Program-made: the position numbers and the translations under genes
Assembly (NCBI GenBank): GCA_032595675.1
Contig: JAVQMD010000001.1
Span: 1,086,640 to 1,150,639 of the forward strand
Origin: Candidatus Electrothrix rattekaaiensis
Lineage (GTDB): Bacteria; Desulfobacterota; Desulfobulbia; Desulfobulbales; Desulfobulbaceae
Length of the DNA stretch: 64,000 nt
Reading direction: 5' to 3'
Shown here: piece after piece, positions 1 through 64,000 of the stretch
Layout of the letters: each line of letters opens with the position of its first letter
Position numbering within the stretch: the first letter of the stretch is position 1
The notes under the pieces: generated by a model
What the model was told of the DNA's origin: nothing
Databases searched by the model: none
The model's input: only the letters and a program-made list of their open reading frames with translations

Positions 1-421
1 CGCGGGCAACGTGACCGTGTTTGACCGGGTTGTAATGGATGTAGTTTGCATGGTTTGTGTAATCTTGCTCGTCCCGGATCAGGTGCTCCCAATACCTCCG
101 TTGCCAGATGCCCCGTTCGCCCTTGGCGATTCGGCTTTTGCTCCGTTGTTCATCGACAGGGATACAGCGTGAAAATCCGGCCTTGATCAGGGACCAACGC
201 ACGGGATAATTTGCATCGCCCTCCGGCAAAGTCCAGATTGCATGGAGATGATCGGGCAGCACCACCATCGTATCAATGCGGAAGGGATGTGATGTCAGCA
301 CCTCTTGCACAGCATTCCGTAAATCGTCAATGTGATCAACGAGCAGGGTCCGGCTCCGGTCCGCCAGATTGACCGTGAAGAAATATGTCCCGCCCGGCAC
401 ATACACCCGTCGATATTGCAT
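1..421 (-). CDS. REP-associated tyrosine transposase (RayT/TnpA_REP), truncated by window edge
   Basis: The minus strand reads from an ATG at 421 for 140 codons without a stop and runs off the window start. The product opens MQYRRVYVPGGTYFFTVNL, typical of Y1-transposase-like proteins. The HUH motif is visible as the HLHA of LPDHLHAIW. A later HANYIHYNPVKHG stretch matches the conserved C-terminal segment of the REP-associated family. These single-domain HUH nucleases cut and join single-stranded palindromes that carry a 5' GTAG/GGAG tetranucleotide. Palindromes starting with GTAG lie next to this gene and elsewhere in the window, which fits a RayT acting on resident REPs (inference). The catalytic Tyr should lie near residue 130 or just past the edge; I cannot assign it. 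Confidence 0.88.
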   Translation of the reverse strand, partial: MQYRRVYVPGGTYFFTVNLADRSRTLLVDHIDDLRNAVQEVLTSHPFRIDTMVVLPDHLHAIWTLPEGDANYPVRWSLIKAGFSRCIPVDEQRSKSRIAKGERGIWQRRYWEHLIRDEQDYTNHANYIHYNPVKHGHVAR

Positions 422-469
422 TCAATTCTCCCACATCCTCCAATTGTCCATATCCGTCATCCGTAATTC

Positions 470-646
470 GTAGGTTGGGGTGAGCCGTGCGAACCCCAAC
501 ATCACCGGCGGCAACACATCACGTCAAAATTCCGACACCGTTAATCGGGGGGACATTTCAATATGTTCGATAAAATACCGTTCATTATTTTTGTTGAGAT
601 TGGTTTTCCTTTTTTGTTGGGGTTCGTTTCTCTCACCCCAACCTAC
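470..646. repeat. Palindromic REP/MITE-like element, copy 1
   Basis: A left arm at 470-500 (GTAGGTTGGGGTGAG...GAACCCCAAC) and a right arm at 616-646 are inverted repeats of each other apart from about six central bases. The interior is 115 nt. The element begins with GTAG, the tetranucleotide typical of RayT substrates, and lies 48 bp from the RayT start. Copy 2 at 6400-6507 has the same arms and orientation but a shorter interior. The right arm ends 5 bp from the stop codon of the RHS gene. The open frame of about 61 codons across this element is a by-product of the repeat. Confidence 0.85.
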
Positions 647-651
647 GGGAC

Positions 652-3600
652 TTAATGATATATAGCCTCATTCCGAACAGAATCAAAACAACGAGAATCC
701 TGAAAATTATTCAGACGTTCTTTATAAACTTTACGCAATGCAACTAGTTCCATTTCACTAAACTTATAGTGCGAGCTGTCCCCTGTCACTCTGTAACGAA
801 CACAATTTTCATAGGATTTTTTGAAACGATATGAATCAACAGGAGCTCCGTTATGATTAAGAGCAATACACGCCTCTGCTAATGGTGTAACACGGTCCCA
901 TTCCATTTGACTTGCTACAGCAGTAGCATAACTTGCAGCCATAGCTTCGCTAGGAGATTGCCCAAGCATAAACCTCAATGGCAGCTCTACCCGCAAATCT
1001 TCTTCACCTGCCATTCCAATGATAGTGTAAATTTTTTCTTCCATAGGCCTATCATTACCAGGTAATATGACAGCATATTTCGATGCCAAAAGACCTAATC
1101 CAGGAAGACGCAGGGCCTCCTTAGCTTCTTCCCATCCAAAGAACCCAGCTAATTGACGCATAGTCGATACAATAGAGCTAGATCTACTAATAATTTCATA
1201 TTGCAAGCTGGGCTGCCGTTGCTGCAACCCACTCGGATCAATCCCCACCAAAGGATTACCCTCCACATAAGCAAACAAATTCTTATTCCAAATCGGATCT
1301 TCCCCGAGAAAACGCCTCAGCTCAGGCTGGTAATACCGCGCCCGCATATAATACAACCCGTTCACCTCATACATAACCCCATACTGCCCCACATAGCGAA
1401 ACGGATTAAACGCCTCCTCCTGCACCGCATTCACCGTGCCGTAGGCAGTATAGACATACTGATGCGTGATCTTGCCGACCTCATCGGTCATAGCCACCGT
1501 GCTGCCCCGGAAATCATAATGAAAACTCCGATACGCACCGTTCTTCTCCTGCCCGATCAAGCCGATTCCATACACATAATAGGTCTTTGTCCCGTCCTGA
1601 TCCTCCCGGACCAGCACCTGACTCAACGAGGCATTAGGATTGACAATATACTGCGTTTTCGCACTGCCCTCCGCCGCTGCAATGCGCTGGTTCTCCGCAT
1701 CATAAGTATAGACCGTGCTGCCGACCTGCCGCAGGCGGTTACGGGAATCAAAAACAAAGGACGCTGGTTTCCCGTTCAACGGCCCCTGCACCATATTGCC
1801 GTCCGCATCGTGCTGCACCGCTAGGCCGTTGTAGCTCGCTAACTGATTGGCCGGGCCGTAGGTCATCTTTGCCGGGCTGATTGCCACCGGTTCAGGCGTG
1901 GGTGTGGCCTTTTCCTCGACTATATTGCCGACCTTGTCATAGCTGTAATCATATTGAACAATGACCTCGCCCCCGGCCTTGATATCCTTCTGTTGTACCA
2001 ATTGCCCGGCCTCGTTGTACACGCGGGTGACCGTGCTGCCGTTGGGTCGGGTAGTCAGGATCAGCCGCCCTTCCTTATCATAGGCATAGCTCGTCGTGCG
2101 GTTATTCCAGTCGGTCACGCTCACCAGCCGATCCGCCGCATCGTAGCTGTACTGCACCGCTTTGCCGTCCGGGTAGGTCAGGCTGCTCAGGTTGCCCACG
2201 GCATCGTAGGCATAGCGGATGACATTGCCCCGGCTGTCCGTGTACTTGCTCACCCTGTCCAAGGCATCGTATTCGCGGCTGCTGGTGCCGTCAGCATCGC
2301 TGACCGTGAGCACATTGGAGTTGGCATCATAGGTAAAATTGGTGGTGCCGTCCGGGTCGCTCATTGCGGTCATCCTACCCAAGGCATCGTAGCTGAACTG
2401 CCGCTCCTGCCCCCGGCCATTGGTCAACTTGGCGAGCAGATCGCGGGCCGTATAGGTGTACTTGACCGTGCTACCCGCTGCTGAGATCTCGCTGATCCGG
2501 CGACCATTACTATCATAGGCAAAGCTTGTTCGGTTGCCCTTGGGATCAGTAATATCAATGAGCTGACCCTCTTCATTAAAGGACTGCGCTACTGTTCCGC
2601 CCAGCGGATCAACGGTTGACGACAGGCGATCAAGGGCATCGTAATTCATCTGCACGACCCGACCCAGCGGGTCAGTGCTCTGCTTCAGCCGGTTCAGTTC
2701 GTCGTACTGCAAGCCGGAGTTATTGCCCTGGGCATCGGTCATTCCGACCGGATTATCTCGGTTATCGTAGTTCAGGGACTGTATCACTTTACCGTAGGCA
2801 TCCTGCACAGCTGTCAGATTGCGGGTCTTGTCATAGCTCAGGGTTCGGGTATTGCCCAGGGGATCAGTCAACGCCACCATGCGACCCTTGGCATCATAAC
2901 TCAGAGTACTGCTGTTTCCTTTGGCATCAGTCAGTCGGACAAGACGACCTTCGCCGTCGTATTCGTATGCTGTCACCTGACCGAGGGCATTGATGGCCCG
3001 GAGCAGATTACCGTTCGCGTCATACTCGAAACGGCTCTCGTTGCCCTTGGCATCAAGCAGTGAAAGCAGATTGCCCCTGCTGTCAGAGGTTATTTTGACG
3101 GTGTTGCCCAGCGGATCAGTAATTGAGGAGGCCCGGCAGGGACCGGAAGTACCAGAACAAGGGAGGTCATGGTTGAACGTGGTCGTATTGCCCTCGCTGT
3201 CGAGCACAGCCGTTACACGACCGGCGGCATCATAGCGAATTGTTTCGCTGTTGCCTTCAGGACGAATCACCTTTGTCGGCAGCCCGTCTGTATATTCATA
3301 TTTGACAACCCTGCCCAGAGGCGAAGTCACTGCGACCAACTGACCGGCACTGTTGTAACTGAATGCCGCAGCCTTGCCGAGCGGGTCAACGGCCTGGGTT
3401 ATCCGTCCCTGACCGTCATAGGTAAAGCTGCTGGTTTTTCCCAGGGCATCGGTAAGTTGGGCGAGATAGCCTTTTGCATCATAACTCATCCCGGTGGACT
3501 TGCCGTCCGCATCCGTAACCGAGATCATGTTGCCTTGGTCATTGTATGCAAAACTGCTGCCGTGCCCGTTGGCATCCACAGCTTGGGTGCGGTTACCCTT

Positions 3601-5760
3601 GGCATCATAGCTGTACGCCGCGCTGGCATTGCCGAGTTCGTCGATCTTCTCCAGCATCCGGTACTGGCTGTCAAAGGTGTATTTGGTGCTGGCTCCGTTC
3701 CGGTCCGTGACCGTAGTGATGATCCGGTCCGGCTGGCTCTCGTCGTAGGAAAGAGTGAACTCGCTGTTGTCGGACAGACCGTCGTCCTGAGCAATAACCC
3801 GGCCCTGAGCATCAAAGGTGTTGGCAAAGAGCTGATACCCCTCTGAGCTGGTCCCGGTGAGAATCTGATCCTGGTCGTTCCAGGTAAAGGTAAGAACGTA
3901 ATCATCCGGGTCGGTGATGGTCTTCAGACGGCGATCAGCATCATAGCTTAGGCTCACCTCACGGCCCAAAGGGTCAACAACGGTTTGAAGAAGCCCCTCG
4001 TTGTTATAGGCATACTCAAGAAAAACCCCGGAGACTGGCTCGGCGATTCGTTTCAGCCGCTCGGAGCTGTCATAGCTGAACTGGAGGGATCGGCTCTGTG
4101 CATCGCTGAGTTCGATAAGCCGACCGGCAGTATCGAACAGATAGACTGTCTTATCCTGCCGGGTCAGGGTGTAGGTATTGTCGCTGTTCTTGACCAGTTT
4201 GTCGTACAGGCAGGCCTCATCCAAGGAGCTGTACAGCCCGCCGCCGTCATGGTTGAAACGGTTGGTCCTGTTCTCCGCCCATGCAACATTCACAGCCTCG
4301 TTGTCCGCAGGTACTACTTTGGCCGCGAAGTCGTAGTTCAGACTCCATGCCCTGCCTGCTATCCCCTCCTGATCAACGACCAGCGAGTTGTAGGCCAGAT
4401 TAAAGCTGATCGGCACAAGCCCCTGAACCGACAAAAGTCTGTACTCCAAAAACTGGGCACCGGTGGAGATGTCTATAGGATCAGCATAACTTTTCTCACA
4501 CTTGCGACAGTCGCTGCATGACGTGCTGTTGCTCCGGGAATAGGGAGTGCTCCAGTTGGATTCCCTTACCGGTACCGAGGCAGAACGACCGGTGCGCTGT
4601 TGATAGTCGCCGTGGACCATATTGCCCGGTTGATCCGAAGTGACTGTGGAAATAGTATCGCTGTCGAACTTATAGTATAATTTTGAACCGCTGATTGTGC
4701 CGCTCCAGCCGTGATCCACGTATTTTTCATAATAGCCGTTCGAGTTGCTGGTGACTGAAGATTCCCCTGAAAAAGAAACTGTAACCGATGGAATGTGTGT
4801 ACCGTTATAGCGCTGGGTATAACCTGAAATTTTATGCTTAGACTGTCCGCAAATCAGATCGATACCGGATGTGTCAGCAGTTACATTGGAGACAGAAACA
4901 CAGGAGAAATCGCAGCCGCTCCTAGTCGCGCAGACCTCACCGCTCCAACCGTTGGGCACGGTTTGGCTGTATTCGCCGTCGTGGATGCTTTGCACCGAGG
5001 AGAGCCCAGTAAAAGTAACTGTGGCATTGAGTATTGCAGTGCCGTCAGCCTTTTTTGTTTTGCCAGAAAGGGTGTAGCTGTCCGGGTCTGTTGACAAGGT
5101 GGTCGCGGTTTGGCAGGCTGTAAAATTGGAGCTGCCCTCAGCACTGTTTGACCGAACTTTGTAGCTGTAGGAAGTATCCGGGCTTAATCCGGTGACAAGA
5201 TAGGAGGGCTGCGAAGTGTTGCCAACAAAAGCACCGGCACAGGTATATACATCATAACCTGTGACATCACTTACAGCATTCCAAGAGAGATCAATACCTG
5301 TCGAACTTTGGGCGGTCGCGGTGAATGAAGATGGTGTTCCCGGTGATGTGGTTGAGGGGAATGCCAAGGTAAAATAATCATACTTGCTATTATAGCTGTA
5401 TTCATCATCCGTCCTCACCTCGACGGCGTATTTATTGCCGTTGTCGCAGCACAGAACAGTCCAGCTGTATGAGCCGTTGTTCGGAGTATTTGATGTAATG
5501 GTACGTTGTCGGACACCATCCTTATATAAATAGATAGTAACATTGGAACTTGTATTGTCCGTATTCCATTGGATATTATGAGTTTCACCAGTGTACCATA
5601 CATCTCCTACAATCGGACTGGTGATGTTAATATCAGCCCAAGAATTTACAGTTAAAGGAGATAACAATGTAAAGAGAAAAAATAAAAACAGAAGGGTGAT
5701 TCGACAAAAAAGAGAGCTGGAGAGTGTACCTTGGCAAGATACATCTTTTGGAGGTTTCAT
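652..5760 (-). CDS. Secreted RHS/YD-repeat protein with KNH-like and FN3 domains and a variable C-terminal tip
   Basis: A 1702-aa protein. Residues 1-42 form a signal peptide (hydrophobic core about 20-38). A Kre9/KNH-like (Ser-Thr-rich GPI family) domain follows at about 45-132, FN3 at about 140-222, and two carboxypeptidase-regulatory-like repeats to about 390. A Cys cluster (SCSDCRKC) and a DUF6531-like segment (DPIDISTGAQ) come before some 900 residues of YD repeats. The RHS core ends at DPSGL (about 1512). The last 190 residues match no family I recognise and are more AT-rich, as expected of an exchangeable toxin tip. No immunity gene follows: downstream lies only the repeat at 470-646 and the RayT gene. 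The ATG at 5760 has an AGGA-type site and a riboswitch-like leader. Family role (known): cocoon-forming shells that deliver toxic tips. Toxic activity here is inference. Confidence 0.9.
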   Translation of the reverse strand: MKPPKDVSCQGTLSSSLFCRITLLFLFFLFTLLSPLTVNSWADINITSPIVGDVWYTGETHNIQWNTDNTSSNVTIYLYKDGVRQRTITSNTPNNGSYSWTVLCCDNGNKYAVEVRTDDEYSYNSKYDYFTLAFPSTTSPGTPSSFTATAQSSTGIDLSWNAVSDVTGYDVYTCAGAFVGNTSQPSYLVTGLSPDTSYSYKVRSNSAEGSSNFTACQTATTLSTDPDSYTLSGKTKKADGTAILNATVTFTGLSSVQSIHDGEYSQTVPNGWSGEVCATRSGCDFSCVSVSNVTADTSGIDLICGQSKHKISGYTQRYNGTHIPSVTVSFSGESSVTSNSNGYYEKYVDHGWSGTISGSKLYYKFDSDTISTVTSDQPGNMVHGDYQQRTGRSASVPVRESNWSTPYSRSNSTSCSDCRKCEKSYADPIDISTGAQFLEYRLLSVQGLVPISFNLAYNSLVVDQEGIAGRAWSLNYDFAAKVVPADNEAVNVAWAENRTNRFNHDGGGLYSSLDEACLYDKLVKNSDNTYTLTRQDKTVYLFDTAGRLIELSDAQSRSLQFSYDSSERLKRIAEPVSGVFLEYAYNNEGLLQTVVDPLGREVSLSYDADRRLKTITDPDDYVLTFTWNDQDQILTGTSSEGYQLFANTFDAQGRVIAQDDGLSDNSEFTLSYDESQPDRIITTVTDRNGASTKYTFDSQYRMLEKIDELGNASAAYSYDAKGNRTQAVDANGHGSSFAYNDQGNMISVTDADGKSTGMSYDAKGYLAQLTDALGKTSSFTYDGQGRITQAVDPLGKAAAFSYNSAGQLVAVTSPLGRVVKYEYTDGLPTKVIRPEGNSETIRYDAAGRVTAVLDSEGNTTTFNHDLPCSGTSGPCRASSITDPLGNTVKITSDSRGNLLSLLDAKGNESRFEYDANGNLLRAINALGQVTAYEYDGEGRLVRLTDAKGNSSTLSYDAKGRMVALTDPLGNTRTLSYDKTRNLTAVQDAYGKVIQSLNYDNRDNPVGMTDAQGNNSGLQYDELNRLKQSTDPLGRVVQMNYDALDRLSSTVDPLGGTVAQSFNEEGQLIDITDPKGNRTSFAYDSNGRRISEISAAGSTVKYTYTARDLLAKLTNGRGQERQFSYDALGRMTAMSDPDGTTNFTYDANSNVLTVSDADGTSSREYDALDRVSKYTDSRGNVIRYAYDAVGNLSSLTYPDGKAVQYSYDAADRLVSVTDWNNRTTSYAYDKEGRLILTTRPNGSTVTRVYNEAGQLVQQKDIKAGGEVIVQYDYSYDKVGNIVEEKATPTPEPVAISPAKMTYGPANQLASYNGLAVQHDADGNMVQGPLNGKPASFVFDSRNRLRQVGSTVYTYDAENQRIAAAEGSAKTQYIVNPNASLSQVLVREDQDGTKTYYVYGIGLIGQEKNGAYRSFHYDFRGSTVAMTDEVGKITHQYVYTAYGTVNAVQEEAFNPFRYVGQYGVMYEVNGLYYMRARYYQPELRRFLGEDPIWNKNLFAYVEGNPLVGIDPSGLQQRQPSLQYEIISRSSSIVSTMRQLAGFFGWEEAKEALRLPGLGLLASKYAVILPGNDRPMEEKIYTIIGMAGEEDLRVELPLRFMLGQSPSEAMAASYATAVASQMEWDRVTPLAEACIALNHNGAPVDSYRFKKSYENCVRYRVTGDSSHYKFSEMELVALRKVYKERLNNFQDSRCFDSVRNEAIYH

Positions 5761-5788
5761 AACGGTTTCCTAGTCGTTAGAAGCAAAA

Positions 5789-5899
5789 GCAGGTAACCCG
5801 GCGGTCTCCTCTCGGAGATCCGTGGCTTTCCGACACCGCCTCACGACGGCTGTGGCTTTTTCAACTTTCCTTTTCCGACCGGAAAGTCAAGGCACCTGC
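5789..5899 (-). promoter_or_regulatory. c-di-GMP-I (GEMM-I)-like riboswitch in the RHS leader
   Basis: Read on the minus strand, GCAGGT (5899-5894) pairs with ACCTGC (5794-5789) as an outer stem. Inside is a hairpin closed by a GTGA tetraloop (CCGTC-GTGA-GGCGG), then GGAAAGCCACGG, a second stem (GATCTCC-GAGA-GGAGACC) and the 3' signature GCCGGGTTACC. AAAGCC between two GNRA-capped stems plus a 3' GGGTTACC matches the GEMM-I consensus. An additional hairpin (ACTTTCC/GGAAAGT) sits between the outer stem and P2, which the canonical form lacks. The element ends 28 nt before the ATG with no terminator, so control of translation is more likely than attenuation (inference). Whether the ligand is c-di-GMP or cGAMP cannot be told. 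Confidence 0.7.
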
Positions 5900-6399
5900 T
5901 CAGTAGATAAGCATTGCCATTTATTATGGTAAACGCAACATAGCTTTGTTAATTCATGATTGTCAAGTGTTTTTTCATAAAAATATTAACGTAACGAATA
6001 GATACAGAGAAAAATGCTTAGGGCGCAATAAAAAAACACGAGATTGACGCTTGAGCTTTTCCTCCGTTGTTTTACATCTGCACAATGATGATGAACTGCC
6101 AACGACTCAGAAAAGATGAAACAAGCCGCAGAGACGGGAAGCTGCCCCGTTTGATGCCATGAAAAGAGAATGGAACTGATTTGCTCTGTTAATTCTTTTG
6201 GTTAAGCAAGAAGCATACCGGAGAGCTACTACGAAATCAGAATCGTTGTTTTTCCCTCCGGGACAAGGAAAAAACGCCAGCGTGAATATGCGGCAGAAAA
6301 AAGGAACAGGCTGAATTGGATATATTTTTCACCCGCCACAATGTCGTGCCGGGTAATTTTGTTACGGATGGGGCATCATTTCCGCATAGTTCGTAGTTC
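5900..6399. other. Non-coding stretch between the RHS leader and repeat copy 2
   Basis: AT-rich DNA upstream of the riboswitch-like element. It should contain the RHS promoter, but I could not assign -35/-10 boxes with confidence. I see no credible ORF or RNA gene in 5900-6399. Confidence 0.4.
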
Positions 6400-6507
6400 G
6401 TAGGTTGGGGTGAGCTTTGCGAACCCCAACATCACCGACGACAACACATCACGTTAAAATTCCGACCGCTTTTTTTGTTGGGGTTCGTTTCTCTCACCCC
6501 AACCTAC
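6400..6507. repeat. Palindromic REP/MITE-like element, copy 2
   Basis: Arms at 6400-6430 and 6477-6507 match those of the 470-646 element, including the first interior bases (ATCACCG.CG.CAACACATC). The interior is about 69 nt shorter, as expected of a deletion derivative or non-autonomous form. The orientation is the same as copy 1, so the two copies form direct repeats on either side of the RHS gene and its regulatory leader. Confidence 0.85.
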
Positions 6508-6687
6508 CGCACTGAACAGGATGATGCGTACCTCTTCAGCGGGACATAATCAGCGTACAAGTATATCAGATAATATGCTTCGAACACAGCCGGTTACTGT
6601 TGACTTTTTTTCCTCGTCATGTTCAAACAAACCTTTCTTGGCAATATTTTTTCCTCTTTTACCTTCACTACATGATGAATATTCGTA

Positions 6688-7812
6688 ATGGCAAAGATGA
6701 GTAAATTTCTCGTTCTCTATCTTGTTCAGGTAGCCTGTCTTTGGATCGGCCTGGAAGTATCTACCTATCTCCAGGGAGATGCCCTAAAAGTTTTTCTTCA
6801 GGATTATTGGCTCTTTTTTTATGCCTTTCCCCTGCTGACAACGGTGCTCATCTTTAAAGACGTTAAGGATGCCCCCTTATCTGCCCTTGTTCGCGGGCCT
6901 GAGCGGCAATGTCTGGCCGCATACAGTGAAGGGCAGTCAGCCTGGAGATATAATCAATTTCCCTTTTATTTCCACAGGCGTTGGGCACTCTACCTGCTCA
7001 TCTCGGTCATACTTGTCTTTCTCAGCCTGCACGTTATCTTTTTTCCTGATCTTTCCTCAGCAGTTAAAAACGCTGTTATTCTCGTCTTAGCCTTCTCGTT
7101 TTTTGCCGTGAATTTTTTCACCCTGCGTAGGCGCACGCATCGCTCTCTGGATATGCTCGAAAGCATGCATCAACTTGCCCATCAGGTGCGCAACGAGCAT
7201 TCTCAATTATTGAAAAAGCTTGCTGGTAAAGATAAAGCCTCGCCAGAAGACTGCCTCCGGTACCTCTCTGACGCTCTGGACATGACCAAGAGTTTTTTGG
7301 GGATAATTACCGGTGAAAAAAACATTGAGCTGGCCCTCCGCATCGCTCTCCCGCACCAGGAGGAACAGGGCAATATCATCTACCAAACCCTTGCCCGGAC
7401 CCAGGGCTTACAGGAGAATACTTGGCTTGCTGCGTCGATTCCCGCCAATGAGGGGATTCCGCGTTATTTGATTGACGAGCGTGACGCCTGTAATGTCTTG
7501 ATCTACAGAGATATTAAAAAAGCCATTCAAGAGAAGGTCTTTACTGAGGCAGAGGATGAGTCGGTTCAGGCACTGAAATCTTTAGCCATCGCCCCATTAA
7601 AGGCTTGGGATGGCAAAAAGAAAAGTATGGTTGGAATGGTGTACTTGGTCTCGGGGCGAAAAAAGGCCTTTCGGGAGGAACACATTGACGGGATACGTTT
7701 TATTGCTGATATCCTGAGTGATGCTGTTGCCTCTTCTATAACTGTGAATCATATGCTTATCATGAAGGGGAATAAAAATGCACGACGCAGACAACTTCTC
7801 GAAAAATATTGA
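6688..7812 (+). CDS. Membrane protein with C-terminal GAF-like domain
   Basis: A 374-aa protein with four predicted membrane helices in two pairs (about 5-25, 38-57, 96-118 and 127-145). A polar helical linker (about 150-190) and a soluble region of about 190-355 follow. The soluble part has a GAF-like layout, with IAPLKAWDGKKKSMVGMVYLVS followed by FREEHIDGIRFIADILSDAVAS. I see no kinase, GGDEF or phosphatase domain, so it may be a sensor half that acts through a partner. Its 3' end overlaps the next small gene by 35 nt, and a trypsin-fold protein follows, suggesting one transcript. Function unknown; the GAF assignment is by sequence pattern only. Confidence 0.7.
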   Translation: MAKMSKFLVLYLVQVACLWIGLEVSTYLQGDALKVFLQDYWLFFYAFPLLTTVLIFKDVKDAPLSALVRGPERQCLAAYSEGQSAWRYNQFPFYFHRRWALYLLISVILVFLSLHVIFFPDLSSAVKNAVILVLAFSFFAVNFFTLRRRTHRSLDMLESMHQLAHQVRNEHSQLLKKLAGKDKASPEDCLRYLSDALDMTKSFLGIITGEKNIELALRIALPHQEEQGNIIYQTLARTQGLQENTWLAASIPANEGIPRYLIDERDACNVLIYRDIKKAIQEKVFTEAEDESVQALKSLAIAPLKAWDGKKKSMVGMVYLVSGRKKAFREEHIDGIRFIADILSDAVASSITVNHMLIMKGNKNARRRQLLEKY

Positions 7813-7951
7813 TTATTTTCGTGATAAAATGGAAAAATGCGAAGATTATATGAGTATGCATCTGCCGAGAATTTTTGCTAATAAAGCAGATGAGCTGTTT
7901 GGGAGCCTTTTGTTTCCCTCTAGGAAGGAAGATGAGGGTGATGTAGAATAA
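7778..7951 (+). CDS. Small 57-aa hypothetical protein coupled to the GAF-like membrane protein
   Basis: An ATG at 7778 is preceded by GAAGGGG at a normal spacing and opens a 57-codon frame (MHDADNFSKNIDYFRDKMEK...) ending in TAA at 7949-7951. It starts 35 nt before the stop of the upstream gene, in another frame, as in translational coupling. The product is soluble and charged, with an acidic C-terminus (KEDEGDVE), one Cys and no membrane segment. I recognise no family. The strong ribosome site and position between two genes of the same strand make it likely real. Confidence 0.55.
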   Translation: MHDADNFSKNIDYFRDKMEKCEDYMSMHLPRIFANKADELFGSLLFPSRKEDEGDVE

Positions 7952-8005
7952 ATTGGATTAAAGAGGATGAGGTTTTCCCTCATCAAGTAATTTTTTGTAG
8001 AGTAC

Positions 8006-9019
8006 TTGAAGAGAAAAAAACACAACGATCCAAAGCGTTCCGCAAAACGTTCCGCAAAAATGAGGAATGCAGCAAAGGAACTGCCTTTTTCCGATATAGG
8101 CAAATATATACAATTGCTGGGCCTGTTGCTTGCCTTTGGTGTGGCAGGCTCTTCTTATATGAAAAAAGAGGGAATAGGCCCGTATTCAGCTGCCCCTCCC
8201 CCTGATGATCTCCCAAGCTCGCTCAAACAGGAAGTGTCGATTGCAGGGCTGGATCAGGCTCGCCTAGCAACGGTTTCCGTAAGAACATCTTGGGGAAGAG
8301 GAGCTGGTTTTTTCATCAGGAAAAGCTTCATTATTACCAGTAAGCAGGTGGTTGAACCTGATGCAGAAGAGCTGGCTGCCTTACAAGAGCAGGTACGTCG
8401 CAACAGACAGCTCTTGAATTTTGAGGAAGAAAAGTTGAGCAGTTATCGAGCACGCCTTAAACAAATGGGCAGGGGCAGCTCGAAAGATGAGCTGAAGATC
8501 TTGATGAATGAGCGTGAAAAACATCTTGCTGATTTCAGGTTCCGGCAGGAAAAAGACGAGCTGGACTTGGCTGCGCAGAAAAAAGCATCAGAACATCCTG
8601 CGATAAAAATTGTTTTGGCTGACGGTTCCGAGCAGAGCGCATCCTTGGTGCAAATGAGTCAGGAACATGACTTGGCTCTGCTGACCCTAGCTTCGGTTCG
8701 GAACAGCCCTGTTCTTGAACCTTCTCCCCCTAGTGCTGTCCTGAGATTAGGTGACCCCGTATTTGTTTATGGCAGTTCTCCTGATGCTGAAAAGAGGGTG
8801 ACACCCGCAATTTTTTCTGGGTACCGGCGCATAGGGGTACAGAATCAGATGTTCCTTCAGGTTGATACGGAAATTCTTTTAGATAAATGCGGTGGACCTG
8901 TTCTGGATGCAGCCGGGTATGTACGAGGCATTGCTACGAGGGCAGTGCAAGATGGCAAGGCGATCGGTTTTGCCATTCCCATTGAAAGAGTCTTTGATGA
9001 ATTTGCAGCGGTCCTTTAG
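8006..9019 (+). CDS. Trypsin-fold (HtrA/DegP-like) protein lacking catalytic His and Ser
   Basis: 337 aa from a TTG at 8006; an ATG at 8060 is the alternative start and neither has a strong ribosome site. A basic N-terminus and one membrane helix (about 34-50) anchor the protein. The S1-like domain starts at TVSVRTSWGRGAGFF. Where HtrA proteins read TxxHVV this one has TSKQVV (Gln114, CAG at 8345), and GNSGGP is DKCGGP (Cys295, TGC at 8888). The Asp motif EHDLALL is intact. A charged helical insertion of about 75 residues (about 120-195) separates the His and Asp positions. The known family consists of serine proteases; here hydrolysis is doubtful and a binding or scaffold role is inferred. 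No PDZ domain follows. Confidence 0.75.
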   Translation: MKRKKHNDPKRSAKRSAKMRNAAKELPFSDIGKYIQLLGLLLAFGVAGSSYMKKEGIGPYSAAPPPDDLPSSLKQEVSIAGLDQARLATVSVRTSWGRGAGFFIRKSFIITSKQVVEPDAEELAALQEQVRRNRQLLNFEEEKLSSYRARLKQMGRGSSKDELKILMNEREKHLADFRFRQEKDELDLAAQKKASEHPAIKIVLADGSEQSASLVQMSQEHDLALLTLASVRNSPVLEPSPPSAVLRLGDPVFVYGSSPDAEKRVTPAIFSGYRRIGVQNQMFLQVDTEILLDKCGGPVLDAAGYVRGIATRAVQDGKAIGFAIPIERVFDEFAAVL

Positions 9020-9084
9020 GAGTAGGGAGTAATATACCATTAATATATCAGCTGTATATCGACTGTATATCGGCTGTATGGCCG

Positions 9085-9816
9085 TTATTTCTTTTTTGCG
9101 GAGTAGAAGCGTGCTAATTGTTGTGGAGAGATGCCCATGGCCCGCCCAAGGAGCATGAGCTGATTGATCAAGGTCGTTTTCATCAGACCGTGCTGCTGCC
9201 AGCGTCTGGCCGAGGTCGTGACATGGGCTTGAGTAAGGACTATCCTACCCAGCTTTTTCAAGCGATGCACTAGGGCCACGTCTTCCATAATCGGTTGCCG
9301 GGGAAATCCTCTGGCAGTAAAATAGGTTTCTCGATGCATAAACACGGCTTGATCACCATAGGGGAGGGCAAGGAGTTGCGAACGAAGCAGGATTCCGGCC
9401 TCAATAAGACGAAATCCTAGCCCTTTTCCGTTGATTTTCAATCTAAAGGCCCCAGCAGCAATATTTTTTCCTTGCAGGGCTAAACAGATATTCTCGGGAA
9501 AGGTCTCCGGCAGGACAGTATCACAATGCAGGAAAAGGAGGATGTCACCTGCTGCTGCCTTGGCCCCGCAATGCTGCTGTTGGCCCCGACCAGGTTCAGA
9601 TGTGATAACCCTAGCCCCTCTTTCTAAGGCCTCTTGGCCTGTCCGGTCTGTACTGCCGCCGTCAACAACGATGATTTCCGGTAGCTCGTCAAGGAGGTCA
9701 TAGCGGCTTTTTGCTTGAGTCAGAAGGTGATCAAGGCAGGCTCCGATATATTGCTCTTCATTCAGAGTTGGTATAATAATTGAGATGGACAAGGTCTTCT
9801 GGGCGGTCAATGTCAT
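9085..9816 (-). CDS. Glycosyltransferase family 2, rSAM/selenodomain-associated type (TIGR04283-like)
   Basis: A GT-A glycosyltransferase of about 243 aa. ISIIIPTLNEE opens the nucleotide-binding fold, followed by IIVVDGGSTDRT and a DXD-like HCDTVLP. The length and the GRGQQQHCGAK motif match the 'transferase 2, rSAM/selenodomain-associated' family. It is encoded directly after the partner 'transferase 1' gene and overlaps its 3' end by 59 nt, an arrangement known for this pair. I take the ATG at 9816; a TTG at 9837 would add seven residues. Donor and acceptor are unknown for the family. No radical SAM or selenoprotein gene lies in the window. Confidence 0.82.
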   Translation of the reverse strand: MTLTAQKTLSISIIIPTLNEEQYIGACLDHLLTQAKSRYDLLDELPEIIVVDGGSTDRTGQEALERGARVITSEPGRGQQQHCGAKAAAGDILLFLHCDTVLPETFPENICLALQGKNIAAGAFRLKINGKGLGFRLIEAGILLRSQLLALPYGDQAVFMHRETYFTARGFPRQPIMEDVALVHRLKKLGRIVLTQAHVTTSARRWQQHGLMKTTLINQLMLLGRAMGISPQQLARFYSAKKK

Positions 9817-10486
9817 GCAGTTCAGGGAGCAGGGCAAAGGAAAGGTTGTTTTTGTGGGCCTGGGTAAGCGTTTGTGCTAAGACTTGATCAGTGCCCCAGT
9901 CAATATTCTGAAAGAGGTCGGCATAATTTTGTTTCTCTTTTTTGAGACGGGCAGGAAGCCCTATCAGGTAGTACCCACCATCGCTTGCCGGACCGAGAAC
10001 CACGTCATGCTGCTGAAGATACTCCAGGCCACTGGTGATGATGGACGGATTTATCCCTGGGCAGTCAGAACCGATAAGCAAAACCTTCTCCGCTCCCTGC
10101 TGCCATGTCTGCTCAAAGGCATCCTGCATCCGGTCTCCCAGGTCATTCCCCTGTTGTCGAGCTAGCTGAATGTCTTTACTGTTCTTGCCCAGCCACGTTT
10201 TTATTTTCTGTTTTGAGCCACCGCAGTAATATACCTGCAATTGAACAGAACGTACAGAACCTGCCGCCAGTGCCGGTCGGAGCTGGCTGATGACCTGTTT
10301 GGTCATCAGACTATGGAGATCAGCTGCTCCTTGCGGGCCAAGGTGTTTGATCAGGCGGGTTTTTACTTTTCCTGCTTGCGGATAGCGGGTAAAAAGGACG
10401 ATGACTGATTGCTGGGCTAGGCTTTGGTTGTCGTTCAAAATAAAGTTATTGATCCCGGTCTTGAAAGATCGGATTCTCATCCGCAT
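9758..10486 (-). CDS. DUF2064 glycosyltransferase-like protein, rSAM/selenodomain-associated type (TIGR04282-like)
   Basis: A 242-aa protein with the nucleotidyl/glycosyl-transferase fold of DUF2064. VIVLFTRYPQAGKVKTRLI gives the N-terminal phosphate-binding segment. VLLIGSDCPGI and LGPASDGGYYLIGL are family signatures. The ATG at 10486 follows GAGGAA at 4-5 nt. It forms a two-gene unit with the overlapping family 2 glycosyltransferase downstream and is divergent from the UPF0280 gene, only 29 nt away. The substrate is unknown. Position and family make a shared modification role with its partner likely (inference). Confidence 0.85.
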   Translation of the reverse strand: MRMRIRSFKTGINNFILNDNQSLAQQSVIVLFTRYPQAGKVKTRLIKHLGPQGAADLHSLMTKQVISQLRPALAAGSVRSVQLQVYYCGGSKQKIKTWLGKNSKDIQLARQQGNDLGDRMQDAFEQTWQQGAEKVLLIGSDCPGINPSIITSGLEYLQQHDVVLGPASDGGYYLIGLPARLKKEKQNYADLFQNIDWGTDQVLAQTLTQAHKNNLSFALLPELHDIDRPEDLVHLNYYTNSE

Positions 10487-10515
10487 TATTTCCTCAAGCA
10501 GAGGTGCTCCCTTTC

Positions 10516-11271
10516 ATGGCTACTGCAAAAAACAAATCACCGCTTTCTTACCAGGAGCGGACATACCGTGCCACAGAAAACTCAGGTCTTATTTCCTCCA
10601 TCGTCAAGATCGCTGAAACAGATCTGCACATCCTAGCCTCACAACCGGTGGAGGATCTGGCCCTACTGGCAGTCTCTGAGGTGCGTGGCATCATCGAAGG
10701 GTATATCAGAGCGCACCCGGATTTTTTACAGAGCCTTGCTCCACTTCCTATGGATAACCGGGCACCGGAAATCATCAAGGAGATGTTGTCCGCAGGAGCG
10801 GCAACCGGGGTCGGCCCTATGGCAGCAGTTGCTGGCATTGTTGCTGAACAGGTCGGTAAGAGCTTGCTTGCTCAAGGCGTTGCAGAGGTCATTGTCGAGA
10901 ACGGCGGCGATCTCTTTGTTGCCCGAATCCAAGAAAGTACGATTGCTGTCTATGCCGGTGAATCACCACTGAGCGGTAAACTGGGCATCCGTCTCCGAGC
11001 TGAGCAGATGCCTTGCGGGGTGTGTTGCTCCTCTGGTATGATCGGCCATTCTCTCAGTCTTGGACGTGCTGATGCGGTTGCTGTTGTTGCCCGGTCTACT
11101 GCTTTAGCCGATGCAGCTGCCACCCGCTTGGGTAATGAAGTAGGCCGGAAGAAAAAAAGTATTCAACATGCCTTGGAGGTTGCCAAGGAAATTAACGGGC
11201 TTGCCGGTGTTGTTATTGTCTCTGGCGAACATCTCGGTGCCTGGGGTGATGTTGAACTGGTTCGACTTTGA
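10516..11271 (+). CDS. UPF0280 family protein (ApbE-related fold)
   Basis: A 251-aa protein from the ATG at 10516; a GTG at 10504 would add four residues, but AGAGG upstream suits the ATG. Motifs match UPF0280: YRATENSGLISSIVKIAETDL, GVGPMAAVAGIVAEQVG, VIVENGGDLFV and CGVCCSSGMIGHSLSLGRADAV, with a late AAATRLGN. The GP(M/A)AAVAG and IVENGGD segments recall ApbE flavin transferases, although the whole protein is a distinct family of unknown activity. It is transcribed away from the glycosyltransferase pair. I found no further functional clue in the neighbourhood. Confidence 0.8.
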   Translation: MATAKNKSPLSYQERTYRATENSGLISSIVKIAETDLHILASQPVEDLALLAVSEVRGIIEGYIRAHPDFLQSLAPLPMDNRAPEIIKEMLSAGAATGVGPMAAVAGIVAEQVGKSLLAQGVAEVIVENGGDLFVARIQESTIAVYAGESPLSGKLGIRLRAEQMPCGVCCSSGMIGHSLSLGRADAVAVVARSTALADAAATRLGNEVGRKKKSIQHALEVAKEINGLAGVVIVSGEHLGAWGDVELVRL

Positions 11272-11445
11272 AATGTACCCTCTCGCCATTATTGAAGATT
11301 TTCTGTTACCGTCGCTCATTCTTTTTTCCAAATCGCCATATCATCTGAAAATTAATCGCCGTTACGATTATACCAGCTAGTTCCGTTGTTGGCTCGCAAA
11401 AATCAAAATATGCAGGCAAGGACTGCCGTTGACTTTCAACACGAT

Positions 11446-11477
11446 GGGTCGTATTATAGGGACAGAGGATACGACCC
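11446..11477. promoter_or_regulatory. Inverted repeat upstream of the toxin-antitoxin operon (likely operator)
   Basis: GGGTCGTAT at 11446-11454 and ATACGACCC at 11469-11477 form a perfect 9-bp inverted repeat with a 14-nt spacer. It lies 27 nt before the antitoxin ATG. Antitoxins of this kind usually repress their own operon through such palindromes, so autoregulation is inferred. An RNA hairpin in the leader is the alternative. Confidence 0.55.
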
Positions 11478-11504
11478 TGTTTAAGTACGTAAAAGAGGTG
11501 TGCT

Positions 11505-11738
11505 ATGGTACAGGCAAAATTTACCGTCGAAGAGGCGCAGGCGCAGTTTTTGGGTAATTTTAAAGAGTACGGATTCAAGGATAAAAGCTCCATGCTGCGT
11601 GCGGCACTGGAATGTTTCAGGAAAGCGATGGATCTGAAAGAATTGAAAAAATCAGCTAACCTGTATGCTGAACTGTACTCCGAAGACGAAGACCTACAGG
11701 AACTGACCGAGGCTGCTCTGTCTGGGTGGCCGGAATGA
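11505..11738 (+). CDS. Antitoxin of a MazEF-like pair (ribbon-helix-helix type)
   Basis: A small 77-aa protein: MVQAKFTVEEAQAQFL, then YGFKDKSSMLRAALECFRKAM. The KSSMLRAAL helix resembles the second helix of CopG/MetJ-type ribbon-helix-helix antitoxins. The acidic C-terminal part (LYAELYSEDEDLQELTEAAL) would be the toxin-wrapping segment. GAGGTG lies upstream of the ATG. The TGA overlaps the toxin ATG (ATGA at 11735-11738), so the two are translationally coupled, as is usual for such pairs. The palindrome at 11446-11477 is the probable binding site. Confidence 0.75.
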   Translation: MVQAKFTVEEAQAQFLGNFKEYGFKDKSSMLRAALECFRKAMDLKELKKSANLYAELYSEDEDLQELTEAALSGWPE

Positions 11739-12091
11739 CCGTGCTGAAAAGGGGAATGATCATTGATGTCACCCTTGATCCGACCAAGGGTGCGGAAAAG
11801 GGTAAAACCAGACCCTGTGTCATTGTGACCAATGATGTCTATAATGAGCGGGTACCGGTGATTCAGGTGGTTCCGATTACAGCGTGGGGCGAAAAAAAAG
11901 CCCGAATACGAACCAATATAACCATTTATTCTTCAGCGGACAATGGTTTGTCCAAAAAATCCGTGGCGGATTGTTTACAGACTCGTCCGGTAGATCATCG
12001 GTACAGAATGGTCAAAATCCGGGGGCGGCTTTCTTCCGCAGTTCTTCAGGAAATAGACCGGGCCTTGAAGATCGTTTTCGCACTTGACTGA
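11735..12091 (+). CDS. PemK/MazF-family endoribonuclease toxin
   Basis: A 118-aa protein of MazF length. It has the family start LKRGMIIDVTLDPTKGAEKGKTRPCVIVTND, with the conserved G-x-E-x-G-K-x-RP-x-vivsnd layout. PVIQVVPIT follows, then KKSVADCLQTRPVDHRYRM in place of the usual s-x-v-l-x-dqir-t-d-r. MazF enzymes cut mRNA at short sequences; the sequence preferred here cannot be read. The ATG at 11735 overlaps the antitoxin stop. A GTG at 11726 is an alternative start adding three residues. The conserved loop Arg and Thr/Ser positions appear intact, so the toxin is probably active. Confidence 0.88.
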   Translation: MTVLKRGMIIDVTLDPTKGAEKGKTRPCVIVTNDVYNERVPVIQVVPITAWGEKKARIRTNITIYSSADNGLSKKSVADCLQTRPVDHRYRMVKIRGRLSSAVLQEIDRALKIVFALD

Positions 12092-12101
12092 TGTACGGCA
12101 T

Positions 12102-12137
12102 CGGGTACAGCGTATCGCCGCACCCGGCTTCTTTTTA
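12102..12137 (+). terminator. Possible intrinsic terminator of the toxin-antitoxin operon
   Basis: CGGGT (12102-12106) pairs with ACCCG (12122-12126) around an inner GCG/CGC stem, and CTTCTTTTT follows. It lies 10 nt after the toxin stop and before the convergent epimerase gene. The stem is short, so the call is moderate. Confidence 0.4.
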
Positions 12138-13145
12138 TATCCTGTAGTACTCGCGGTACCACTCCACAAATTCCCCTATTCCCTCTTCAATACTGGTCTG
12201 CGGCTTAAAGTCAATCTCCCGAACCAGATCATCCACATTGGCATAGGTTGCTGGCACATCACCGGGCTGCATGGGCATGAAGTTTTTTTTCGCTGTTTTG
12301 CCGAGGCACTTTTCCAAGACCTCAATATAGTGCATCAGCTGTTGCTTGGAGTTATTGCCGATATTATAGAGTCGCCATGGACAGTAGCTGGTGGCTGAAT
12401 CCGGTTTGTCACCGCTCCAACTCGGGTTGGGGACCGGCATGTGATCAAGCAGACGAAAAACTCCCTCGACGATATCGTCAACATAGGTGAAATCGCGCTC
12501 CATCTCGCCGTTATTAAAGATATCAATGGGTCGATCTTCCAGGATGGCCTTGGTGAAGAGGAAGAGAGCCATGTCTGGCCGCCCCCAAGGGCCGTAGACC
12601 GTGAAAAAGCGCAACCCCGTACAGGGTAGCCCGTAGAGATGGCTGTAACTATGGGCCATGAGCTCGTTGGCTTTTTTAGACGCGGCATAGAGAGAGACCG
12701 GATGGTCTACATTATCATGCACGGAAAAAGGCATGGAGGTGTTGGCTCCATAGACAGAGCTGGATGAGGCATAGAGCAGGTGTTTTACCTTATTATGACG
12801 ACATCCTTCCAGCACGTTAACAAACCCGACCAAATTTGTGTCCACGTAAGAATGGGGGTTGATCAGAGAGTACCGAACTCCTGCCTGAGCTGCTAGGTTA
12901 ACCACCCCGTCGAACTGCTCCTCAGCAAAGAGCTTCTCCATCAGATCTCGGTCTGCCATATCGAAATTCGCATGGCTAAAGTGCTCAAACGCAAGCAATT
13001 GGGCCAAACGGGCTTTTTTCAGCTCAGGATCGTAATAATCATTGAGATTGTCCAGGCCAACCACGGTGCAACCGCTTTCAAGCAAACGCTTGGAGAGATT
13101 ATGGCCGATAAAACCGGCAGCACCGGTAACCAGTATTTTTTGCAT
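12135..13145 (-). CDS. NAD-dependent epimerase, UDP-glucuronate 4-epimerase type
   Basis: A 336-aa extended short-chain dehydrogenase. [16 protein letters not shown] binds NAD and [20 protein letters not shown] follows, a stretch characteristic of UDP-glucuronate 4-epimerases (CapI type). [13 protein letters not shown] supplies the catalytic Ser/Thr and YAASKKANE the YxxxK pair. [23 protein letters not shown] is also typical of that subfamily. It interconverts UDP-glucuronate and UDP-galacturonate for surface polysaccharide. It is a single gene here, convergent with the mazF-like gene and upstream of a REP-like palindrome. Substrate is inferred from family motifs. Confidence 0.88.
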
Positions 13146-13193
13146 GATATTTTTTAAAAAGGATTATTCTGCTGCTGTACGTTTCCTGCTCCT

Positions 13194-13221
13194 GTAAGGG
13201 CACGGCGCGCCGTGCCCCTAC
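13194..13221. repeat. REP-like palindrome
   Basis: GTAAGGGCACGGC and GCCGTGCCCCTAC face each other in a near-perfect 28-nt palindrome between the epimerase and aldolase genes. The same GGGCACGGC/GCCGTGCCC core occurs in the REPs at 44127-44151, 44397-44459 and 45299-45361. It may also serve as the transcription terminator of the aldolase gene. Confidence 0.75.
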
Positions 13222-13227
13222 ATGTGG

Positions 13228-14508
13228 TTAATCGTCAAAGTCGCCTTCCGGCCCTTTATCAGTATCCAGCTCAGCAGCACGGGCACGAATTTTTTCTTCT
13301 GTCCAATCTTCAGGGGACTCAATCCGTCCGTTTTTCGGGCCGAGATCATAGGAACCGGCTTCCAGAATCGCCTCGACAGCATAGCGTGCTGTGCCGCCCG
13401 CATTGAAAACCTCGGTGAGCATGGTGTAAACGAAATTATCCACTCGCCGGGCCATGCGCTCGCGAATTGCTTTGGGCTGCCCCATGATCTTATTCTCAAA
13501 GGCCGAATTGAGCTGTTTATAATTGCCCTTGGCCCAGCCTTGAGCCTTGGCATAGTCTTTCATCTCCTGCCACAGCTCTTCACTGAGTCCTTGACCGACT
13601 ACCTTGACAAACTCACCGTCTCCGTCAAGGATAGCATTGCCATAGTCATTTACCGCAACACCCCAAGAAATCATCTGAAGGGCTGTGGCAACATTGGCCT
13701 TGGTGGTTCTGGTCTGGGACGCGATGGCCTGCAATCGGTCTGAGCTATTGCCCGAGGTTCCGTGCTGGGCACCAGATACACCGTAATCTTTTAAGGCTTC
13801 ATGGATCTCCGCCGTCAGTTCAACTTGGATTCCTTGGCCGGAGGCTTCGATGCCGTGGGTGGTGCCGTTGTTCAACGCGATCCAATCAGGAAAAATATCA
13901 TGGGCATTGAGTCCCTTAACTAGGAACAGGGCCTCGTCTGCCGAAGACAGTCCTTCGGTTCCCTTAATCTCTCCGACCTCGGTTTCATAGCCTGCCCAAG
14001 AGGGGATAAAATTGTTTAGGTCAATGCTGGCCAGCAGGTTGTCATCATCCAACATGTGGGAGGCATCAATGGCTATGGAGGTGATCCCGGCATCAAAGAG
14101 CGAGGGAATCTCGGTGCGGGCAAAGGGCAGGTCAGCAGCTGATTTGATCCCGTAATGATCCGCATGGACGGCTACCGGCACGGTAATGCCCAGCTCGTTG
14201 CACAGGGCATCAACCTGGCGGGCCATATTCCAGTAGTTGGTCGGGCAATAGGACGAAGCACCGCCCTCGGAACGAGCGATTTCGATAATCAGAGCTGCCT
14301 GGGCTCGTTGCGCAGCCATCAAGGCTCCGCGTATGACCAGATGATTACGGCCGTTAGCGGCCATGGTCATGGCCTTGCCTTTTGCCAGGAGAGCGCGGTC
14401 AATCACCTTGCCGCTGACCAGCAGGGCCTTGGAGTTGGGAAACAGGGCCTTAATGTTGGGCGGACGGCCTATTTCAAGGGCTTTTTCAAAATCTGCTATG
14501 TAGGACAT
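13228..14508 (-). CDS. fba: Class II fructose-bisphosphate aldolase
   Basis: A 426-aa protein of the long class II aldolase type. The zinc site HADHYG lies at about residue 115, in VPVAVHADHYGIKS. SIAIDASHMLDDDNLLASI follows, then GLNAHDIFPDWIALNNGTTHG and GVSGAQHGTSGNSSDRL, with the usual phosphate-binding GTSG. The last 100 residues form a C-terminal extension typical of the 420-430 aa forms. It condenses dihydroxyacetone phosphate and glyceraldehyde 3-phosphate in glycolysis and gluconeogenesis. It is a single gene with its own promoter (14599-14627) and an 84-nt leader. Confidence 0.9.
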   Translation of the reverse strand: MSYIADFEKALEIGRPPNIKALFPNSKALLVSGKVIDRALLAKGKAMTMAANGRNHLVIRGALMAAQRAQAALIIEIARSEGGASSYCPTNYWNMARQVDALCNELGITVPVAVHADHYGIKSAADLPFARTEIPSLFDAGITSIAIDASHMLDDDNLLASIDLNNFIPSWAGYETEVGEIKGTEGLSSADEALFLVKGLNAHDIFPDWIALNNGTTHGIEASGQGIQVELTAEIHEALKDYGVSGAQHGTSGNSSDRLQAIASQTRTTKANVATALQMISWGVAVNDYGNAILDGDGEFVKVVGQGLSEELWQEMKDYAKAQGWAKGNYKQLNSAFENKIMGQPKAIRERMARRVDNFVYTMLTEVFNAGGTARYAVEAILEAGSYDLGPKNGRIESPEDWTEEKIRARAAELDTDKGPEGDFDD

Positions 14509-14598
14509 TGGGGGTTCCTCCTTTTATCAGATAATCAGATAGGGAGCCGGATGTGCGGCACCTGCTATGCGGAATAATTCGTTCAATATATCGGCTCC

Positions 14599-14627
14599 AA
14601 CATACCCTATTCACGAAACACTGTAAA
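14599..14627 (-). promoter_or_regulatory. Sigma-70-type promoter of the aldolase gene
   Basis: On the minus strand TTTACA (14627-14622), a 17-nt spacer and TATGTT (14604-14599) precede the aldolase ATG by about 90 nt. The spacer ends with TGAATAGGG directly in front of the -10 box. The same TGAATAGGGTATGTT occurs in the promoter of tatC (17609-17637), which strengthens the call. Confidence 0.6.
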
Positions 14628-14724
14628 CCTCTCCCTGAGCAACTGACCAGTTGCATACCTTTTTTTTTCCTCTGCCATTCGCAAGAACCGATGCTGCCCG
14701 ATGAAAGAAATGTGAGATTTAAGC

Positions 14725-14753
14725 TTGACAAACATTAGGTACCGCAATACAGA
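14725..14753 (+). promoter_or_regulatory. Possible promoter of the SulP gene
   Basis: A perfect TTGACA at 14725-14730 is followed after 17 nt by TACAGA, a weak -10 box. It would give a leader of about 100 nt before sulP. The rest of 14509-14862 holds the aldolase promoter and no ORF I believe. Confidence 0.3.
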
Positions 14754-14862
14754 GTCTGACGAAGTTTGTATATGTATTCTTTATTGGCAGTAGGGCTGGG
14801 TGAGCCGTTTCGGCTCATCTCGAATCAGATAATAATCTCAACATAACAAAAGAGGATGTAGA

Positions 14863-16629
14863 ATGAAGGTGGAGTCACTGTTCCCTTTTCTTCGATGGTT
14901 TAAATTAATAACCAAGCAGACCGTCAAAGATGATCTTATGGCCGGCCTGACAGGTGCGGTCATTGTTTTACCCCAAGGTGTCGCGTTTGCGACCATTGCT
15001 GGCCTGCCGCCTGAATACGGTCTGTACACGGCAATGATTACGCCGATTATCGCGGCATTATTCGGTTCTTCTTTTCATCTTATCTCAGGGCCCACCACGG
15101 CTATTTCCATTGTGGTGTTCTCCTCGGTGAGTCGTTACGCCGAAGTAGGGAGTCCCGAATTTATCAATCTCGCGCTGACGCTGACTTTCCTTGCCGGGGT
15201 TTATCAGCTTGCCTTTGGACTTGCCCGGCTGGGCACGTTGGTCAACTTTGTTTCCCACACCGTGGTGATCGGATTTACCGCCGGAGCCGCCATTTTAATC
15301 GCCACAAGCCAAATCAAACATATTACCGGTATTCCCATTGCAAAAGGAGAATCCTTTCTCCATACTTGGGTTGCCCTTTTTCAGGGGATAAGTCATTTTA
15401 ATATACTTCTTTTGCTGATCGGGCTCGTTACCCTTGCCGTCTCCTTTTTTTCAAAGAAATTTTTTCCCAAGGCACCAAATCTCCTTATCGGTATGGTCGT
15501 GGGAAGTTTGCTCGCCGTTCTTTTTAATAAATTTCATATAGCAGATCCGGGTGCCATCAAACTGGTTGGTAAAATACCTGCTCAGCTTCCCCCGTTATCA
15601 TCACCTGATTTTTCTCCAGAAACCATTAAAATGCTGGCTCCTGAAGCCTTTGCCGTTGCCCTGCTGGGTCTGATCGAAGCCGTGTCCATCAGCCGAGCTG
15701 TTGCTACCAAGTCTGATCAGCGCATCGATTCGAACCAGGAGTTCATCGGCCAAGGATTATCAAATATCTGCGGCAGCTTTCTGTCCAGTTATGCAGGATC
15801 CGGTTCTTTTACCCGTTCTGGCATCAACTTTGAGGCCGGTGCAAAGACCCCGCTTTCTGCGATATTCGCAGCAATTGCGTTGATGTGTATCATCCTGCTC
15901 ATTGCTCCATTGACAGCCTATCTTCCCATTGCCGCTATGGGTGGGGTTATTCTGCTGGTTGCTTACAATTTGATTGATTTTCATCATGTCAAGAAGGTAC
16001 TGACATTCAGTAAGTCGGAGTCTGCTGTTCTCCTGACGACTTTTTTTGCCACCCTGTTTCTTGAATTGGAGTTTGCCATCTATATGGGTGTCCTGCTTTC
16101 ACTCATTCTTTTCCTCGCCAGAACCTCAAGCCCCGAGATTCATTCCATCTCGGTTGACAATGTTGAACAGGACGGCGTAAGAAAGTTTGTTGATATGGAG
16201 CAGAAACCGTTGGCGGAATGTCCGCAGCTGAAAGTCCTCAGGATTGACAGATCCATCTATTTCGGTTCAATCAATCACGTTCAGAATCGTATTGCAGAGG
16301 TGTCTGACAAAGAAGGTATCTATAATATTCTGCTTATTGCCACCGGTATTAATCTGATTGATCTGGCTGGTGCTGAGGCTTTAATTGCAGAGAATAATCG
16401 GTTAAAAAAGATGGGCGGCGGCCTGTATTTTGTCAATATGAAGGCGGCGGTGTATGAGTTTGCGGTCCGTTCCGGTTTTATCAAAAATATAGGCCCGGAT
16501 CATTTCTTTGATAGCAAAAGCTGCGCTATCTCGGAAATTTATAAAAAATTAGATGGAAGTAAATGTCCGTCCTGTAAAAATAAAATATTCAGGGAGTGCC
16601 GCCAGATATTCAGTGAATGTCGTCGCTAA
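14863..16629 (+). CDS. SulP-family anion (sulfate/bicarbonate) transporter with STAS domain
   Basis: A 588-aa inner-membrane SulP (SLC26) protein. The N-terminal helices carry GAVIVLPQGVAFATIAGLPPEYGLYTAMI, the family signature, followed by SGPTTAISIVVFSS. A cytoplasmic STAS domain follows (about 440-550) with KVLRIDRSIYFGSINHVQNRI. The extreme C-terminus is odd: a Cys-rich tail, CPSCKNKIFRECRQIFSEC, with four Cys that could bind metal. The substrate is not decided by sequence; sulfate or bicarbonate are both known for the family. The gene stands alone, preceded by a possible promoter and followed by a strong hairpin. Confidence 0.9.
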   Translation: MKVESLFPFLRWFKLITKQTVKDDLMAGLTGAVIVLPQGVAFATIAGLPPEYGLYTAMITPIIAALFGSSFHLISGPTTAISIVVFSSVSRYAEVGSPEFINLALTLTFLAGVYQLAFGLARLGTLVNFVSHTVVIGFTAGAAILIATSQIKHITGIPIAKGESFLHTWVALFQGISHFNILLLLIGLVTLAVSFFSKKFFPKAPNLLIGMVVGSLLAVLFNKFHIADPGAIKLVGKIPAQLPPLSSPDFSPETIKMLAPEAFAVALLGLIEAVSISRAVATKSDQRIDSNQEFIGQGLSNICGSFLSSYAGSGSFTRSGINFEAGAKTPLSAIFAAIALMCIILLIAPLTAYLPIAAMGGVILLVAYNLIDFHHVKKVLTFSKSESAVLLTTFFATLFLELEFAIYMGVLLSLILFLARTSSPEIHSISVDNVEQDGVRKFVDMEQKPLAECPQLKVLRIDRSIYFGSINHVQNRIAEVSDKEGIYNILLIATGINLIDLAGAEALIAENNRLKKMGGGLYFVNMKAAVYEFAVRSGFIKNIGPDHFFDSKSCAISEIYKKLDGSKCPSCKNKIFRECRQIFSECRR

Positions 16630-16696
16630 TTCGGGCTGTTCCTGCCGGGCAGGCCAATTCGGGTCTGCCCTCAAATGAGATGAACTTATCGGGTGG

Positions 16697-16735
16697 CCCT
16701 GCGGAGAATGCGTTTGATTACGTTCTCTGGCAGGG
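16697..16735 (+). terminator. Stable hairpin between convergent sulP and tatC (possible terminator)
   Basis: CCCTGC (16697-16702) pairs with GCAGGG (16730-16735), and inside them GAGAA pairs with TTCTC. A T-rich but interrupted stretch follows (TTCGTCTTTTC). It lies 67 nt past the sulP stop and 62 nt before the tatC stop. There is no clean U-tract, so this is tentative. Confidence 0.35.
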
Positions 16736-16796
16736 GCATTCGTCTTTTCTGTCTTTATCCTCCCCGCCTTGCTTGCTGAATCCCCTCAGGCTTTGT

Positions 16797-17575
16797 TTAC
16801 TCTTCGGTTCCCTCTGTGTCTCCTGATCCAATTTCTTCCATTAAGGGCTTTCGTGCAAAGAAACGCACCGCGACAATGCTGATTTCGTACAGTATGACCA
16901 GCGGGCCAGCCATAAGCAGCTGATTCACCACATCTGGAGTCGGAGTGACAATTGCAGCAATAATAAAAGCAATGAGAAAGCCGTACTTGCGATTTTCTTC
17001 TAAAAACGGTGCATTGACTATGCCGAATTTAGCCAGAAAAACCATGAAGACCGGGAGCTCAAAAATAGCCCCAAAGGCTAAGAGCAGGCGGAGGGCAAGA
17101 GAAAAATATTCACTGACCGCAGGCATGGGGTCAAGGAATTCACTGGAATAACTGATGAGAAAACGAAATGCGGGCGGGAAGACGACAAAATAGCCAAAGG
17201 CAGCTCCGCCGAGAAAACAAAAGGTGGAGGTGAGGCTGAAGGGCAGCAACATTTTCTTTTCATGTTGATAGAGGCCCGGTGCGATAAAACGCCAGATTTG
17301 ATAAAAAATAACTGGGCTGGCAAGCAGGATGCCTGCAACGAGGGCGAGTTTTAGGTAAAAAAAAACCCCTCCTGATACGAGATAAAGATCAGGCTTTTAT
17401 CTGCTGGGAGCACTCGAATAAGCGGTTGAAAAAACCAAGCAGCAAGAGGCCGGATAAAGGAATAGGCAACAGCGAAACCGGCTGCTGCTGCGGATAAGGA
17501 GATGATGAGGCAAGAGCGCAGTTCGCCAAGATGCTCTATAAGTGATTGTTGTGATAGGGATTCAGGGTTGCTCAT
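16797..17575 (-). CDS. tatC: Sec-independent translocase TatC, split by a frameshift at a T9 run
   Basis: Two frames together encode one TatC of about 260 aa. From the ATG at 17575, SQQSLIEHLGELRSCL gives the conserved N-terminal motif, and the frame stops after YQEGFFFT at a run of nine T (17365-17357 on the minus strand). Reading one base back continues YLKLALVAGILLASPVIFYQIWRFIAPGLYQHEKK, the classic TatC cytoplasmic-loop motif, on to GIVTPTPD-like AIVTPTPDVVNQLLMAGP and a stop at 16797. Known role: receptor for twin-arginine signal peptides. The run could cause transcriptional or -1 ribosomal slippage. A homopolymer sequencing error or a real mutation are the other options. No tatA or tatB is present here. 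Confidence 0.85.
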
Positions 17576-17608
17576 GTTCTTTTTTTTGTAGGGTTCATTG
17601 TGGAACGT

Positions 17609-17637
17609 AACATACCCTATTCATAAATTGATGTTAA
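17609..17637 (-). promoter_or_regulatory. Sigma-70-type promoter of tatC
   Basis: On the minus strand TTAACA (17637-17632), a 17-nt spacer and TATGTT (17614-17609) lie about 35 nt before the tatC ATG. The TGAATAGGG preceding the -10 box is identical to that in the aldolase promoter. Confidence 0.6.
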
Positions 17638-17908
17638 GCCTTTTTCTGTTTTCTCGCTGCAATCGTTTTTTTTATCTGTGCCTTGCAGTGTGAGCGATCT
17701 GAGATAGTGATTGACGTAATGGTCAATTCATTGATAGATTAGAATAAAAGTAGAAAGATCGCGTTGGACTCGGATGAGCGTTGTATTTATTAGTTAGGAA
17801 AGGATGTGGTCTGGTCTTCTCCGGGAAAAGAACCCCCTCCTTTTACAAGAAGTCCGAAGAAGATGAGCAAAGAAGTAGTGCGAAGTTAACCTAAGGAACG
17901 ACATACCC

Positions 17909-19270
17909 ATGCCCCGTATTCTTATTGTAGATGACGAGTTAAGTATGCGTGATTTTCTCAAAATTTTGTTTGAGAATGAGGGCTACGAAGTTTTTGTCGC
18001 GTCTAATGCAGCCACAGCGTTGGATGTCGCGGTGAAAGATCCTTTTGATGTTGTTATTACTGACATTCGTATGCCCGGCATGAACGGTCTTGAATTGCTG
18101 GCAGAGTTGAAACAACATTTTCCTGATTTACCCGTGGTTATGATCACAGCGTATGCCTCGCCCGATGATGCTGTGCAGGCAATGAGGCAGGGTGCCTTTG
18201 ATTATATTACCAAGCCCTTTCATGTTGATGAGCTGAAAAATGTTATCAGGACAGCGGTTCAGCGGAAAACATCGGCGGAAAAAACTGAGACCGGGGAGAA
18301 CTTTGCCGGAATTATCGGTTCCAGCCCGGAAATACTGCGCATTTATGACCTGATCAGGCGAGTGGCACCCACCCCGGCCAGTGTACTTATCTATGGTGAA
18401 TCAGGAACCGGAAAGGAACTGGTTGCCAAGGCTATTCATGAGCATTCCAAAGTTGCGGCAAATCCCTTTGTTCCGATCACATGCAGCGCAATACCGGAAA
18501 GTCTCCTTGAAAGCGAACTGTTCGGCCATGTCAAAGGCTCCTTTACAGGGGCTGTGGCTGATAAACCTGGGCTTTTTCAGCAGGCCGATTCAGGCACGGC
18601 CTTTCTTGATGAGATCGGTGAACTCACTCCCATTATCCAGACCAAGCTTTTGCGGGTGCTTCAGGAACGCGAGTTCATGCCGGTGGGGTCGACAAAGACA
18701 AAGCAGGTTAATGTCCGCATCATCTCTGCAACCAATCGGAATCTGGAAGACGAGATCATGGAGAAACGCTTCCGGGAGGATCTCTTCTACCGTTTGGCTG
18801 TTGTGCCGATTCGGGTGCCACCGCTCAGAGAGCGCAAAGGAGATGTTCCTCTGCTGGTAGATTATTTCCTGAAAAAATATTCCGAACTGTTTGGCAAAGA
18901 AATACAAACCATTTCTTCATACGGTCTTGAAGTTTTGATGGACTACAACTTCCCAGGCAATGTGCGGGAACTTGAAAATATTATTGAACGCGGGGTGGCC
19001 CTTGAGGCATCCAATATTATTCTTCCAGAAAGCCTTATACTTTCCCGGAAGGAGAAAGTAGGTTCCCAGAAAGAACCTTTATTTGTCGGGGCCCAAGATG
19101 AGCGAGAATTGTTTGATCGGGGGATGGAGGATATCCTGATCGACTTAGAAACCAGAATGATCAGGCATGCGCTTGATGTAGCTGAAGGGTCGAAGATGCG
19201 GGCTGCTGAACTCCTCAAGGTCAGCTTTAGATCTTTTCGTTATAAAACGAAAAAATACGAGATTGATTGA
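17909..19270 (+). CDS. pilR: Sigma-54-dependent response regulator, PilR/NtrC type
   Basis: 453 aa with receiver, AAA+ and Fis-type HTH domains. The receiver has VDDE and the phospho-acceptor Asp52 (VVITDIRMPG). The AAA+ domain has Walker A GESGTGKE (about 163-170), GSFTGA in the sigma-54 contact loop (usual form GAFTGA), and LDEIGEL as Walker B. The C-terminus ETRMIRHAL...RAAELLKVSFRSFRYKTKKYEID resembles PilR of Geobacter-type bacteria. It activates sigma-54 promoters when phosphorylated. The kinase gene follows after 71 nt, making a cognate pair. No pilA lies in the window, so assignment to pilin control rests on similarity. Confidence 0.85.
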   Translation: MPRILIVDDELSMRDFLKILFENEGYEVFVASNAATALDVAVKDPFDVVITDIRMPGMNGLELLAELKQHFPDLPVVMITAYASPDDAVQAMRQGAFDYITKPFHVDELKNVIRTAVQRKTSAEKTETGENFAGIIGSSPEILRIYDLIRRVAPTPASVLIYGESGTGKELVAKAIHEHSKVAANPFVPITCSAIPESLLESELFGHVKGSFTGAVADKPGLFQQADSGTAFLDEIGELTPIIQTKLLRVLQEREFMPVGSTKTKQVNVRIISATNRNLEDEIMEKRFREDLFYRLAVVPIRVPPLRERKGDVPLLVDYFLKKYSELFGKEIQTISSYGLEVLMDYNFPGNVRELENIIERGVALEASNIILPESLILSRKEKVGSQKEPLFVGAQDERELFDRGMEDILIDLETRMIRHALDVAEGSKMRAAELLKVSFRSFRYKTKKYEID

Positions 19271-19341
19271 AACGGGAAAGAAAGGCTTGCTGACCGTATT
19301 TTTTTATCCACCGGTTTGAAGAAGAATATGAAAAATATATT

Positions 19342-21084
19342 ATGTCTATAAATAAACTTATCAACGAGTTGAAACCCATACGAGACTCAAAAGAACAGTT
19401 GCGTCGTCACCTAGTTTGGATGATCACGACAAGGGTGATACTTTTTACTCTGCTGATCGCGGTGACGGTGGTCCTACAGAGTTTGGGGCGTAATGTTATT
19501 CTGCCCCCCAACGCTGTGACAATGGCTTTTCTCTCGGTGGTGTTTATCTACTCTATCGGATCAGCCGGGCTTTTGCAGACAAAAACCAGTCATCTGCCAC
19601 GGTTCGGGCTTATTCAGGTTCTTTCAGATACGGTATTTTCTGCTTTATTGGTGCTGGGCACCGGGTGTAGTCAATCTATCTTTAGGCCGATCTTTATCTT
19701 TCCTGTCCTTATTGGAGGATTGAATCTGAATCGGATCGGAGGACTTTTGGCCGCCACAGCTTCTTCTGTCTTGTATGGGGCGATTCTTCTCAGCGAGTAT
19801 CTTGAATATATTCCTCCTTTTTATTCTCATACCAATTATATTCCGCCAGATTACTTTCTTGATGTTGTGAATAAGTTTGCGGTTTACGTCGTTCTTTTTT
19901 TTGCTATCGGTCTGTCGAGCAGCATTGTCGCTGCAAGGCTGCGCAGGACCGAAGAAGCACTTTCCAGGACTTCTGTGCAGTTTGATCGTCTCAATCTTCT
20001 CTATAAGCAGATCTTTGATGATATTAATACCGGTATTATTACTGTTGAGAGCAGAAATCTGGTCACTTCGTGCAATATGGCCTTTGAAAAGATAACAGGA
20101 TTTTCTGCGGAGAAAATTATCGGTCTTCCTTTTGATACTTTTTTCCCGGCAATGATTCTCACGGAACATGATGAGAGCAAGCAGGTAGTTGGTCTCACAA
20201 GAGAGGACGGTGGTTCTATCCGGGTCAGGTTTACCTTGGCGCAGTTGAATCTTCCTCCTGACCCTGATGTGCAAGATGGTCGGGATGATGCACGCTGTAA
20301 GGTGATCACCATGCAGGATATCAGCGTATTGGAAAAGATGGAGCGGCAGGTCAGAGACAGTGAAAAAATGGCAACTATCGGTGAATTGAGCGGTGGTATT
20401 GCCCATGATTTTCGTAATCCCTTGGCAGCTATTTCTGGATCTGCGCAGATTTTGAGTGTCCATATTAGAGAGCGGCAGAAAGAGTCTGATGATCCGATCA
20501 TCAGCACCAACCGGCATTTGACAGATATTATCCTGCGGGAATCAGACAGGATGGAGAAGACGATCAATGATTTTCTGCAATTTGCACATCCCAAAGAGCT
20601 GGTTCCAGAGTGGTTTAATCTGAAACGGGTGGTTTTCGATGCTGTCCGGCAAATACAGGGAAAGAAGTCTCGTTATCCTGGATGCACTATATTGGCTGAT
20701 ATTCCAGGAAATCTTGACTGCTGGGGAGACCGGCAGCAGGTACAGATTGTGTTAGCGCATCTCCTGGAAAATAGTTGTTTTGCTTCGAGGGACTGTGCTG
20801 AACCTATTATTGTCCGGGTTGAAGAAGAGCAGAAAGAACAGGTTGATCTCTGTATTGCGGTCATTGATAAGGGGACGGGGATAACTGATAGGATCCGTGA
20901 TAAGGTGTTCACCCCTTTTGTTTCCGGTCGGGAGAACAGTGCCGGGCTTGGTCTGGCCATTGTCCAACAGTTTATTGAACAGCACGGCGGTACAGTGACG
21001 CTTTTGGAACCAGAAGAGGGCTGTATTGTCGAAATACGGCTACCTCTCCCGGCTTTAACTGAGGATGAAGAAGAAATAGGTTGA
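19342..21084 (+). CDS. pilS: PilS-type sensor histidine kinase
   Basis: A 580-aa membrane kinase. Up to six helices occupy the first 200 residues, as in PilS. A PAS domain follows (about 215-320: YKQIFDDINTGIITVESRNLVTSCN). The HisKA motif GELSGGIAHDFRNPLAAISGSAQIL carries the phospho-acceptor His355. The ATPase domain has an N-box (LLENSCFASRD), DKGTGI and GLGLAIVQQF. It is expected to phosphorylate the upstream response regulator. It is convergent with murA, whose stop codon lies 7 nt from that of pilS, so the two transcripts must overlap. Confidence 0.85.
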   Translation: MSINKLINELKPIRDSKEQLRRHLVWMITTRVILFTLLIAVTVVLQSLGRNVILPPNAVTMAFLSVVFIYSIGSAGLLQTKTSHLPRFGLIQVLSDTVFSALLVLGTGCSQSIFRPIFIFPVLIGGLNLNRIGGLLAATASSVLYGAILLSEYLEYIPPFYSHTNYIPPDYFLDVVNKFAVYVVLFFAIGLSSSIVAARLRRTEEALSRTSVQFDRLNLLYKQIFDDINTGIITVESRNLVTSCNMAFEKITGFSAEKIIGLPFDTFFPAMILTEHDESKQVVGLTREDGGSIRVRFTLAQLNLPPDPDVQDGRDDARCKVITMQDISVLEKMERQVRDSEKMATIGELSGGIAHDFRNPLAAISGSAQILSVHIRERQKESDDPIISTNRHLTDIILRESDRMEKTINDFLQFAHPKELVPEWFNLKRVVFDAVRQIQGKKSRYPGCTILADIPGNLDCWGDRQQVQIVLAHLLENSCFASRDCAEPIIVRVEEEQKEQVDLCIAVIDKGTGITDRIRDKVFTPFVSGRENSAGLGLAIVQQFIEQHGGTVTLLEPEEGCIVEIRLPLPALTEDEEEIG

Positions 21085-21091
21085 TGGGCAA

Positions 21092-22375
21092 TTAGCCAGC
21101 AATTTGCTCTATCTCGGCACCAACCTGGCGGAGTTTCTCCACCATATTTTCATATCCTCGTTCAAGATGATATATTCTAGATATTTCAGTTGTACCTGAT
21201 GCAGACAGGCCTGCAATGACAAGAGAGGCCGAGGCCCGCAGATCTGTGGCCATCATAGGTGCCCCAATGAGTTTGTTGCGGGCAATCCCGTTGACAACCG
21301 CCGTGGCTCCATCGATATTGATTTTTGCTCCTAGGCGTTGCAGCTCGGCAACATGCATGAAACGATTTTCAAAGATTGTTTCATGGATAATGGAAGTTCC
21401 GTTGCATTGGATCATCAGGGCCATGAATTGGGCCTGGAGATCGGTGGGAAATCCGGGGTAGGGCATGGTGGTGATATCAACAGCCTGTAAAGGACAGCGT
21501 TGTCCCTGTTCATTGATAGGGCAGGAGGCAATGATACTGCTCTTCTTTGCCTCTATGGTCATGCCGATCGCTTGAAGTTTTTCCATGAGGATCGGTAGGT
21601 GCGAGGGATCACAGTCGGTTATTTTCAGTTCTCCGCCGGTGGCTCCGACCGCTATGGCATAGGTGCCCGCCTCGATGCGATCTGGAATAATTGTTGCCTC
21701 GGTGGCCTGTAAGGAGGTAATACCGGTCACTGTGAGGCAATCCGTGTCCCGGCCTTCAATCTTTGCCCCCATTGCGGTGAGCATATCGATGAGATTGCCC
21801 ACCTCTGGTTCTTTGGCCGCATTACGGATAAGCGTTGTTCCGCTTGCCTTAACTGAGGCCATGAGCACATTTTCTGTTCCGGTGACCGAAGGGATATCAA
21901 AATAAATCGTATTGCCGGTCAGCGTTCCCTCAACCCGTGCCTCCACGTAGCCGCTCTCAAGATGCGTGACTGCACCGAGCTGCTCAAAACCGCGCAAGTG
22001 GAAATTGATGGGCCGGGCACCGATGGCGCAGCCGCCGGGCAGAGAGACCCGAGCGCGACCGGTCCGGGTGAGCAGAGGGCCCAGAACCAGGACCGAAGCC
22101 CGCATGGTCTTGACCAGATCGTAAGGAGCTTCTGCGCCGGTCAAATCGGTTGTGTTGATCTGCACGGAACCGCCGGACCGTTCCCAGCTTGCGCCCAAGG
22201 TTTGGAGAAGCATGAGCATGGTGCGGGTATCGCGGAGGTCCGGGACGTTGTGGAGGGTGTAGGTTCCCGGAGCCAGTAGGGTCGCTGCCAGCAGCGGAAG
22301 GGCTGCATTTTTTGCACCGCTGACCTTGATGCTTCCCCGCAAAGGGTGTCCGCCGTTGATTCGTATTTTATCCAT
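21092..22375 (-). CDS. murA: UDP-N-acetylglucosamine 1-carboxyvinyltransferase
   Basis: A 427-aa enzyme, full length for MurA. It opens [34 protein letters not shown], with the conserved KNAALP. The active-site Cys lies in [40 protein letters not shown] and [16 protein letters not shown] are further family motifs. It transfers enolpyruvate from PEP to UDP-GlcNAc, the first committed step of peptidoglycan synthesis in the cytoplasm. The Cys is the fosfomycin target position, so the enzyme should be of the sensitive type. It is a single gene, convergent with pilS. Confidence 0.95.
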
Positions 22376-22620
22376 TGCGTTTATTGGTGATTATGCTGTT
22401 ATAGGCCGGGAGCGGCTGCTCATGATTTCCGGTAGGATATCCATCCTGCGGCAAATCAATGTTCATCTTTCTTCGCAAGATAACCGTTGAGTTGATGCGA
22501 TGTGCCATCCTAAAAAGCGACGGTCTTTTTGTCAAGACAATCGGAAGACGGATCAGGTCGATGACTGGGAACTTTGTTGAAATATTGGTGAAAAAGGCAT
22601 GCTATGTACTTTTCTTGTGC

Positions 22621-22648
22621 TTGACAAAGGAAGATTTTTCCATATACT
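22621..22648 (+). promoter_or_regulatory. Strong sigma-70 promoter for the DUF1161 gene
   Basis: TTGACA at 22621-22626, a 16-nt spacer and TATACT at 22643-22648 are close to consensus. The predicted start lies near 22655, giving a leader of about 90 nt. The rest of 22376-22747 shows no convincing gene; a 64-codon frame at 22459-22653 ends inside this promoter and lacks a ribosome site. Confidence 0.65.
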
Positions 22649-22747
22649 CTTAAAAAAAGATATCCGCCAACCTACTATAGGTTCATCCTCTGTCGACAGG
22701 AGCTTGGATCAGCGTGGATTTTCTGGGCCATTCATGGAGGGGAACTG

Positions 22748-23440
22748 ATGAAAAGCGTTATTGTGTTTTGTGCAATCATATTGGGTGCGGGGCAGGCTGC
22801 CGCCGCTATCAAAGACTGCGGGGAGCTGAAGGCTGAGATAGCTGCTAAGCTTGTCTCGGCAGGCGTGGCCTCATTTGTTCTTGATATTGTGGATAAGGAC
22901 TGGACAGGTACCGGAAGAATAATAGGCCGCTGTCAGGGAGGAACAAAGAGGATAGTGCGCCGTATGGGACTACCCACTTCTGCGCCTTGGGGCGGGCAGG
23001 CAGATACGCCTCCACGTCACTCCTCATCACTTGCAAGTGGTATTAAAAATTGTGAAGAGCTCAAGTCCGAGATAGCTACAAAGCTGGCTACTGCAGGCAT
23101 ATCTCCGGCTGTTCTTGCTATTGTGGATAGAAACTGGGCTGGTGCCGGAAGAATAGTAGGCAGCTGCGAGAACGGAACAAAGAGAATAGTGCGTACTCCA
23201 GAAGTCGGTTTTGTGTCTGAGGATGGACAGGCAGATAGATCTACCCGGTTCTCTGTAACATTTTCTTATGGTATCAAAGACTGTGAGGAGCTGGAGGACG
23301 AGATAGCTGCAAAGTTGCTCGCCAATGGCGTATCCTCGTTTGTTCTTGCCATTGTGGATAAGGATCGGACAGGTTCTGGAAAGATACTGGGAAGATGCGA
23401 GAACGGAACAAAGAGGATTATCCGGTTACAAGGCCGTTAA
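22748..23440 (+). CDS. Secreted protein with three tandem DUF1161-like domains
   Basis: 230 aa with a short signal peptide (about 1-20: MKSVIVFCAIILGAGQAAAA). Three copies of a domain of about 52 residues follow at about 20-75, 98-150 and 175-228. Each runs (I)K(D/N)CxELKxEIAxKL...GV..FVL.IVDK...GxGxI(I/V)GxCxxGTKRI(V/I)R, with two Cys that could pair. The pattern fits DUF1161, known as short single-domain periplasmic proteins of unknown role. The repeats are joined by linkers of about 25 residues. GGAGGGGAACTG precedes the ATG. No partner gene is evident; the next gene encodes a lipoprotein. Confidence 0.75.
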   Translation: MKSVIVFCAIILGAGQAAAAIKDCGELKAEIAAKLVSAGVASFVLDIVDKDWTGTGRIIGRCQGGTKRIVRRMGLPTSAPWGGQADTPPRHSSSLASGIKNCEELKSEIATKLATAGISPAVLAIVDRNWAGAGRIVGSCENGTKRIVRTPEVGFVSEDGQADRSTRFSVTFSYGIKDCEELEDEIAAKLLANGVSSFVLAIVDKDRTGSGKILGRCENGTKRIIRLQGR

Positions 23441-23635
23441 GGAATGAGTCTTTAATAACTGTCGCTTTTATAGGGGACGTAGCCCTATTACACTTCCAGA
23501 ATTCGAACCTCTACCCCCGACTTGTAAACCGCATCACTACGCAGCCTGATTATGTTTTTTATTGACTTTCAGAACAAAAGTCGTGTTTGCTTAGTGAGCG
23601 AACTTATGAAAATAAAAGGGAGATAAGGGGGAGTT

Positions 23636-24085
23636 ATGAAATTGTTCATCATCTCTGTTCTTTCGGTTTGTCTGCTTACCTGTTCTGGCTGTGACAACCC
23701 GCTTCAACCGTCTGAAAAGAAGCAGGAATCAAAAGACACTCAGGGAACTGCGCTTATACATATCTCACCGAAAATAATTAAAGGTGATACTGATCAGGAT
23801 TGCAATAACCCTGAGTTTTATAACCAACTTCATTACTATGAGCTCTATATTGATCGCAAGCTGGTGTATAGAAACCGTCTAAGAACAATAAATGAAGAGG
23901 ACGTTTCAACCAAGTGGCAACTCCCCCTTGGTGAACATCAACTCCGGGTCTTTGCTGATGGTTTTGAATCGTATGAAAATCCGATTGAGGTGGTTAAAAA
24001 AACTCAAGCTTCAACTGTTCAGCGTTTTGAAATGGTTCTTCGTCGGAATGAACAGGCTAAAGATAAAAAGACGACCTCTCCTTAG
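23636..24085 (+). CDS. Putative lipoprotein with PEGA-like beta domain
   Basis: 149 aa. MKLFIISVLSVCLLTCSGCDNP is a signal peptide with a lipobox-like LTCSGC, though the -3 residue (Cys) is unusual; cleavage before Cys19 is likeliest. The mature part contains LHYYELYIDRKLVYRNRLRTINEE, then TKWQLPLGEHQLRVFADGFESYENPIEVVKKTQ, which resembles a PEGA-type surface beta-sandwich (LxxGxHxLxVxAxGY). A GGGGGAG ribosome site sits next to the ATG. The role is unknown. The 195 nt between this gene and the preceding one hold nothing else that I can support. Confidence 0.6.
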   Translation: MKLFIISVLSVCLLTCSGCDNPLQPSEKKQESKDTQGTALIHISPKIIKGDTDQDCNNPEFYNQLHYYELYIDRKLVYRNRLRTINEEDVSTKWQLPLGEHQLRVFADGFESYENPIEVVKKTQASTVQRFEMVLRRNEQAKDKKTTSP

Positions 24086-24122
24086 AATGCCTTGATTTGA
24101 TGCTTGGCTCGCCGCTCTTGCC

Positions 24123-25358
24123 TTAGGTGTGCTTGCCCAGACAATCAGCCAGCAGAATAGCCATATGCACAGCTTTAACCTGTTGCCCCTGCCGTGCCAA
24201 CCCCTCCTGATACTGCATCAGGCAACCGGAACAGATGGTGGTGACACAGTCAGGGGATTCGGCAAGGGCCTGTTTACTGCTTTTCTGAAATATCTGCGCA
24301 GAATGTTCAGGGCAGGCAAGATGAAAGAGTCCTCCCTGTCCGCAGCAGAGGGGGCCGTTCTCCGGTTCCAGAATATGCGCTCCTGCTTTGTGCAGGAGAG
24401 AACGTGGTGTACGCATCCCTTTTTCTTTAAAGCGGAGATGACAGGGGTCATGATAGAAGATTCGTTGCTTGGGATGTTCGGGAGTGTCGATACGCGGTAA
24501 GACAGGCAGCTTGTCATCGAAAAACGAGGTGAATTCCTGGACACGATCAGCGAAGGCCACGGCCTTGCCATGCCAAGGATCATGCTCGGTAAACAGGGTA
24601 GGGTAGGCGAGCAGGTGGGAGGAGCAGGACGCGCAGGAGGTAATGATCGGTGCATCTGCAAGTGAAGAAGCAGAAAAAGCCTGGATGTTTTTTCGAGCAA
24701 GCTCGCGGGCCTGCTCTCTTTTACCTGCACTCCAGGCAGCGAGACCGCAGCAATATTGACCATCCGGAACCTGAGCGGGCGGTAGATTACTCTTGTTCAG
24801 CAGGGTCTGGGTTGCCTCAGCGATGGAAGGCTGAATATGACGGGCAAAGCATCCGGTAAAATAGCTGAGAGCTGATGCGGGCTGTTCTTCTTGATCTTGT
24901 CGAGATGGTGTATCGTTGTTTTTCAGCAGGGAAGGCCCTTTTCTTTCTTCCAGTAGGCCAAGTTTGAGGCGCAGGCCGGAAAGAGCAGGCAGGGACTGGA
25001 GGCGTTGCAGACTGATTCCGGCCTTGACCAATCCGTCTAAAAGCACCGGGTGAGTTAACGCATTACAGACCGCTACCTTCTTCAGCCCGTTCGGCCCGTA
25101 AAAGGGTGAGAATGAACTGCGGGCCTGAGAAATAAGGTCTGTGATTGGCAGCTGACGGGGACATACCTGTTCACAGGTACCGCAGAGCAGACAGCGAGAA
25201 AAAAGATCCTCAAAGGTGGTCGACGGATGATCGGCCAGCTTGGTGGTCAGAAGGTGCATCTTGCCCCTGGCAGTCAGCACCTCCCGTCCATCAATCCGAA
25301 AAACCGGACAGACAACAGCACAGGCCCCGCATTTGGCACAATTTAGTTCGGTTGCCAC
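24123..25358 (-). CDS. glcF: Glycolate oxidase iron-sulfur subunit-like protein (GlcF/CCG family)
   Basis: 411 aa. Two 4Fe-4S ferredoxin motifs lie at the N-terminus (CAKCGACAVVCP at about 7-18 and CLLCGTCEQVCP at about 57-68). Two CCG domains follow with DGQYCCGLAAW and NGPLCCGQGG, as in GlcF, LldE and HdrB-like subunits. Such proteins pass electrons from a flavoprotein dehydrogenase to the quinone pool. The flavin subunit (GlcD) is not in the window. The GTG start at 25358 lies inside prfB and overlaps its 3' end by 16 nt, so translation is coupled to prfB. The precise substrate (glycolate or lactate) cannot be decided. Confidence 0.85.
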   Translation of the reverse strand: MATELNCAKCGACAVVCPVFRIDGREVLTARGKMHLLTTKLADHPSTTFEDLFSRCLLCGTCEQVCPRQLPITDLISQARSSFSPFYGPNGLKKVAVCNALTHPVLLDGLVKAGISLQRLQSLPALSGLRLKLGLLEERKGPSLLKNNDTPSRQDQEEQPASALSYFTGCFARHIQPSIAEATQTLLNKSNLPPAQVPDGQYCCGLAAWSAGKREQARELARKNIQAFSASSLADAPIITSCASCSSHLLAYPTLFTEHDPWHGKAVAFADRVQEFTSFFDDKLPVLPRIDTPEHPKQRIFYHDPCHLRFKEKGMRTPRSLLHKAGAHILEPENGPLCCGQGGLFHLACPEHSAQIFQKSSKQALAESPDCVTTICSGCLMQYQEGLARQGQQVKAVHMAILLADCLGKHT

Positions 25359-26456
25359 AGCAGAAAGGCCTTGATAAGCGGATCAAGACGTCCATCAAGA
25401 ACAGCATCCACATTGCCTTCTTCCAGGTCTGTCCGATGATCCTTGATCAAACGGTACGGCTGAAGGACATAGGAGCGGATCTGGCTGCCCCAGGCGATTT
25501 CTTTCTTGTCGCCGTGCAGGCTTTCCTTGGCCTTGGCTTGATCTTCCTGCTGTTTCTCATAGAGCCGGGCCATCAGCATCTTCATGGCCATATCCTTGTT
25601 GCGGTGCTGTGAACGTTCATTCTGGCACTGCACAACTATATTTGTGGGAAGATGGGTTATCCGAATGGCCGAGTCGGTTTTGTTGACATGCTGGCCTCCA
25701 GCACCGCTGGCCCGATAGGTATCTATCCGCAATTCTTTTTCGTCGATCTTTATCTCTATGGTATCGTCCAATTCTGGTAAAACCATAACCGAGGCAAAAG
25801 AGGTGTGTCGTCGCCCAGAAGAATCAAAGGGCGATATGCGCACCAGTCTATGGATACCGACCTCGGATCTGGTATAGCCGTAGGCATTTTTTCCTTTAAT
25901 ACGAATGGTTACCGACTTGGTTCCAGCCTCGTCACCGGGCAGATAATCAAGGATATCGCTCGGGAAATCATGGGTTTCAGCCCAGCGCAGATACATGCGC
26001 AGGAGAATACCCACCCAGTCCTGAGCCTCGGTACCGCCTGCTCCGGCGTGGATAGTGAGCAGGGCGTTGCTGTCGTCATGCTCACCGTCGAACATGCATT
26101 CCAGTTCAACCAAGTCGACCCGCTGGCGCAGTTGGGTCAGTGAAGCCTCAACTTCTTTTTGGGTCTCCAGATCTTGCTCCTCAATAGCCATGTCAAGGAG
26201 CATATCTGCCTCTTCCAGATCCTGGAAGTTCTGTTCCCAATTTTTGACCAGATCCTGCAACTGGCCCAATTGTTTTTGGACTTTTTTTGCGTTGGTCTGG
26301 TCGTTCCAGAAGTTGAGCTCCAGAGACTCTGATTCCAGTCGTTCAATGTCGAGTTTTTTGCCGTCTAAGTCAAAGATGCTCCTTCAGGGTGAGCATTTTC
26401 TCTTTCAGTTCCTGGAGCTTTTGTTTTGCTTCCGCAGTTTCGTTCAGTTCAGCCAT
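25343..26456 (-). CDS. prfB: Peptide chain release factor 2 with programmed +1 frameshift
   Basis: The ATG at 26456 opens MAELNETAEAKQKLQELKEK and reaches an in-frame TGA after 28 codons (26372-26370). Shifting +1 at CTT-T-GAC continues LDGKKLDIERLESES and the full RF2, about 370 aa in all. The anticodon-like SPF (VRISPFDSSG) and the catalytic GGQ (SGAGGQHVNKTDSAIR) are present. RF2 ends translation at UGA and UAA. Because the stop bypassed is UGA, low RF2 increases its own synthesis, the known autoregulation. An AP2-like gene lies upstream and glcF overlaps downstream. Confidence 0.96.
26369..26385 (-). promoter_or_regulatory. Programmed +1 frameshift site of prfB
   Basis: The minus strand reads AAGGAG-CAT-CTT-TGA-C. 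AAGGAG is the internal Shine-Dalgarno element, set three nucleotides before the CTT slippery codon as in the classical AGGGGG-TAT-CTT-TGA-C. It is a slightly weaker match than in E. coli. CUU slips to UUU and reads GAC next. Confidence 0.93.
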
Positions 26457-26553
26457 TCTTGTGTTCCTTATTGTTCTTCTTTCTTTTGCGTAGAACGGGG
26501 CTTTATCCCTGTTTACGCTATTTTTACGGTAATTGAAGGTGCTTGGTCAAGCC

Positions 26554-26862
26554 TTATTTTACGGAGCCGAACATCTGTTCATAGGCCTCATTGCGCATTT
26601 TGGCCATTCGTTTGACCGGGAAATTACTTTTTTCGTCCAAGCTATGTTTGAGAATATATTCGTCCCGCATGAGAGCCGCGACCTTGGCTGTGCTGTATCC
26701 CGCATCGGTTTTCATTTTACCGCTGGCCTTGCGCACGGTAAATTTCCAGCTTCCGTCTTCATCCCGACTTACGCCGATATAATCTCTTGTTTTTGTCACC
26801 TTGGCCTGCCCTCCTGAATTTATCCTCAGTCTATTCAGTGCATTTTTTCTTATAATCCTCAT
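26554..26862 (-). CDS. Small AP2/ERF-like DNA-binding protein
   Basis: About 102 aa from the ATG at 26862; a TTG at 26877 is the alternative start. The core TRDYIGVSRDEDGSWKFTVRK, then GYSTAKVAALMRDEY and a final NFP, matches the AP2/ERF layout (YxGVxxxxxGxW...R...G.ySTaxxAAxxxD...NFP) with three strands and one helix. In bacteria AP2 domains usually sit in HNH homing endonucleases; here no nuclease domain is present. The basic N-terminus (RIIRKNALNRLRIN) may add DNA contacts. The gene lies between lnt (22 nt) and prfB (98 nt) on the same strand. A regulatory role is inference. Confidence 0.6.
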   Translation of the reverse strand: MRIIRKNALNRLRINSGGQAKVTKTRDYIGVSRDEDGSWKFTVRKASGKMKTDAGYSTAKVAALMRDEYILKHSLDEKSNFPVKRMAKMRNEAYEQMFGSVK

Positions 26863-26883
26863 TAACTTAACTCGCAAGCTCCG

Positions 26884-28539
26884 CTATATTTCTGTTGTTT
26901 TCTTCTGTTGTTTGCGTACTGACAAATACAACAAAAAAGGAATCAGGGCCAAGCATATTGCTCCGAAGTGATAACCACCCTGCATAAAGAAGGTATGGCT
27001 GGTGAGCAGGGGCGTCCTCGCATTGATTGCTTGTGCCTTGAATAAAGGGGTTTCTTTGTGAATTTCTCCTGTGGGGTCTATAAAACCGCTGATCCCGGTA
27101 TTTGCAGAACGTACTAGACTTCGCCTATTTTCTACAGCTCGAAACACTGTCATGGCCCAGGAATGATAGGGGGCACTTGATTCGCCGTACCATGCGTCAT
27201 TTGTGAGATTGACCAGCAGGTTGGCTCCCTTAACAGCTTCTTGTCGTGCAATACCTGGAAAGATCGACTCAAAACAGATAAGAACTCCGGCCTGAATCCT
27301 GTTGGCATCCAAGGGGTCAAAGGAATCACCGGGTGTGAAATCGCCTATCAGTTCAACCAGTGGCTTTATAAACCAAAGATAGGTGCGCAGAGGGATATAT
27401 TCCCCAAAGGGAACAAGGTGCTGTTTATTATAGCGAGCCAAGATGCCTGAATGATTCAGGAGCACGGCGCTGTTGGAATAGACCAGCGGCTTTTTATTCT
27501 CCAGATCGATTGTGAAATAGGGGGCCCCGGTCAATAAATAGACTTCGTTTTTTCGAACAAAGGCACGAACCCTGTTCATCAGCGGTATTTCACGGGGCGG
27601 ATAAAAGGGGAGGGCTGTTTCCGGCCAGACTATCAATTCCGGTTTTTCTTCCCCTTCAAGGGCTTGAGCTGAGAGCGAAAGGTAGCGTTCCACAGTTTTT
27701 TCTTTCTGCGTCGGCGACCATTTCTTACTTTGTTCAATATTGCCTTGAACTGCACTGACCAAGGCGGTATCTGCCGTTGCTGTTTCAGAGGAGATTTGCT
27801 GATAACGTACGACCGAATATCCACCCAGACAGGAGAGCAGGAGAAAAACCGTCATCGGGTGACCGAAATGGTAATCCGAGGTATCAGATGAGGATGAAGA
27901 GGAGGATGAACGGGAAACAAGTATCCTGTCCAGCAACCAGAAGAGCAAGGCGTTGATCAGCACGACAGAAAAGGTGATCAGGTAATGGCCACCCAGATCT
28001 GCTGCCTGGATCAATAACGGTTGCCGGTACAAGGCGTATCCAAGATCCATCCAGGGTAAGCCTGTAAACAGGAAGCCGCGAAGAAAATCAAGGCCTGTCC
28101 AGACAGCAGGAGCAGTAAGCAGGAGCAGGGCCGCAGCCTGTCCTCTTGATCGTGACCTGACAAGCAACCGGTTAAGCAGCAGGCAGAACAGGGCGATATA
28201 GATTGCCATGTATGCGGCCAGCAAGAGAAGCGCAAGGGCGGCAAGGGCAGGGTGGAGTCCGCCGAAGCGTTCCATAACCGGGATAATCCAGTAGAACAGA
28301 CCAGCATAATAAAGCAGTCCGCAGAACATCCCCATGCAAATGCTTTGTTTGGCGGATAAACGACCAAGTGCTGAGAAAAGAGGGATAAGGGCGATAAAGA
28401 GAATATGCCACCATCCGGTGATTCCCGGCATAGCCAGAGTCAACAGGAGCGCAGTGAAAAGAGCCCGTAAATAGGGGGGATATCCTTTCAGAGGTTCAAT
28501 GTTTGATGGAGCGGCTATCTGTAGAGCATCATGCTTCAT
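26884..28539 (-). CDS. lnt: Apolipoprotein N-acyltransferase
   Basis: A 551-aa protein. Its N-terminal half has about six to seven membrane helices. The C-terminal half is a nitrilase-like domain with the catalytic triad: Glu in IVWPETALPFYPP, Lys in RYNKQHLVPFGEY and Cys in AGVLICFESIFP. NDAWYGESSAPYHSWAMTVFRAVENRRSLVRSANTGISGFID is the conserved closing motif. It adds the third acyl chain to the N-terminal Cys of lipoproteins in the inner membrane. corC lies 12 nt upstream on the same strand, the corC-lnt pairing known from many Gram-negative genomes. A final membrane helix ends the protein. Confidence 0.95.
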   Translation of the reverse strand: MKHDALQIAAPSNIEPLKGYPPYLRALFTALLLTLAMPGITGWWHILFIALIPLFSALGRLSAKQSICMGMFCGLLYYAGLFYWIIPVMERFGGLHPALAALALLLLAAYMAIYIALFCLLLNRLLVRSRSRGQAAALLLLTAPAVWTGLDFLRGFLFTGLPWMDLGYALYRQPLLIQAADLGGHYLITFSVVLINALLFWLLDRILVSRSSSSSSSSDTSDYHFGHPMTVFLLLSCLGGYSVVRYQQISSETATADTALVSAVQGNIEQSKKWSPTQKEKTVERYLSLSAQALEGEEKPELIVWPETALPFYPPREIPLMNRVRAFVRKNEVYLLTGAPYFTIDLENKKPLVYSNSAVLLNHSGILARYNKQHLVPFGEYIPLRTYLWFIKPLVELIGDFTPGDSFDPLDANRIQAGVLICFESIFPGIARQEAVKGANLLVNLTNDAWYGESSAPYHSWAMTVFRAVENRRSLVRSANTGISGFIDPTGEIHKETPLFKAQAINARTPLLTSHTFFMQGGYHFGAICLALIPFLLYLSVRKQQKKTTEI

Positions 28540-28551
28540 GCCATCATGCCA

Positions 28552-29409
28552 TCATATCTTGCGAATTCTTACCGTGCGAACCTTGCGGGGATTCGCTACG
28601 AGTACGGTTAATGTCAGAGGTGGTGTGTCCACAGTCTCGCCGTTTTGTGGCATACGGCCTAGACGATGGATGATCAATCCGCCTATTGATTCATAGGGGC
28701 CACTAGGCAGTCTGCATTGGAAATGTTTTTCCACCACTTCAATGTCAATCTTAGCGTCCACAACAACGGTTTGCTGGTCAACCTGCATGAGTTCTCGTTC
28801 TTCCTGATCGTGTTCGTCGTCAATCTCGCCGACGATTTCCTCAATAACATCCTCAAGGGTGATCAGGCCCCGGACCCCGCCGAATTCATCTGTGACCACA
28901 GCCATGTGGTTTTTTTTTGCCTGGAATTCACGGAGCAGTTCGGTGATCGGTTTTGATTCAGAGATAATCATGGGAAGATTCAGATGATTTTCCAAATGTT
29001 TATCTGGGTTATTTTCTTCGCTAAAGGTGCGGAGCAGATCCTTGGCATGGAGGATCCCGACAATATTGTCCTGACTCCCGTTGTATACCGGTATCCTGGT
29101 ATATCCTTCCCCATTGATTAATGTCACCGCCTCTTGAACAGAGCTGTTGACATCAATGCGAACGATTTCAGCCGAGGGTGTCATGATTTCAGAGGCGATA
29201 GTGGCTCGAAAGTGAAAAATAGAGTTGATTAGTTGTTCTTCGTGGCTACTGATCAGTCCCTGCTCTTCACCATCTTCCAGCAGACCCTGAATTTCGTGTT
29301 CTAATTCCTGGGTTGTGTCAGGAGATCTTCTCAATCCGGTGAGAGATTTCAGGCTCTGCCAAAAGGATCTTCCACCACAGTCTTCCTCTTTCTCCGCCAT
29401 GCTTTTCAT
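28552..29409 (-). CDS. corC: CorC/HlyC-family CBS-domain protein
   Basis: 285 aa. An acidic N-terminus leads to LEHEIQGLLEDGEEQGLISSHEEQLINSIFHF, typical of CorC. Two CBS domains follow (ASEIMTPSAEIVRID... with YTRIPVYNGSQDNIVGILHAKDLL, then MAVVTDEFGGVRGLITLEDVIEEIVGEIDDEHD). The C-terminus is a transporter-associated CorC_HlyC domain. The membrane DUF21 part found in larger homologues is absent. Proteins of this type bind adenine nucleotides and are tied to Mg2+/Co2+ handling. It is the first gene of the corC-lnt-AP2-prfB-glcF run. Confidence 0.9.
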   Translation of the reverse strand: MKSMAEKEEDCGGRSFWQSLKSLTGLRRSPDTTQELEHEIQGLLEDGEEQGLISSHEEQLINSIFHFRATIASEIMTPSAEIVRIDVNSSVQEAVTLINGEGYTRIPVYNGSQDNIVGILHAKDLLRTFSEENNPDKHLENHLNLPMIISESKPITELLREFQAKKNHMAVVTDEFGGVRGLITLEDVIEEIVGEIDDEHDQEERELMQVDQQTVVVDAKIDIEVVEKHFQCRLPSGPYESIGGLIIHRLGRMPQNGETVDTPPLTLTVLVANPRKVRTVRIRKI

Positions 29410-29728
29410 TCGTTGTTTAATACAAGGAAGGTTGATTCATGATTATTCATTATTCTAACAGTAGAAAATAGACAAGGAAAGTCAAGGAATTTCTCGGAAA
29501 CCCAGTGATTATACTCTGCTTCGGTCGAGATATCTGCTCTTTTCTCTTTGCGATTTCATATTTACAACTTTTCAACTTGTTGCAGGTGGAGTAGAATAAC
29601 AAAATTGCTGGTGAGGTATGCCGGTGAGGTCTACTCGGACTTTTCCTTTTTTTCTATGAGAGAATGCAAGCGCATTTCCGAAGAGTCCGTTCTTTTTAAA
29701 AAACAGATAAAGTTTTAAGAGGTTGTTT
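29410..29728. other. Divergent intergenic region between corC and accC
   Basis: About 320 nt that must hold the divergent promoters of the corC operon and of accC. I could not choose -35/-10 pairs with confidence and see no ORF or hairpin of note. AAGAGG at 29717-29722 is the accC ribosome site. Confidence 0.4.
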
Positions 29729-31132
29729 GTGCAAGGCAAAGTACTGATTGCTAATCGCGGCGAGATAGCTCTCCGCATTATGGAGGCCTGTCAAGATCTC
29801 GGCCTTGAATATACGATTATTTATACTGATGCTGATCGTGAATCTGAGCATGTGCAGCGTAATCGGCTCAACGGTACTGATCAAAATGCGTGGCGGGTGG
29901 CGAGTTATACCGATCCTAATGATCTTCTGGCTGTAGCCGATCATACTGGCTGTACAGCGATTCATCCTGGATATGGTTTTTTCTCGGAAGATTATCGTTT
30001 CGCTCGTCGGGTCACGGTCCGTGATCGGCCTCTTGTTTTTATCGGTCCGAGCTGGGAGGTTATCCGTGATCTTGGTGATAAGATCAATACCAAGCGGGTT
30101 GCGAATAAATTGGGCATTCCTACTATCCCAGGAACTTCCGCTCCTATCTATAATGAGATGGAAGCAGAGGAAATCGCCCAGCATCTCTTTGATCTGCAAA
30201 AAGAAGAGAATGAGCCCCAGCCAGCTATATTGATCAAGGCAGCAGCTGGTGGAGGCGGCATGGGGATTGAGGAGGTTAACAGGATTGAACATTTCCGCCG
30301 TGTCTATCGACAGGTGCAGAATTATGCTAAGCGTCAGTTTGGTGATGGCGGCGTGCTGATCGAACAGCGTTTGCGGGATTTTAATCATCTTGAAGTGCAG
30401 TTGGTTTGTTCCCGTCACGATGAACGCATCCATTTTGGTTCCCGCAACTGTACTATTCAGTCCACAGGGCGGCAGAAGCGGGTTGAGGCTGCTCCTGGTT
30501 TTCACTCTTCCTGTTTCAATTACGATTTTAATGCAGAAGAGGTTCTTGACAGTGTTGTTGAGTATTCCTTGAAGCTGGCTGAACATGTTCAATATGATAA
30601 TGTCGGGACTTGGGAATGGATCGTCAGTCGCAGCGGTAAGCCGTATCTCCTGGAGGTGAATACCCGTATTCAGGTTGAAAATGATGTTTCGGCCCGTATC
30701 AGTTATCTTGACGATAAGCATCCGAACTTGCTTAGGGAGCAGATTCGTCTTGCCCTTGGCGAACCCATGGGCTATCAGCAGAGTGACGTAGTTTTTCGCG
30801 GAGCAAGTATAGAGCTGCGAATAGTTGCGGAGAATACCCAGCGGAATTTTGCTCCCTGGATTGGTACCATCACCCGCTTTGATTTGCCTCAGTATGAATG
30901 GTCAGCCACATATAGTCATGTGCCAGCGGATCGTTCCTATCCCATTCCGAGTGAGTATGATCCGAATCTTGCCTTGGCCTTGGTCTGGGGAGACAATGTA
31001 GAACAGGCTAAAGAACGGGCCCGGCAGTTTATTGATGCCTCCCGAATTGAAGGAGTCAATAGTTCGGGTGATGCTATCTTGACGAATCTTGATTATTTGC
31101 GTGTACATCTTGATCGCCTCCTGACCTTTTAA
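29729..31132 (+). CDS. accC: Biotin carboxylase (acetyl-CoA carboxylase)
   Basis: 467 aa from the GTG at 29729, which stands 6 nt after AAGAGG; the TTG at 29723 is too close to that site. GKVLIANRGEIALRIMEACQDLG gives the N-terminal biotin-carboxylase fold. AAAGGGGMGIEEV is the ATP-grasp glycine loop and EVNTRIQVEND the metal/biotin site. Most AccC proteins read QVEHPVTE, so the change from HP to ND is unusual. It carboxylates biotin on a carrier protein using ATP and bicarbonate. The carboxyltransferase gene follows; no biotin carrier protein gene is present nearby. Confidence 0.9.
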   Translation: MQGKVLIANRGEIALRIMEACQDLGLEYTIIYTDADRESEHVQRNRLNGTDQNAWRVASYTDPNDLLAVADHTGCTAIHPGYGFFSEDYRFARRVTVRDRPLVFIGPSWEVIRDLGDKINTKRVANKLGIPTIPGTSAPIYNEMEAEEIAQHLFDLQKEENEPQPAILIKAAAGGGGMGIEEVNRIEHFRRVYRQVQNYAKRQFGDGGVLIEQRLRDFNHLEVQLVCSRHDERIHFGSRNCTIQSTGRQKRVEAAPGFHSSCFNYDFNAEEVLDSVVEYSLKLAEHVQYDNVGTWEWIVSRSGKPYLLEVNTRIQVENDVSARISYLDDKHPNLLREQIRLALGEPMGYQQSDVVFRGASIELRIVAENTQRNFAPWIGTITRFDLPQYEWSATYSHVPADRSYPIPSEYDPNLALALVWGDNVEQAKERARQFIDASRIEGVNSSGDAILTNLDYLRVHLDRLLTF

Positions 31133-31259
31133 GGGACACTGTCATTGCTTGCCCCCCTATATCCCGGCCCGGCGGTGATCTGGGCAATGAAAAAAAATGA
31201 CGGATAAGTTCCAACTGTTTTTTTATATAAAATGTATGCCTATTCAAATGTAATGTATA

Positions 31260-33536
31260 ATGAATGATCTTATTAAACAACTTCAGGAGGTTGACCAACG
31301 CATAGGTTATCTGATTCATATAAAGGATAACGCCGAGTGGGGCAATCTTGCTGAATTTCAGGAAAAAGCTGAACAGCTGAAAAACGCTATTTTTGATCTG
31401 GATAAAGCAGAGTTTGGTGCGCGACTTGAAAAGTTGGAAGACTCTGTTCGTTTCCTTGAAGAACGCTGCGAAGAAGGCCTGACAGCAATGGAGCGGGTGC
31501 GTATTGTTCGCTCCCCCTTACGTTTTTCTTTGAAAGATATCCTAGAAAATGTATATGAGGAACATACCGAGCTCGGCGGGGAAGGGGAGGCAAATATTGA
31601 TCCGGCCCTAGTGGTTGCTAAAGCCAATATTGTTCGACGGATTAAGAAAAAGCCGTATACTTCGCCGGTGATGATCATCGGACAGGAGGTCGGCCACGGC
31701 GAAGAATTTCGTAATGGTGGTTCCTGTAAGCCCTGGGGAAACGAAAAGGCCATGCGCTATATGAAGGTGGCTGAAACCGAGGGTATCCCTATTCATTTTT
31801 ATGTCTTCACGCCGGGATCGTATCCTGTTGAGGAGTATCCGGGAGCAGCCCAGCAGATTGCCCGCAATCTCTACACCATGACCAAGTTGCGTGTGCCCAT
31901 GATTTCCGTGATTTCCGAGGGCGGTTCTGGTGGAGCGGAGGCTGTGGGACTGAGCGATTTTCGACTTATGTTCTCACACGGCTATTACTCGGTTATCTCT
32001 CCAGAAGGGGCTGCCGCTATTGAAGGTCGGGTCAAAGAAGGGCAGAAGGTTTCCCCGGAGCTGATCGAACGCTGTGCCCGCCAGCTCAACATCACCGCAG
32101 CAGATAATTTGCGCCTTGGCACCATTGACCGCGTTATCCAGGAGCCTCCTCTGGGCGCGAAGACGGATGATTTTGCCTTTTTTGCCCGAATCCGCTCTGA
32201 GATTATTCGAGCCACTGATGAGGTGGTGCTGAAGACAAAGAGTGTGCGCGGATTCCGTTCCTATGAGGTAAAAAGGAAAAAGGCAGAGAGCGCGGACGAG
32301 GCCCCACAAATTGATATCCCTTGGGATCTCGGTGAGAAAGAAGAGGAGAGGTTGCTCAAAGAACGCTCTAAAAAGTATCGCGGGATGAGCATGCATAGTT
32401 TTGGGGTCATCAATATCCCAGCGGAAAATATGCTCAAGTCTCTCTACTCAGCCTCGGAAAAACTCTGGTACACTTTTCGTTATGATGTACTGAAAAATCA
32501 GCATAAACAGATGCAGAAGACCCTGAAAGAGGTCTCAGGCGAGGGAACCGCTTTGGTCAACCGCCTCACAGCACCTTTTGCTACGGTCTATAATAAAATA
32601 TTCACCCAGGACGAGAAAAAACGGGCTATTGCCATGTCGCCCGCTATTGCGGCTCAGGCATCTGGTGATTACTGTATTATCCCTGATCCCTTAGAATTGA
32701 CAGACACGTATACCAGTCCGTTAGCCAATGAAGACCGGACAGTGACCTGTCCCAACGCGGAAAAACATGGTTGTCAGGATCTCTGGATCCCTGACCTGTA
32801 CGGTGAGTTTTGTGGTGTTTGTGAAAATTGCGGTTATCATTTTCCTCTGGAATACCAGTGGTATCTGAAGAATATTTTTGATCCCGGTTCCGTCCGAATT
32901 TTTAATAACGAAATTTTTTCCCGTAATCCTTTGAATTACGAAGGATTTGATGAACGCCTCAAGGCAGCACGTTCCAAAACAGGCATGGGCAGTGCCAACC
33001 TGACCTTTGATGCCAGGGTTAAGGATATCAATCTGGTCGTGACCATGTTGTTTTCAGATTTTCGTAACGGAACTGTGGGCTCTGCGGAAGGGGAAAAATT
33101 TGTTCGGGCCTGTGATAGGGCGCGGCGGAAAAAGCGGCCTTTACTGGCCTATGTGCATACCACTGGCGGTATCCGGATTCAAGAGGGTACCTTGGGCGTT
33201 GCCCAGATGCCTAAATGCACAATGGCGGTTCGTGAGTACATTGATGCTGGCGGGCTTTATATCGTGGTCTATGACAATAACTCCTATGCCGGGCCGGTTG
33301 CCTCTTTCCTTGGCTGCTCTCCGTATCAGTTTGCTATTCGCTCCAGCCGGATAGGTTTTGCTGGGCCACGGGTTATCCGGGAAACCACAGGTATTGATAT
33401 CCCGCCTGATTATCATGATGCGAGGAATGCCCTCAAGCGGGGGCATATTCAGGGAATAACTGATCGGCGCGATTTTCGCCGTCATTTGTATCAGGTTATG
33501 CAGACTATGGGAAGCCCGAGTCTCTATTATCGGTGA
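31260..33536 (+). CDS. Fused acetyl-CoA carboxylase carboxyltransferase, alpha then beta
   Basis: 758 aa joining both carboxyltransferase subunits. The first about 340 residues are AccA-like: a helical start (NDLIKQLQEVDQRIGYL), then PVMIIGQEVGHGEEFRNGG and VISEGGSGGAEAVGLSDFRLM. A linker of about 130 residues follows. From about 490 the protein is AccD-like, with a Cys-rich zinc ribbon (CPNAEKHGC, then FCGVCENCGYHF), LLAYVHTTGGIRIQEGTLG and VASFLGCSPYQFAI. The order alpha-beta is opposite to that of propionyl-CoA carboxylase-type fusions. It transfers CO2 from carboxybiotin to acetyl-CoA to make malonyl-CoA. accC lies 127 nt upstream. Confidence 0.88.
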   Translation: MNDLIKQLQEVDQRIGYLIHIKDNAEWGNLAEFQEKAEQLKNAIFDLDKAEFGARLEKLEDSVRFLEERCEEGLTAMERVRIVRSPLRFSLKDILENVYEEHTELGGEGEANIDPALVVAKANIVRRIKKKPYTSPVMIIGQEVGHGEEFRNGGSCKPWGNEKAMRYMKVAETEGIPIHFYVFTPGSYPVEEYPGAAQQIARNLYTMTKLRVPMISVISEGGSGGAEAVGLSDFRLMFSHGYYSVISPEGAAAIEGRVKEGQKVSPELIERCARQLNITAADNLRLGTIDRVIQEPPLGAKTDDFAFFARIRSEIIRATDEVVLKTKSVRGFRSYEVKRKKAESADEAPQIDIPWDLGEKEEERLLKERSKKYRGMSMHSFGVINIPAENMLKSLYSASEKLWYTFRYDVLKNQHKQMQKTLKEVSGEGTALVNRLTAPFATVYNKIFTQDEKKRAIAMSPAIAAQASGDYCIIPDPLELTDTYTSPLANEDRTVTCPNAEKHGCQDLWIPDLYGEFCGVCENCGYHFPLEYQWYLKNIFDPGSVRIFNNEIFSRNPLNYEGFDERLKAARSKTGMGSANLTFDARVKDINLVVTMLFSDFRNGTVGSAEGEKFVRACDRARRKKRPLLAYVHTTGGIRIQEGTLGVAQMPKCTMAVREYIDAGGLYIVVYDNNSYAGPVASFLGCSPYQFAIRSSRIGFAGPRVIRETTGIDIPPDYHDARNALKRGHIQGITDRRDFRRHLYQVMQTMGSPSLYYR

Positions 33537-33563
33537 TTTTTTTTACTCAGTGCAGATAAGTTC

Positions 33564-33594
33564 TTGACTAGGCCCCGGCTTTATGATATATAAT
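33564..33594 (+). promoter_or_regulatory. Promoter of tRNA-Lys
   Basis: TTGACT at 33564-33569 precedes TATATA (33587-33592, 17-nt spacer) overlapping TATAAT (33589-33594). Transcription would begin about 12 nt before the tRNA. Confidence 0.6.
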
Positions 33595-33612
33595 TCGCCT
33601 TATCAAAGATAA

Positions 33613-33688
<76 letters not shown>

Positions 33689-33901
33689 ATATATATAGGG
33701 ACTTAGCTTGTATTGAGCTGAGTCCCTTTTTTATTTTTATCTTTCCAGCCCCCACACTGCCCCCACTTTTTCGGTTATGGGGGCAAGATTTCTGTCTTGA
33801 AAAGATACCAGACGGGGTATTTTTTTTCATCCACTGAAGAACCATTGACACGCCTACCCGCTCCTGTTTATCCTCCCCTGAAAAAATATCCTCTATGCGT
33901 T

Positions 33902-33944
33902 GCCGGAGACCTCTTTCAATTTCTCCCGGCAATAATAACGAGGC
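33902..33944. repeat. Hairpin repeat, copy 1 (near the tRNA)
   Basis: GCCGGAGA and TCTCCCGGC pair around a 12-nt loop. The sequence aligns with 35582-35625 over about 43 nt, sharing CCGGAGA and AATTTCTCCCGGCA...TAA. The two copies are direct repeats on either side of the DUF3800 gene and the structured leader. A dispersed palindromic repeat is the likeliest reading. Confidence 0.55.
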
Positions 33945-33974
33945 TTTCTGTTTTCTGAACCCTGCAAGGACTCC

Positions 33975-34619
33975 ATGAGCAACGGCTGTTTATACATCTT
34001 TCTTGATGAAGGGGGGAACCTGGATTTTGCTGCATCCGGGACAAAGTATTTCACCCTGACAAGTGTTTGTACCAAACGCCCCTTCACCGTCTGCCATGAA
34101 TTGGGAAAATACAAGTTCGACCTGATCGAATACGGGTTTGACTTTTCTTATTTCCACTGCACCAAAGACAACCGGCATGTTCGGCAGCGGGTGTTCGGGA
34201 TCATCAAGGAGAATATTGCAGGTTTGCGGGTGGATTCGCTCATAGTGGAGAAAAGCAGGACGGCCCCGGCCTTGCAGGCTCCTGAAGAATTTTACCCCCG
34301 GATGTTGGGACATCTGATCCGGCATGTGGCGGAACAGAAGCGGGAAGAGCTGGCCGGAATGAAAGAGCTGATCGTGATTACCGACACCATACCGATAAAG
34401 AAGAAACGGGCTGCTGTGGAAAAGGGGGTCAAGACGGTGCTGAAAAAAATGCTCCCTTCAGGCTGCCGGTTCCGGGTGCTGCATCATGCCTCAATGTCAA
34501 ATATGGGGTTACAGCTTGCGGATTATTGCAACTGGGCGATATTCAGAAAATGGGAATCTGGGGACAGTGTTTTCTATGATGCGTTGCGGGAAGGGATAAA
34601 GAGCGAGCTGGAGATATAA
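33975..34619 (+). CDS. DUF3800 protein (RNase H-like fold)
   Basis: 214 aa. LYIFLDEGGNLDF at the N-terminus carries the conserved DE(S/G)G motif. The C-terminal MSNMGLQLADYCNWAIFRK matches the NxGLQxADxxxW signature of DUF3800. With a central VITDTIPIKKKRA these acidic residues would form an RNase H-like metal site. The activity of the family is unproven, and members are frequent in mobile and defence regions. AAGGA lies 5 nt before the ATG. The gene stands behind tRNA-Lys, a common insertion site, flanked by the hairpin repeats. No mobile-element genes accompany it. Confidence 0.82.
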   Translation: MSNGCLYIFLDEGGNLDFAASGTKYFTLTSVCTKRPFTVCHELGKYKFDLIEYGFDFSYFHCTKDNRHVRQRVFGIIKENIAGLRVDSLIVEKSRTAPALQAPEEFYPRMLGHLIRHVAEQKREELAGMKELIVITDTIPIKKKRAAVEKGVKTVLKKMLPSGCRFRVLHHASMSNMGLQLADYCNWAIFRKWESGDSVFYDALREGIKSELEI

Positions 34620-34624
34620 AAAAA

Positions 34625-34695
34625 GGGCAGCCTCCTGGAAAGCTGCCCGATCTGACCCCCCCGACTATCCTTTCAGAAGAAACCCTTGGTTTCTT
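34625..34695. terminator. Two hairpins after the DUF3800 gene
   Basis: GGGCAGC (34625-34631) pairs with GCTGCCC (34642-34648). It has an A-run upstream, so it is a proper intrinsic terminator only on the minus strand, where T7 would follow. A second perfect hairpin, AAGAAACC-ctt-GGTTTCTT (34677-34695), stands downstream. No minus-strand gene to the right needs the first one. Confidence 0.45.
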
Positions 34696-35022
34696 ATCAT
34701 CAGGGAGGAACCTTTCTACTCATATATTAAGCTGTTCATGCAGAGATGTAAAGAGTTTTTCACCCGCGCTTCAAACCTGAAACCAAGTGGATATATAGCG
34801 CGTTTCCCCTATAGAAAGAGTTTTCCTCCTTCATCTCCTTCATCTCCTTCATGTCCTTCAGTATCAGAAAGTTATCCTTCATTCAGGTCTTCATGCCCTC
34901 CTTCAGTCCTTCACTCCCTGCTCTTGATAACAGGGGATAGAGAGTTATCTATATTTTTGTTGACCACAGCTCGTTCCCCCTGTAATTTATTCATTGCCTG
35001 CGGCAAAATCCGTGGGCCGGGA

Positions 35023-35212
35023 TTGCAAGCCCGACCACTAAGAGGACATCCGCTTTTTCATTATGCACAGGCGGTATTGTGTCCTATTTTCAGCGTATTC
35101 TCTTTGGCTGTTGAGTGGGAGACCTCCGGGTCTGCCGTTCTTAGTGGCGGTCTTGCAACCTGCTTAACAGCCATTTTTCGTTTGCAAGCGAAGGATGGTG
35201 AAGCATTTTCAC
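35023..35212 (+). ncRNA. Candidate structured leader RNA with competing stems
   Basis: TTGCAAGC.CGACCACTAAG at 35023-35042 is nearly complementary to CTTAGTGGCGGTCTTGCAA at 35140-35158. Between them AGGACA..CCGC pairs with GCGG...TGTCCT. An exclusive alternative is a multibranch fold: GGCTGTT (35106-35112) with AACAGCC (35166-35172), enclosing AGACC/GGTCT and GCC/GGC stems. Hairpins CCAT-TT-TTCG...CGAA-GG-ATGG (35171-35198) and GTGAA/TTCAC (35198-35212) follow, the last directly before the AAGGAG of a leader ORF. It matches no riboswitch class I know. The wider 34620-35227 stretch also has a (CCTTCATct)n-like run at about 34828-34922. Confidence 0.45.
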
Positions 35213-35227
35213 TAAGGAGACCCCACC

Positions 35228-35305
35228 ATGAAAGATCTCTCAGCACAGCCCACCGTCACGAATTCCAGAATGACCCGTTCGGAGATGCAGGAGGCCGCAG
35301 CATGA
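35228..35305 (+). CDS. 25-aa leader peptide coupled to the next gene
   Basis: An ATG at 35228 stands 8 nt after AAGGAG and opens MKDLSAQPTVTNSRMTRSEM QEAAA, ending at TGA 35303-35305. That stop overlaps the ATG of the next gene (ATGA at 35302). The peptide shows no run of a single amino acid, so classical attenuation is not obvious. Coupling by reinitiation is the simple reading. Confidence 0.5.
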   Translation: MKDLSAQPTVTNSRMTRSEMQEAAA

Positions 35306-35526
35306 AGAAAGATAAGGACAACACGGCCCCCAAAGAAGCAGAACAGGAACATATTGAAGACATCCTGCTTGAACTTTTCGTTTTTTCCGCTTCTCTGGGA
35401 TTTATCGGCAGATTACTGATTGATGCGGATCGGACATGCGATACCGTTCTGGCCGGAAAAATTGTCGATCATTACACCGGCCTTATATCCGACGGACTGA
35501 CCCGGCTTCAGGCGGAATTGCATTAA
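35302..35526 (+). CDS. Small 74-aa hypothetical protein
   Basis: The ATG at 35302 follows AGGAGG at 7 nt, an excellent ribosome site inside the leader ORF. The product has a charged N-terminus (MKKDKDNTAPKEAEQEH). A predicted amphipathic-helical body follows (IEDILLELFVFSASLGFIGRLLIDADRTCD, then KIVDHYTGLISDGLTRLQAEL), with no full membrane helix and one Cys. I recognise no family. A longer frame opens at 34738, but its upstream part lies in the structured leader and lacks a ribosome site, so I take only this portion as real. It stands alone between two hairpin repeats. Confidence 0.6.
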   Translation: MKKDKDNTAPKEAEQEHIEDILLELFVFSASLGFIGRLLIDADRTCDTVLAGKIVDHYTGLISDGLTRLQAELH

Positions 35527-35581
35527 TATATCGGTAACGAAAAATCGTTTTCTTTTAGGAAGAAAGTGCCCCATGCAATCT

Positions 35582-35625
35582 CCGGAGAACCTATAAAAAT
35601 TTCTCCCGGCAGTAACATGGGGCGT
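35582..35625. repeat. Hairpin repeat, copy 2
   Basis: CCGGAGAA and TTCTCCCGG pair around an A-rich loop. Outside them GCCCCATG (from about 35568) pairs with CATGGGGC (to 35625), giving a nested palindrome. It aligns with copy 1 at 33902-33944. It may also end transcription of the 74-aa gene. Confidence 0.55.
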
Positions 35626-35892
35626 ACTATTTTTATCCCATCCCTAAGCCTTAGCAACCGACAATTCCCCCCCCAAAAAAAAAATCCGTTGTATAAGCCG
35701 GTGACTTCATCAAATGCTTGGAACTGTTTTGAATAACTGTATTAATTTGTTTGTCTTGCATTTTTTCAATACCGCTTTATTAGCGGGTGAGCACCTCAAA
35801 TTTAACGGTTTAATATATAAATATATTGCGTTTTAACAGGTGTTGGCATTTATTAAAAATAAGACGTTCAGAACGTTTTGCTTCCATAAGTA

Positions 35893-35906
35893 CCATTTTA
35901 AAATGG
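35893..35906. promoter_or_regulatory. Perfect palindrome upstream of the metalloprotease gene
   Basis: CCATTTTAAAATGG is a perfect 14-nt palindrome 27 nt before the ATG. It could be an operator for a dimeric repressor or a weak leader hairpin. No regulator gene is adjacent. Confidence 0.35.
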
Positions 35907-35933
35907 CACTATTAAAAAATAGGAGGGGAAAAT

Positions 35934-38159
35934 ATGCAAAAAACAAAAGCGTTGATCATGGCGGGAATGGCTTTTCTTATGATTTGCACCACCCATCTCT
36001 TTCTCGGTTTCGGGAGAGATATCGCAAAAGCAGCTGATCAGGCCATTCTGGCTCAAATGCAACCCATCTCATCATCTTCAACAGGGATCAATCTGGTGCA
36101 GGCCGCTTCGCCTGGAAAATCCTCCTGGAAAGGCCGTATGCAAGCTGGGGTGCGCAGTCGGGCAATACTGCTGAATCCCCAGATCCAGAATAAGAAGCCT
36201 TTACCCCAAGGAACGAAGTTGGTCACGCATCTGTTCGATGATGTTGAGATCGAATCAAAGGTGTTGAAATCGATGCGTAATATCAATGGAGTTACAACAA
36301 CTACAGCAAAAGTCGTAGGCTCCCAATGGGGAAGGGTGTTTATTGCGGAATCCAATGGGCAGGTCCGAGTCAAAATACTGGCACCGGAGCAAGGGAAAAT
36401 TTTTTCGATTCAATACAACAGTGCTGATGGCCTCCATTATGCCTTAGAGCTGGACCCTCAATTGCTTAAAGTTGATGAAGAAGATGTTGTCCAACCTGAT
36501 CCAGATTTATTAATCAATGGGGAAGAGAGCATCTACCAGATGATGAATAATCTCTCTGTAGAGGAGGATGAGAGCACAGATGCAACCACAGTGGTGGATG
36601 TCATGGTCGTCTACTCCAATGATGCTTTAACATACGCTGGTAGTGTCGATGAGATGAACAATATCATAGCGTTGGGAATGGCTATGGCAAAGGATGCACA
36701 TGAGAATACCAATACAGGTATATTCCTCCACTTGGTTCATTCCGCCCAGGTGAATTACACGGGTTCTGGAAGTCGCTCAACTGATTTAGCACGCTTAGCT
36801 AATGTCAGTGATGGGTATCTGGATGAGGTGCATACGCTGAGAGATAGCTATGGAGCTGATTTTGTCTCCTTCATGCTAGGTGATTATTCTTCTAACGGTG
36901 GTACATCCTACCTCTTAATCTCTTCTGCCGGTGATGCCCCTTTGGCCTTTAGTGTGATCACTGGTCCGGTTTTCGACAGTTATACTCCTGTCCATGAAAT
37001 TGGCCATAATATGGGGCTGAGTCATGCAAAAGATCAGAACTATCAGCCAGGGCCGACCTCCTGGTTTACAGATAATTACAACTTTGGCGACAGTTCAGCT
37101 GGCTGGCATTGGCATCCTGTAGCAGGTGAAAAGGGAAAAAGTAGCATCATGGCCTATACGAGTGGAAGTTATTACTCTGATGGATTAAGCCACACAAGGG
37201 TGGGGCTGTTTTCTGATCCTAACATCAGCTATGAGGGGTTTTCTAGCGGTCATATAAATGATGGATACAATGCCTTGGTCTTACGTTCATTGAAAAATGT
37301 CTATGCCAGCTACAGGCATCGTCCCATCGCAGCGAATTCCATTGTAGTAGATTATCCCAATGGCGGTGAAAGCTGGGCAGCAGGCAGCACACAGGATATT
37401 CAATGGGATTCCAATGGAGTGTCAGGGAATGTAAAAATCGAGCTGTTCAATAATGGGAGTCTGGATCAGGTCATTGCTGCGAATACATTGAATGACCGTG
37501 TTTATTCCTGGACCCTGCCGACCGACGCAAGCAGTGAAAATTATACCATACGTATTAGCAGTCTTGATGGCTCTATTTCGGACACCAGTGATGCTGTTTT
37601 TTCCATTAAATCTGTCATATATGATCACAATATGGGCATTGATCCCGGATACTCTACAGAGAGTGAGTGGGAATTAGGGGTACCTGGTGGGGGTAATCCA
37701 ACCTATGGTGGGGCTGATTCTGCTTATACAGGAACCAATGTCTATGATACCGATCTGGACGCTGGCATGCATACAACTGGTTACTTAACATCCACGGCCT
37801 TTGACTGCAGCGAGTATGAGGATGTAGAGCTTTCTTTTATGGGATGGTTTTCTGTGACGAGCGGATATAATGCAACCGTTGAGGTTTCAAATGATAATAT
37901 TAATTGGAATACCCTTTCTTCTGTATCTGATGTATGGGCAACTGGTTGGCAAGAATATACTTTTGATATTTCAAGCTATGCGGATGAGCAATCAACAGTC
38001 TATGTGCGCTGGGGTCATGTTTCCTCGACAGGCGGTTCTAATTACAGCGGAATGTCAGTGGATGATGTCAAAATTATAGGGATAAAGAAAACAACAAGTG
38101 TGGCACCCTCCACAGGAAGTATTGTTCCTGTGCTCTTTATGTTGCTGTCAAACTCATAA
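35934..38159 (+). CDS. Secreted M12B/reprolysin-like metalloprotease with KNH-like and C-terminal beta domains
   Basis: 741 aa. A signal peptide (about 1-33) leads to a propeptide-like region to about 220. The peptidase domain (about 220-465) has VHEIGHNMGLSHAKD, the HExxHxxGxxH zinc site (His354, His358, His364), followed by SIMAYTS with the Met-turn. A Kre9/KNH-like domain follows (about 475-560: VDYPNGGESWAAGSTQDIQW). Next is a MAM/jelly-roll-like domain (about 565-715) ending YSGMSVDDVKIIGI. The final 20 residues are hydrophobic (SIVPVLFMLLSNS). The protein is expected outside the cell or on its surface. The KNH-like domain also opens the RHS protein at 652-5760. AGGAGGGG precedes the ATG. 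Confidence 0.85.
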   Translation: MQKTKALIMAGMAFLMICTTHLFLGFGRDIAKAADQAILAQMQPISSSSTGINLVQAASPGKSSWKGRMQAGVRSRAILLNPQIQNKKPLPQGTKLVTHLFDDVEIESKVLKSMRNINGVTTTTAKVVGSQWGRVFIAESNGQVRVKILAPEQGKIFSIQYNSADGLHYALELDPQLLKVDEEDVVQPDPDLLINGEESIYQMMNNLSVEEDESTDATTVVDVMVVYSNDALTYAGSVDEMNNIIALGMAMAKDAHENTNTGIFLHLVHSAQVNYTGSGSRSTDLARLANVSDGYLDEVHTLRDSYGADFVSFMLGDYSSNGGTSYLLISSAGDAPLAFSVITGPVFDSYTPVHEIGHNMGLSHAKDQNYQPGPTSWFTDNYNFGDSSAGWHWHPVAGEKGKSSIMAYTSGSYYSDGLSHTRVGLFSDPNISYEGFSSGHINDGYNALVLRSLKNVYASYRHRPIAANSIVVDYPNGGESWAAGSTQDIQWDSNGVSGNVKIELFNNGSLDQVIAANTLNDRVYSWTLPTDASSENYTIRISSLDGSISDTSDAVFSIKSVIYDHNMGIDPGYSTESEWELGVPGGGNPTYGGADSAYTGTNVYDTDLDAGMHTTGYLTSTAFDCSEYEDVELSFMGWFSVTSGYNATVEVSNDNINWNTLSSVSDVWATGWQEYTFDISSYADEQSTVYVRWGHVSSTGGSNYSGMSVDDVKIIGIKKTTSVAPSTGSIVPVLFMLLSNS

Positions 38160-38193
38160 AATTCCTTGGCTATTTACTCTGTGAAATAAAAAA

Positions 38194-38221
38194 GGCGAAT
38201 CTTCGGGTTTGCCCTTTTTTA
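38194..38221 (+). terminator. Intrinsic terminator of the metalloprotease gene
   Basis: GGCGAATC-TTCG-GGTTTGCC forms an 8-bp stem with a UUCG tetraloop, followed by CTTTTTT. A-runs on the left make it work in both directions. Confidence 0.85.
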
Positions 38222-38318
38222 TTCACTTTATCCGCTGTGCTGGTATGCAGCCCCCCTTTACCTCCCTCCAGTATACCCAACCCACCTCCTGATATCCCTA
38301 CCAATTTCACCTCGGATC

Positions 38319-40844
38319 ATGTACAGTGGTCCGAAAAAAGAAAAGCCGAGTTTACGAGAAGGCGAGCAAGGAAAAAAGGAGCCGAGCCGCAGTATGCGTG
38401 AGATCAATAAGCATGACATCGATAAGCGTGACATGGACAAGAAAGAACTCAGCGAAACAGATATCTGCGACCAGTTCATCACCCCGGCCCTCAAGCAGAG
38501 CGGATGGAATCAGCACCGCCAGATCCGTCGCGAATATTCGCTCACACCGGGGCCGATCATTGTCCGGGGCAATATGTCGGTGCGCAATAAGAAGAAACGG
38601 AAATTTGCGGATTACGTGCTTTCCTATGAACCGGGCGTGCCCGTGGCCGTGATCGAGGCCAAGAAGAACACCCACACCGTCAGTCATGGTCTCCAACAGG
38701 CCCTGGGCTATGCCGAGATCCTGGATGTCCCCAGCGTGTTCAGCTCCAACGGCGACGCCTTTGCCAGCCACAACAGGGCTGCTGAGCCGGGGCAGGAGAT
38801 TGAGAGCCAATTCTCGCTTGCTGATTTCCCTACCCCCCAAGAGCTTTGGCAAGGCTATAGAGCCTATCGCGGCATCCAGGACAGCAACGACAGCCAGGAG
38901 AGCAGCGACCAACTCTTGCTTCAGCCCTATCACACAGATGGCACCGACAAGGAACCGCGTTATTATCAGATCGAGGCCATCAACCGGGTGATGGAGGCAG
39001 TGGTCAAGGGACAGCAACGGATGCTCCTGGTCATGGCCACGGGCACCGGCAAAACCTACACCACTTTTCAGATCATCTGGCGGCTGTGGAAGGCAGGAAA
39101 GGCCCGGCGTATCCTCTTTCTTGTGGATCGCAATATCCTGGCTGATCAAACCCTAGTTAATGATTTCAAGCCCTTTGGCTCGGTCATGACCAAGGTGAAG
39201 AACCGGACCTTTGATCCGGCCTATGAGATCCACCTAGCCTTGTATCAGGCTATAAGTGGTCCAGAGGAGGCAGATAAGATCTACAAAAATCTTTCCCGTG
39301 ATTTCTTTGATCTGATCGTCATTGACGAGTGCCACCGGGGCAGCGCAGCCGAGGATTCCGATTGGCGGGAGATCCTGGATTATTTCTCCTCAGCTGTGCA
39401 GCTGGGTCTGACCGCCACCCCCAAAGAGACCAAGTATGTCTCCAATATGAGCTATTTCGGTGAGCCCGTGTATACCTACAGCCTCAAGCAGGGCATTGAA
39501 GACGGCTTTCTGGCCCCCTACAAGGTAATCCGTATCCATATTGATAAGGATATCGAGGGCTGGCAGCCTGCTGCGGGCCTGCGGGATGACCTGGGCAAGG
39601 AGGTGGAAAGCCGGGTCTATGATCGCAAGGACATGGACCGCATCCTGGTTCTGGAACGACGGACCAAGCTGGTGGCCCGCCGGGTCATGGCCTTTCTCAG
39701 GGCCACCGATCCTATGGCCAAGACCATCATCTTTTGCGAAGACATTGACCATGCCGAGCGGATGCGGTCGGCCATCGTCAACGAGGCTGGTCAGCTGGCC
39801 CTGGATAATCCCAAGTACGTTATGCGCATCACTGGCGATAATCCGGCAGGCAAGGCAGAGCTGGATAATTTCATTGATCCGGAAAGCCCGTATCCGGTCA
39901 TTGCCACCACCTCGGAACTCATGTCCACGGGCGTGGATGCCAAGACCTGTAAGCTCATCGTGCTGGATAAATCCATCAAGTCCATGACCATGTTCAAACA
40001 GATCATCGGGCGGGGCACCCGCATTGATGAAGAGCATAACAAGTTCTTTTTCACGATCATGGATTTTAAGAACGCCACCGCCCTGTTCCGTGATCCTGCC
40101 TTTGATGGCGACCCCGTGGATATCTATGAGCCCGGCCCTGATGATCCCCCGCTTCCTCCTGAGTCTCTTGAGTCTCTTGAGTCTCCTGATCAGCCGGAGC
40201 CTGCTCCTTATGGGGACGGAGATGATCGTGATGATTCTTCCGGGACAGCAGAATCGAGAAAAATATATATCAGGGGGGTGTCTGTCCGCATTCTTACCGA
40301 GCGGGTGGAGTACATCGGCCCGGACGGCATCTTGATAACAGAATCCTATCGTGCATTCAGCCGCAAGCAGATCCGGTCCGAGTTTGCCTCTCTGGATGAT
40401 TTTCTCCAGCACTGGCAGAGTGCGGAAAAGAAAAAGATCGTGCTGGAGCTGCTGGAGGAGCAGGGCGTGGTCCTGGAGAATCTGGCCGCTGAGGTGGGGC
40501 AGGAGTATGGTGCATTCGACCTTATCTGTCATATCGTCTTTGATCAGCCGCCCCTGACCCGTAAAGAACGGGCTGAGCAGGTGAAAAAACGCGATTATTT
40601 CACCAAATACGGTGAACAGGCACGAGCAGTCCTGAACAATCTGCTGGATCAATACGCTGATACGGGCATCTGCTCCATTGAGCATAATAACATCCTGAAA
40701 ATGAAACCCTTTAACGAAATAGGCACCCCCTTGGAAATTATCAATCAGGTCTTTGGCGGCAAGAACCTGTACCGCCAAGCCCTTGTGGAATTGGAAAAAC
40801 AACTGTATCTGCATTCTTTGGATTCTCTGGAGAAAAGCGCATGA
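38319..40844 (+). CDS. hsdR: Type I restriction enzyme, R subunit (HsdR, EcoEI-type)
   Basis: 841 aa from the ATG at 38319. ATGs at 38394 (AGGAG 12 nt upstream) and 38433 are plausible later starts, because homologues begin near ELSETDICDQFITPALKQSGW. The nuclease core is FADYVLSYEPGVPVAVIEAKK. The translocase has Walker A MATGTGKT (about 239-246), a DECH box, TATP and IIGRGTRID. The C-terminal part (from about 680) is of the EcoEI_R_C type. The subunit translocates DNA with ATP and cuts it away from the recognition site. A tandem Leu/Ser/Glu run (SLESLESLESP near 620) marks a linker. The stop overlaps hsdM by 4 nt. Confidence 0.92.
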   Translation: MYSGPKKEKPSLREGEQGKKEPSRSMREINKHDIDKRDMDKKELSETDICDQFITPALKQSGWNQHRQIRREYSLTPGPIIVRGNMSVRNKKKRKFADYVLSYEPGVPVAVIEAKKNTHTVSHGLQQALGYAEILDVPSVFSSNGDAFASHNRAAEPGQEIESQFSLADFPTPQELWQGYRAYRGIQDSNDSQESSDQLLLQPYHTDGTDKEPRYYQIEAINRVMEAVVKGQQRMLLVMATGTGKTYTTFQIIWRLWKAGKARRILFLVDRNILADQTLVNDFKPFGSVMTKVKNRTFDPAYEIHLALYQAISGPEEADKIYKNLSRDFFDLIVIDECHRGSAAEDSDWREILDYFSSAVQLGLTATPKETKYVSNMSYFGEPVYTYSLKQGIEDGFLAPYKVIRIHIDKDIEGWQPAAGLRDDLGKEVESRVYDRKDMDRILVLERRTKLVARRVMAFLRATDPMAKTIIFCEDIDHAERMRSAIVNEAGQLALDNPKYVMRITGDNPAGKAELDNFIDPESPYPVIATTSELMSTGVDAKTCKLIVLDKSIKSMTMFKQIIGRGTRIDEEHNKFFFTIMDFKNATALFRDPAFDGDPVDIYEPGPDDPPLPPESLESLESPDQPEPAPYGDGDDRDDSSGTAESRKIYIRGVSVRILTERVEYIGPDGILITESYRAFSRKQIRSEFASLDDFLQHWQSAEKKKIVLELLEEQGVVLENLAAEVGQEYGAFDLICHIVFDQPPLTRKERAEQVKKRDYFTKYGEQARAVLNNLLDQYADTGICSIEHNNILKMKPFNEIGTPLEIINQVFGGKNLYRQALVELEKQLYLHSLDSLEKSA

Positions 40845-42370
40845 GCAATGTATCTGGTATCATTAAATCCATTCAGGATATTATGCGCAAGGATGTGGGC
40901 GTGGACGGCGATGCCCAGCGCATCAGTCAGCTGGTCTGGATGTTTTTTCTCAAGATCTTTGATGATCGGGAAGAGGAACTGGAACTCCTGGAAGACGAGT
41001 ATGTCTCGCCCCTGCCCGAGGAGCTGCGCTGGCGTTCCTGGGCCAAGGACCGGGAGGGCATGACCGGGGACGGGTTGTTTGATTTTGTCAATCAACAGCT
41101 TTTTCCGACCCTGAAAGAACTCGGCATCGGCACAACGGGGACAGCGGGTACGCAGCAGGCCGCAGTGGTGCGCAATGTCTTTGCTGATGCCTATAATTAC
41201 ATGAAATCCGGCACCCTGATGCGGCAGGTGATCAACAAGATCTGCGAAATTAATTTCAACAGCCAAGCGGATCGCCACACCTTTGGTGCTATCTATGAGC
41301 AGATCCTCAAGGATTTGCAGAGCGCAGGCAATGCGGGCGAGTTCTACACGCCCAGGGCCGTGACCGAGTTCATCGTCAATCGGGTTGATCCCCGGCTGAA
41401 CGAGACCGTGCTGGACCCGGCCTGCGGTACTGGCGGTTTTCTGGCCTCAGCCATTGAGCATAAACGGGAGCAGTATGTGCGCACCGCCCTTGATGAAGAG
41501 GTTGTGCAGCAGACCATCCACGGGGTGGAAAAGAAATCCCTGCCCCATATGCTCTGCGTCACCAATATGATATTGCACAGCATTGATACCCCGGTCAATA
41601 TCCGCCACGACAACACCCTGACCCGACCCTTGCGGGATTATCGGGAAAAGGATCGGGTCCAGGTTATTATCACCAATCCGCCCTTTGGCGGGGTGGAGGA
41701 AGACGGCATTGAAAATAATTTCCCTACAGACCTGCGCACCCGTGAGACCGCTGACCTGTTCATGACCCTGATCATCCATCTGCTCAAGAAAAAAGGGCGG
41801 GCCGCAGTGGTCCTGCCGGACGGCTTTTTCTTTGGCGAGGGCATGAAGACCCGGCTCAAGGAAAAGCTGCTCAGCCAGTGCAATCTGCACACCATTGTCC
41901 GCCTGCCCAATGGCGTGTTCAATCCTTACACTGGCATCAAGACCAACCTGTTGTTTTTTACCAAGGGCCAGCCCACGGAAACGGTCTGGTACTACGAGCA
42001 TCCCTATCCTCCAGGGGTGAAGAACTATAATAAGACCAAGCCCATGCGTTTTGAGGAGTTTCAGGCGGAGATTGACTGGTGGGGTCAGGAGGCGGATGGC
42101 TTTGCGGCCCGGAAGGAGACCGAACATGCCTGGAAGGTGGGTATTGAGGAGATCAAGGCCCGCAATTATAACCTGGATATCAAGAACCCCCATGTGGGCG
42201 AACAGGTGGTGCATGATCCTGAAAAGCTCCTGGCCGACTATGCGCAGCAGCAGGCGGAGATCAGCGATCTGCGGGCACAGCTCAAGGGGATTTTGTCTGC
42301 GGCCTTGCGTGCGACCGGGACGAATACAACTCAGATGAAGAAAACCCAGACTGACGGGGGTGCGGCTTGA
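40841..42370 (+). CDS. hsdM: Type I DNA methyltransferase, M subunit
   Basis: 509 aa. An N-terminal HsdM_N helical domain (IIKSIQDIMRKDVGVDGDAQRISQLVWMFFLKIFDD) leads to the methylase. Motif I is LDPACGTGGFLASA (Asp near 192) and motif IV is ITNPPFGG. The N6-adenine methyltransferase modifies the host recognition site. FYTPRAVTEFIVNRVDP is the family signature before motif I. The last 50 residues are helical (DYAQQQAEISDLRAQLKGIL) and should dock on HsdS. The ATG at 40841 overlaps the hsdR stop, and hsdS overlaps its stop, so translation of all three is coupled. Confidence 0.94.
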   Translation: MSNVSGIIKSIQDIMRKDVGVDGDAQRISQLVWMFFLKIFDDREEELELLEDEYVSPLPEELRWRSWAKDREGMTGDGLFDFVNQQLFPTLKELGIGTTGTAGTQQAAVVRNVFADAYNYMKSGTLMRQVINKICEINFNSQADRHTFGAIYEQILKDLQSAGNAGEFYTPRAVTEFIVNRVDPRLNETVLDPACGTGGFLASAIEHKREQYVRTALDEEVVQQTIHGVEKKSLPHMLCVTNMILHSIDTPVNIRHDNTLTRPLRDYREKDRVQVIITNPPFGGVEEDGIENNFPTDLRTRETADLFMTLIIHLLKKKGRAAVVLPDGFFFGEGMKTRLKEKLLSQCNLHTIVRLPNGVFNPYTGIKTNLLFFTKGQPTETVWYYEHPYPPGVKNYNKTKPMRFEEFQAEIDWWGQEADGFAARKETEHAWKVGIEEIKARNYNLDIKNPHVGEQVVHDPEKLLADYAQQQAEISDLRAQLKGILSAALRATGTNTTQMKKTQTDGGAA

Positions 42371-44130
42371 GCATGGAAAAGCTGATAAGTGAGCATCTGG
42401 CGACCTGGACCGAGGCCCAAATTGTGACGACCGCAAGCGGTCGGGGCAGGAAGAGCAGCGGGGAGCAGAATCGCTACGGGATTAAGAAGCTGCGGGAGCT
42501 GATTTTGGAGCTGGCTGTGCGGGGTAAGCTGGTGGCGCAGAATCCTGCTGATGAACCTGCTTCGGTGTTGCTGGAGCGGATTGCTGCGGAGAAGGCGAGC
42601 TTGGTTAAGGCTGGGAAGATTAAGAAAAAGAAAGCGTTGTCACCGATTGCTGAGGAGGAAAAGCCGTTTGTATTGCCGAAAAATTGGTACTGGGCAAGAC
42701 TTCAAGATATTGGCCATGATTGGGGGCAAAAAAAGCCGGATGGCGATTTTACCTACATTGAAGTGTCGGGTATTGACAATGCGACAGGAACAATCAAATT
42801 TCCGAAAAAGTTAACGGCAGCAGAGGCACCATCCAGAGCAAGAAAAATAGTTTCAGTTGGAACGGTAATCTACTCTACAGTTCGCCCTTATCTTAAAAAC
42901 ATCTGTGTTATCGAGCAGGAATATCACCCTGAACCAATTGCAAGCACAGCTTTTGCTGTTGTGCATCCATTTCAAAAAATGCCTGGGAAGTTCTTCACGC
43001 TGTATTTGAAGAGTCCTTCCTTTGTCAGCTATGTTGAATCGGTCCAAACTGGAATTGCTTACCCGGCTATCAATGATAAACAGTTTTTTTATGGTGTAAC
43101 TCCAATTCCTCCGCTTGCTGAGCAAAACCGCATAGTCGCCAAGGTCGATGAACTCATGACCCTCTGCGACCGCCTGGAAAAACAACAAACCGACAGCACC
43201 GCAACTCACCAAGCTCTGCTGACTACTCTGCTTGATGCGCTGACAAAATCTGCCAATCATGCGGAATTTGCTACAACTTGGCAACGAATCGCCGAGCATT
43301 TTGATCTCCTGTTCACCACGGATCAATCCATTGACCAGCTCAAGCAGACCATCCTTCAGCTCGCTGTTATGGGGAAACTTGTTCCGCAGAACCCTGACGA
43401 TGAACCGGCCTCTGTGCTGTTGGAAAAGATTGCAGCGGAGAAGGCGCAGTTGGTCAAAGCGGGTAAGATGAAGAAACAGAAGAAGTTGCCGGAGATTGGG
43501 GATGAGGAAAAGCCGTTTGAGTTGCCGGAGGGGTGGGGTTTTGTCAGGCTAGTTGAAATAAGCAAGTTAATCACAAAAGGATCTTCGCCAAAATGGCAAG
43601 GTGTCAATTATACAGAAAAAAAAGAGGGGATTTTGTTTATTACGAGTGAAAATGTTGGAAGATATAAACTGAAATTAGAGAAGAAAAAATATGTTGAGAA
43701 AAAATTTAACGAAGTGGAACCTAGGTCTATTTTGAAAAAAGACGATTTTTTGATGAATATTGTTGGCGCATCTATTGGTCGTACAGCTGTGTACGATATT
43801 GATGAATTGGCTAATATTAATCAGGCGGTTTGCCTCATACGGGTATTTTCTCAATTTATTGATAAAAAATATCTACTTTACTTTTTTAATAGTGAATTTT
43901 GTTTGTCATATATGTTTGACAAGCAAGTTGATAACGCTCGTGCAAATCTCAGTATGGGTAATATTGCTAAATTTTTGATTCCATTCCCTCCGCTCCCCGA
44001 ACAACACCGAATAGTAGCCAAAGTCGATGAACTCATGACCCTCTGCGACACCCTTAAATCCGGTTTACAACAAGCCCAAACCACCCAGGTGCAGCTCGCC
44101 GATGCCCTTGTTGAACAGGCTGTGGCGTAG
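42367..44130 (+). CDS. hsdS: Type I specificity subunit with two target-recognition domains
   Basis: 587 aa from a TTG at 42367 that overlaps the hsdM stop; ATG 42373 is an alternative. Two repeated halves are visible. Each opens with a LR.LILELAV.GKLV.QNP.DEPASVLLE segment, then a variable domain (about 105-245 and 395-545), and each closes with PLPEQ.RIVAKVDELMTLCD. The half-to-half repeat is very close, while the recognition domains differ. The second one (about 43560-43980) is strikingly AT-rich against its surroundings, suggesting exchange by recombination. The recognition sequence cannot be predicted. The TAG stop lies inside a REP palindrome at 44127. Confidence 0.92.
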   Translation: MSMEKLISEHLATWTEAQIVTTASGRGRKSSGEQNRYGIKKLRELILELAVRGKLVAQNPADEPASVLLERIAAEKASLVKAGKIKKKKALSPIAEEEKPFVLPKNWYWARLQDIGHDWGQKKPDGDFTYIEVSGIDNATGTIKFPKKLTAAEAPSRARKIVSVGTVIYSTVRPYLKNICVIEQEYHPEPIASTAFAVVHPFQKMPGKFFTLYLKSPSFVSYVESVQTGIAYPAINDKQFFYGVTPIPPLAEQNRIVAKVDELMTLCDRLEKQQTDSTATHQALLTTLLDALTKSANHAEFATTWQRIAEHFDLLFTTDQSIDQLKQTILQLAVMGKLVPQNPDDEPASVLLEKIAAEKAQLVKAGKMKKQKKLPEIGDEEKPFELPEGWGFVRLVEISKLITKGSSPKWQGVNYTEKKEGILFITSENVGRYKLKLEKKKYVEKKFNEVEPRSILKKDDFLMNIVGASIGRTAVYDIDELANINQAVCLIRVFSQFIDKKYLLYFFNSEFCLSYMFDKQVDNARANLSMGNIAKFLIPFPPLPEQHRIVAKVDELMTLCDTLKSGLQQAQTTQVQLADALVEQAVA

Positions 44131-44151
44131 GGCGCACGGCGTGCCGTGCCC
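44127..44151. repeat. REP palindrome overlapping the hsdS stop
   Basis: GTAGGGCGCACGGC/GCCGTGCCC starts with GTAG, and its TAG is the hsdS stop codon. The 14 nt after it (TTGGAATATACATG) also follow the left REP of the two BIMEs downstream, so all three derive from one element. Confidence 0.8.
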
Positions 44152-44191
44152 TTGGAATATACATGATTCCCAAGCTCGGGCACCAAACCCA

Positions 44192-44652
44192 CCCAGCGAT
44201 AAATCACTGGGCTATTAGCGTGCTGTCCCTCCGGGACGCTTTTTACCGCCCCGGAGGGGCCGAACGAACATAGCCCGGTGTTTTAACGCCGGGTAAAAGA
44301 TCATCTTTTCCCCTTGGGCAAGGTCTATCAACTCCAGTCACGGCATGATCACGAGGCATGAACCGCCTGCTCAAGCGTTTCCGCCACCCATTTGGCGTAG
44401 GGCGCACGGCGTGCCGTGCCCTTGGAATATACATGAGGGCGACCGCCGGTCGCCCCTACGACGAATTTCTGATCCCCAAGCTGTGGAGTAGCCAACACAT
44501 TCACAAGGCATGAACCGCCTGCTCAAGGGTTTCCGCCACCCATTTATTAAGACTTTTCCCGGCATTCACCGCAGCAGCGGCAACTTTGCCGTGCAGAGAA
44601 GGATCCACCCTGACCATAAAATTCCCTGAAAACGGCTTGTTCGGTTCCCTTC
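44192..44652. repeat. Direct repeat flanking hicAB, copy 1
   Basis: This block aligns with 45151-45563. It opens with the hairpin CCCAGcgataaatcaCTGGG, then CCCTCCGGG/CCCGGAGGG and (in this copy only) CCCGG/CCGGG. A hicB-tail copy, a BIME and the real 3' end of hicB follow. Copy 2 lacks about 58 nt between the hairpins and the tail. It also contains the only sizeable gene-free stretch here (44131-44500), which holds nothing but repeats. Confidence 0.8.
44397..44459. repeat. BIME (pair of inverted REPs), copy 1
   Basis: GTAGGGCGCACGGC/GCCGTGCCC, a 13-nt spacer and GGGCGACC/GGTCGCCC ending in CTAC. Both REPs carry GTAG at the outer side in opposite orientation, the classic BIME layout. It is preceded directly by a copy of the last 38 nt of hicB. 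Confidence 0.8.
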
Positions 44653-44836
44653 CGGCTTTCTTGCAACTTTCCAGATAAAAATCAACAGCCTCATGAAAGG
44701 CATCTTTTATCTCACTGACTGATTCACCGTGAAATCCCACAGTATCACGGATGCCGATAATATTACCGAACAGGATATTATCTTCCGGGTCGAATTCGAT
44801 CTTGGCGGTATACCCCTTGTGGCTGATTGTATTCAT
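44501..44836 (-). CDS. hicB: HicB-family antitoxin
   Basis: 111 aa. The N-terminal HicB fold (YTAKIEFDPEDNILFGNIIGIRDTVGFHGESVSEIKDAFHEAVDFYLESCKK) is a degenerate RNase H-like domain. The C-terminal half is a ribbon-helix-helix (FSGNFMVRVDPSLHGKVAAAAVNAGKSLNKWVAETLEQAV). The antitoxin binds and blocks HicA and represses the operon. Its ATG overlaps the hicA stop by 4 nt. The last 38 nt are present in three further places (about 44355, 45257 and 45413), and the last 150 nt in a truncated copy at 45406-45563. Confidence 0.88.
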   Translation of the reverse strand: MNTISHKGYTAKIEFDPEDNILFGNIIGIRDTVGFHGESVSEIKDAFHEAVDFYLESCKKAGREPNKPFSGNFMVRVDPSLHGKVAAAAVNAGKSLNKWVAETLEQAVHAL

Positions 44837-45087
44837 ATTTTAACTCCTGCTCTTGCCAAGAAATCCCTGGCGTTTCTCACCTGATATCGCTTCGCCTCTT
44901 TACCGGGATGCGGTCTGTGAAAATCGCCTTTTTCACCGTTGATGATAAAAGATACCCGTGAACCGTTTCCTTCTATCACTTGAGCATCAAGTGCGACAAA
45001 GAGCGTCTCAATCCTGCGCCATTCAAGGCTGCCGGGAACAGGACTGGAAAAAATGGCTGTCAAGGTTTTACGATGTTTACTGTTCAT
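44833..45087 (-). CDS. hicA: HicA-family mRNA interferase toxin
   Basis: 84 aa: KHRKTLTAIFSSPVPGSLEWRRIETLFVALDAQVIEGNGSRVSFIINGEKGDFHRPHP, then RYQVRNARDFLARAGV. This is the double-stranded RNA-binding-like HicA fold. Instead of the GSH catalytic motif of the best-known members, it reads GSR with HRPH further on, as in a recognised subfamily. RNase activity is therefore expected but less certain. It precedes hicB, the usual order for HicAB. The TGA overlaps the ATG of hicB. Confidence 0.85.
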   Translation of the reverse strand: MNSKHRKTLTAIFSSPVPGSLEWRRIETLFVALDAQVIEGNGSRVSFIINGEKGDFHRPHPGKEAKRYQVRNARDFLARAGVKI

Positions 45088-45298
45088 CTCTAATTGATAC
45101 TATTTTCCAGTATCATCGTCAAGCAATTCATGTAAGGCTTCAGCCCTTCTCCCAGCGATAAATCACTAGGCTCTTGGCGTGCTGTCCCTCTGGGACGCTT
45201 TTTACCGCGCCTCGAAGGGGCCGAACGAACGTAGTCCAGTCACGGCATGATCACGAGGCATGAACCGCCTGCTCAAGGGTTTCCGCCACCCATTTGGC

Positions 45299-45361
45299 GT
45301 AGGGCGCACGGCGTGCCGTGCCCTTGGAATATACATGAGGGCGACCGCCGGTCGCCCCTAC
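45299..45361. repeat. BIME (pair of inverted REPs), copy 2
   Basis: Its sequence is the same as the BIME at 44397-44459, again directly after a hicB-tail fragment and before the same 45-nt spacer (GATCCCCAAGCTGTGG...). Confidence 0.8.
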
Positions 45362-45405
45362 GACGAATTTCCCCTGATCCCCAAGCTGTGGAGTAGCCAA
45401 CACAT

Positions 45406-45563
45406 TCACAAGGCATGAACCGCCTGCTCAAGCGTTTCCGCCACCCATTTATTAAGACTCTTCCCGGCATCCACCGCATCCACCGCAGCAGCGGCAACTT
45501 TGTCGTGCAGCGAAGAGTCCACCCTGACCATAAAATTCCCTGAAAACGGCTTGTTCGGTTCTC
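45406..45563 (-). pseudogene. hicB remnant (3' part only)
   Basis: On the minus strand PNKPFSGNFMVRVDSSLHDKVAAAA, then VDAVDAGKSLNKWVAETLEQAVHAL and a TGA at 45408-45406. It matches the last 50 codons of the intact hicB, with a few substitutions and a duplicated 9-nt unit that adds three in-frame residues (VDA). The 5' two thirds are missing, and it joins the 3' end of the AbrB-type gene at 45564. It has no start codon of its own. Confidence 0.85.
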
Positions 45564-45812
45564 TTACCCAAGAAATCCCTGTCGAACAGCCTCTTCCATG
45601 TCTTCAAGGGTCTTGGGTGGTTCTTGGTATTGCAGGCAGGATACGACCTCCTTCAGCGTGGTTTCAGGAAAGATTTTCCTGATCGGTCTGAGCAGTATAC
45701 CGTTACCCGTATCAACGGCGGTAAACTGCTGCCCCTTTTCCCAGCGATGGGCAGAGCGTATGGAGTACGGAATTTCCACATGCCCTTTATCCGAAAGGAT
45801 CATTGTTTTCAT
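45564..45812 (-). CDS. Orphan SpoVT/AbrB-type antitoxin
   Basis: 82 aa from the ATG at 45812, which follows AGGAG at 7 nt; an upstream in-frame start at 45857 lacks such a site. MKTMILSDKGHVEIPYSIRSAHRWEKGQQFTAVDTGNGILLRPI is a swapped-hairpin AbrB domain like those of VapB or MazE antitoxins. The C-terminal LKEVVSCLQYQEPPKTLEDMEEAVRQGFLG is typical of VapB. A PIN-domain toxin is expected right downstream, but the hicB remnant takes its place. The final codons share 14 nt (CCAAGAAATCCCTG on the plus strand) with the end of hicA, a likely recombination point. Confidence 0.75.
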   Translation of the reverse strand: MKTMILSDKGHVEIPYSIRSAHRWEKGQQFTAVDTGNGILLRPIRKIFPETTLKEVVSCLQYQEPPKTLEDMEEAVRQGFLG

Positions 45813-45940
45813 AGACAACTCCTGGTAACTGTTTGTAAAAAGATCAAGGCATAGCAATATACAGCTTCAGCATCATGTTATCCTGCTTAAAACTTTTTGT
45901 CAAAATGTACATCCTCAAGATCCCTTCTGCTCTGCTTCTT

Positions 45941-46130
45941 TCACCACTCACCATAATCAGGGTATTGCTCAGGTGCCTTTCCGTGATGTTCAAGAATCAC
46001 CGGTTCCGAACTATCGGTTGTATCAGAATCTGTTTCTTCCACCTGAACGTGAAATTTCCAACAATCCCCAAAATCAAAAAAGAAGGTCATTTCCATACCA
46101 GGAGAAAATGGAACACGTGCTGACTTGTAT
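45941..46130 (-). pseudogene. Fragment of a pRiA4b ORF-3-like protein
   Basis: The minus-strand frame reads QYKSARVPFSPGMEMTFFFDFGDCWKFHVQVEE, then VILEHHGKAPEQYPDYGEW and a stop at 45941. DFGDxWxFxV with a closing G.APxQYPDYxxW is the pattern of the C-terminal half of the plasmid pRiA4b ORF-3-like family. The N-terminal half is missing: upstream the frame runs into the 3' end of parA. An open frame reaching 46264 exists but overlaps parA, so I treat this as a remnant. Confidence 0.55.
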
Positions 46131-46133
46131 TGT

Positions 46134-46883
46134 TTATTCGCTTTGTTGCAGCTCTTTTTTAATCTCCAGCCAAAGCTCGGCATAGGTTTTCCCGGCCTTT
46201 GAGTCGGGCCTATATGCCGGTACCGGCTGGCGGTATAATCCCATTTTTTCAATATCTGTGACATAGGGAATAAAGGTGTTGAGAATACGTTTTCTCCCCT
46301 TGAAATGACTGATCATATCCTGGTGGATCTTCTTCTTTTGTTCAACCATAGAAAAGACAACAAAGAGCTTTTGCCGATCAATGCCGCTTTCTTTAAAAAA
46401 GTCCAGGAGCTTGTCAAAGGAGAGCATGGACAGGGTCGTGGGGATGAAGGGAATCAGGATCATATCTGCTGCGTAGAAAATATTTTCCGAAAGCAGCGTA
46501 ATATTAGGCGGGCAATCAAGAAAGATGTTTTGGTATTCAGCTTTTAACGGGTCAAGGATCCGTTGTAGACGTTTTCTCGACTTCTTCATATGGTTGAGAG
46601 CAATATCCAAATTGCGGTAGGAGAAATCCGCTGGCAGGATATCCAGGTACTCGTAATCTGTGCCGCGAATGCTTTGCTCCATGCTGCTGCCGCCCTCAAG
46701 AAAATGATCAGCAGAAAACTTTTTTTTCGATTTTACCCGGAAATAATAGCTGGATGACCCCTGGGGATCTAGATCACAGAGCAGGGTATTATTGCCGGTC
46801 GTAGCCGACATATAGGAAAGGTTAACAGAGGTGGCGGTCTTGCCGACACCGCCTTTGATATTGTAAACAGCAATAATTGCCAT
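46134..46883 (-). CDS. Orphan ParA-family ATPase
   Basis: 249 aa. The deviant Walker A is YNIKGGVGKTATSVNLSY, Walker A' LLCDLDPQGSSSYYF and Walker B NIFLDCPPN. The second half (ILIPFIPTTLSMLSFDKLLDFFKES) is typical of small ParA proteins that act without an HTH. ParA dimers bind DNA nonspecifically and move cargo along the nucleoid when a partner stimulates ATP hydrolysis. No parB or centromere-like repeats stand nearby. A CHAD-domain gene lies 34 nt upstream on the same strand, and GAGGAG lies 5 nt before the ATG. Cargo positioning of the CHAD protein is my inference. Confidence 0.88.
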   Translation of the reverse strand: MAIIAVYNIKGGVGKTATSVNLSYMSATTGNNTLLCDLDPQGSSSYYFRVKSKKKFSADHFLEGGSSMEQSIRGTDYEYLDILPADFSYRNLDIALNHMKKSRKRLQRILDPLKAEYQNIFLDCPPNITLLSENIFYAADMILIPFIPTTLSMLSFDKLLDFFKESGIDRQKLFVVFSMVEQKKKIHQDMISHFKGRKRILNTFIPYVTDIEKMGLYRQPVPAYRPDSKAGKTYAELWLEIKKELQQSE

Positions 46884-46917
46884 GGGAGCTCCTCAAACGA
46901 TGGGGAAGAAAAAAAAG

Positions 46918-48486
46918 TTATTTGCCCGGCTTCTGTTCTGCTGCAAAAAGACTTCGATACAGCGCGACGTTCTCCTGAGAGGAGAATTGGTTGAAAACGG
47001 CTTCAAATTCAGTGCGGACTTGTTGTTGCTCATGATAAAGGTTGGTCAACAGACCCCCAATGGCTACACCCATTTTTTTTGTCTTGTCAGAATCCGGTTT
47101 GAGCCCTGCAAGGTAGTTGTTCAGCATCTCCTGCTGCACAGAAAGGTCGTTGAACAGTCCGAGATTATTTTGCAAAAGTTTGAGTTGCTTGATCAGGAGC
47201 TTCATCTTCTTTTGCGGGTAAAGGGAGGTGAAAAATTCCAGGCAATAGCGCAGCTTCTTTCCCTGGATGCGGAGGCGATGTAAACTTTTATCCGGTGAGT
47301 CAGCATCAATGGCTAGGCCATCACGCAGAACACGTTCAAAGCGCTTTTGAAGAATGCTGTTAGCCATCGTGCCTATGGCAACCCGTTGTTGTGTTTTTCT
47401 CTGCTTTTTTTTCTGAGGTACAGTCTCTTTGTGGTCCAGATATTTTTCCCAGTCCTTGAGGATCGTTCGATAACGGGAAGATTGCAAGGCCTGAGCCAGT
47501 TTTTGCTGTTCCTTTTTCCACTCTTTTACCAGATCCGTAAAAAAATAACAGAGCCCCTTTTGTAAATGATCCGGCAATCTGGCCTTATAATCATCCTCCA
47601 TGAGCAGATACACATCCAGATCGCGCACCGGGCCGGTGATTTTGCCGAGAAAACGAAACTCCTCTTTAAAACGGGTGCTGATCTTTGGTTCTAGCACGTT
47701 TTCGATCATATCCAGCCCGGATCGGGTTCGGCGGATTGCCACTCGAAAATCATGGAGAAACTCACTGTCCAGATCATCAAGAATACCCTGCTCATTTTTT
47801 TGCATGGTGTCCAGCAGAGTACGGTAGATGGTTTTGGCTGCTGTCAGGGCATCCATATTCGGCTTCAGGGTAACCGAGAATTTTGAGCTGTAGTCCAAGG
47901 GCGTACGTCCCTTGGTTGCCAGTGCAGTTTTCAGATCCTGTTCTCTGGTACAGGGCTGGGGTTTGCCGAATTTCTCCAGGTCACGTTCCAGTCGCTGAAA
48001 CCATTTTTCGTAGCCGCGCACCTCGTGCAGCTGTACAGAACAGAGCGGCTGATCGGTTTCTGGAATAAGCTCAGTGAGGAGAACCGTAGCCACGGTCTTT
48101 TTATCCTTATTCAGGATGCGGAGCTGCCGTTTTGTTTGAGAAAAGCTGCTTTGCAAAAGCAGTGTACGCATTTCCAGAACAGGGGCGAGTTTGCGTTTCA
48201 GGGCTGAGTTGGGCAAAAGCTGGAAAAACCCCAGACGCTCCCCGGAGATCGGTAAGGAGGGGACACGCTCACGACCGATCAGATCGGTCAGGTATAGCCT
48301 GCTGTTTTGCTGAAAACAGAGGAGGCCTTTGGCGTAGAGGCGCCAATCAAAGCTGTCGTAAAAAGCAAGGATTGCTGGCTGCTGAGGAATGTCCTGAATA
48401 GTATATTTTTTTTTCAGTTGATCTGCTAGCTCCTGAAGAGCGGAAGGGTCGGGAAGTTGCCTGGAAAGCTGTGCAAGAGTTTTCAT
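46918..48486 (-). CDS. CHAD-domain protein (polyphosphate-binding type)
   Basis: 522 aa. The C-terminal CHAD domain (about 215-500) has the His-containing helices: DSEFLHDFRVAIRRTRSGLDMIE, DLDVYLLMEDDY, then KSLHRLRIQGKKLRYCLEFF and LLQNNLGLFNDLSVQQEMLNNYLA. Conserved His and Arg/Lys line a basic channel. CHAD proteins bind inorganic polyphosphate and localise to its granules (known). The N-terminal about 200 residues may be a degenerate CYTH-like domain; the acidic EXEXK motif is not evident. The downstream ParA gene is only 34 nt away, suggesting a shared transcript and function. No polyphosphate kinase gene is in the window. Confidence 0.85.
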   Translation of the reverse strand: MKTLAQLSRQLPDPSALQELADQLKKKYTIQDIPQQPAILAFYDSFDWRLYAKGLLCFQQNSRLYLTDLIGRERVPSLPISGERLGFFQLLPNSALKRKLAPVLEMRTLLLQSSFSQTKRQLRILNKDKKTVATVLLTELIPETDQPLCSVQLHEVRGYEKWFQRLERDLEKFGKPQPCTREQDLKTALATKGRTPLDYSSKFSVTLKPNMDALTAAKTIYRTLLDTMQKNEQGILDDLDSEFLHDFRVAIRRTRSGLDMIENVLEPKISTRFKEEFRFLGKITGPVRDLDVYLLMEDDYKARLPDHLQKGLCYFFTDLVKEWKKEQQKLAQALQSSRYRTILKDWEKYLDHKETVPQKKKQRKTQQRVAIGTMANSILQKRFERVLRDGLAIDADSPDKSLHRLRIQGKKLRYCLEFFTSLYPQKKMKLLIKQLKLLQNNLGLFNDLSVQQEMLNNYLAGLKPDSDKTKKMGVAIGGLLTNLYHEQQQVRTEFEAVFNQFSSQENVALYRSLFAAEQKPGK

Positions 48487-48624
48487 AAAAGGAGTCCTGT
48501 GCTGTGGTTTCAGGGTGCCGAAGCAGGGTGCTGGTGTTATTAATATGGTACAATCAGCTCAAAAGTATAAAAGAAAAATGACTAGAGAGGCAAGCAAAAC
48601 CTTGAACAGTACTTTCTTGCAGCT

Positions 48625-49092
48625 TCAGAACTTTGCCGTCAGCTTTTTTAAGGCCTTAGCAATATCTTCCCAGGAATGATCAAGGCCCTTTTTTGTGTTT
48701 TTCCAAGCCTTTTCGCTTGCTTCCCCAAGCGTTTGGATCGTCGATATAATCTCTTCTTCGCCCTGTTTCTCGATCTTTTTAAACTCCTTTAATACGTCGT
48801 TTTTATTCTGTCCGACCAATATCCTGGTTTTTGTCTTGAGCTCATCAATATTTTCCATGAGGTTTTCCAATTCTTCCTTCACCTGTTCAAGACGTGCTCC
48901 TTTACACCATCCAGGGGAAAGACAATCATTTCGCCAGCAACAGTTGACTTGATCACAGGAATTCTTTTCTGTTCGGAAGCAAGGGAAATTGCCCTCCGCA
49001 GTCTGAATAGCTTGAATCAGCTCTCTTTTTTTTAGATTCGTGCTGTCTAAGCCGAGTTTTTCTGCTTTCTGTCTGATTCGTTTCATTTTCAT
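48625..49092 (-). CDS. SAP-domain protein with Cys motif and coiled-coil tail
   Basis: 155 aa from the ATG at 49092; an ATG at 49155 would add 21 poorly supported residues. MKRIRQKAEKLGLDSTNLKKRELIQAIQTAEGNFPCF is SAP-like, and CDQVNCCWRNDCLSP follows: a signature (EGN.xCF...CDQ..C.WR.DCL) I know from small Desulfobacterota and related proteins. The Cys may bind a metal. The remaining 80 residues form a charged helix (EELENLMENIDELKTKTRIL, then KAWKNTKKGLDHSWEDIAKAL). A nucleic-acid contact is suggested by the SAP part only. Its neighbour on the same strand is the CHAD gene 140 nt downstream. Confidence 0.65.
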   Translation of the reverse strand: MKMKRIRQKAEKLGLDSTNLKKRELIQAIQTAEGNFPCFRTEKNSCDQVNCCWRNDCLSPGWCKGARLEQVKEELENLMENIDELKTKTRILVGQNKNDVLKEFKKIEKQGEEEIISTIQTLGEASEKAWKNTKKGLDHSWEDIAKALKKLTAKF

Positions 49093-49503
49093 AATATCAT
49101 TCCACTGGAAATTTTGATTCGTTGTTACCCATGAGGAATACTCTCTAATGACCATGATCTGCGGTCACAACAAAGAAACATCAGGAGACCTCATGAGACC
49201 TCAGGAGGATTGCCATAAGTCCATAATTATTTCAAGACGACGATATTAAAGATACTCTAAAATTTCCAATGTGCAAGTAATAACAAGCAATAGGTGCCCG
49301 AAAGAAGAGCAATCCGTCTTGCTTGTTTTCTCCAGTAAGCATATCTTGTTTCTGTCGTCTAGGGTATGGTTTGTCCTACAGAATTTAATGACAAAAGAGA
49401 GCTTTTCCTCTATACTGCGCCTTCATGTTTTGTACCACAAGGTAAAAGGGGATGTGCGGGAGCGTTCAAGAACGACAAACCCCGGATGACGGAGCGAGAA
49501 AGG

Positions 49504-50757
49504 ATGTCTGAAGTCTTTATATTCGGTGTCAGCGGTGAAGAGTTGCCCAAGGAGCAGTTGAGAAAGATTGCCTCATGCAGTGCGGTGGTGGTGTCATCGC
49601 GGCACCAGCCGTTGCTCAAGGGTATGGAAATCCATCGGATTCCCATTGCCCCGGTGGAAGAGATGGTGTTTGAACTGGCTGTGGCCCTGAACCAAGGTGA
49701 TGTTGCCATCTTGGCCTCGGGTGATCCGCTTTTTTTCGGTATTGGTCGCACGTTATTGGAACGTTTCGGGCATGAACGGGTTCATATTCATCCAGCCCTG
49801 TCTGCGGTGCAGCTGGCCTGCACCCGTTTCAAGCTGCCATGGGATGATCTGCCCCTGATCAGTTTGCATGGTCGTTCCCCCGGCGATATTGTCGGGAGAA
49901 TTTTGAAACATCCCAAGGTAATGCTTTTTACTGATCACCGCAACACTCCAGACCGTATTGCCCAAGAGTTGCTTGCGGTTTTGGAGGAGCACCATGACAC
50001 TACCCGAATAAAGAAAACACGGATACGGATTGCAGAAAATCTCGGGCTCAAGGACGAACGCCTGTGTAGCGGTACCTTAGCGGACGTTGCGAAGCAGAAA
50101 TTTTCCCCGCTCAATATGATGCTGATTGAACAGAGGCAGGCGGAGGATAAAGAGGATGAGGCGGCTGAAGCTTCCGACGCCGGATTTGTTTTCGGGCTTG
50201 AGGAAGACGATATTGCCCATTCACGGGGCCTGATCACCAAGGATGAGATCCGGGCTGTGATCCTCCATCGTCTCCGTTTACCCAGGACCGGTATTTTTTG
50301 GGATGTGGGAGGCGGCTCCGGCTCTGTTTCTGTAGAGGCGGCCCGCCTTTGCCCGGATCTGACTATTTATATTATTGAGCAGAAAGAAGAGGGGCATGAG
50401 AATATTCGGGCCAATATTCTTCGCTATAACCTGTATAATATCAAGCTAATTTGCGGGGTGGCTCCTGATGCCCTTGCTGACTTACCTGATCCTGATCGGG
50501 TTTTTATAGGCGGGAGTAAGGGGTTATTGGCAGAGATTATTCCTCACTGTGCCAAGCGCTTGACCGCCACAGGTAGAATGGTGGCCAGTGCGGTGCTTGA
50601 AAATACAGCTGAGCAGGCCCCCTTACTGATGTCCGCCAATGGCCTGGACGTGGATTCGCGCACCGTGGCTGTCACCCGTGAAGAAATACGTTATACCAAT
50701 TATGGGGAGCCGGGCATCCTGCTCAACCCTATTACCATCATAACTGGAAAAAAATGA
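49504..50757 (+). CDS. cbiET: Bifunctional precorrin-6Y methyltransferase/decarboxylase (CbiE-CbiT)
   Basis: 417 aa from the ATG at 49504, with GGAG 10 nt upstream; longer starts extend into AT-rich DNA without ribosome sites. The first half (about 1-200) is CbiE, a tetrapyrrole methylase with VAILASGDPLFFGIGRTLLER and ISLHGRS. The second half (about 240-415) is CbiT with GIFWDVGGGSGSVSVEAARL (SAM motif) and VFIGGSKG. The fused enzyme, like CobL, methylates C-5 and C-15 of precorrin and decarboxylates the C-12 acetate. The other cob/cbi genes are not in the window. A short gap and the SNF2 gene on the opposite strand follow. Confidence 0.93.
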   Translation: MSEVFIFGVSGEELPKEQLRKIASCSAVVVSSRHQPLLKGMEIHRIPIAPVEEMVFELAVALNQGDVAILASGDPLFFGIGRTLLERFGHERVHIHPALSAVQLACTRFKLPWDDLPLISLHGRSPGDIVGRILKHPKVMLFTDHRNTPDRIAQELLAVLEEHHDTTRIKKTRIRIAENLGLKDERLCSGTLADVAKQKFSPLNMMLIEQRQAEDKEDEAAEASDAGFVFGLEEDDIAHSRGLITKDEIRAVILHRLRLPRTGIFWDVGGGSGSVSVEAARLCPDLTIYIIEQKEEGHENIRANILRYNLYNIKLICGVAPDALADLPDPDRVFIGGSKGLLAEIIPHCAKRLTATGRMVASAVLENTAEQAPLLMSANGLDVDSRTVAVTREEIRYTNYGEPGILLNPITIITGKK

Positions 50758-50844
50758 ATCAGGGAAAACAGTAAAAAAAGGATAATATCTTGGGGAAAAA
50801 CTTTATTTGCTGAGTAAAATCATTGCCCCAAGCATAAGAACCTC

Positions 50845-53800
50845 TTACTTCTCCTCTCCCTGCAACAAACGCAACAACTCCTTGGCAGAAACCTTGCCCG
50901 CAGAATCTGTGCCCTCCAGCAGGCTGTCCGCCAGATCCCGCTTCTCCTTATGCAGAGCCACGATCTGCTCCTCTATAGAATCTTTGACCACCAGTCGATA
51001 GACCGTGACCGGGCGTTCCTGGCCGATCCGGTGGGCCCGATCCGAGGCCTGATCTTCCACCGCCGGATTCCACCACGGGTCCATATGGATGACATAATCC
51101 GCCGCAGTCAGGTTGAGTCCTGACCCGCCCGCTTTCAGGCTGATAAGAAAGACATCCCCTTCGCCGTTCTGAAAACGGGTGATCCTCTCCTTCCGTTTTT
51201 TGATCGGGGTTGAGCCATCAAGATACTGATAGCTGATACCCTTCTCATCAAGAAACGCTCTGATAATCTTGAGATGATCCACAAACTGGCTGAAGATGAG
51301 AGCCTTGTGCTTATTGGAGAGCAGCTCTCCCAGGGTGTCAGCAAAGACTTTGAGCTTAGAGCTGCTGATTCCGCAGTCCGGCAGAACAAGGGCGGGATTA
51401 CAGCATAAACGGCGCAGCTTCATGATCTCCGCCAGGATACGGAGATGCTGCTGCCCAGCCCCTTCATCATCATGGCTGCTGATGGTTTCCAGGGCCTTGA
51501 TCCGCTGGGCCTCGTAGAGCACCAGCTCATCTTTGCTCATCTCCACCTCAAGGTTGATCTCAGTCTTGGGCGGCAGTTCCTGGAGCACATCGCTTTTCAG
51601 ACGGCGGAGAATAAAGGGGCGGATCAGCTTGCGCAACCGGCTGTTGGTTTCAGCATCCTGGTCCCGTTCTATAGGCCCGGCGAATTTTTCATTAAATCGC
51701 TTAAAGGAACCGAGTAACCCAGGGTTGAGGAAATGAAACAGGGTCCACAACTCGCCGAGATGATTTTCAACCGGCGTGCCTGTGGTGATCAGGCGGAATT
51801 CCGCCTTGAGTTCCATGGCTGCCTTGGATCGTTTGGTCTGCATGTTTTTAATAGCCTGAGCTTCATCCAGAACAACGGTCTGCCAAGCCACGCTGGTGAG
51901 CAGGTCCGCCTCAAGAGGGAGGAGGCCGTAGCTGACAATCACTAAATCAAAGGGCTGGAGGTTTTCGATCATCTCCTTTCTATCTCCAGCCCCGAATAGG
52001 TGTACGTTCAGGGTGGGGGTAAAACGCCGAGCTTCTTCCTGCCAGTTGGAGGTCACAGATAAGGGGGCAATGACCAGGGTCGGCCCCTGTGCAGCCCGGA
52101 GCAGGATAGCGGCCAAGGCCTGCACGGTTTTACCCAGTCCCATATCATCGGCAAGACAGCCACCCACTCCCCAATGAGAGAGCTGGGCCAACCAATTGAA
52201 CCCTGCTAACTGGTAATCACGCAGAGATCCTTGCAAGGTACTGGGCACCTCGGGTTGGACAACCTCTTGCAAGTGTTTGCAGTGCTGCTTCCAAGCCCGA
52301 TCTGTCTTGAGTTGTCCAGCCTCATCAGTGAGATCTTCCAGGGCCAGGGCTGCCAAGGGGGCAAAGCGAACCCCTTTGCCGTGCTGTTCAGAAAAAGCAG
52401 CAAGTTCATCCAGCCGTTTGCGCAGGGCCTTGGTGATACTGAGAAAGGTGCCGTCATCCAGCTGAATAAAGCGACCTGTCCCCTGATTGAGCATGCTGAG
52501 CAGTTTTTGCAGATCCAAGGAAAGGGTATCGTCAATCTCCAGCGAGCCGGTGGCCTTGAACCAGTCCCGTTCCTTTTTGATCTGGAGAGAAAAGGCAGAG
52601 GACGATGTTTCTTTGCGCACGGAGAATTTTTCCCCTTGGGGCCATTCCAGCACTAAGGCATCGTCGCAGTTCTTCAGTTCCAGGAGTAATTCTAAAGCAT
52701 ATTCAGGGTCTTCGACCTGCCACTGATCATCCATAGGTTGGATGCGGGTCAGGGTCGGGCAGGCCTTGGTTATGGCTGTGAGCTGTTTTTTCTCTTCTGC
52801 AAAATCACGGACGGTCTGGATCTTTTTGCCCTCAAGCTCGGTCAAAACATTCTTGCTGCCCCGACCGGCTCTGAAGCTAGATCCGGCAGCACCGCAGGGT
52901 TTAACCAAAAATTCCACCTGGATTCCTTCATGGCAAGGTAGGATATGGGCATGGGGCCGGGAATCAGCCTCACGGGTTTCCGCCTCAGCCGTTCCCTCAA
53001 GATCAGACAGGACCGTGACCACGGAGGAGAGAGATTCCACGACCTTCCTAGCCTTTTGGGCACCTGATTTGGGAATGGTCATGCCCTTGCCAAGAAAGCT
53101 GGCGATCTCCCGGTGTTTCTCGGTAAAACGATAGAGTTTGAAACGGGTAGGGGTATCCTTGAACACCTGTATTTCGCCCTCTCCGTGAGAAGGAGGTACC
53201 GGTGAGAGGGTCAAGCGCAACTTGTCTTTTTCTTTCCTGATCTCCAATTCCGGCTCAGCCATGACCAGCTCGACCCGGACATTAGGTGTTTTTTCAAGAA
53301 AGAGCAAAGGATGCCCAACCAGAGCAGGCAATGCCTGATCATCATTAATTTCATACTCTGTTTTTCCGTAACTCCGCCACGAACCACTATAGTATTCCGT
53401 TTTGATAGCTTGACAGACTCGACGGTCCTGATTGCTGAGCCCCTTCATGGTGGCATAATTATCATACAGGTTTTTCAAGGCCACTGGACGGCCTTTGGTC
53501 CAGGCACCTCGTTTGGTCATCTTCTGCATTTTCGGGGTGATGGAGCAATAATTATACCGGTTATTATGGGAAAATAGCCAGACTAAGCGCTGTTCAGCTT
53601 CAGCACCTTGGTCAGTCTTGCTCGCCTCATCGGTTATAGTCAGGAGACCGTTCAGGGTCTTTTCCCAGGGAGGAATTTTTTTCACCAACCCGATACAGCT
53701 TTGCGTGCCGCAGGAACTGTGCAGCTTTTGAGCCAAGGTGGTATTTGCGTTTTTATTTACGTTCAGGGCAGCCAGCAGAGAGGAAAGCTCAGCAGCTATC

Positions 53801-55032
53801 CATGTGTATCCGTTCTTTTCTGCTTTATCTCTGATATCAGAAATATGTGATGATTCGCTTTTCAGCTTATCTTTATCTGTCCAGAACAAAATAAGGTTGA
53901 AAATAACAAATTCAAGCGGGCTGTCGTCAAAGGTATTAAGAGCACCTCTGTACTTTTCGACCTCATTCAGGCCGAGCTGCTGCTGAAAAACCGGCTTCAT
54001 TGCCTGCGTCAGGGGAGCATAGCGATAGCCTTTTTTTTGGACTATTTCAATATACTCCAGGCCCTGATTGAGCAGTGTGCTGTCATTACCATGCAAAAGG
54101 GAGAGCAGGTGGACGAGTCCGATTTCATTCTGGAAGAAGACCTTTTTTTGTCGGCTCATTTTCCGGAAGAGCTGGAGATTCTGCTCAAAATATGTGTGGG
54201 CCTCCTCGTAATGCCCAGTGCAAAAGGACAGCCATCCGGTCCGACTGAGTTGCTCTAGCTTCCGTTCCTCGGGCAAACTTTTAATCAGCAAACCTGCATT
54301 GTGCATATCGCCGCAAAGCAGGTAATAGGCGATGAGGGTCAGGTGTTCCGTAGACTCATGGAGGGTATCGGGACAAGAGGTGAGCATGTAATCAATGACC
54401 TCCTGTGCCGATTTCAGTTGGCCTTTCATTGCATTAATCAGCATTCCTAATACCGGAAGGCGCATGCTGGGATTAATTTTTTCAACAACATCAGGGGCAA
54501 AAGGTTGAGCCAGCAGGTGGAGAAAGATACTCTCTTCAGGCGGGGTGTCGTTGAAGTATTGGTTAACCTTATTAAGGACGGAATACACCTCTTCTATGGA
54601 ATTGCCGCTGAACAGGGCCATCTGCATGCTGCGGGTGTACTGTTTATAGGTGTAGATCTCTATCTTATGAGGCGGTTTACCCAACATCATTGTCTTCTGA
54701 ACCGCCTGAGCGATACGGGAGAAATCCCCTTCGAGCAAGCAGTCTCGCGTTACTGTCTGCCGGATGGATTCCTGGCAGCAAAGCCCTTTGTTAGATTTCA
54801 GAACCAACCCTTTTGCAATAAGTTCCCTCTGCAAGGGCTGAATCGTCCTGACATTATACGGGACATCGGTTTCAGGGCAGGTAATACCGAGTTCCTCAAG
54901 GCAGTCGAGCATCCGCTTTGCAGCGCAATACTCAACATTGACGGCCAGAATACGGATTATGGCTTTTTGGGTCGGAGCCAAAATTGCGTAATTGGCTGCT
55001 TGCTCAGAGGGAGTATTTTGGGAAGCGTTCAT
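50845..55032 (-). CDS. SNF2-family DNA helicase/translocase
   Basis: 1395 aa. The helicase core covers the last about 480 residues: [21 protein letters not shown] (Walker A near 959), [62 protein letters not shown] and [17 protein letters not shown]. The central region (about 600-900) is the bacterial SNF2_N extension type. The first 500 residues are helical and TPR-like, beginning with a winged-helix-like segment ([19 protein letters not shown]). Bacterial members act in RNA polymerase recycling, repair or defence; none of these can be chosen from context. It has no SWIM zinc finger that I can see. Confidence 0.9.
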   Translation of the reverse strand: [1395 protein letters not shown]

Positions 55033-55186
55033 TGGAAAAGGGCTCTATTTCATGTTAACTAGAAACTTTCTGATATGTTGCTCTCTGTTTTGTATGCTTT
55101 TATAGCATTTACATGCGTGACGCAACACCTTTATACATCATGCCGAAAAGTGGTTATGCACTTGAAGGTCGGGCATGTCCCAATAA

Positions 55187-55218
55187 AAAAAGCCCAGCGC
55201 AATGAGCACCGGGCTTTT
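55187..55218 (-). terminator. Intrinsic terminator of the coiled-coil OmpA gene
   Basis: On the minus strand AAAAGCCC (55218-55211), a 16-nt loop and GGGCTTTTTTT form a strong stem with a U-tract. It is symmetrical and could also stop plus-strand transcripts. It separates the OmpA-family gene from the downstream SNF2 gene, so the two are probably separate transcripts. Confidence 0.85.
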
Positions 55219-55295
55219 CATGGGGGAGAGGAGAAAAAGATAAGCATTCAGCATTTCCCCAACAACGCCTGGGGATCCTCATGAAATCATAGAAA

Positions 55296-58200
55296 TTACT
55301 CCGTTGTTATTTGATGCAACTCAACCCGGCGATTCATGGCCCGTCCTGCTTGAGTTTCATTATCGGCAATGGGGTTATCCTGACCATATCCTTTACTGAT
55401 CAAGAGGTCTGCCTTTATTCCTTGTTTGATCAGAAAATTGCGTACTGTCTCAGCCCGTTGTTCGGATATCTGCTGATTCCTTTTCGGGCTCCCCATACTG
55501 TCGGTGTACCCGGCAACCTCGAAGCGTTGCCCAGAGGCATGTTTTTCCAGAAGGCCCGCAGTTGTTTGCAGGCTGGCTGCTGCCTCTTCAGTCAGATCGG
55601 CTGTGCCCACAGTGAAGTTTACCCCGGAGAGAATGATGGTTGCATCGACATTGCCATCATTATCATTATCCAAGCTCGCTGATTCCTGAGCCTCCTGCTG
55701 AACAGGAGCGGTAGTTTCTTCGGTTATTTCTTCCTGTTGAACCGGAGGGGCGACCTGTTCCTGCTCAGCTGGGTTTTCAGTCGGTGCTTCCTCCTGCTCT
55801 ATCTCTACGGGGGCTTGTTGCGCTGTATCCTGTTCAACAGGAGCCTGCTGTGCTGCATTATCTTGAGGAGCTTGAGGAACCTCAGCTGCTACCGCCTCCT
55901 GCACTGCCGCCGCCTGTGTGTTCTGTGCAGCAGCTTGTTGCGCATCCTTCTGGCTCAACTGTTCTTTTAAACGCGCTATTTCTTTTTCCAGCTCTTTAAC
56001 CCGTGCCTGTAAGGCGGTGAGTTCCTGTTCAGCGTTTTTCTGCGCCTCTTCTGCTTGCGCTGCTGTTGCGGCCTGTTCTTCCAAGGTTGTCTTAGTTTGG
56101 GCCAGTGTTTCTGTCTTGGCAGCCAGAGCCTGTTCTTTTTCAGTCAGACTTGCCTTCAGGGTATTGAGCTCTTCTTCAAGCGTAGCGGTTTTGCTTCCCG
56201 CGCCTTGCTGAGTCGCCGTCAATTCAGCAAACTGTGTTTGCAGAGCAGCAAGCTCGGCAGCTAGTTTTTCTTTTTCTTCCAGGGCAGTCGTTAATTCTGT
56301 TATCTTTGCCTTGGCTTTTTCCTGCTCTTCTGCCAAGGCGGCCATTTTTTCCTCTGTTATTGCTGATTGCTGCTGAATTGCCTGAAGCTCAGCGAGCTTG
56401 CTTTCTAGGGCAGCTGTTTTTTTCTGCTCTGTGATCAGCTGCTCAGCTTGCGTGGCTGCTTCAGCCAACTTTGCGTCCATGTTCGCAATTTTTTCCTGGG
56501 CAACAGTGATCTTTGCTGCCTCCTGCTGGAGTTCTGTAATCTGTGCCTCCAAAGCAGCAGCTTTTTCCTGCTCAGCAGCCAGTTGCTCTGCTTGGGTTTG
56601 TGTTTGAGCCAGTTGTGCTTCCAGATTTCCAATTTTTCCCTGGATTGCGTTGAACTCCTCAACCGTGGTAGGGAGCTCGGCAAGTTGGCTCTCCAGAGCG
56701 GTAATTTTCTCTTGGTTGGCTGTTAGTTGGTTCTGCAGGCCTTGGGTGTTTGCCAGCTTTGCTTCCAGGGTCGCAACCTGTTCCTGGGCACCTTGGATCT
56801 GTTCCTGCAAGGGAAGAAGCTCAGCAACCTGTGCTTCCAGAGCAGTAGCTTTTTTCTGAACAGCTGCTTGGGCTGCTTCCTTTTCAGCAACCTGTGCTTC
56901 CAGAGCCGTGATTTTTTCCTGAGCAGCAGCAACAGAGGCCTTTGCCTCATCAGCAGCAGTTGTTGCAGCGGAAAATTTCGCCGTCATTGCCTCCAACTGC
57001 TGAGTAACCTCGGCCTCTTTGGCTTTTACTGCTTCAAGTTCAGCCGTTACACGCTCCTGTTGACGTGTCAGCTCATCGTTTCTGGTCTTTTGCTCGGCAA
57101 GCTCCGCTGTCAATCGCTCGCCCTCAGCCCGGATCACGGTCAGTTCTTCATCCTTGCCAGCCAGACTTTGTTGCAGTCCCTGCTCTCTTTCCAGGGCAGC
57201 AGCAAGGTTTGCTTCCGCAGTCTCCAGAGTAGCTTTGGTCTCAGTAAGTTCGCTGTTCAGTTTTTCAATGGTGGCCTTTGCCTCAGCAAGCTCCCCATAC
57301 AACTTTTCAGCTTCCTTGTTTCGAATAACTGCTGATTCGGTGAGGCTGGCAACCTGATTAACCAGCTCTTTGCCATGAGCAGAATTTTCCGCCAGTTCTT
57401 TCTGAGTGGCTATGAGTTGCTGTTGTTTTTCCTCAAGCTGTTTTTGCAGAACAGCAATCTTTTCTTGGGAAGGGGCCAGCAGGCGTTCTTTTTCTTTGCC
57501 GTATTTTAGCAGGGCCTCAATCTTCAGCTGGGATCTTTTCTCAGTACCCAAGAGGGCTGTCAGCCTAGAGGCTGCTTCAGCAAGAAGTTCTTTTTGCTGG
57601 CTCAGTTCCTGTTTTTTTTCTGCAAGTTGAGCTGTAAGTTGGGCAATATTATTATGGAGTGCCAGTTTTTCTTTTTCAAGCTCGGCCTGATTCAGGGTCT
57701 TCTGTGCTTTAAGCATTTCAGAGAGCTCGTCCACTTTTCCGGCCAAACTTTCCTTTTCAGCTTCCAGTTTTTCGAGCCGGGCCTGAGCCTCTGTTAATGC
57801 GGCTTCCTGAGTCTTTTTCGTTTCAAGGATCTCAGAGAGCTCGTCCACTTTTCCGGTCAGACTTTCCTTTTCAGCTTCCAGTTTTTCGAGCTGAGCCCGT
57901 GCCTCTGTTAGCGCGGCTTCCTGGGTCTTTTTCGTTTCAAGGATCTCAGAGAGCTCGTCCACTTTTCCGGTCAGACTTTCCTTTTCAGCTTCCAGTTTTT
58001 TCAGCCGGGCCTGAGCCTCTGTTAATGCGGCTTCCTGGGTCTTTTTCGTTTCAAGGATCTCAGAGAGCTCGTCCACTTTTCCGGTCAGACTTTCCTTTTC
58101 AGCTCCTAGTTTTTCGAGCTGAGCCCGTGCCTCTGTTAACGCGGCTTCTTGGCCGGAATAGGCAATCTGTTTTTCCCGCTGCTCGCGCCCGGCTTTTTGT

Positions 58201-59126
58201 AACTGTTCTTTCAGGGTTGCAAGTTCTTCCTGCTGCTCAGTCCCTGTTGCGCTTAATAAGGTGACCTGCTCTGCTAACTGCTGATTATTTTGGTTGCCTT
58301 TTTCGATTTCTTTGCGGGCGGTTGCAAGTTCGATAGTGAGTTGTTCCACCTGGGCCTGTTGGTCGGCAAGCTGTTCTTCCAGGGTGGCTGCTTTCTGTTC
58401 AGACGGTGCCAGCATCCGGTCTTTTTCTTTGCCGTAATGGAGCATGGCCTCTGCTTTGAGCTGGGCTTTCTGCGCAGCGTTGTTGGCAACGGAAAGCTTG
58501 GTGGTGGCATCAGCAAGCTGGGCTCTGGATTGTTCCAGTCGACCTGTCAGTTCGGCAACCCGCTGTTCTGTTTTTTTGACCTGCTCAACCTTTTGCTGCT
58601 GTATCTTTTCCAGTTGTGCTATTTTTTGCAGGTCAGCCCGGCGTCGTTCCTGCATCTGGACGAGCAGCTCTTTCTGGCCCAGCAGTTCCTGCTCGCGTTC
58701 TTTTAATTTTTGCAGGAGCTTTCTACTGGCACTGTTTTCTTTTTCCGCCTCAGCACTCAGTTTTTTCTTGGCAGAGGTCAATTGCTCCTGCAGCTGATTG
58801 ATGCGATATTCAGCTTTTTGCAGCTGTTTTGCAGAAACGTTGTCCGTAGTTTCCTGGATAACAGCATCGGATGCAACCTCCTGCTGTGCCCTGTTCAGCT
58901 CTGTGCGTAAACGCTTGCTCTCTGCCCGTGCATCGGTCAGTTGCTGTTTATACTCCAGTGTCTTGCTCTGTAGGCTGATGAGTTGCTCACGACGCTCGAT
59001 CGCAACAGCCTGTTCTTCATGTGTTTTTTTGCTATGAGCATGGTAGCCTGCAAGAGCTATATAGAGCAGGATACCGAGCGAGATGAAAAGCGCTGTGCGT
59101 GGCGTTATTTTTTGCATGAGTTTCAT
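55296..59126 (-). CDS. Giant coiled-coil protein with N-terminal membrane anchor and OmpA C-terminal domain
   Basis: 1276 aa. A membrane helix (about 11-29: ALFISLGILLYIALAGYHA) is followed by some 1050 residues of nearly unbroken heptad coiled coil rich in Ala, Glu, Gln and Lys. A 38-residue unit (TQEAALTEA.A.LEKLEAEK...) repeats four times at about 330-470. A Pro/Gln/Glu-rich linker (about 1085-1155) leads to the OmpA/MotB peptidoglycan-binding domain (VNFTVGTADLTEEAAASL, then AGYTDSMGSPKRNQQISEQRAETVRNFL, with the NxxLSxxRA-like site). The anchor and OmpA domain at opposite ends suggest a strut from inner membrane to cell wall (inference). It follows glgB by 56 nt. Confidence 0.85.
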   Translation of the reverse strand: MKLMQKITPRTALFISLGILLYIALAGYHAHSKKTHEEQAVAIERREQLISLQSKTLEYKQQLTDARAESKRLRTELNRAQQEVASDAVIQETTDNVSAKQLQKAEYRINQLQEQLTSAKKKLSAEAEKENSASRKLLQKLKEREQELLGQKELLVQMQERRRADLQKIAQLEKIQQQKVEQVKKTEQRVAELTGRLEQSRAQLADATTKLSVANNAAQKAQLKAEAMLHYGKEKDRMLAPSEQKAATLEEQLADQQAQVEQLTIELATARKEIEKGNQNNQQLAEQVTLLSATGTEQQEELATLKEQLQKAGREQREKQIAYSGQEAALTEARAQLEKLGAEKESLTGKVDELSEILETKKTQEAALTEAQARLKKLEAEKESLTGKVDELSEILETKKTQEAALTEARAQLEKLEAEKESLTGKVDELSEILETKKTQEAALTEAQARLEKLEAEKESLAGKVDELSEMLKAQKTLNQAELEKEKLALHNNIAQLTAQLAEKKQELSQQKELLAEAASRLTALLGTEKRSQLKIEALLKYGKEKERLLAPSQEKIAVLQKQLEEKQQQLIATQKELAENSAHGKELVNQVASLTESAVIRNKEAEKLYGELAEAKATIEKLNSELTETKATLETAEANLAAALEREQGLQQSLAGKDEELTVIRAEGERLTAELAEQKTRNDELTRQQERVTAELEAVKAKEAEVTQQLEAMTAKFSAATTAADEAKASVAAAQEKITALEAQVAEKEAAQAAVQKKATALEAQVAELLPLQEQIQGAQEQVATLEAKLANTQGLQNQLTANQEKITALESQLAELPTTVEEFNAIQGKIGNLEAQLAQTQTQAEQLAAEQEKAAALEAQITELQQEAAKITVAQEKIANMDAKLAEAATQAEQLITEQKKTAALESKLAELQAIQQQSAITEEKMAALAEEQEKAKAKITELTTALEEKEKLAAELAALQTQFAELTATQQGAGSKTATLEEELNTLKASLTEKEQALAAKTETLAQTKTTLEEQAATAAQAEEAQKNAEQELTALQARVKELEKEIARLKEQLSQKDAQQAAAQNTQAAAVQEAVAAEVPQAPQDNAAQQAPVEQDTAQQAPVEIEQEEAPTENPAEQEQVAPPVQQEEITEETTAPVQQEAQESASLDNDNDGNVDATIILSGVNFTVGTADLTEEAAASLQTTAGLLEKHASGQRFEVAGYTDSMGSPKRNQQISEQRAETVRNFLIKQGIKADLLISKGYGQDNPIADNETQAGRAMNRRVELHQITTE
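57717..58147. repeat. 114-nt tandem repeat within the coiled-coil gene
   Basis: About four copies of a 114-nt unit (38 codons, ending GKVDELSEIL(E)TKKTQEAALTE). Middle copies differ at few positions, for example AQARL against ARAQL and LKKL against LEKL. Such near-identical in-frame copies can expand or contract by recombination and would change the length of the coiled coil. Confidence 0.85.
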
Positions 59127-59182
59127 ATCAGAGCCTATAGGTTCGTTTACGGGTTGAAGATGAGAAAATGTCTGATGAAGCG

Positions 59183-61108
59183 TTATTCTGGTTTTAAAAT
59201 CAAGGTTGCCAGAGGGGGCAAGGTAAGTATAAGAGAGTGATCCATACCATAGGATTGCTCGGAAACCGTGTGCAGTTCGTTGTTGCTCACACCACTGCCT
59301 TGATAAACTGTTAGGTCACTGTTGATAATTTCTCGGTATTGACCTCCCTTGGGTACGCCGATACGATATTGTTCACGTATTACCGGAGTAAAATTACAGA
59401 TTACAACAAGAAAGTCATCAGTTTTTTTTGCCTTACGGATGAATGAAAAAATAGAATTGTCTGAGTCGTTGGCATTAATCCAGGAAAAACCAGACCATTC
59501 ATAGTCATTTTCATACAGAGCAGGTTCGGACTTGTAAACCTTGTTCAGATCGGCAACATAGCGTTGCACTCCCTGGTGAGTTCCTGCTGTCAGGGCATCC
59601 CATTCAAGTCCCTTGTCATGATTCCATTCCTGCCATTGTCCGAAATCACAACCCATAAAGAGCAGTTTTTTGCCGGAATATCCCCACATAAAGCCAAAAT
59701 AGGCGCGGAGACTGGCGAATTTCTGCCATTCATCCCCGGACATCTTGTTGATCAGCGATCCCTTGCCATGCACCACCTCATCATGGGAAATGGGTAGGGT
59801 GAAGTTCTCCTGAAAGGCATAGAGCATGCCAAAGGTCATTTCATTATGATGGAAGCGACGGTGGATCGCATCATGCGTCATATAGTTGAGGGTATCGTGC
59901 ATCCAACCCATGTTCCATTTCAGACTGAAGCCGAGTCCGCCCAGCCAAGTCGGTCGGGAGACCATAGGCCAAGAGGTGGACTCCTCAGCCACGGTCAGCA
60001 CGCCTGGGTAGATACCGTGAACCACCTCGTTTGTTTTGCGGAGAAAGCTGATAGCAGCCAGATTTTCCCGACCGCCGTGTTCATTGGGCAACCATTCTCC
60101 CTCTTCCCGTGAGTAGTCCAGGTAGAGCATAGAGGCTACCGCATCAACCCGGAGCCCGTCGATATGGTATTTATCAATCCAGAAGAGGGCATTGGAAATC
60201 AGGAAGGAGCGGACCTCATTACGACCATAATTAAAGATCATGGTGCCCCAGTCCTGATGCTCGCCTTGGCGGGGATCTTCATGGGCGTAGAGGTGGGTGC
60301 CGTCAAAATAATTAAGCCCAGACCCGTCCTTGGGGAAATGGGCCGGAACCCAGTCCAGTATCACACCGATATTATGCTGATGGCATTGATCAATAAAATA
60401 CATAAAGTCCTGCGGGGTGCCGTAGCGGCTGGTCGGGGCGAAAAATCCCAAAACCTGATACCCCCAAGAACCGTCAAAAGGGTATTCGGCAATGGGCAGC
60501 AGCTCGATATGGGTGTAGCCCATTTCCAGAACATAGGGGATCAAGGTGTCGGCAAGCTCCCGATAGGTGAGGTAACGGCTCCCCCATCTTTCATCAGGTT
60601 CCCTGCGCCAGGAGCCGATGTGGACCTCGTAGACGGAAATTGGGCCGTCTAACGCTTGCCGTTGCGCACGCTCATTAATCCAATCTTCATCCTGCCAATC
60701 ATAGTCGTCCAGATTTGCTACAACGGAACCGGTGTGAGGGCGAAGCTCCATTGCAAAACCGTAAGGGTCAGACTTGTCAAACTGCTCGTTATTCTGTGTG
60801 GTAATTCTATATTTATAAACAGTGTGCTCTTCTAGGCCTGGGATGAAAATGCTCCAGATACCCGCGTTACTGGGCTGCATGGGGCAGGCGTCATCGTTCC
60901 ATTCATTAAAATTACCTATGACGGAGACCTGTCGGGCATTGGGAGCCCAGACCGAAAACACCACGCCCTTCTGCTTATTAAACGTGACCAAGTGGGCACC
61001 GAGTTTTTCATAGGCGCGTTCATGGGTACCTTCACCGAACAGATATTTGTCCAGATCTCCGAGCCAGCTTTTAGGAGCAGCGATTCCTTGATAATGATTT
61101 GGTTTCAT
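59183..61108 (-). CDS. glgB: 1,4-alpha-glucan branching enzyme
   Basis: 641 aa. After a short N-terminus, a CBM48 domain ([34 protein letters not shown]) leads to the GH13 barrel. [19 protein letters not shown], then [11 protein letters not shown], the nucleophile Asp in [18 protein letters not shown], the acid Glu in VAEESTSWP and the Asp in [12 protein letters not shown] are all present. It makes alpha-1,6 branches in glycogen. The extra N1 domain of the longest GlgB forms is absent. No other glycogen gene is close. The coiled-coil OmpA gene follows 56 nt downstream on the same strand and may be co-transcribed. Confidence 0.95.
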
Positions 61109-61272
61109 AGAGTTCTGTCTATTGGTTACTTTACGACGAAGAGCCGCAATTGTATCGTTTGCCGATCAGCGGAACGGGCGAGCAATATGCTCTTTTGTTT
61201 ATCTGTTTTAATATTCGAAGCGAAAAACAGCGAGTTGTATTTGTAGCGGGCGGCTTTGACTATATATAAAAC

Positions 61273-61440
61273 TTACACTATATGTTTCTTTTCTTTTTTT
61301 TCAAATACTTTTTTCGTTGAATGGGGTTTCTGACCTTGGCTTGGTGGGATTTTTTGAGTTGCTAGTGCTCCTTTATGAAGTCCGCAATACTGACCTTTTG
61401 CCTCGTCAACTCGTTCTGTTATAATTTTCAATCCTTCCAT
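61273..61440 (-). CDS. Small 55-aa basic hypothetical protein
   Basis: An ATG at 61440 stands 4 nt after AGGAGAG, a strong ribosome site, and opens MEGLKIITERVDEAKGQYC, then GLHKGALATQKIPPSQGQKPH and a Lys-rich end (STKKVFEKKEKKHIV). The TAA lies at 61273-61275. The product is basic and soluble with one Cys. No family comes to mind. It stands alone between the HepT/MntA pair and glgB. Confidence 0.45.
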   Translation of the reverse strand: MEGLKIITERVDEAKGQYCGLHKGALATQKIPPSQGQKPHSTKKVFEKKEKKHIV

Positions 61441-61540
61441 TTTACTCTCCTGGCAGTGTTGATTCTATTTGTCATGGTAGCAAATTATGAACAAAAAGAG
61501 CAGGGTAAAAGTCAAATTGATTGTTCTACGATCTTGTTGG

Positions 61541-61942
61541 TCAATCGGTGAGTGAAGTGGTTTTTGAATAATGCCGCCTGAGTTGGGCCATGTCATCCTC
61601 GTACTGTCGTGAGATCAACGAAGCAAACTCAGCCCGTTTCCCGAGATCACGACAAAAAAGCGGTGTGCCGGATATTGCTTCCATTGCACTGATCACGCTG
61701 GCCGAATTCAGGTTCATCAGATCAACATCTTCCAGCTCCAGCACTTCTTGAAGATCAGCCCTGATATTGCACAGCGTTTCAAATTCCGGCTGTTCGGCAA
61801 AGAGCAGGGCGATATCAAGGTCGCTGCCAAAGGCGATTTTGCCGTCTTGGGCCGAGCCGAAGCTCCAGGCGGCAATAAGGGCTGGGGAGGACTGCCAGAC
61901 TTTTTCTGCTTTGCTGAGATTAATCTTAATCATTTTTGACAT
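61541..61942 (-). CDS. mntA: MntA-type nucleotidyltransferase antitoxin
   Basis: 133 aa. The minimal nucleotidyltransferase motif GSX10DXD is present as GSAQDGKIAFGSDLDIALL, and a third acidic position in LELEDVDLMNLN. The C-terminal helix is variable. MntA adds AMP to HepT and so silences it (known for the family). Its start overlaps the end of the hepT gene by 17 nt, the usual arrangement. All catalytic acidic residues are intact. Confidence 0.88.
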   Translation of the reverse strand: MSKMIKINLSKAEKVWQSSPALIAAWSFGSAQDGKIAFGSDLDIALLFAEQPEFETLCNIRADLQEVLELEDVDLMNLNSASVISAMEAISGTPLFCRDLGKRAEFASLISRQYEDDMAQLRRHYSKTTSLTD

Positions 61943-62339
61943 AACGTAGCACCTCTTCCTGGAAGAGCCTGAAATCTTGCAAATGCTTGTTCATGATGCC
62001 GACGAGGATTTCCGGGTCAACGCGTTCATAGCGGTGGACGATGAAATTTCTAAATTGGACCATCTGGCGAAAGGGTTCTTCGGAAGAGAGAACGCCCAAG
62101 CGGACACATTTTTTTACCGCTTCAATGGCACTGGATGCCGGTGCCGTGCCTGCCCCGGAGATGAGCCGATGACAGACATCAATGACGACCTCGACCAGAA
62201 TCTGCAAGTCGCGTTCTACAGCCCGACGGACAAGCCAGTCGCTTTGCACTGTATCAAGAGTCACCTTGCCGAGGGATTCAAGCTCGTGCAGGGTTTCTTC
62301 CAGTGCTTCAAGTTTTCGGGTGATAACTCCGTTGAGCAT
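61926..62339 (-). CDS. hepT: HepT-type RNase toxin (DUF86 family)
   Basis: 137 aa, all helical. The HEPN motif RX4HXY is visible as RNFIVHRYERVD near residue 98-105. RDLQILVEVVIDVCHRLIS is the conserved central helix. HepT dimers cut RNA when free of AMP modification. The ATG at 62339 lies only 9 nt after the stop of the histidine kinase gene, so the toxin-antitoxin pair may be read from the kinase promoter. The Tyr of the motif, the AMP-acceptor region, is retained. Confidence 0.88.
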   Translation of the reverse strand: MLNGVITRKLEALEETLHELESLGKVTLDTVQSDWLVRRAVERDLQILVEVVIDVCHRLISGAGTAPASSAIEAVKKCVRLGVLSSEEPFRQMVQFRNFIVHRYERVDPEILVGIMNKHLQDFRLFQEEVLRYVKND

Positions 62340-62348
62340 ACTCTTCTC

Positions 62349-63791
62349 TCACTCCCCAGGCAACGTAACCGTAAAAGTAGTCCCCACCCCTTCCTCACTC
62401 TCAACCGCGATATCCCCACCATGCTGCTCCACAATATTCTTGGTGATAGCCAGTCCCAGTCCAGTACCTCGATTTTTATCAGTAAAGAAGGGGATAAAGA
62501 TCTGCTCCAGTTTTTCCGGCGGCATACCGGCTCCGGTGTCGGTGATTGCCAGCGAGATGCCTTTAGGCCCTGTAAAGGTTCGAACCGTTAATTTGCCGCC
62601 CTCGGGCATGGCATGGATGGCGTTGAAAACGATATTGAGCAGCACTTGATAAATCTGATCCTCGTCCATAGCGCATTCAGGCAGCTCTGGATCCATTTCA
62701 TCAATCAGTTCAATATGTTTATCGCTGAACTCGACGTCCATGAACAAAGCCAAGCGCTGCACAAGGCGATTAAAGGAACCAGATGCCTTGGTCGGGGTTT
62801 TAGGTCGGGCAAAGTCGAGAAATTCCCGGACAATACCGTCCAGTCGGGTCGTCTCATCGACAATAATTTGAGAGAGATGTTCATTACCCGGTGCCAGCTT
62901 GGCTAACCTCTTGCCGAGGATTTCCGCTGTGGAGCGGACAATACCCAAGGGGTTCTTGATTTCATGGGAAACCGAGGCGATCATCTTGCCCAGCACCGCC
63001 AGTCGTTGGGCCTCGTGCAGCTGTTTTTCTAATTCCCGCCGTTCCTCAGCCCGAGCCTCCATGATCCGGTTGGCCCGAATTACAATGGCACTCAAAACTG
63101 CGAATAAGATGCCCATAACGGTCAAAGAGAGCAGCAGCACCCTGAACTGCAAGGAAACCACCGCTTCAAGATCCTCTGACAGATCTTTGACCACTAGGAT
63201 AACGCCCATAATCTCGCCGGAACGATCACCCACCCGTCGCTCCTGCCGAAAAGGGACATAGGTTTTGAGGGTGCAGAACATGGGGGAAGCACCGGGCAGC
63301 AGATTGAGCATGGACCCATTGGAGATTAACACAGAGGTGCTTTCTCCGGTCAGGGCTTTCTTGTATTCAATACCGCCGATATTCTTTTTGCCCACCAAGG
63401 CTGCATCCGTTGAATACGAGACGATATTTTCACGGGAATCAAAGATGGTCACCGCTTCGATATTCATACCTCGGGTGATGTTATGCACCATCTGATCCAG
63501 CAGTTCAAACTGGGTGTCATCGGAAAGCGCGATACGTCCGAAGCGAATAACTGTGGGAATGACAAAGCTATGAAAAACCTGACGATTCAGGTTCTCGGCA
63601 AACATGCGGGAATAGCTTTCGCTCCGATTCAGCATGGTGTCTCGGGCATTATTGGAAAAACTCCAGGTTAAAACAAAGGAGGCCACCAAGATGACAAAGA
63701 GCGAGGTGAAGGAGAAGTATTTTACTAGGGCAAAGGGCTGTACCCCTCGCTGTTCTTCAGGCTTCCAGGACGGATCAGGTTGTTCGTTCAT
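62349..63791 (-). CDS. Membrane sensor histidine kinase
   Basis: 480 aa. Two membrane helices (about 27-48 and 220-243) flank a periplasmic sensor of about 170 residues with a Cache-like pattern (FDSRENIVSYSTDAALVGKKNIGG). HisKA follows with MIASVSHEIKNPLGIVRSTAEIL and phospho-acceptor His276. The ATPase domain has NIVFNAIHAM, ITDTGAGMPPEKLEQIFIPF and GTGLGLAITKNI. The layout resembles ZraS/NtrB-like kinases that pair with sigma-54 regulators, but no regulator lies in the window. It may be the gene just beyond the window end. It is followed directly by hepT-mntA. Confidence 0.87.
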   Translation of the reverse strand: MNEQPDPSWKPEEQRGVQPFALVKYFSFTSLFVILVASFVLTWSFSNNARDTMLNRSESYSRMFAENLNRQVFHSFVIPTVIRFGRIALSDDTQFELLDQMVHNITRGMNIEAVTIFDSRENIVSYSTDAALVGKKNIGGIEYKKALTGESTSVLISNGSMLNLLPGASPMFCTLKTYVPFRQERRVGDRSGEIMGVILVVKDLSEDLEAVVSLQFRVLLLSLTVMGILFAVLSAIVIRANRIMEARAEERRELEKQLHEAQRLAVLGKMIASVSHEIKNPLGIVRSTAEILGKRLAKLAPGNEHLSQIIVDETTRLDGIVREFLDFARPKTPTKASGSFNRLVQRLALFMDVEFSDKHIELIDEMDPELPECAMDEDQIYQVLLNIVFNAIHAMPEGGKLTVRTFTGPKGISLAITDTGAGMPPEKLEQIFIPFFTDKNRGTGLGLAITKNIVEQHGGDIAVESEEGVGTTFTVTLPGE

Positions 63792-63945
63792 AGGAGTCGT
63801 CTGCTACGAGTTCAAGGTAGTGCCTGATTTTTTCATGCTTTCCGGTGAGTAGGATAACGGGATCAGACGGTAATACCAGAATAGTAAACGCTGAGGCGGC
63901 GGATTACCAGTAAAAAGGCTGATAAGGCCTGTTACATGGAAAGGT

Positions 63946-64000
63946 TTACTCTGTCTGCTCTTGTCGTAATTGAACCGGCACAAGCCCGCGCACGGAATTG
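63946..64000 (-). CDS. 3' end of a gene that begins beyond the window (tentative)
   Basis: The minus strand reads 17 codons (NSVRGLVPVQLRQEQTE) into a TAA at 63948-63946. It is too short for identification. An AGGC/GCCT hairpin with T5 follows at about 63930-63911 and may end this transcript before the kinase gene. Confidence 0.25.
   Translation of the reverse strand, partial: NSVRGLVPVQLRQEQTE

What the first reader, a model, noticed from the sequence alone, without database searches (positions are those of the whole stretch)
34985..35526. Undescribed multi-hairpin leader in front of a 25-aa leader ORF and a 74-aa protein
Directly seen: two mutually exclusive folds. CTTAGTGGCGGTCTTGCAA (35140-35158) can pair with 35023-35042 or take part in a local multibranch fold closed by GGCTGTT/AACAGCC. 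Two more hairpins follow, the last directly before the AAGGAG of a leader ORF that is coupled (ATGA) to a small protein with its own AGGAGG. Such competing stems next to a ribosome site are typical of cis-regulatory RNAs. I know no class with these motifs. The DNA lies in an accessory patch behind tRNA-Lys, so a mobile-element structure is the other option.
Basis: partly seen in the sequence, partly recalled or inferred. Interest (0 to 1): 0.72.

Follow-up and report, generated by a model that had tools for sequence, protein, structure and literature searches.

The report
Phage-type C4 antisense RNA leader
The folded leader in this cable-bacterium genome belongs to a known family of phage immunity RNAs (C4 antisense RNA), but here it sits in small tRNA-inserted mobile elements and appears to control an unknown 74-residue protein instead of the usual phage antirepressor.

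Summary
The leader belongs to the phage P1/P7 C4 antisense RNA family. Window 35100-35178 matches Rfam C4 (44.0 bits, gathering 45, E 6e-7). The stretch upstream matches c4-a1b1 and isrK, both below their cut-offs.

Eight copies exist in Candidatus Electrothrix, two in each of 4 of 8 genomes. In all eight, the C4 loops (a', b') are complementary to an upstream copy (a1, b1) and to a downstream copy (a2, b2); b2 overlaps the ribosome site of the leader ORF. Both pairings covary.

A model built from the eight finds 46 more loci in 252 genomes of the order. There, 44 first genes give 24 matches to phage antirepressor domains. Bro-N, pRha and terminase PHROG 2 gave no match in the 8 Electrothrix genomes, four of them fragmented.

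Five of the eight copies lie in 11-19 kb elements bounded by 46-67 bp repeats of a tRNA 3' end, with an integrase near the far repeat. The window copy lacks the far repeat.

Most likely mechanism: C4 RNA blocks the leader ORF's ribosome site and so the coupled 74-aa protein, function unknown.

The parts
33613..33688 (+). tRNA-Lys (CTT); insertion site of the island. In the relative G004 the same tRNA carries an element with both repeats.
   Evidence: ARAGORN; 58-bp direct repeat of this tRNA's 3' end in G004; an exact 25-mer of the tRNA 3' end occurs once in G000, so no far repeat found here
33975..34619 (+). DUF3800 protein; also present between tRNA-Lys and the cassette in G004 and G007, so probably part of the element's left end
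   Evidence: Pfam; synteny
34960..34988 (+). promoter-like TTGACC-17 nt-TAATTT, present in all 8 copies
   Evidence: alignment; coordinates; function inferred (the consensus scan did not list it)
34996..35017 (+). first hairpin GCCTGCGG/CCGTGGGC
   Evidence: 64 of 64 pairs in 8 copies
35023..35029 (+). a1 target element (TTGCAAG), in the loop of hairpin 35018-35033
   Evidence: c4-a1b1 model 34987-35037, 22.4 bits, below cut-off 46.7
35035..35044 (+). b1 target element (CCACTAAGAG)
35044..35084 (+). isrK-like hairpin; in the other 7 Electrothrix copies followed by 5 to 8 T (possible terminator), a run that this copy lacks
   Evidence: isrK model 34996-35058, 31.9 bits, below cut-off 50; alignments
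35100..35178 (+). C4 antisense RNA: closing stem 35105-35119/35159-35173, hairpins 35121-35132 and 35134-35151
   Evidence: RF01695 44.0 bits (cut-off 45), E 6.3e-7, full model 1-87
35138..35147 (+). b' loop (TTCTTAGTGG)
35152..35158 (+). a' element (CTTGCAA)
35182..35188 (+). a2 target element (TTGCAAG) at the tip of hairpin 35170-35199
35209..35218 (+). b2 target element (TCACTAAGGA), overlapping the Shine-Dalgarno sequence AAGGAG 35214-35219
35228..35305 (+). 25-aa leader ORF (25 aa in the four a copies, 38 aa in the four b copies), stop overlapping the next start (ATGA); position of icd/orf45 in phages
35302..35526 (+). 74-aa protein, found only in this genus, predicted two-helix hairpin
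   Evidence: no Pfam or NCBIfam match and one non-significant PHROG match, E 0.27
35568..35623 (+). palindrome, also behind the four b copies and at a third place in G000; probable 3' end of the cassette

Best explanation
It is a C4-type antisense RNA immunity leader carried by tRNA-integrating, satellite-like mobile elements of cable bacteria. One transcript carries a1b1, then the C4 RNA (loops b' and a'), then a2b2, which overlaps the ribosome site of a short leader ORF coupled to the 74-aa gene. When C4 (processed from the same transcript and acting in trans, or pairing in cis) binds a2b2, the leader ORF and hence the 74-aa protein are off. When C4 is held by a1b1 or titrated, the ribosome site is free. 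Shown here: family match, anatomy, covariation of both pairings, purifying selection on the protein, the mobile elements. Inferred: processing, trans action, direction of control, translational coupling, and the role of the protein, which takes the place of the antirepressor.
For: Rfam C4 at all 8 Electrothrix copies (40.4-49.2 bits; 3 of 8 over the gathering score 45) and at no other place in the 8 genomes at E <= 0.01. Own cells paired: a1/a' 55 of 56, b1/b' 72 of 80, a2/a' 56 of 56, b2/b' 78 of 80; shuffled partners reach this in 51, 27, 47 and 23 of 20000. On the MAFFT alignment the covariation score and the paired cells are reached by 0 of 500 shuffles for both pairings, and sliding the partners destroys them. 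Model R1 finds 46 further loci in 37 further genomes of the order at E <= 1.5e-9 (252 genomes searched; counted by hand). Of the 26 of these 46 scanned with Rfam, 21 pass C4's cut-off. 24 antirepressor-domain matches among 44 first genes. Five of 8 Electrothrix copies lie between tRNA direct repeats of 46-67 bp with an integrase.
Against: The window copy scores 1 bit below Rfam's C4 cut-off. No antirepressor follows. In nested folding the b2/b' helix has probability 0.00 in all 8 copies; even with the 5' copies blocked only G006a forms it (0.79, the others 0.04 or less), so cis pairing alone may not repress. With few independent sequence types, some measures do not beat shuffles: pairs changed on both sides 54 and 12 of 500, further pair types 354 and 52 of 500. 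The isrK example works in the opposite direction (short RNA activates; PMC4825925, abstract and passages). No expression data.
Confidence: 0.82

Rival explanations
1. A toxin-antitoxin-like module: the 74-aa protein is harmful and the C4 part is its RNA antitoxin, as in hok/sok (recalled) with its coupled leader ORF and competing folds.
For: Overlapping leader ORF and competing folds; paralogues in one genome have different a'/b' in 4 of 4 genomes; some gene translations around the b copies look like toxin-antitoxin pairs, as read by eye; the isrK locus tunes a toxic protein (PMC4825925 abstract).
Against: Different specificities also fit phage heteroimmunity. The consensus scan of the window copy lists no minus-strand promoter. 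No significant family match of the 74-aa protein. G007a keeps C4 (49.2 bits) with a broken 74-aa gene, which either view allows.
Confidence: 0.15
2. A purely cis-acting switch (riboswitch or thermosensor) without a separate small RNA.
For: Both pairings are possible in cis; in the nested model, blocking the 5' copies lowers SD accessibility to 0.16 or less in 6 of 8.
Against: Family match to C4, described as a processed antisense RNA (PMC5320573 passages) that acts on ant mRNA (PMC12197685 passages). In the model the SD is mostly closed by other helices than b2/b': blocking a'b' too leaves access about the same in 7 of 8.
Confidence: 0.1
3. An IsrK-like activator: a short 5' RNA ending at the isrK-like hairpin turns the long transcript on.
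For: isrK model hits at all 8 copies (31.9-45.6 bits, below cut-off 50); a run of 5 to 8 T after the hairpin in 7 of 8 copies.
Against: All 8 are below the isrK cut-off; the window copy lacks the T run. In isrK the short RNA pairs with the orf45 region (PMC4825925 passages); such pairing was not tested here.
Confidence: 0.15
4. The window copy is a dead remnant of a mobile element.
For: No second exact copy of the tRNA-Lys 3' 25-mer in G000; T run absent; far side of the element not found.
Against: The a/b pairings are intact. The 74-aa frame is intact, with dN/dS 0.26-0.47 for five of its six comparisons (1.2 for one with few changes).
Confidence: 0.25

Closest known systems
C4 antisense RNA of phages P1 and P7 (Rfam RF01695, c4-a1b1 RF03163)
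   Same: Order a1b1-C4-a2b2, closing stem plus two hairpins with a' and b' displayed, b2 overlapping the ribosome site of a leader ORF overlapping the next gene (details of the P1 immI operon partly recalled)
   Different: The following gene is a 74-aa protein, not an antirepressor; carried by tRNA-integrating elements in genomes without a PHROG 2 terminase match; scores around the curated cut-off
isrK-orf45-anrP of the Gifsy-1 prophage (Rfam RF01394)
   Same: Leader RNA with alternative folds, short leader ORF whose stop overlaps the next start (AUGA) and whose amino acids vary (PMC4825925 passages)
   Different: Downstream gene not shown to be related; below the isrK cut-off; direction of control unknown here
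C4-like Group 1 sRNAs of Acinetobacter baumannii (PMC5320573, passages seen)
   Same: Several C4-type RNAs per genome with divergent a'/b'
   Different: In the passages seen no conserved downstream gene is described; here the leader ORF and the 74-aa gene (one of 8 broken) always follow
P4-like phage satellites, CI RNA with seqA and seqC (PMC4825925 and PMC8628076 passages; lack of terminase and tRNA targeting of P4 recalled)
   Same: Integrative element with integrase at a tRNA, replication genes in some, and an antisense RNA with one target upstream and one downstream
   Different: CI is said to act by transcription termination; P4 core genes were not tested here; no helper phage known

Membership tests
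C4 antisense RNA (RF01695) | Covariance-model score over the curated cut-off (45 bits) | tested here: inconclusive
   Window 44.0 bits, E 6.3e-7, full length; 3 of 8 Electrothrix copies over 45, 5 between 40.4 and 44.6
C4 antisense RNA (RF01695) | Closing stem with two hairpins, b' in a hairpin loop, a' next to the closing stem | tested here: met
   Helices in all 8 copies, hand-picked per sequence; Rfam match covers model positions 1-87
C4 antisense RNA (RF01695) | a', b' complementary to a2, b2 at the ribosome site of the first ORF | tested here: met
   134 of 136 cells paired in 8 copies; covariation
C4 antisense RNA (RF01695) | Upstream a1, b1 copy | tested here: met
   127 of 136 cells paired; covariation. 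By Rfam only weak: RF03163 listed for 5 of 8 copies at 28.3-31.8 bits and for the window at 22.4 bits, all below cut-off 46.7; not listed for G004a and G006a
C4 antisense RNA (RF01695) | Leader ORF translationally coupled to the next gene | tested here: inconclusive
   4-nt overlap ATGA in 8 of 8; coupling itself not testable here
C4 antisense RNA (RF01695) | Controls a phage antirepressor | tested here: not met
   74-aa protein without significant family match; no Bro-N or pRha match in 8 genomes. Other antirepressor families were not searched genome-wide; a new small antirepressor is not excluded
C4 antisense RNA (RF01695) | Processed to a ~77-nt RNA acting in trans | not testable with these tools
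   needs RNA data
isrK (RF01394) | Score over cut-off 50 | tested here: not met
   31.9-45.6 bits in 8 copies
P4-like satellite | Integrase and tRNA att repeats, no terminase | tested here: inconclusive
   Repeats and integrase in 5 of 8 copies and no PHROG 2 match in 8 genomes; far repeat not found for the window copy
P4-like satellite | P4 core genes (psu, delta, sid, alpha, epsilon; recalled) | not tested
   only Prim-Pol and AAA_25 (G004a) and Toprim_3/DUF3987 (G006b, beside G007b) replication genes were seen

The most novel reading that the evidence does not exclude
In cable bacteria, C4 RNA has been taken over by satellite-like elements as a phage sensor: transcripts of an incoming phage that carry matching a/b sequences titrate C4, free the ribosome site and switch on the 74-aa two-helix protein, which then acts on the phage or wakes the element. 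The varied a'/b' pairs would be different phage specificities.
Probability: 0.12. Interest if true: 0.75.

Novelty: new member of a known kind. Interest (0 to 1): 0.42.

Why it matters
It extends a classic phage immunity RNA to cable bacteria and, through the order-wide search, to 37 further genomes of the order (named relatives suggest Desulfobulbales). It ties the RNA to tRNA-integrated elements and shows a natural set of C4 RNAs with different specificities in front of one conserved orphan protein. That makes the protein a direct candidate for a small antirepressor, anti-phage effector or toxin, and makes the element family findable by its RNA.

Tried and rejected
Unknown riboswitch class: rejected after the permissive Rfam scan. 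The first scan at curated cut-offs had missed it by one bit.

A Sok-like antisense promoter: the consensus scan of the window copy lists none on the minus strand; the other copies were only looked at by eye.

Homology of the 74-aa protein to the small 'PADLL' proteins behind antirepressors of the order: profile comparison gave probability 0.5%; rejected. The marginal hit in G052 (E 0.009) is taken as chance.

Structure search in viral models: 212 matches at E <= 10, none at E <= 0.001 (50 shown). A two-helix hairpin is uninformative; the PDB was not searched.

The 74-aa protein in GTDB 220 contigs, IMG/VR, plasmids and phages: no match. IMG/VR for the exact leader core and the four a'b' combinations: 0 hits each; exact patterns only.

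The order-wide pairing test used a regular expression that clearly mislocated the C4 loops in several loci (for example L099, L100, L113, L119, L129) and failed in 2 of 54. Its counts (own partner better than 95% of foreign ones: 5' side 41 of 52, 3' side 31 of 52) are therefore rough, and I lean on the 8 Electrothrix copies instead.

In one search six loci were aligned unoriented; one search repeats it correctly. A phage-gene tally of the flanks shows only 25 of 70 and 25 of 81 families, so I draw no conclusion on missing capsid genes from it.

Full report
WHERE IT IS. The window lies in a Candidatus Electrothrix genome (cable bacteria): its 758-aa carboxylase is 98% identical (best segment) to that of E. 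aarhusensis and 96% to E. marina. The genome handle is G000.

OBSERVATION. The leader, the 25-aa ORF (35228-35305) with AAGGAG 35214-35219, the ATGA overlap and the 74-aa ORF (35302-35526) are as described. The RNA folds at -96.7 kcal/mol against -74.8 +/- 5.3 for shuffles (0 of 200).

HOMOLOGUES. The 74-aa protein is found in 4 of 8 Electrothrix genomes, two copies each. The only other hit in 257 genomes of the order is a marginal one (E 0.009) that I take as chance. The four genomes without it are in 140 to 470 contigs. I name the copies G000a (window), G000b, G004a/b, G006a/b, G007a/b. In G007a the protein frame is cut short by a stop. The other six full-length proteins (73-74 aa) are 78-95% identical to the window's. 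dN/dS is 0.12-0.59 in 20 of 21 pairs and 1.2 in one with few changes, so the protein is real and kept. No Pfam or NCBIfam match and one non-significant PHROG match (E 0.27). AlphaFold2 with 7 sequences gives two helices, 8-44 and 48-73, pLDDT 84, pTM 0.53.

TRIPLE COMPLEMENTARITY. Each leader carries element pair A (a: 7 nt, b: 10 nt) at the 5' side, its complement A' in the middle, and A again at the 3' side, where b overlaps the Shine-Dalgarno sequence. The sequences differ between copies (for example TTGCAAG, TTGGAAG, TTGACAG for a) and the complement changes with them. Cells paired in 8 copies: a1/a' 55 of 56, b1/b' 72 of 80, a2/a' 56 of 56, b2/b' 78 of 80. Random partner assignment reaches this in 51, 27, 47 and 23 of 20000. 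Counting distinct haplotypes only, exact permutations reach it in 2 of 24, 1 of 24, 1 of 6 and 2 of 120, because there are few independent types. On the untouched MAFFT alignment A3 the 5' pairing has 90.8% and the 3' pairing 97.0% paired cells; paired cells and covariation score are reached by 0 of 500 shuffles in both. Partners slid by 1 to 3 columns fall to 23-56% paired. Against this, the number of pairs changed on both sides is reached by 54 and 12 of 500 shuffles and the number of further pair types by 354 and 52 of 500; and the shuffles ignore relatedness. In the four genomes, the two copies always have different a'/b'.

FAMILY. The permissive Rfam scan gives RF01695 C4 antisense RNA at 35100-35178 (44.0 bits, cut-off 45, E 6.3e-7, whole model), RF01394 isrK at 34996-35058 (31.9, cut-off 50) and RF03163 c4-a1b1 at 34987-35037 (22.4, cut-off 46.7). 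Over the 8 copies C4 scores 40.4-49.2; 3 of 8 pass the cut-off. At E <= 0.01 C4 occurs nowhere else in the 8 genomes. Model R1, built from the 8 leaders, finds 54 loci at E <= 1.5e-9 in 41 of 252 genomes of the order (counted by hand from its list), 46 of them outside Electrothrix. Of 26 of these 46 scanned with Rfam, 21 pass the C4 cut-off, 4 are below it and 1 (L097) has no listed C4 match. A first gene could be read by script in 44 of 46, not always reliably; domain matches are pRha 9, Bro-N 9, ORF6N 3, P22_AR_N 2, AntA 1 (one protein may count twice). The rest are mostly small or unknown proteins. So the leader is a C4 immunity region, the position of the 74-aa gene being that of the antirepressor.

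LITERATURE. Weinberg 2010 (PMC2864571, passages) lists c4 antisense RNA and c4-a1b1. PMC12197685 (passages) describes C4 as an antisense RNA that binds ant mRNA around the ribosome site. PMC5320573 (passages) adds the a' and b' loops and processing by RNase P, and reports C4-like sRNAs in A. baumannii. PMC8546580 (passages): c4 represses Ant. PMC4825925 (abstract, outline and passages): isrK-orf45-anrP, with alternative folds and an AUGA-coupled leader ORF, where the short RNA activates. PMC8628076 (passages): P4-like satellites. Searches: Electrothrix with antisense RNA, 0 papers; cable bacteria, Electrothrix and prophage, 1 paper (PMC11976967, passages, nothing on this); cable bacteria and mobile genetic elements, 4 papers (listing only); RF01695 or C4 antisense, 18 papers (listing of 12).

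MOBILE ELEMENTS. Five of 8 copies lie 0.4 to 3.4 kb downstream of a tRNA, in its direction, inside a segment closed by a direct repeat of the tRNA 3' end with a tyrosine integrase near the far repeat: G000b tRNA-Arg, 59 bp, 11.35 kb; G006b tRNA-Arg, 46 bp, 19.35 kb; G004b tRNA-Ala, 54 bp, 11.2 kb; G006a tRNA-Leu, 67 bp, 14.2 kb; G004a tRNA-Lys, 58 bp, 13.6 kb. Pfam Phage_integrase was found for G000b, G004a, G006a and G004b; the G006b integrase is 96% identical to that of G000b. Replication genes: Prim-Pol and AAA_25 in G004a, Toprim_3/DUF3987 in G006b and beside G007b. Terminase PHROG 2, Bro-N and pRha have no match in the 8 genomes, while 6, 4 and 3 of 14 control genomes ring; four of the 8 are fragmented and may hide some, and other terminase or antirepressor families were not searched. 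The window copy shares tRNA-Lys, the DUF3800 gene and the cassette with G004a, but an exact 25-mer of the tRNA end occurs once in G000 and no same-strand exact repeat of at least 14 nt of the tRNA 3' region is in the window. It looks like the left end of an element that lost its right end; the right junction was not found. In E. aarhusensis the homology stops just behind this tRNA, so the site is variable. G007a also has only one such 25-mer. G007b lacks a flanking tRNA in the expected place and is not explained.

MECHANISM. Shown: anatomy and covariation. Inferred: C4, freed from the transcript or in cis, covers a2b2 and so the ribosome site, turning off the coupled 74-aa gene; a1b1 competes for C4. 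Energy models without pseudoknots favour b1/b' (probability 0.47-0.83 in 7 of 8; G004a 0.01), with ribosome-site access 0.29-0.65. Blocking a1b1 lowers access to 0.16 or less in 6 of 8 (G004a stays at 0.29, G007a is 0.59), but through b2/b' only in G006a. I therefore rely on covariation, not on the energies, for the b2/b' contact.

VERDICT. A known RNA family in a new host group and gene setting. The open part is the 74-aa protein.

Noticed in passing
window 5789-5866 (-): c-di-GMP-I riboswitch, 54.2 bits.
   Followed up: no
window 38319-44127: Type I restriction-modification genes follow the cassette; genes read by eye as another type I set lie near G006a (family tallies).
   Followed up: partly
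window 35568-35623, 33860-33930; G000 C1:2357986: Palindrome CTCCGGAGAACC..TTCTCCCGG at the 3' end of the cassette, a similar one near the tRNA (by eye) and a third genomic copy beside genes read by eye as HsdR and transposase.
   Followed up: partly
L089, L090, L093, L095, L096, L100, L102, L103, L104, L106, L121: A 62-75 aa protein (..PADLLDNA..FL..GLxLIL..E..) follows C4-controlled first genes in these 11 loci; its first member has no PHROG match (A4).
   Followed up: partly
L129, L130, L131: In one genome (G241) three C4 leaders precede genes that do not look like antirepressors and may be replication-initiation-like (by eye; tentative).
   Followed up: no
G154 C32:33043 and 39352; G240 C57:45 and 4911: Two C4 leaders within 5-6 kb of each other on one contig.
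   Followed up: no
window 34829-34920: Short imperfect CTTCAT/CTCCTTCA direct repeats just upstream of the promoter region (by eye).
   Followed up: no
window 35934-38159: Large M12B-like metalloprotease gene beside the cassette.
   Followed up: no
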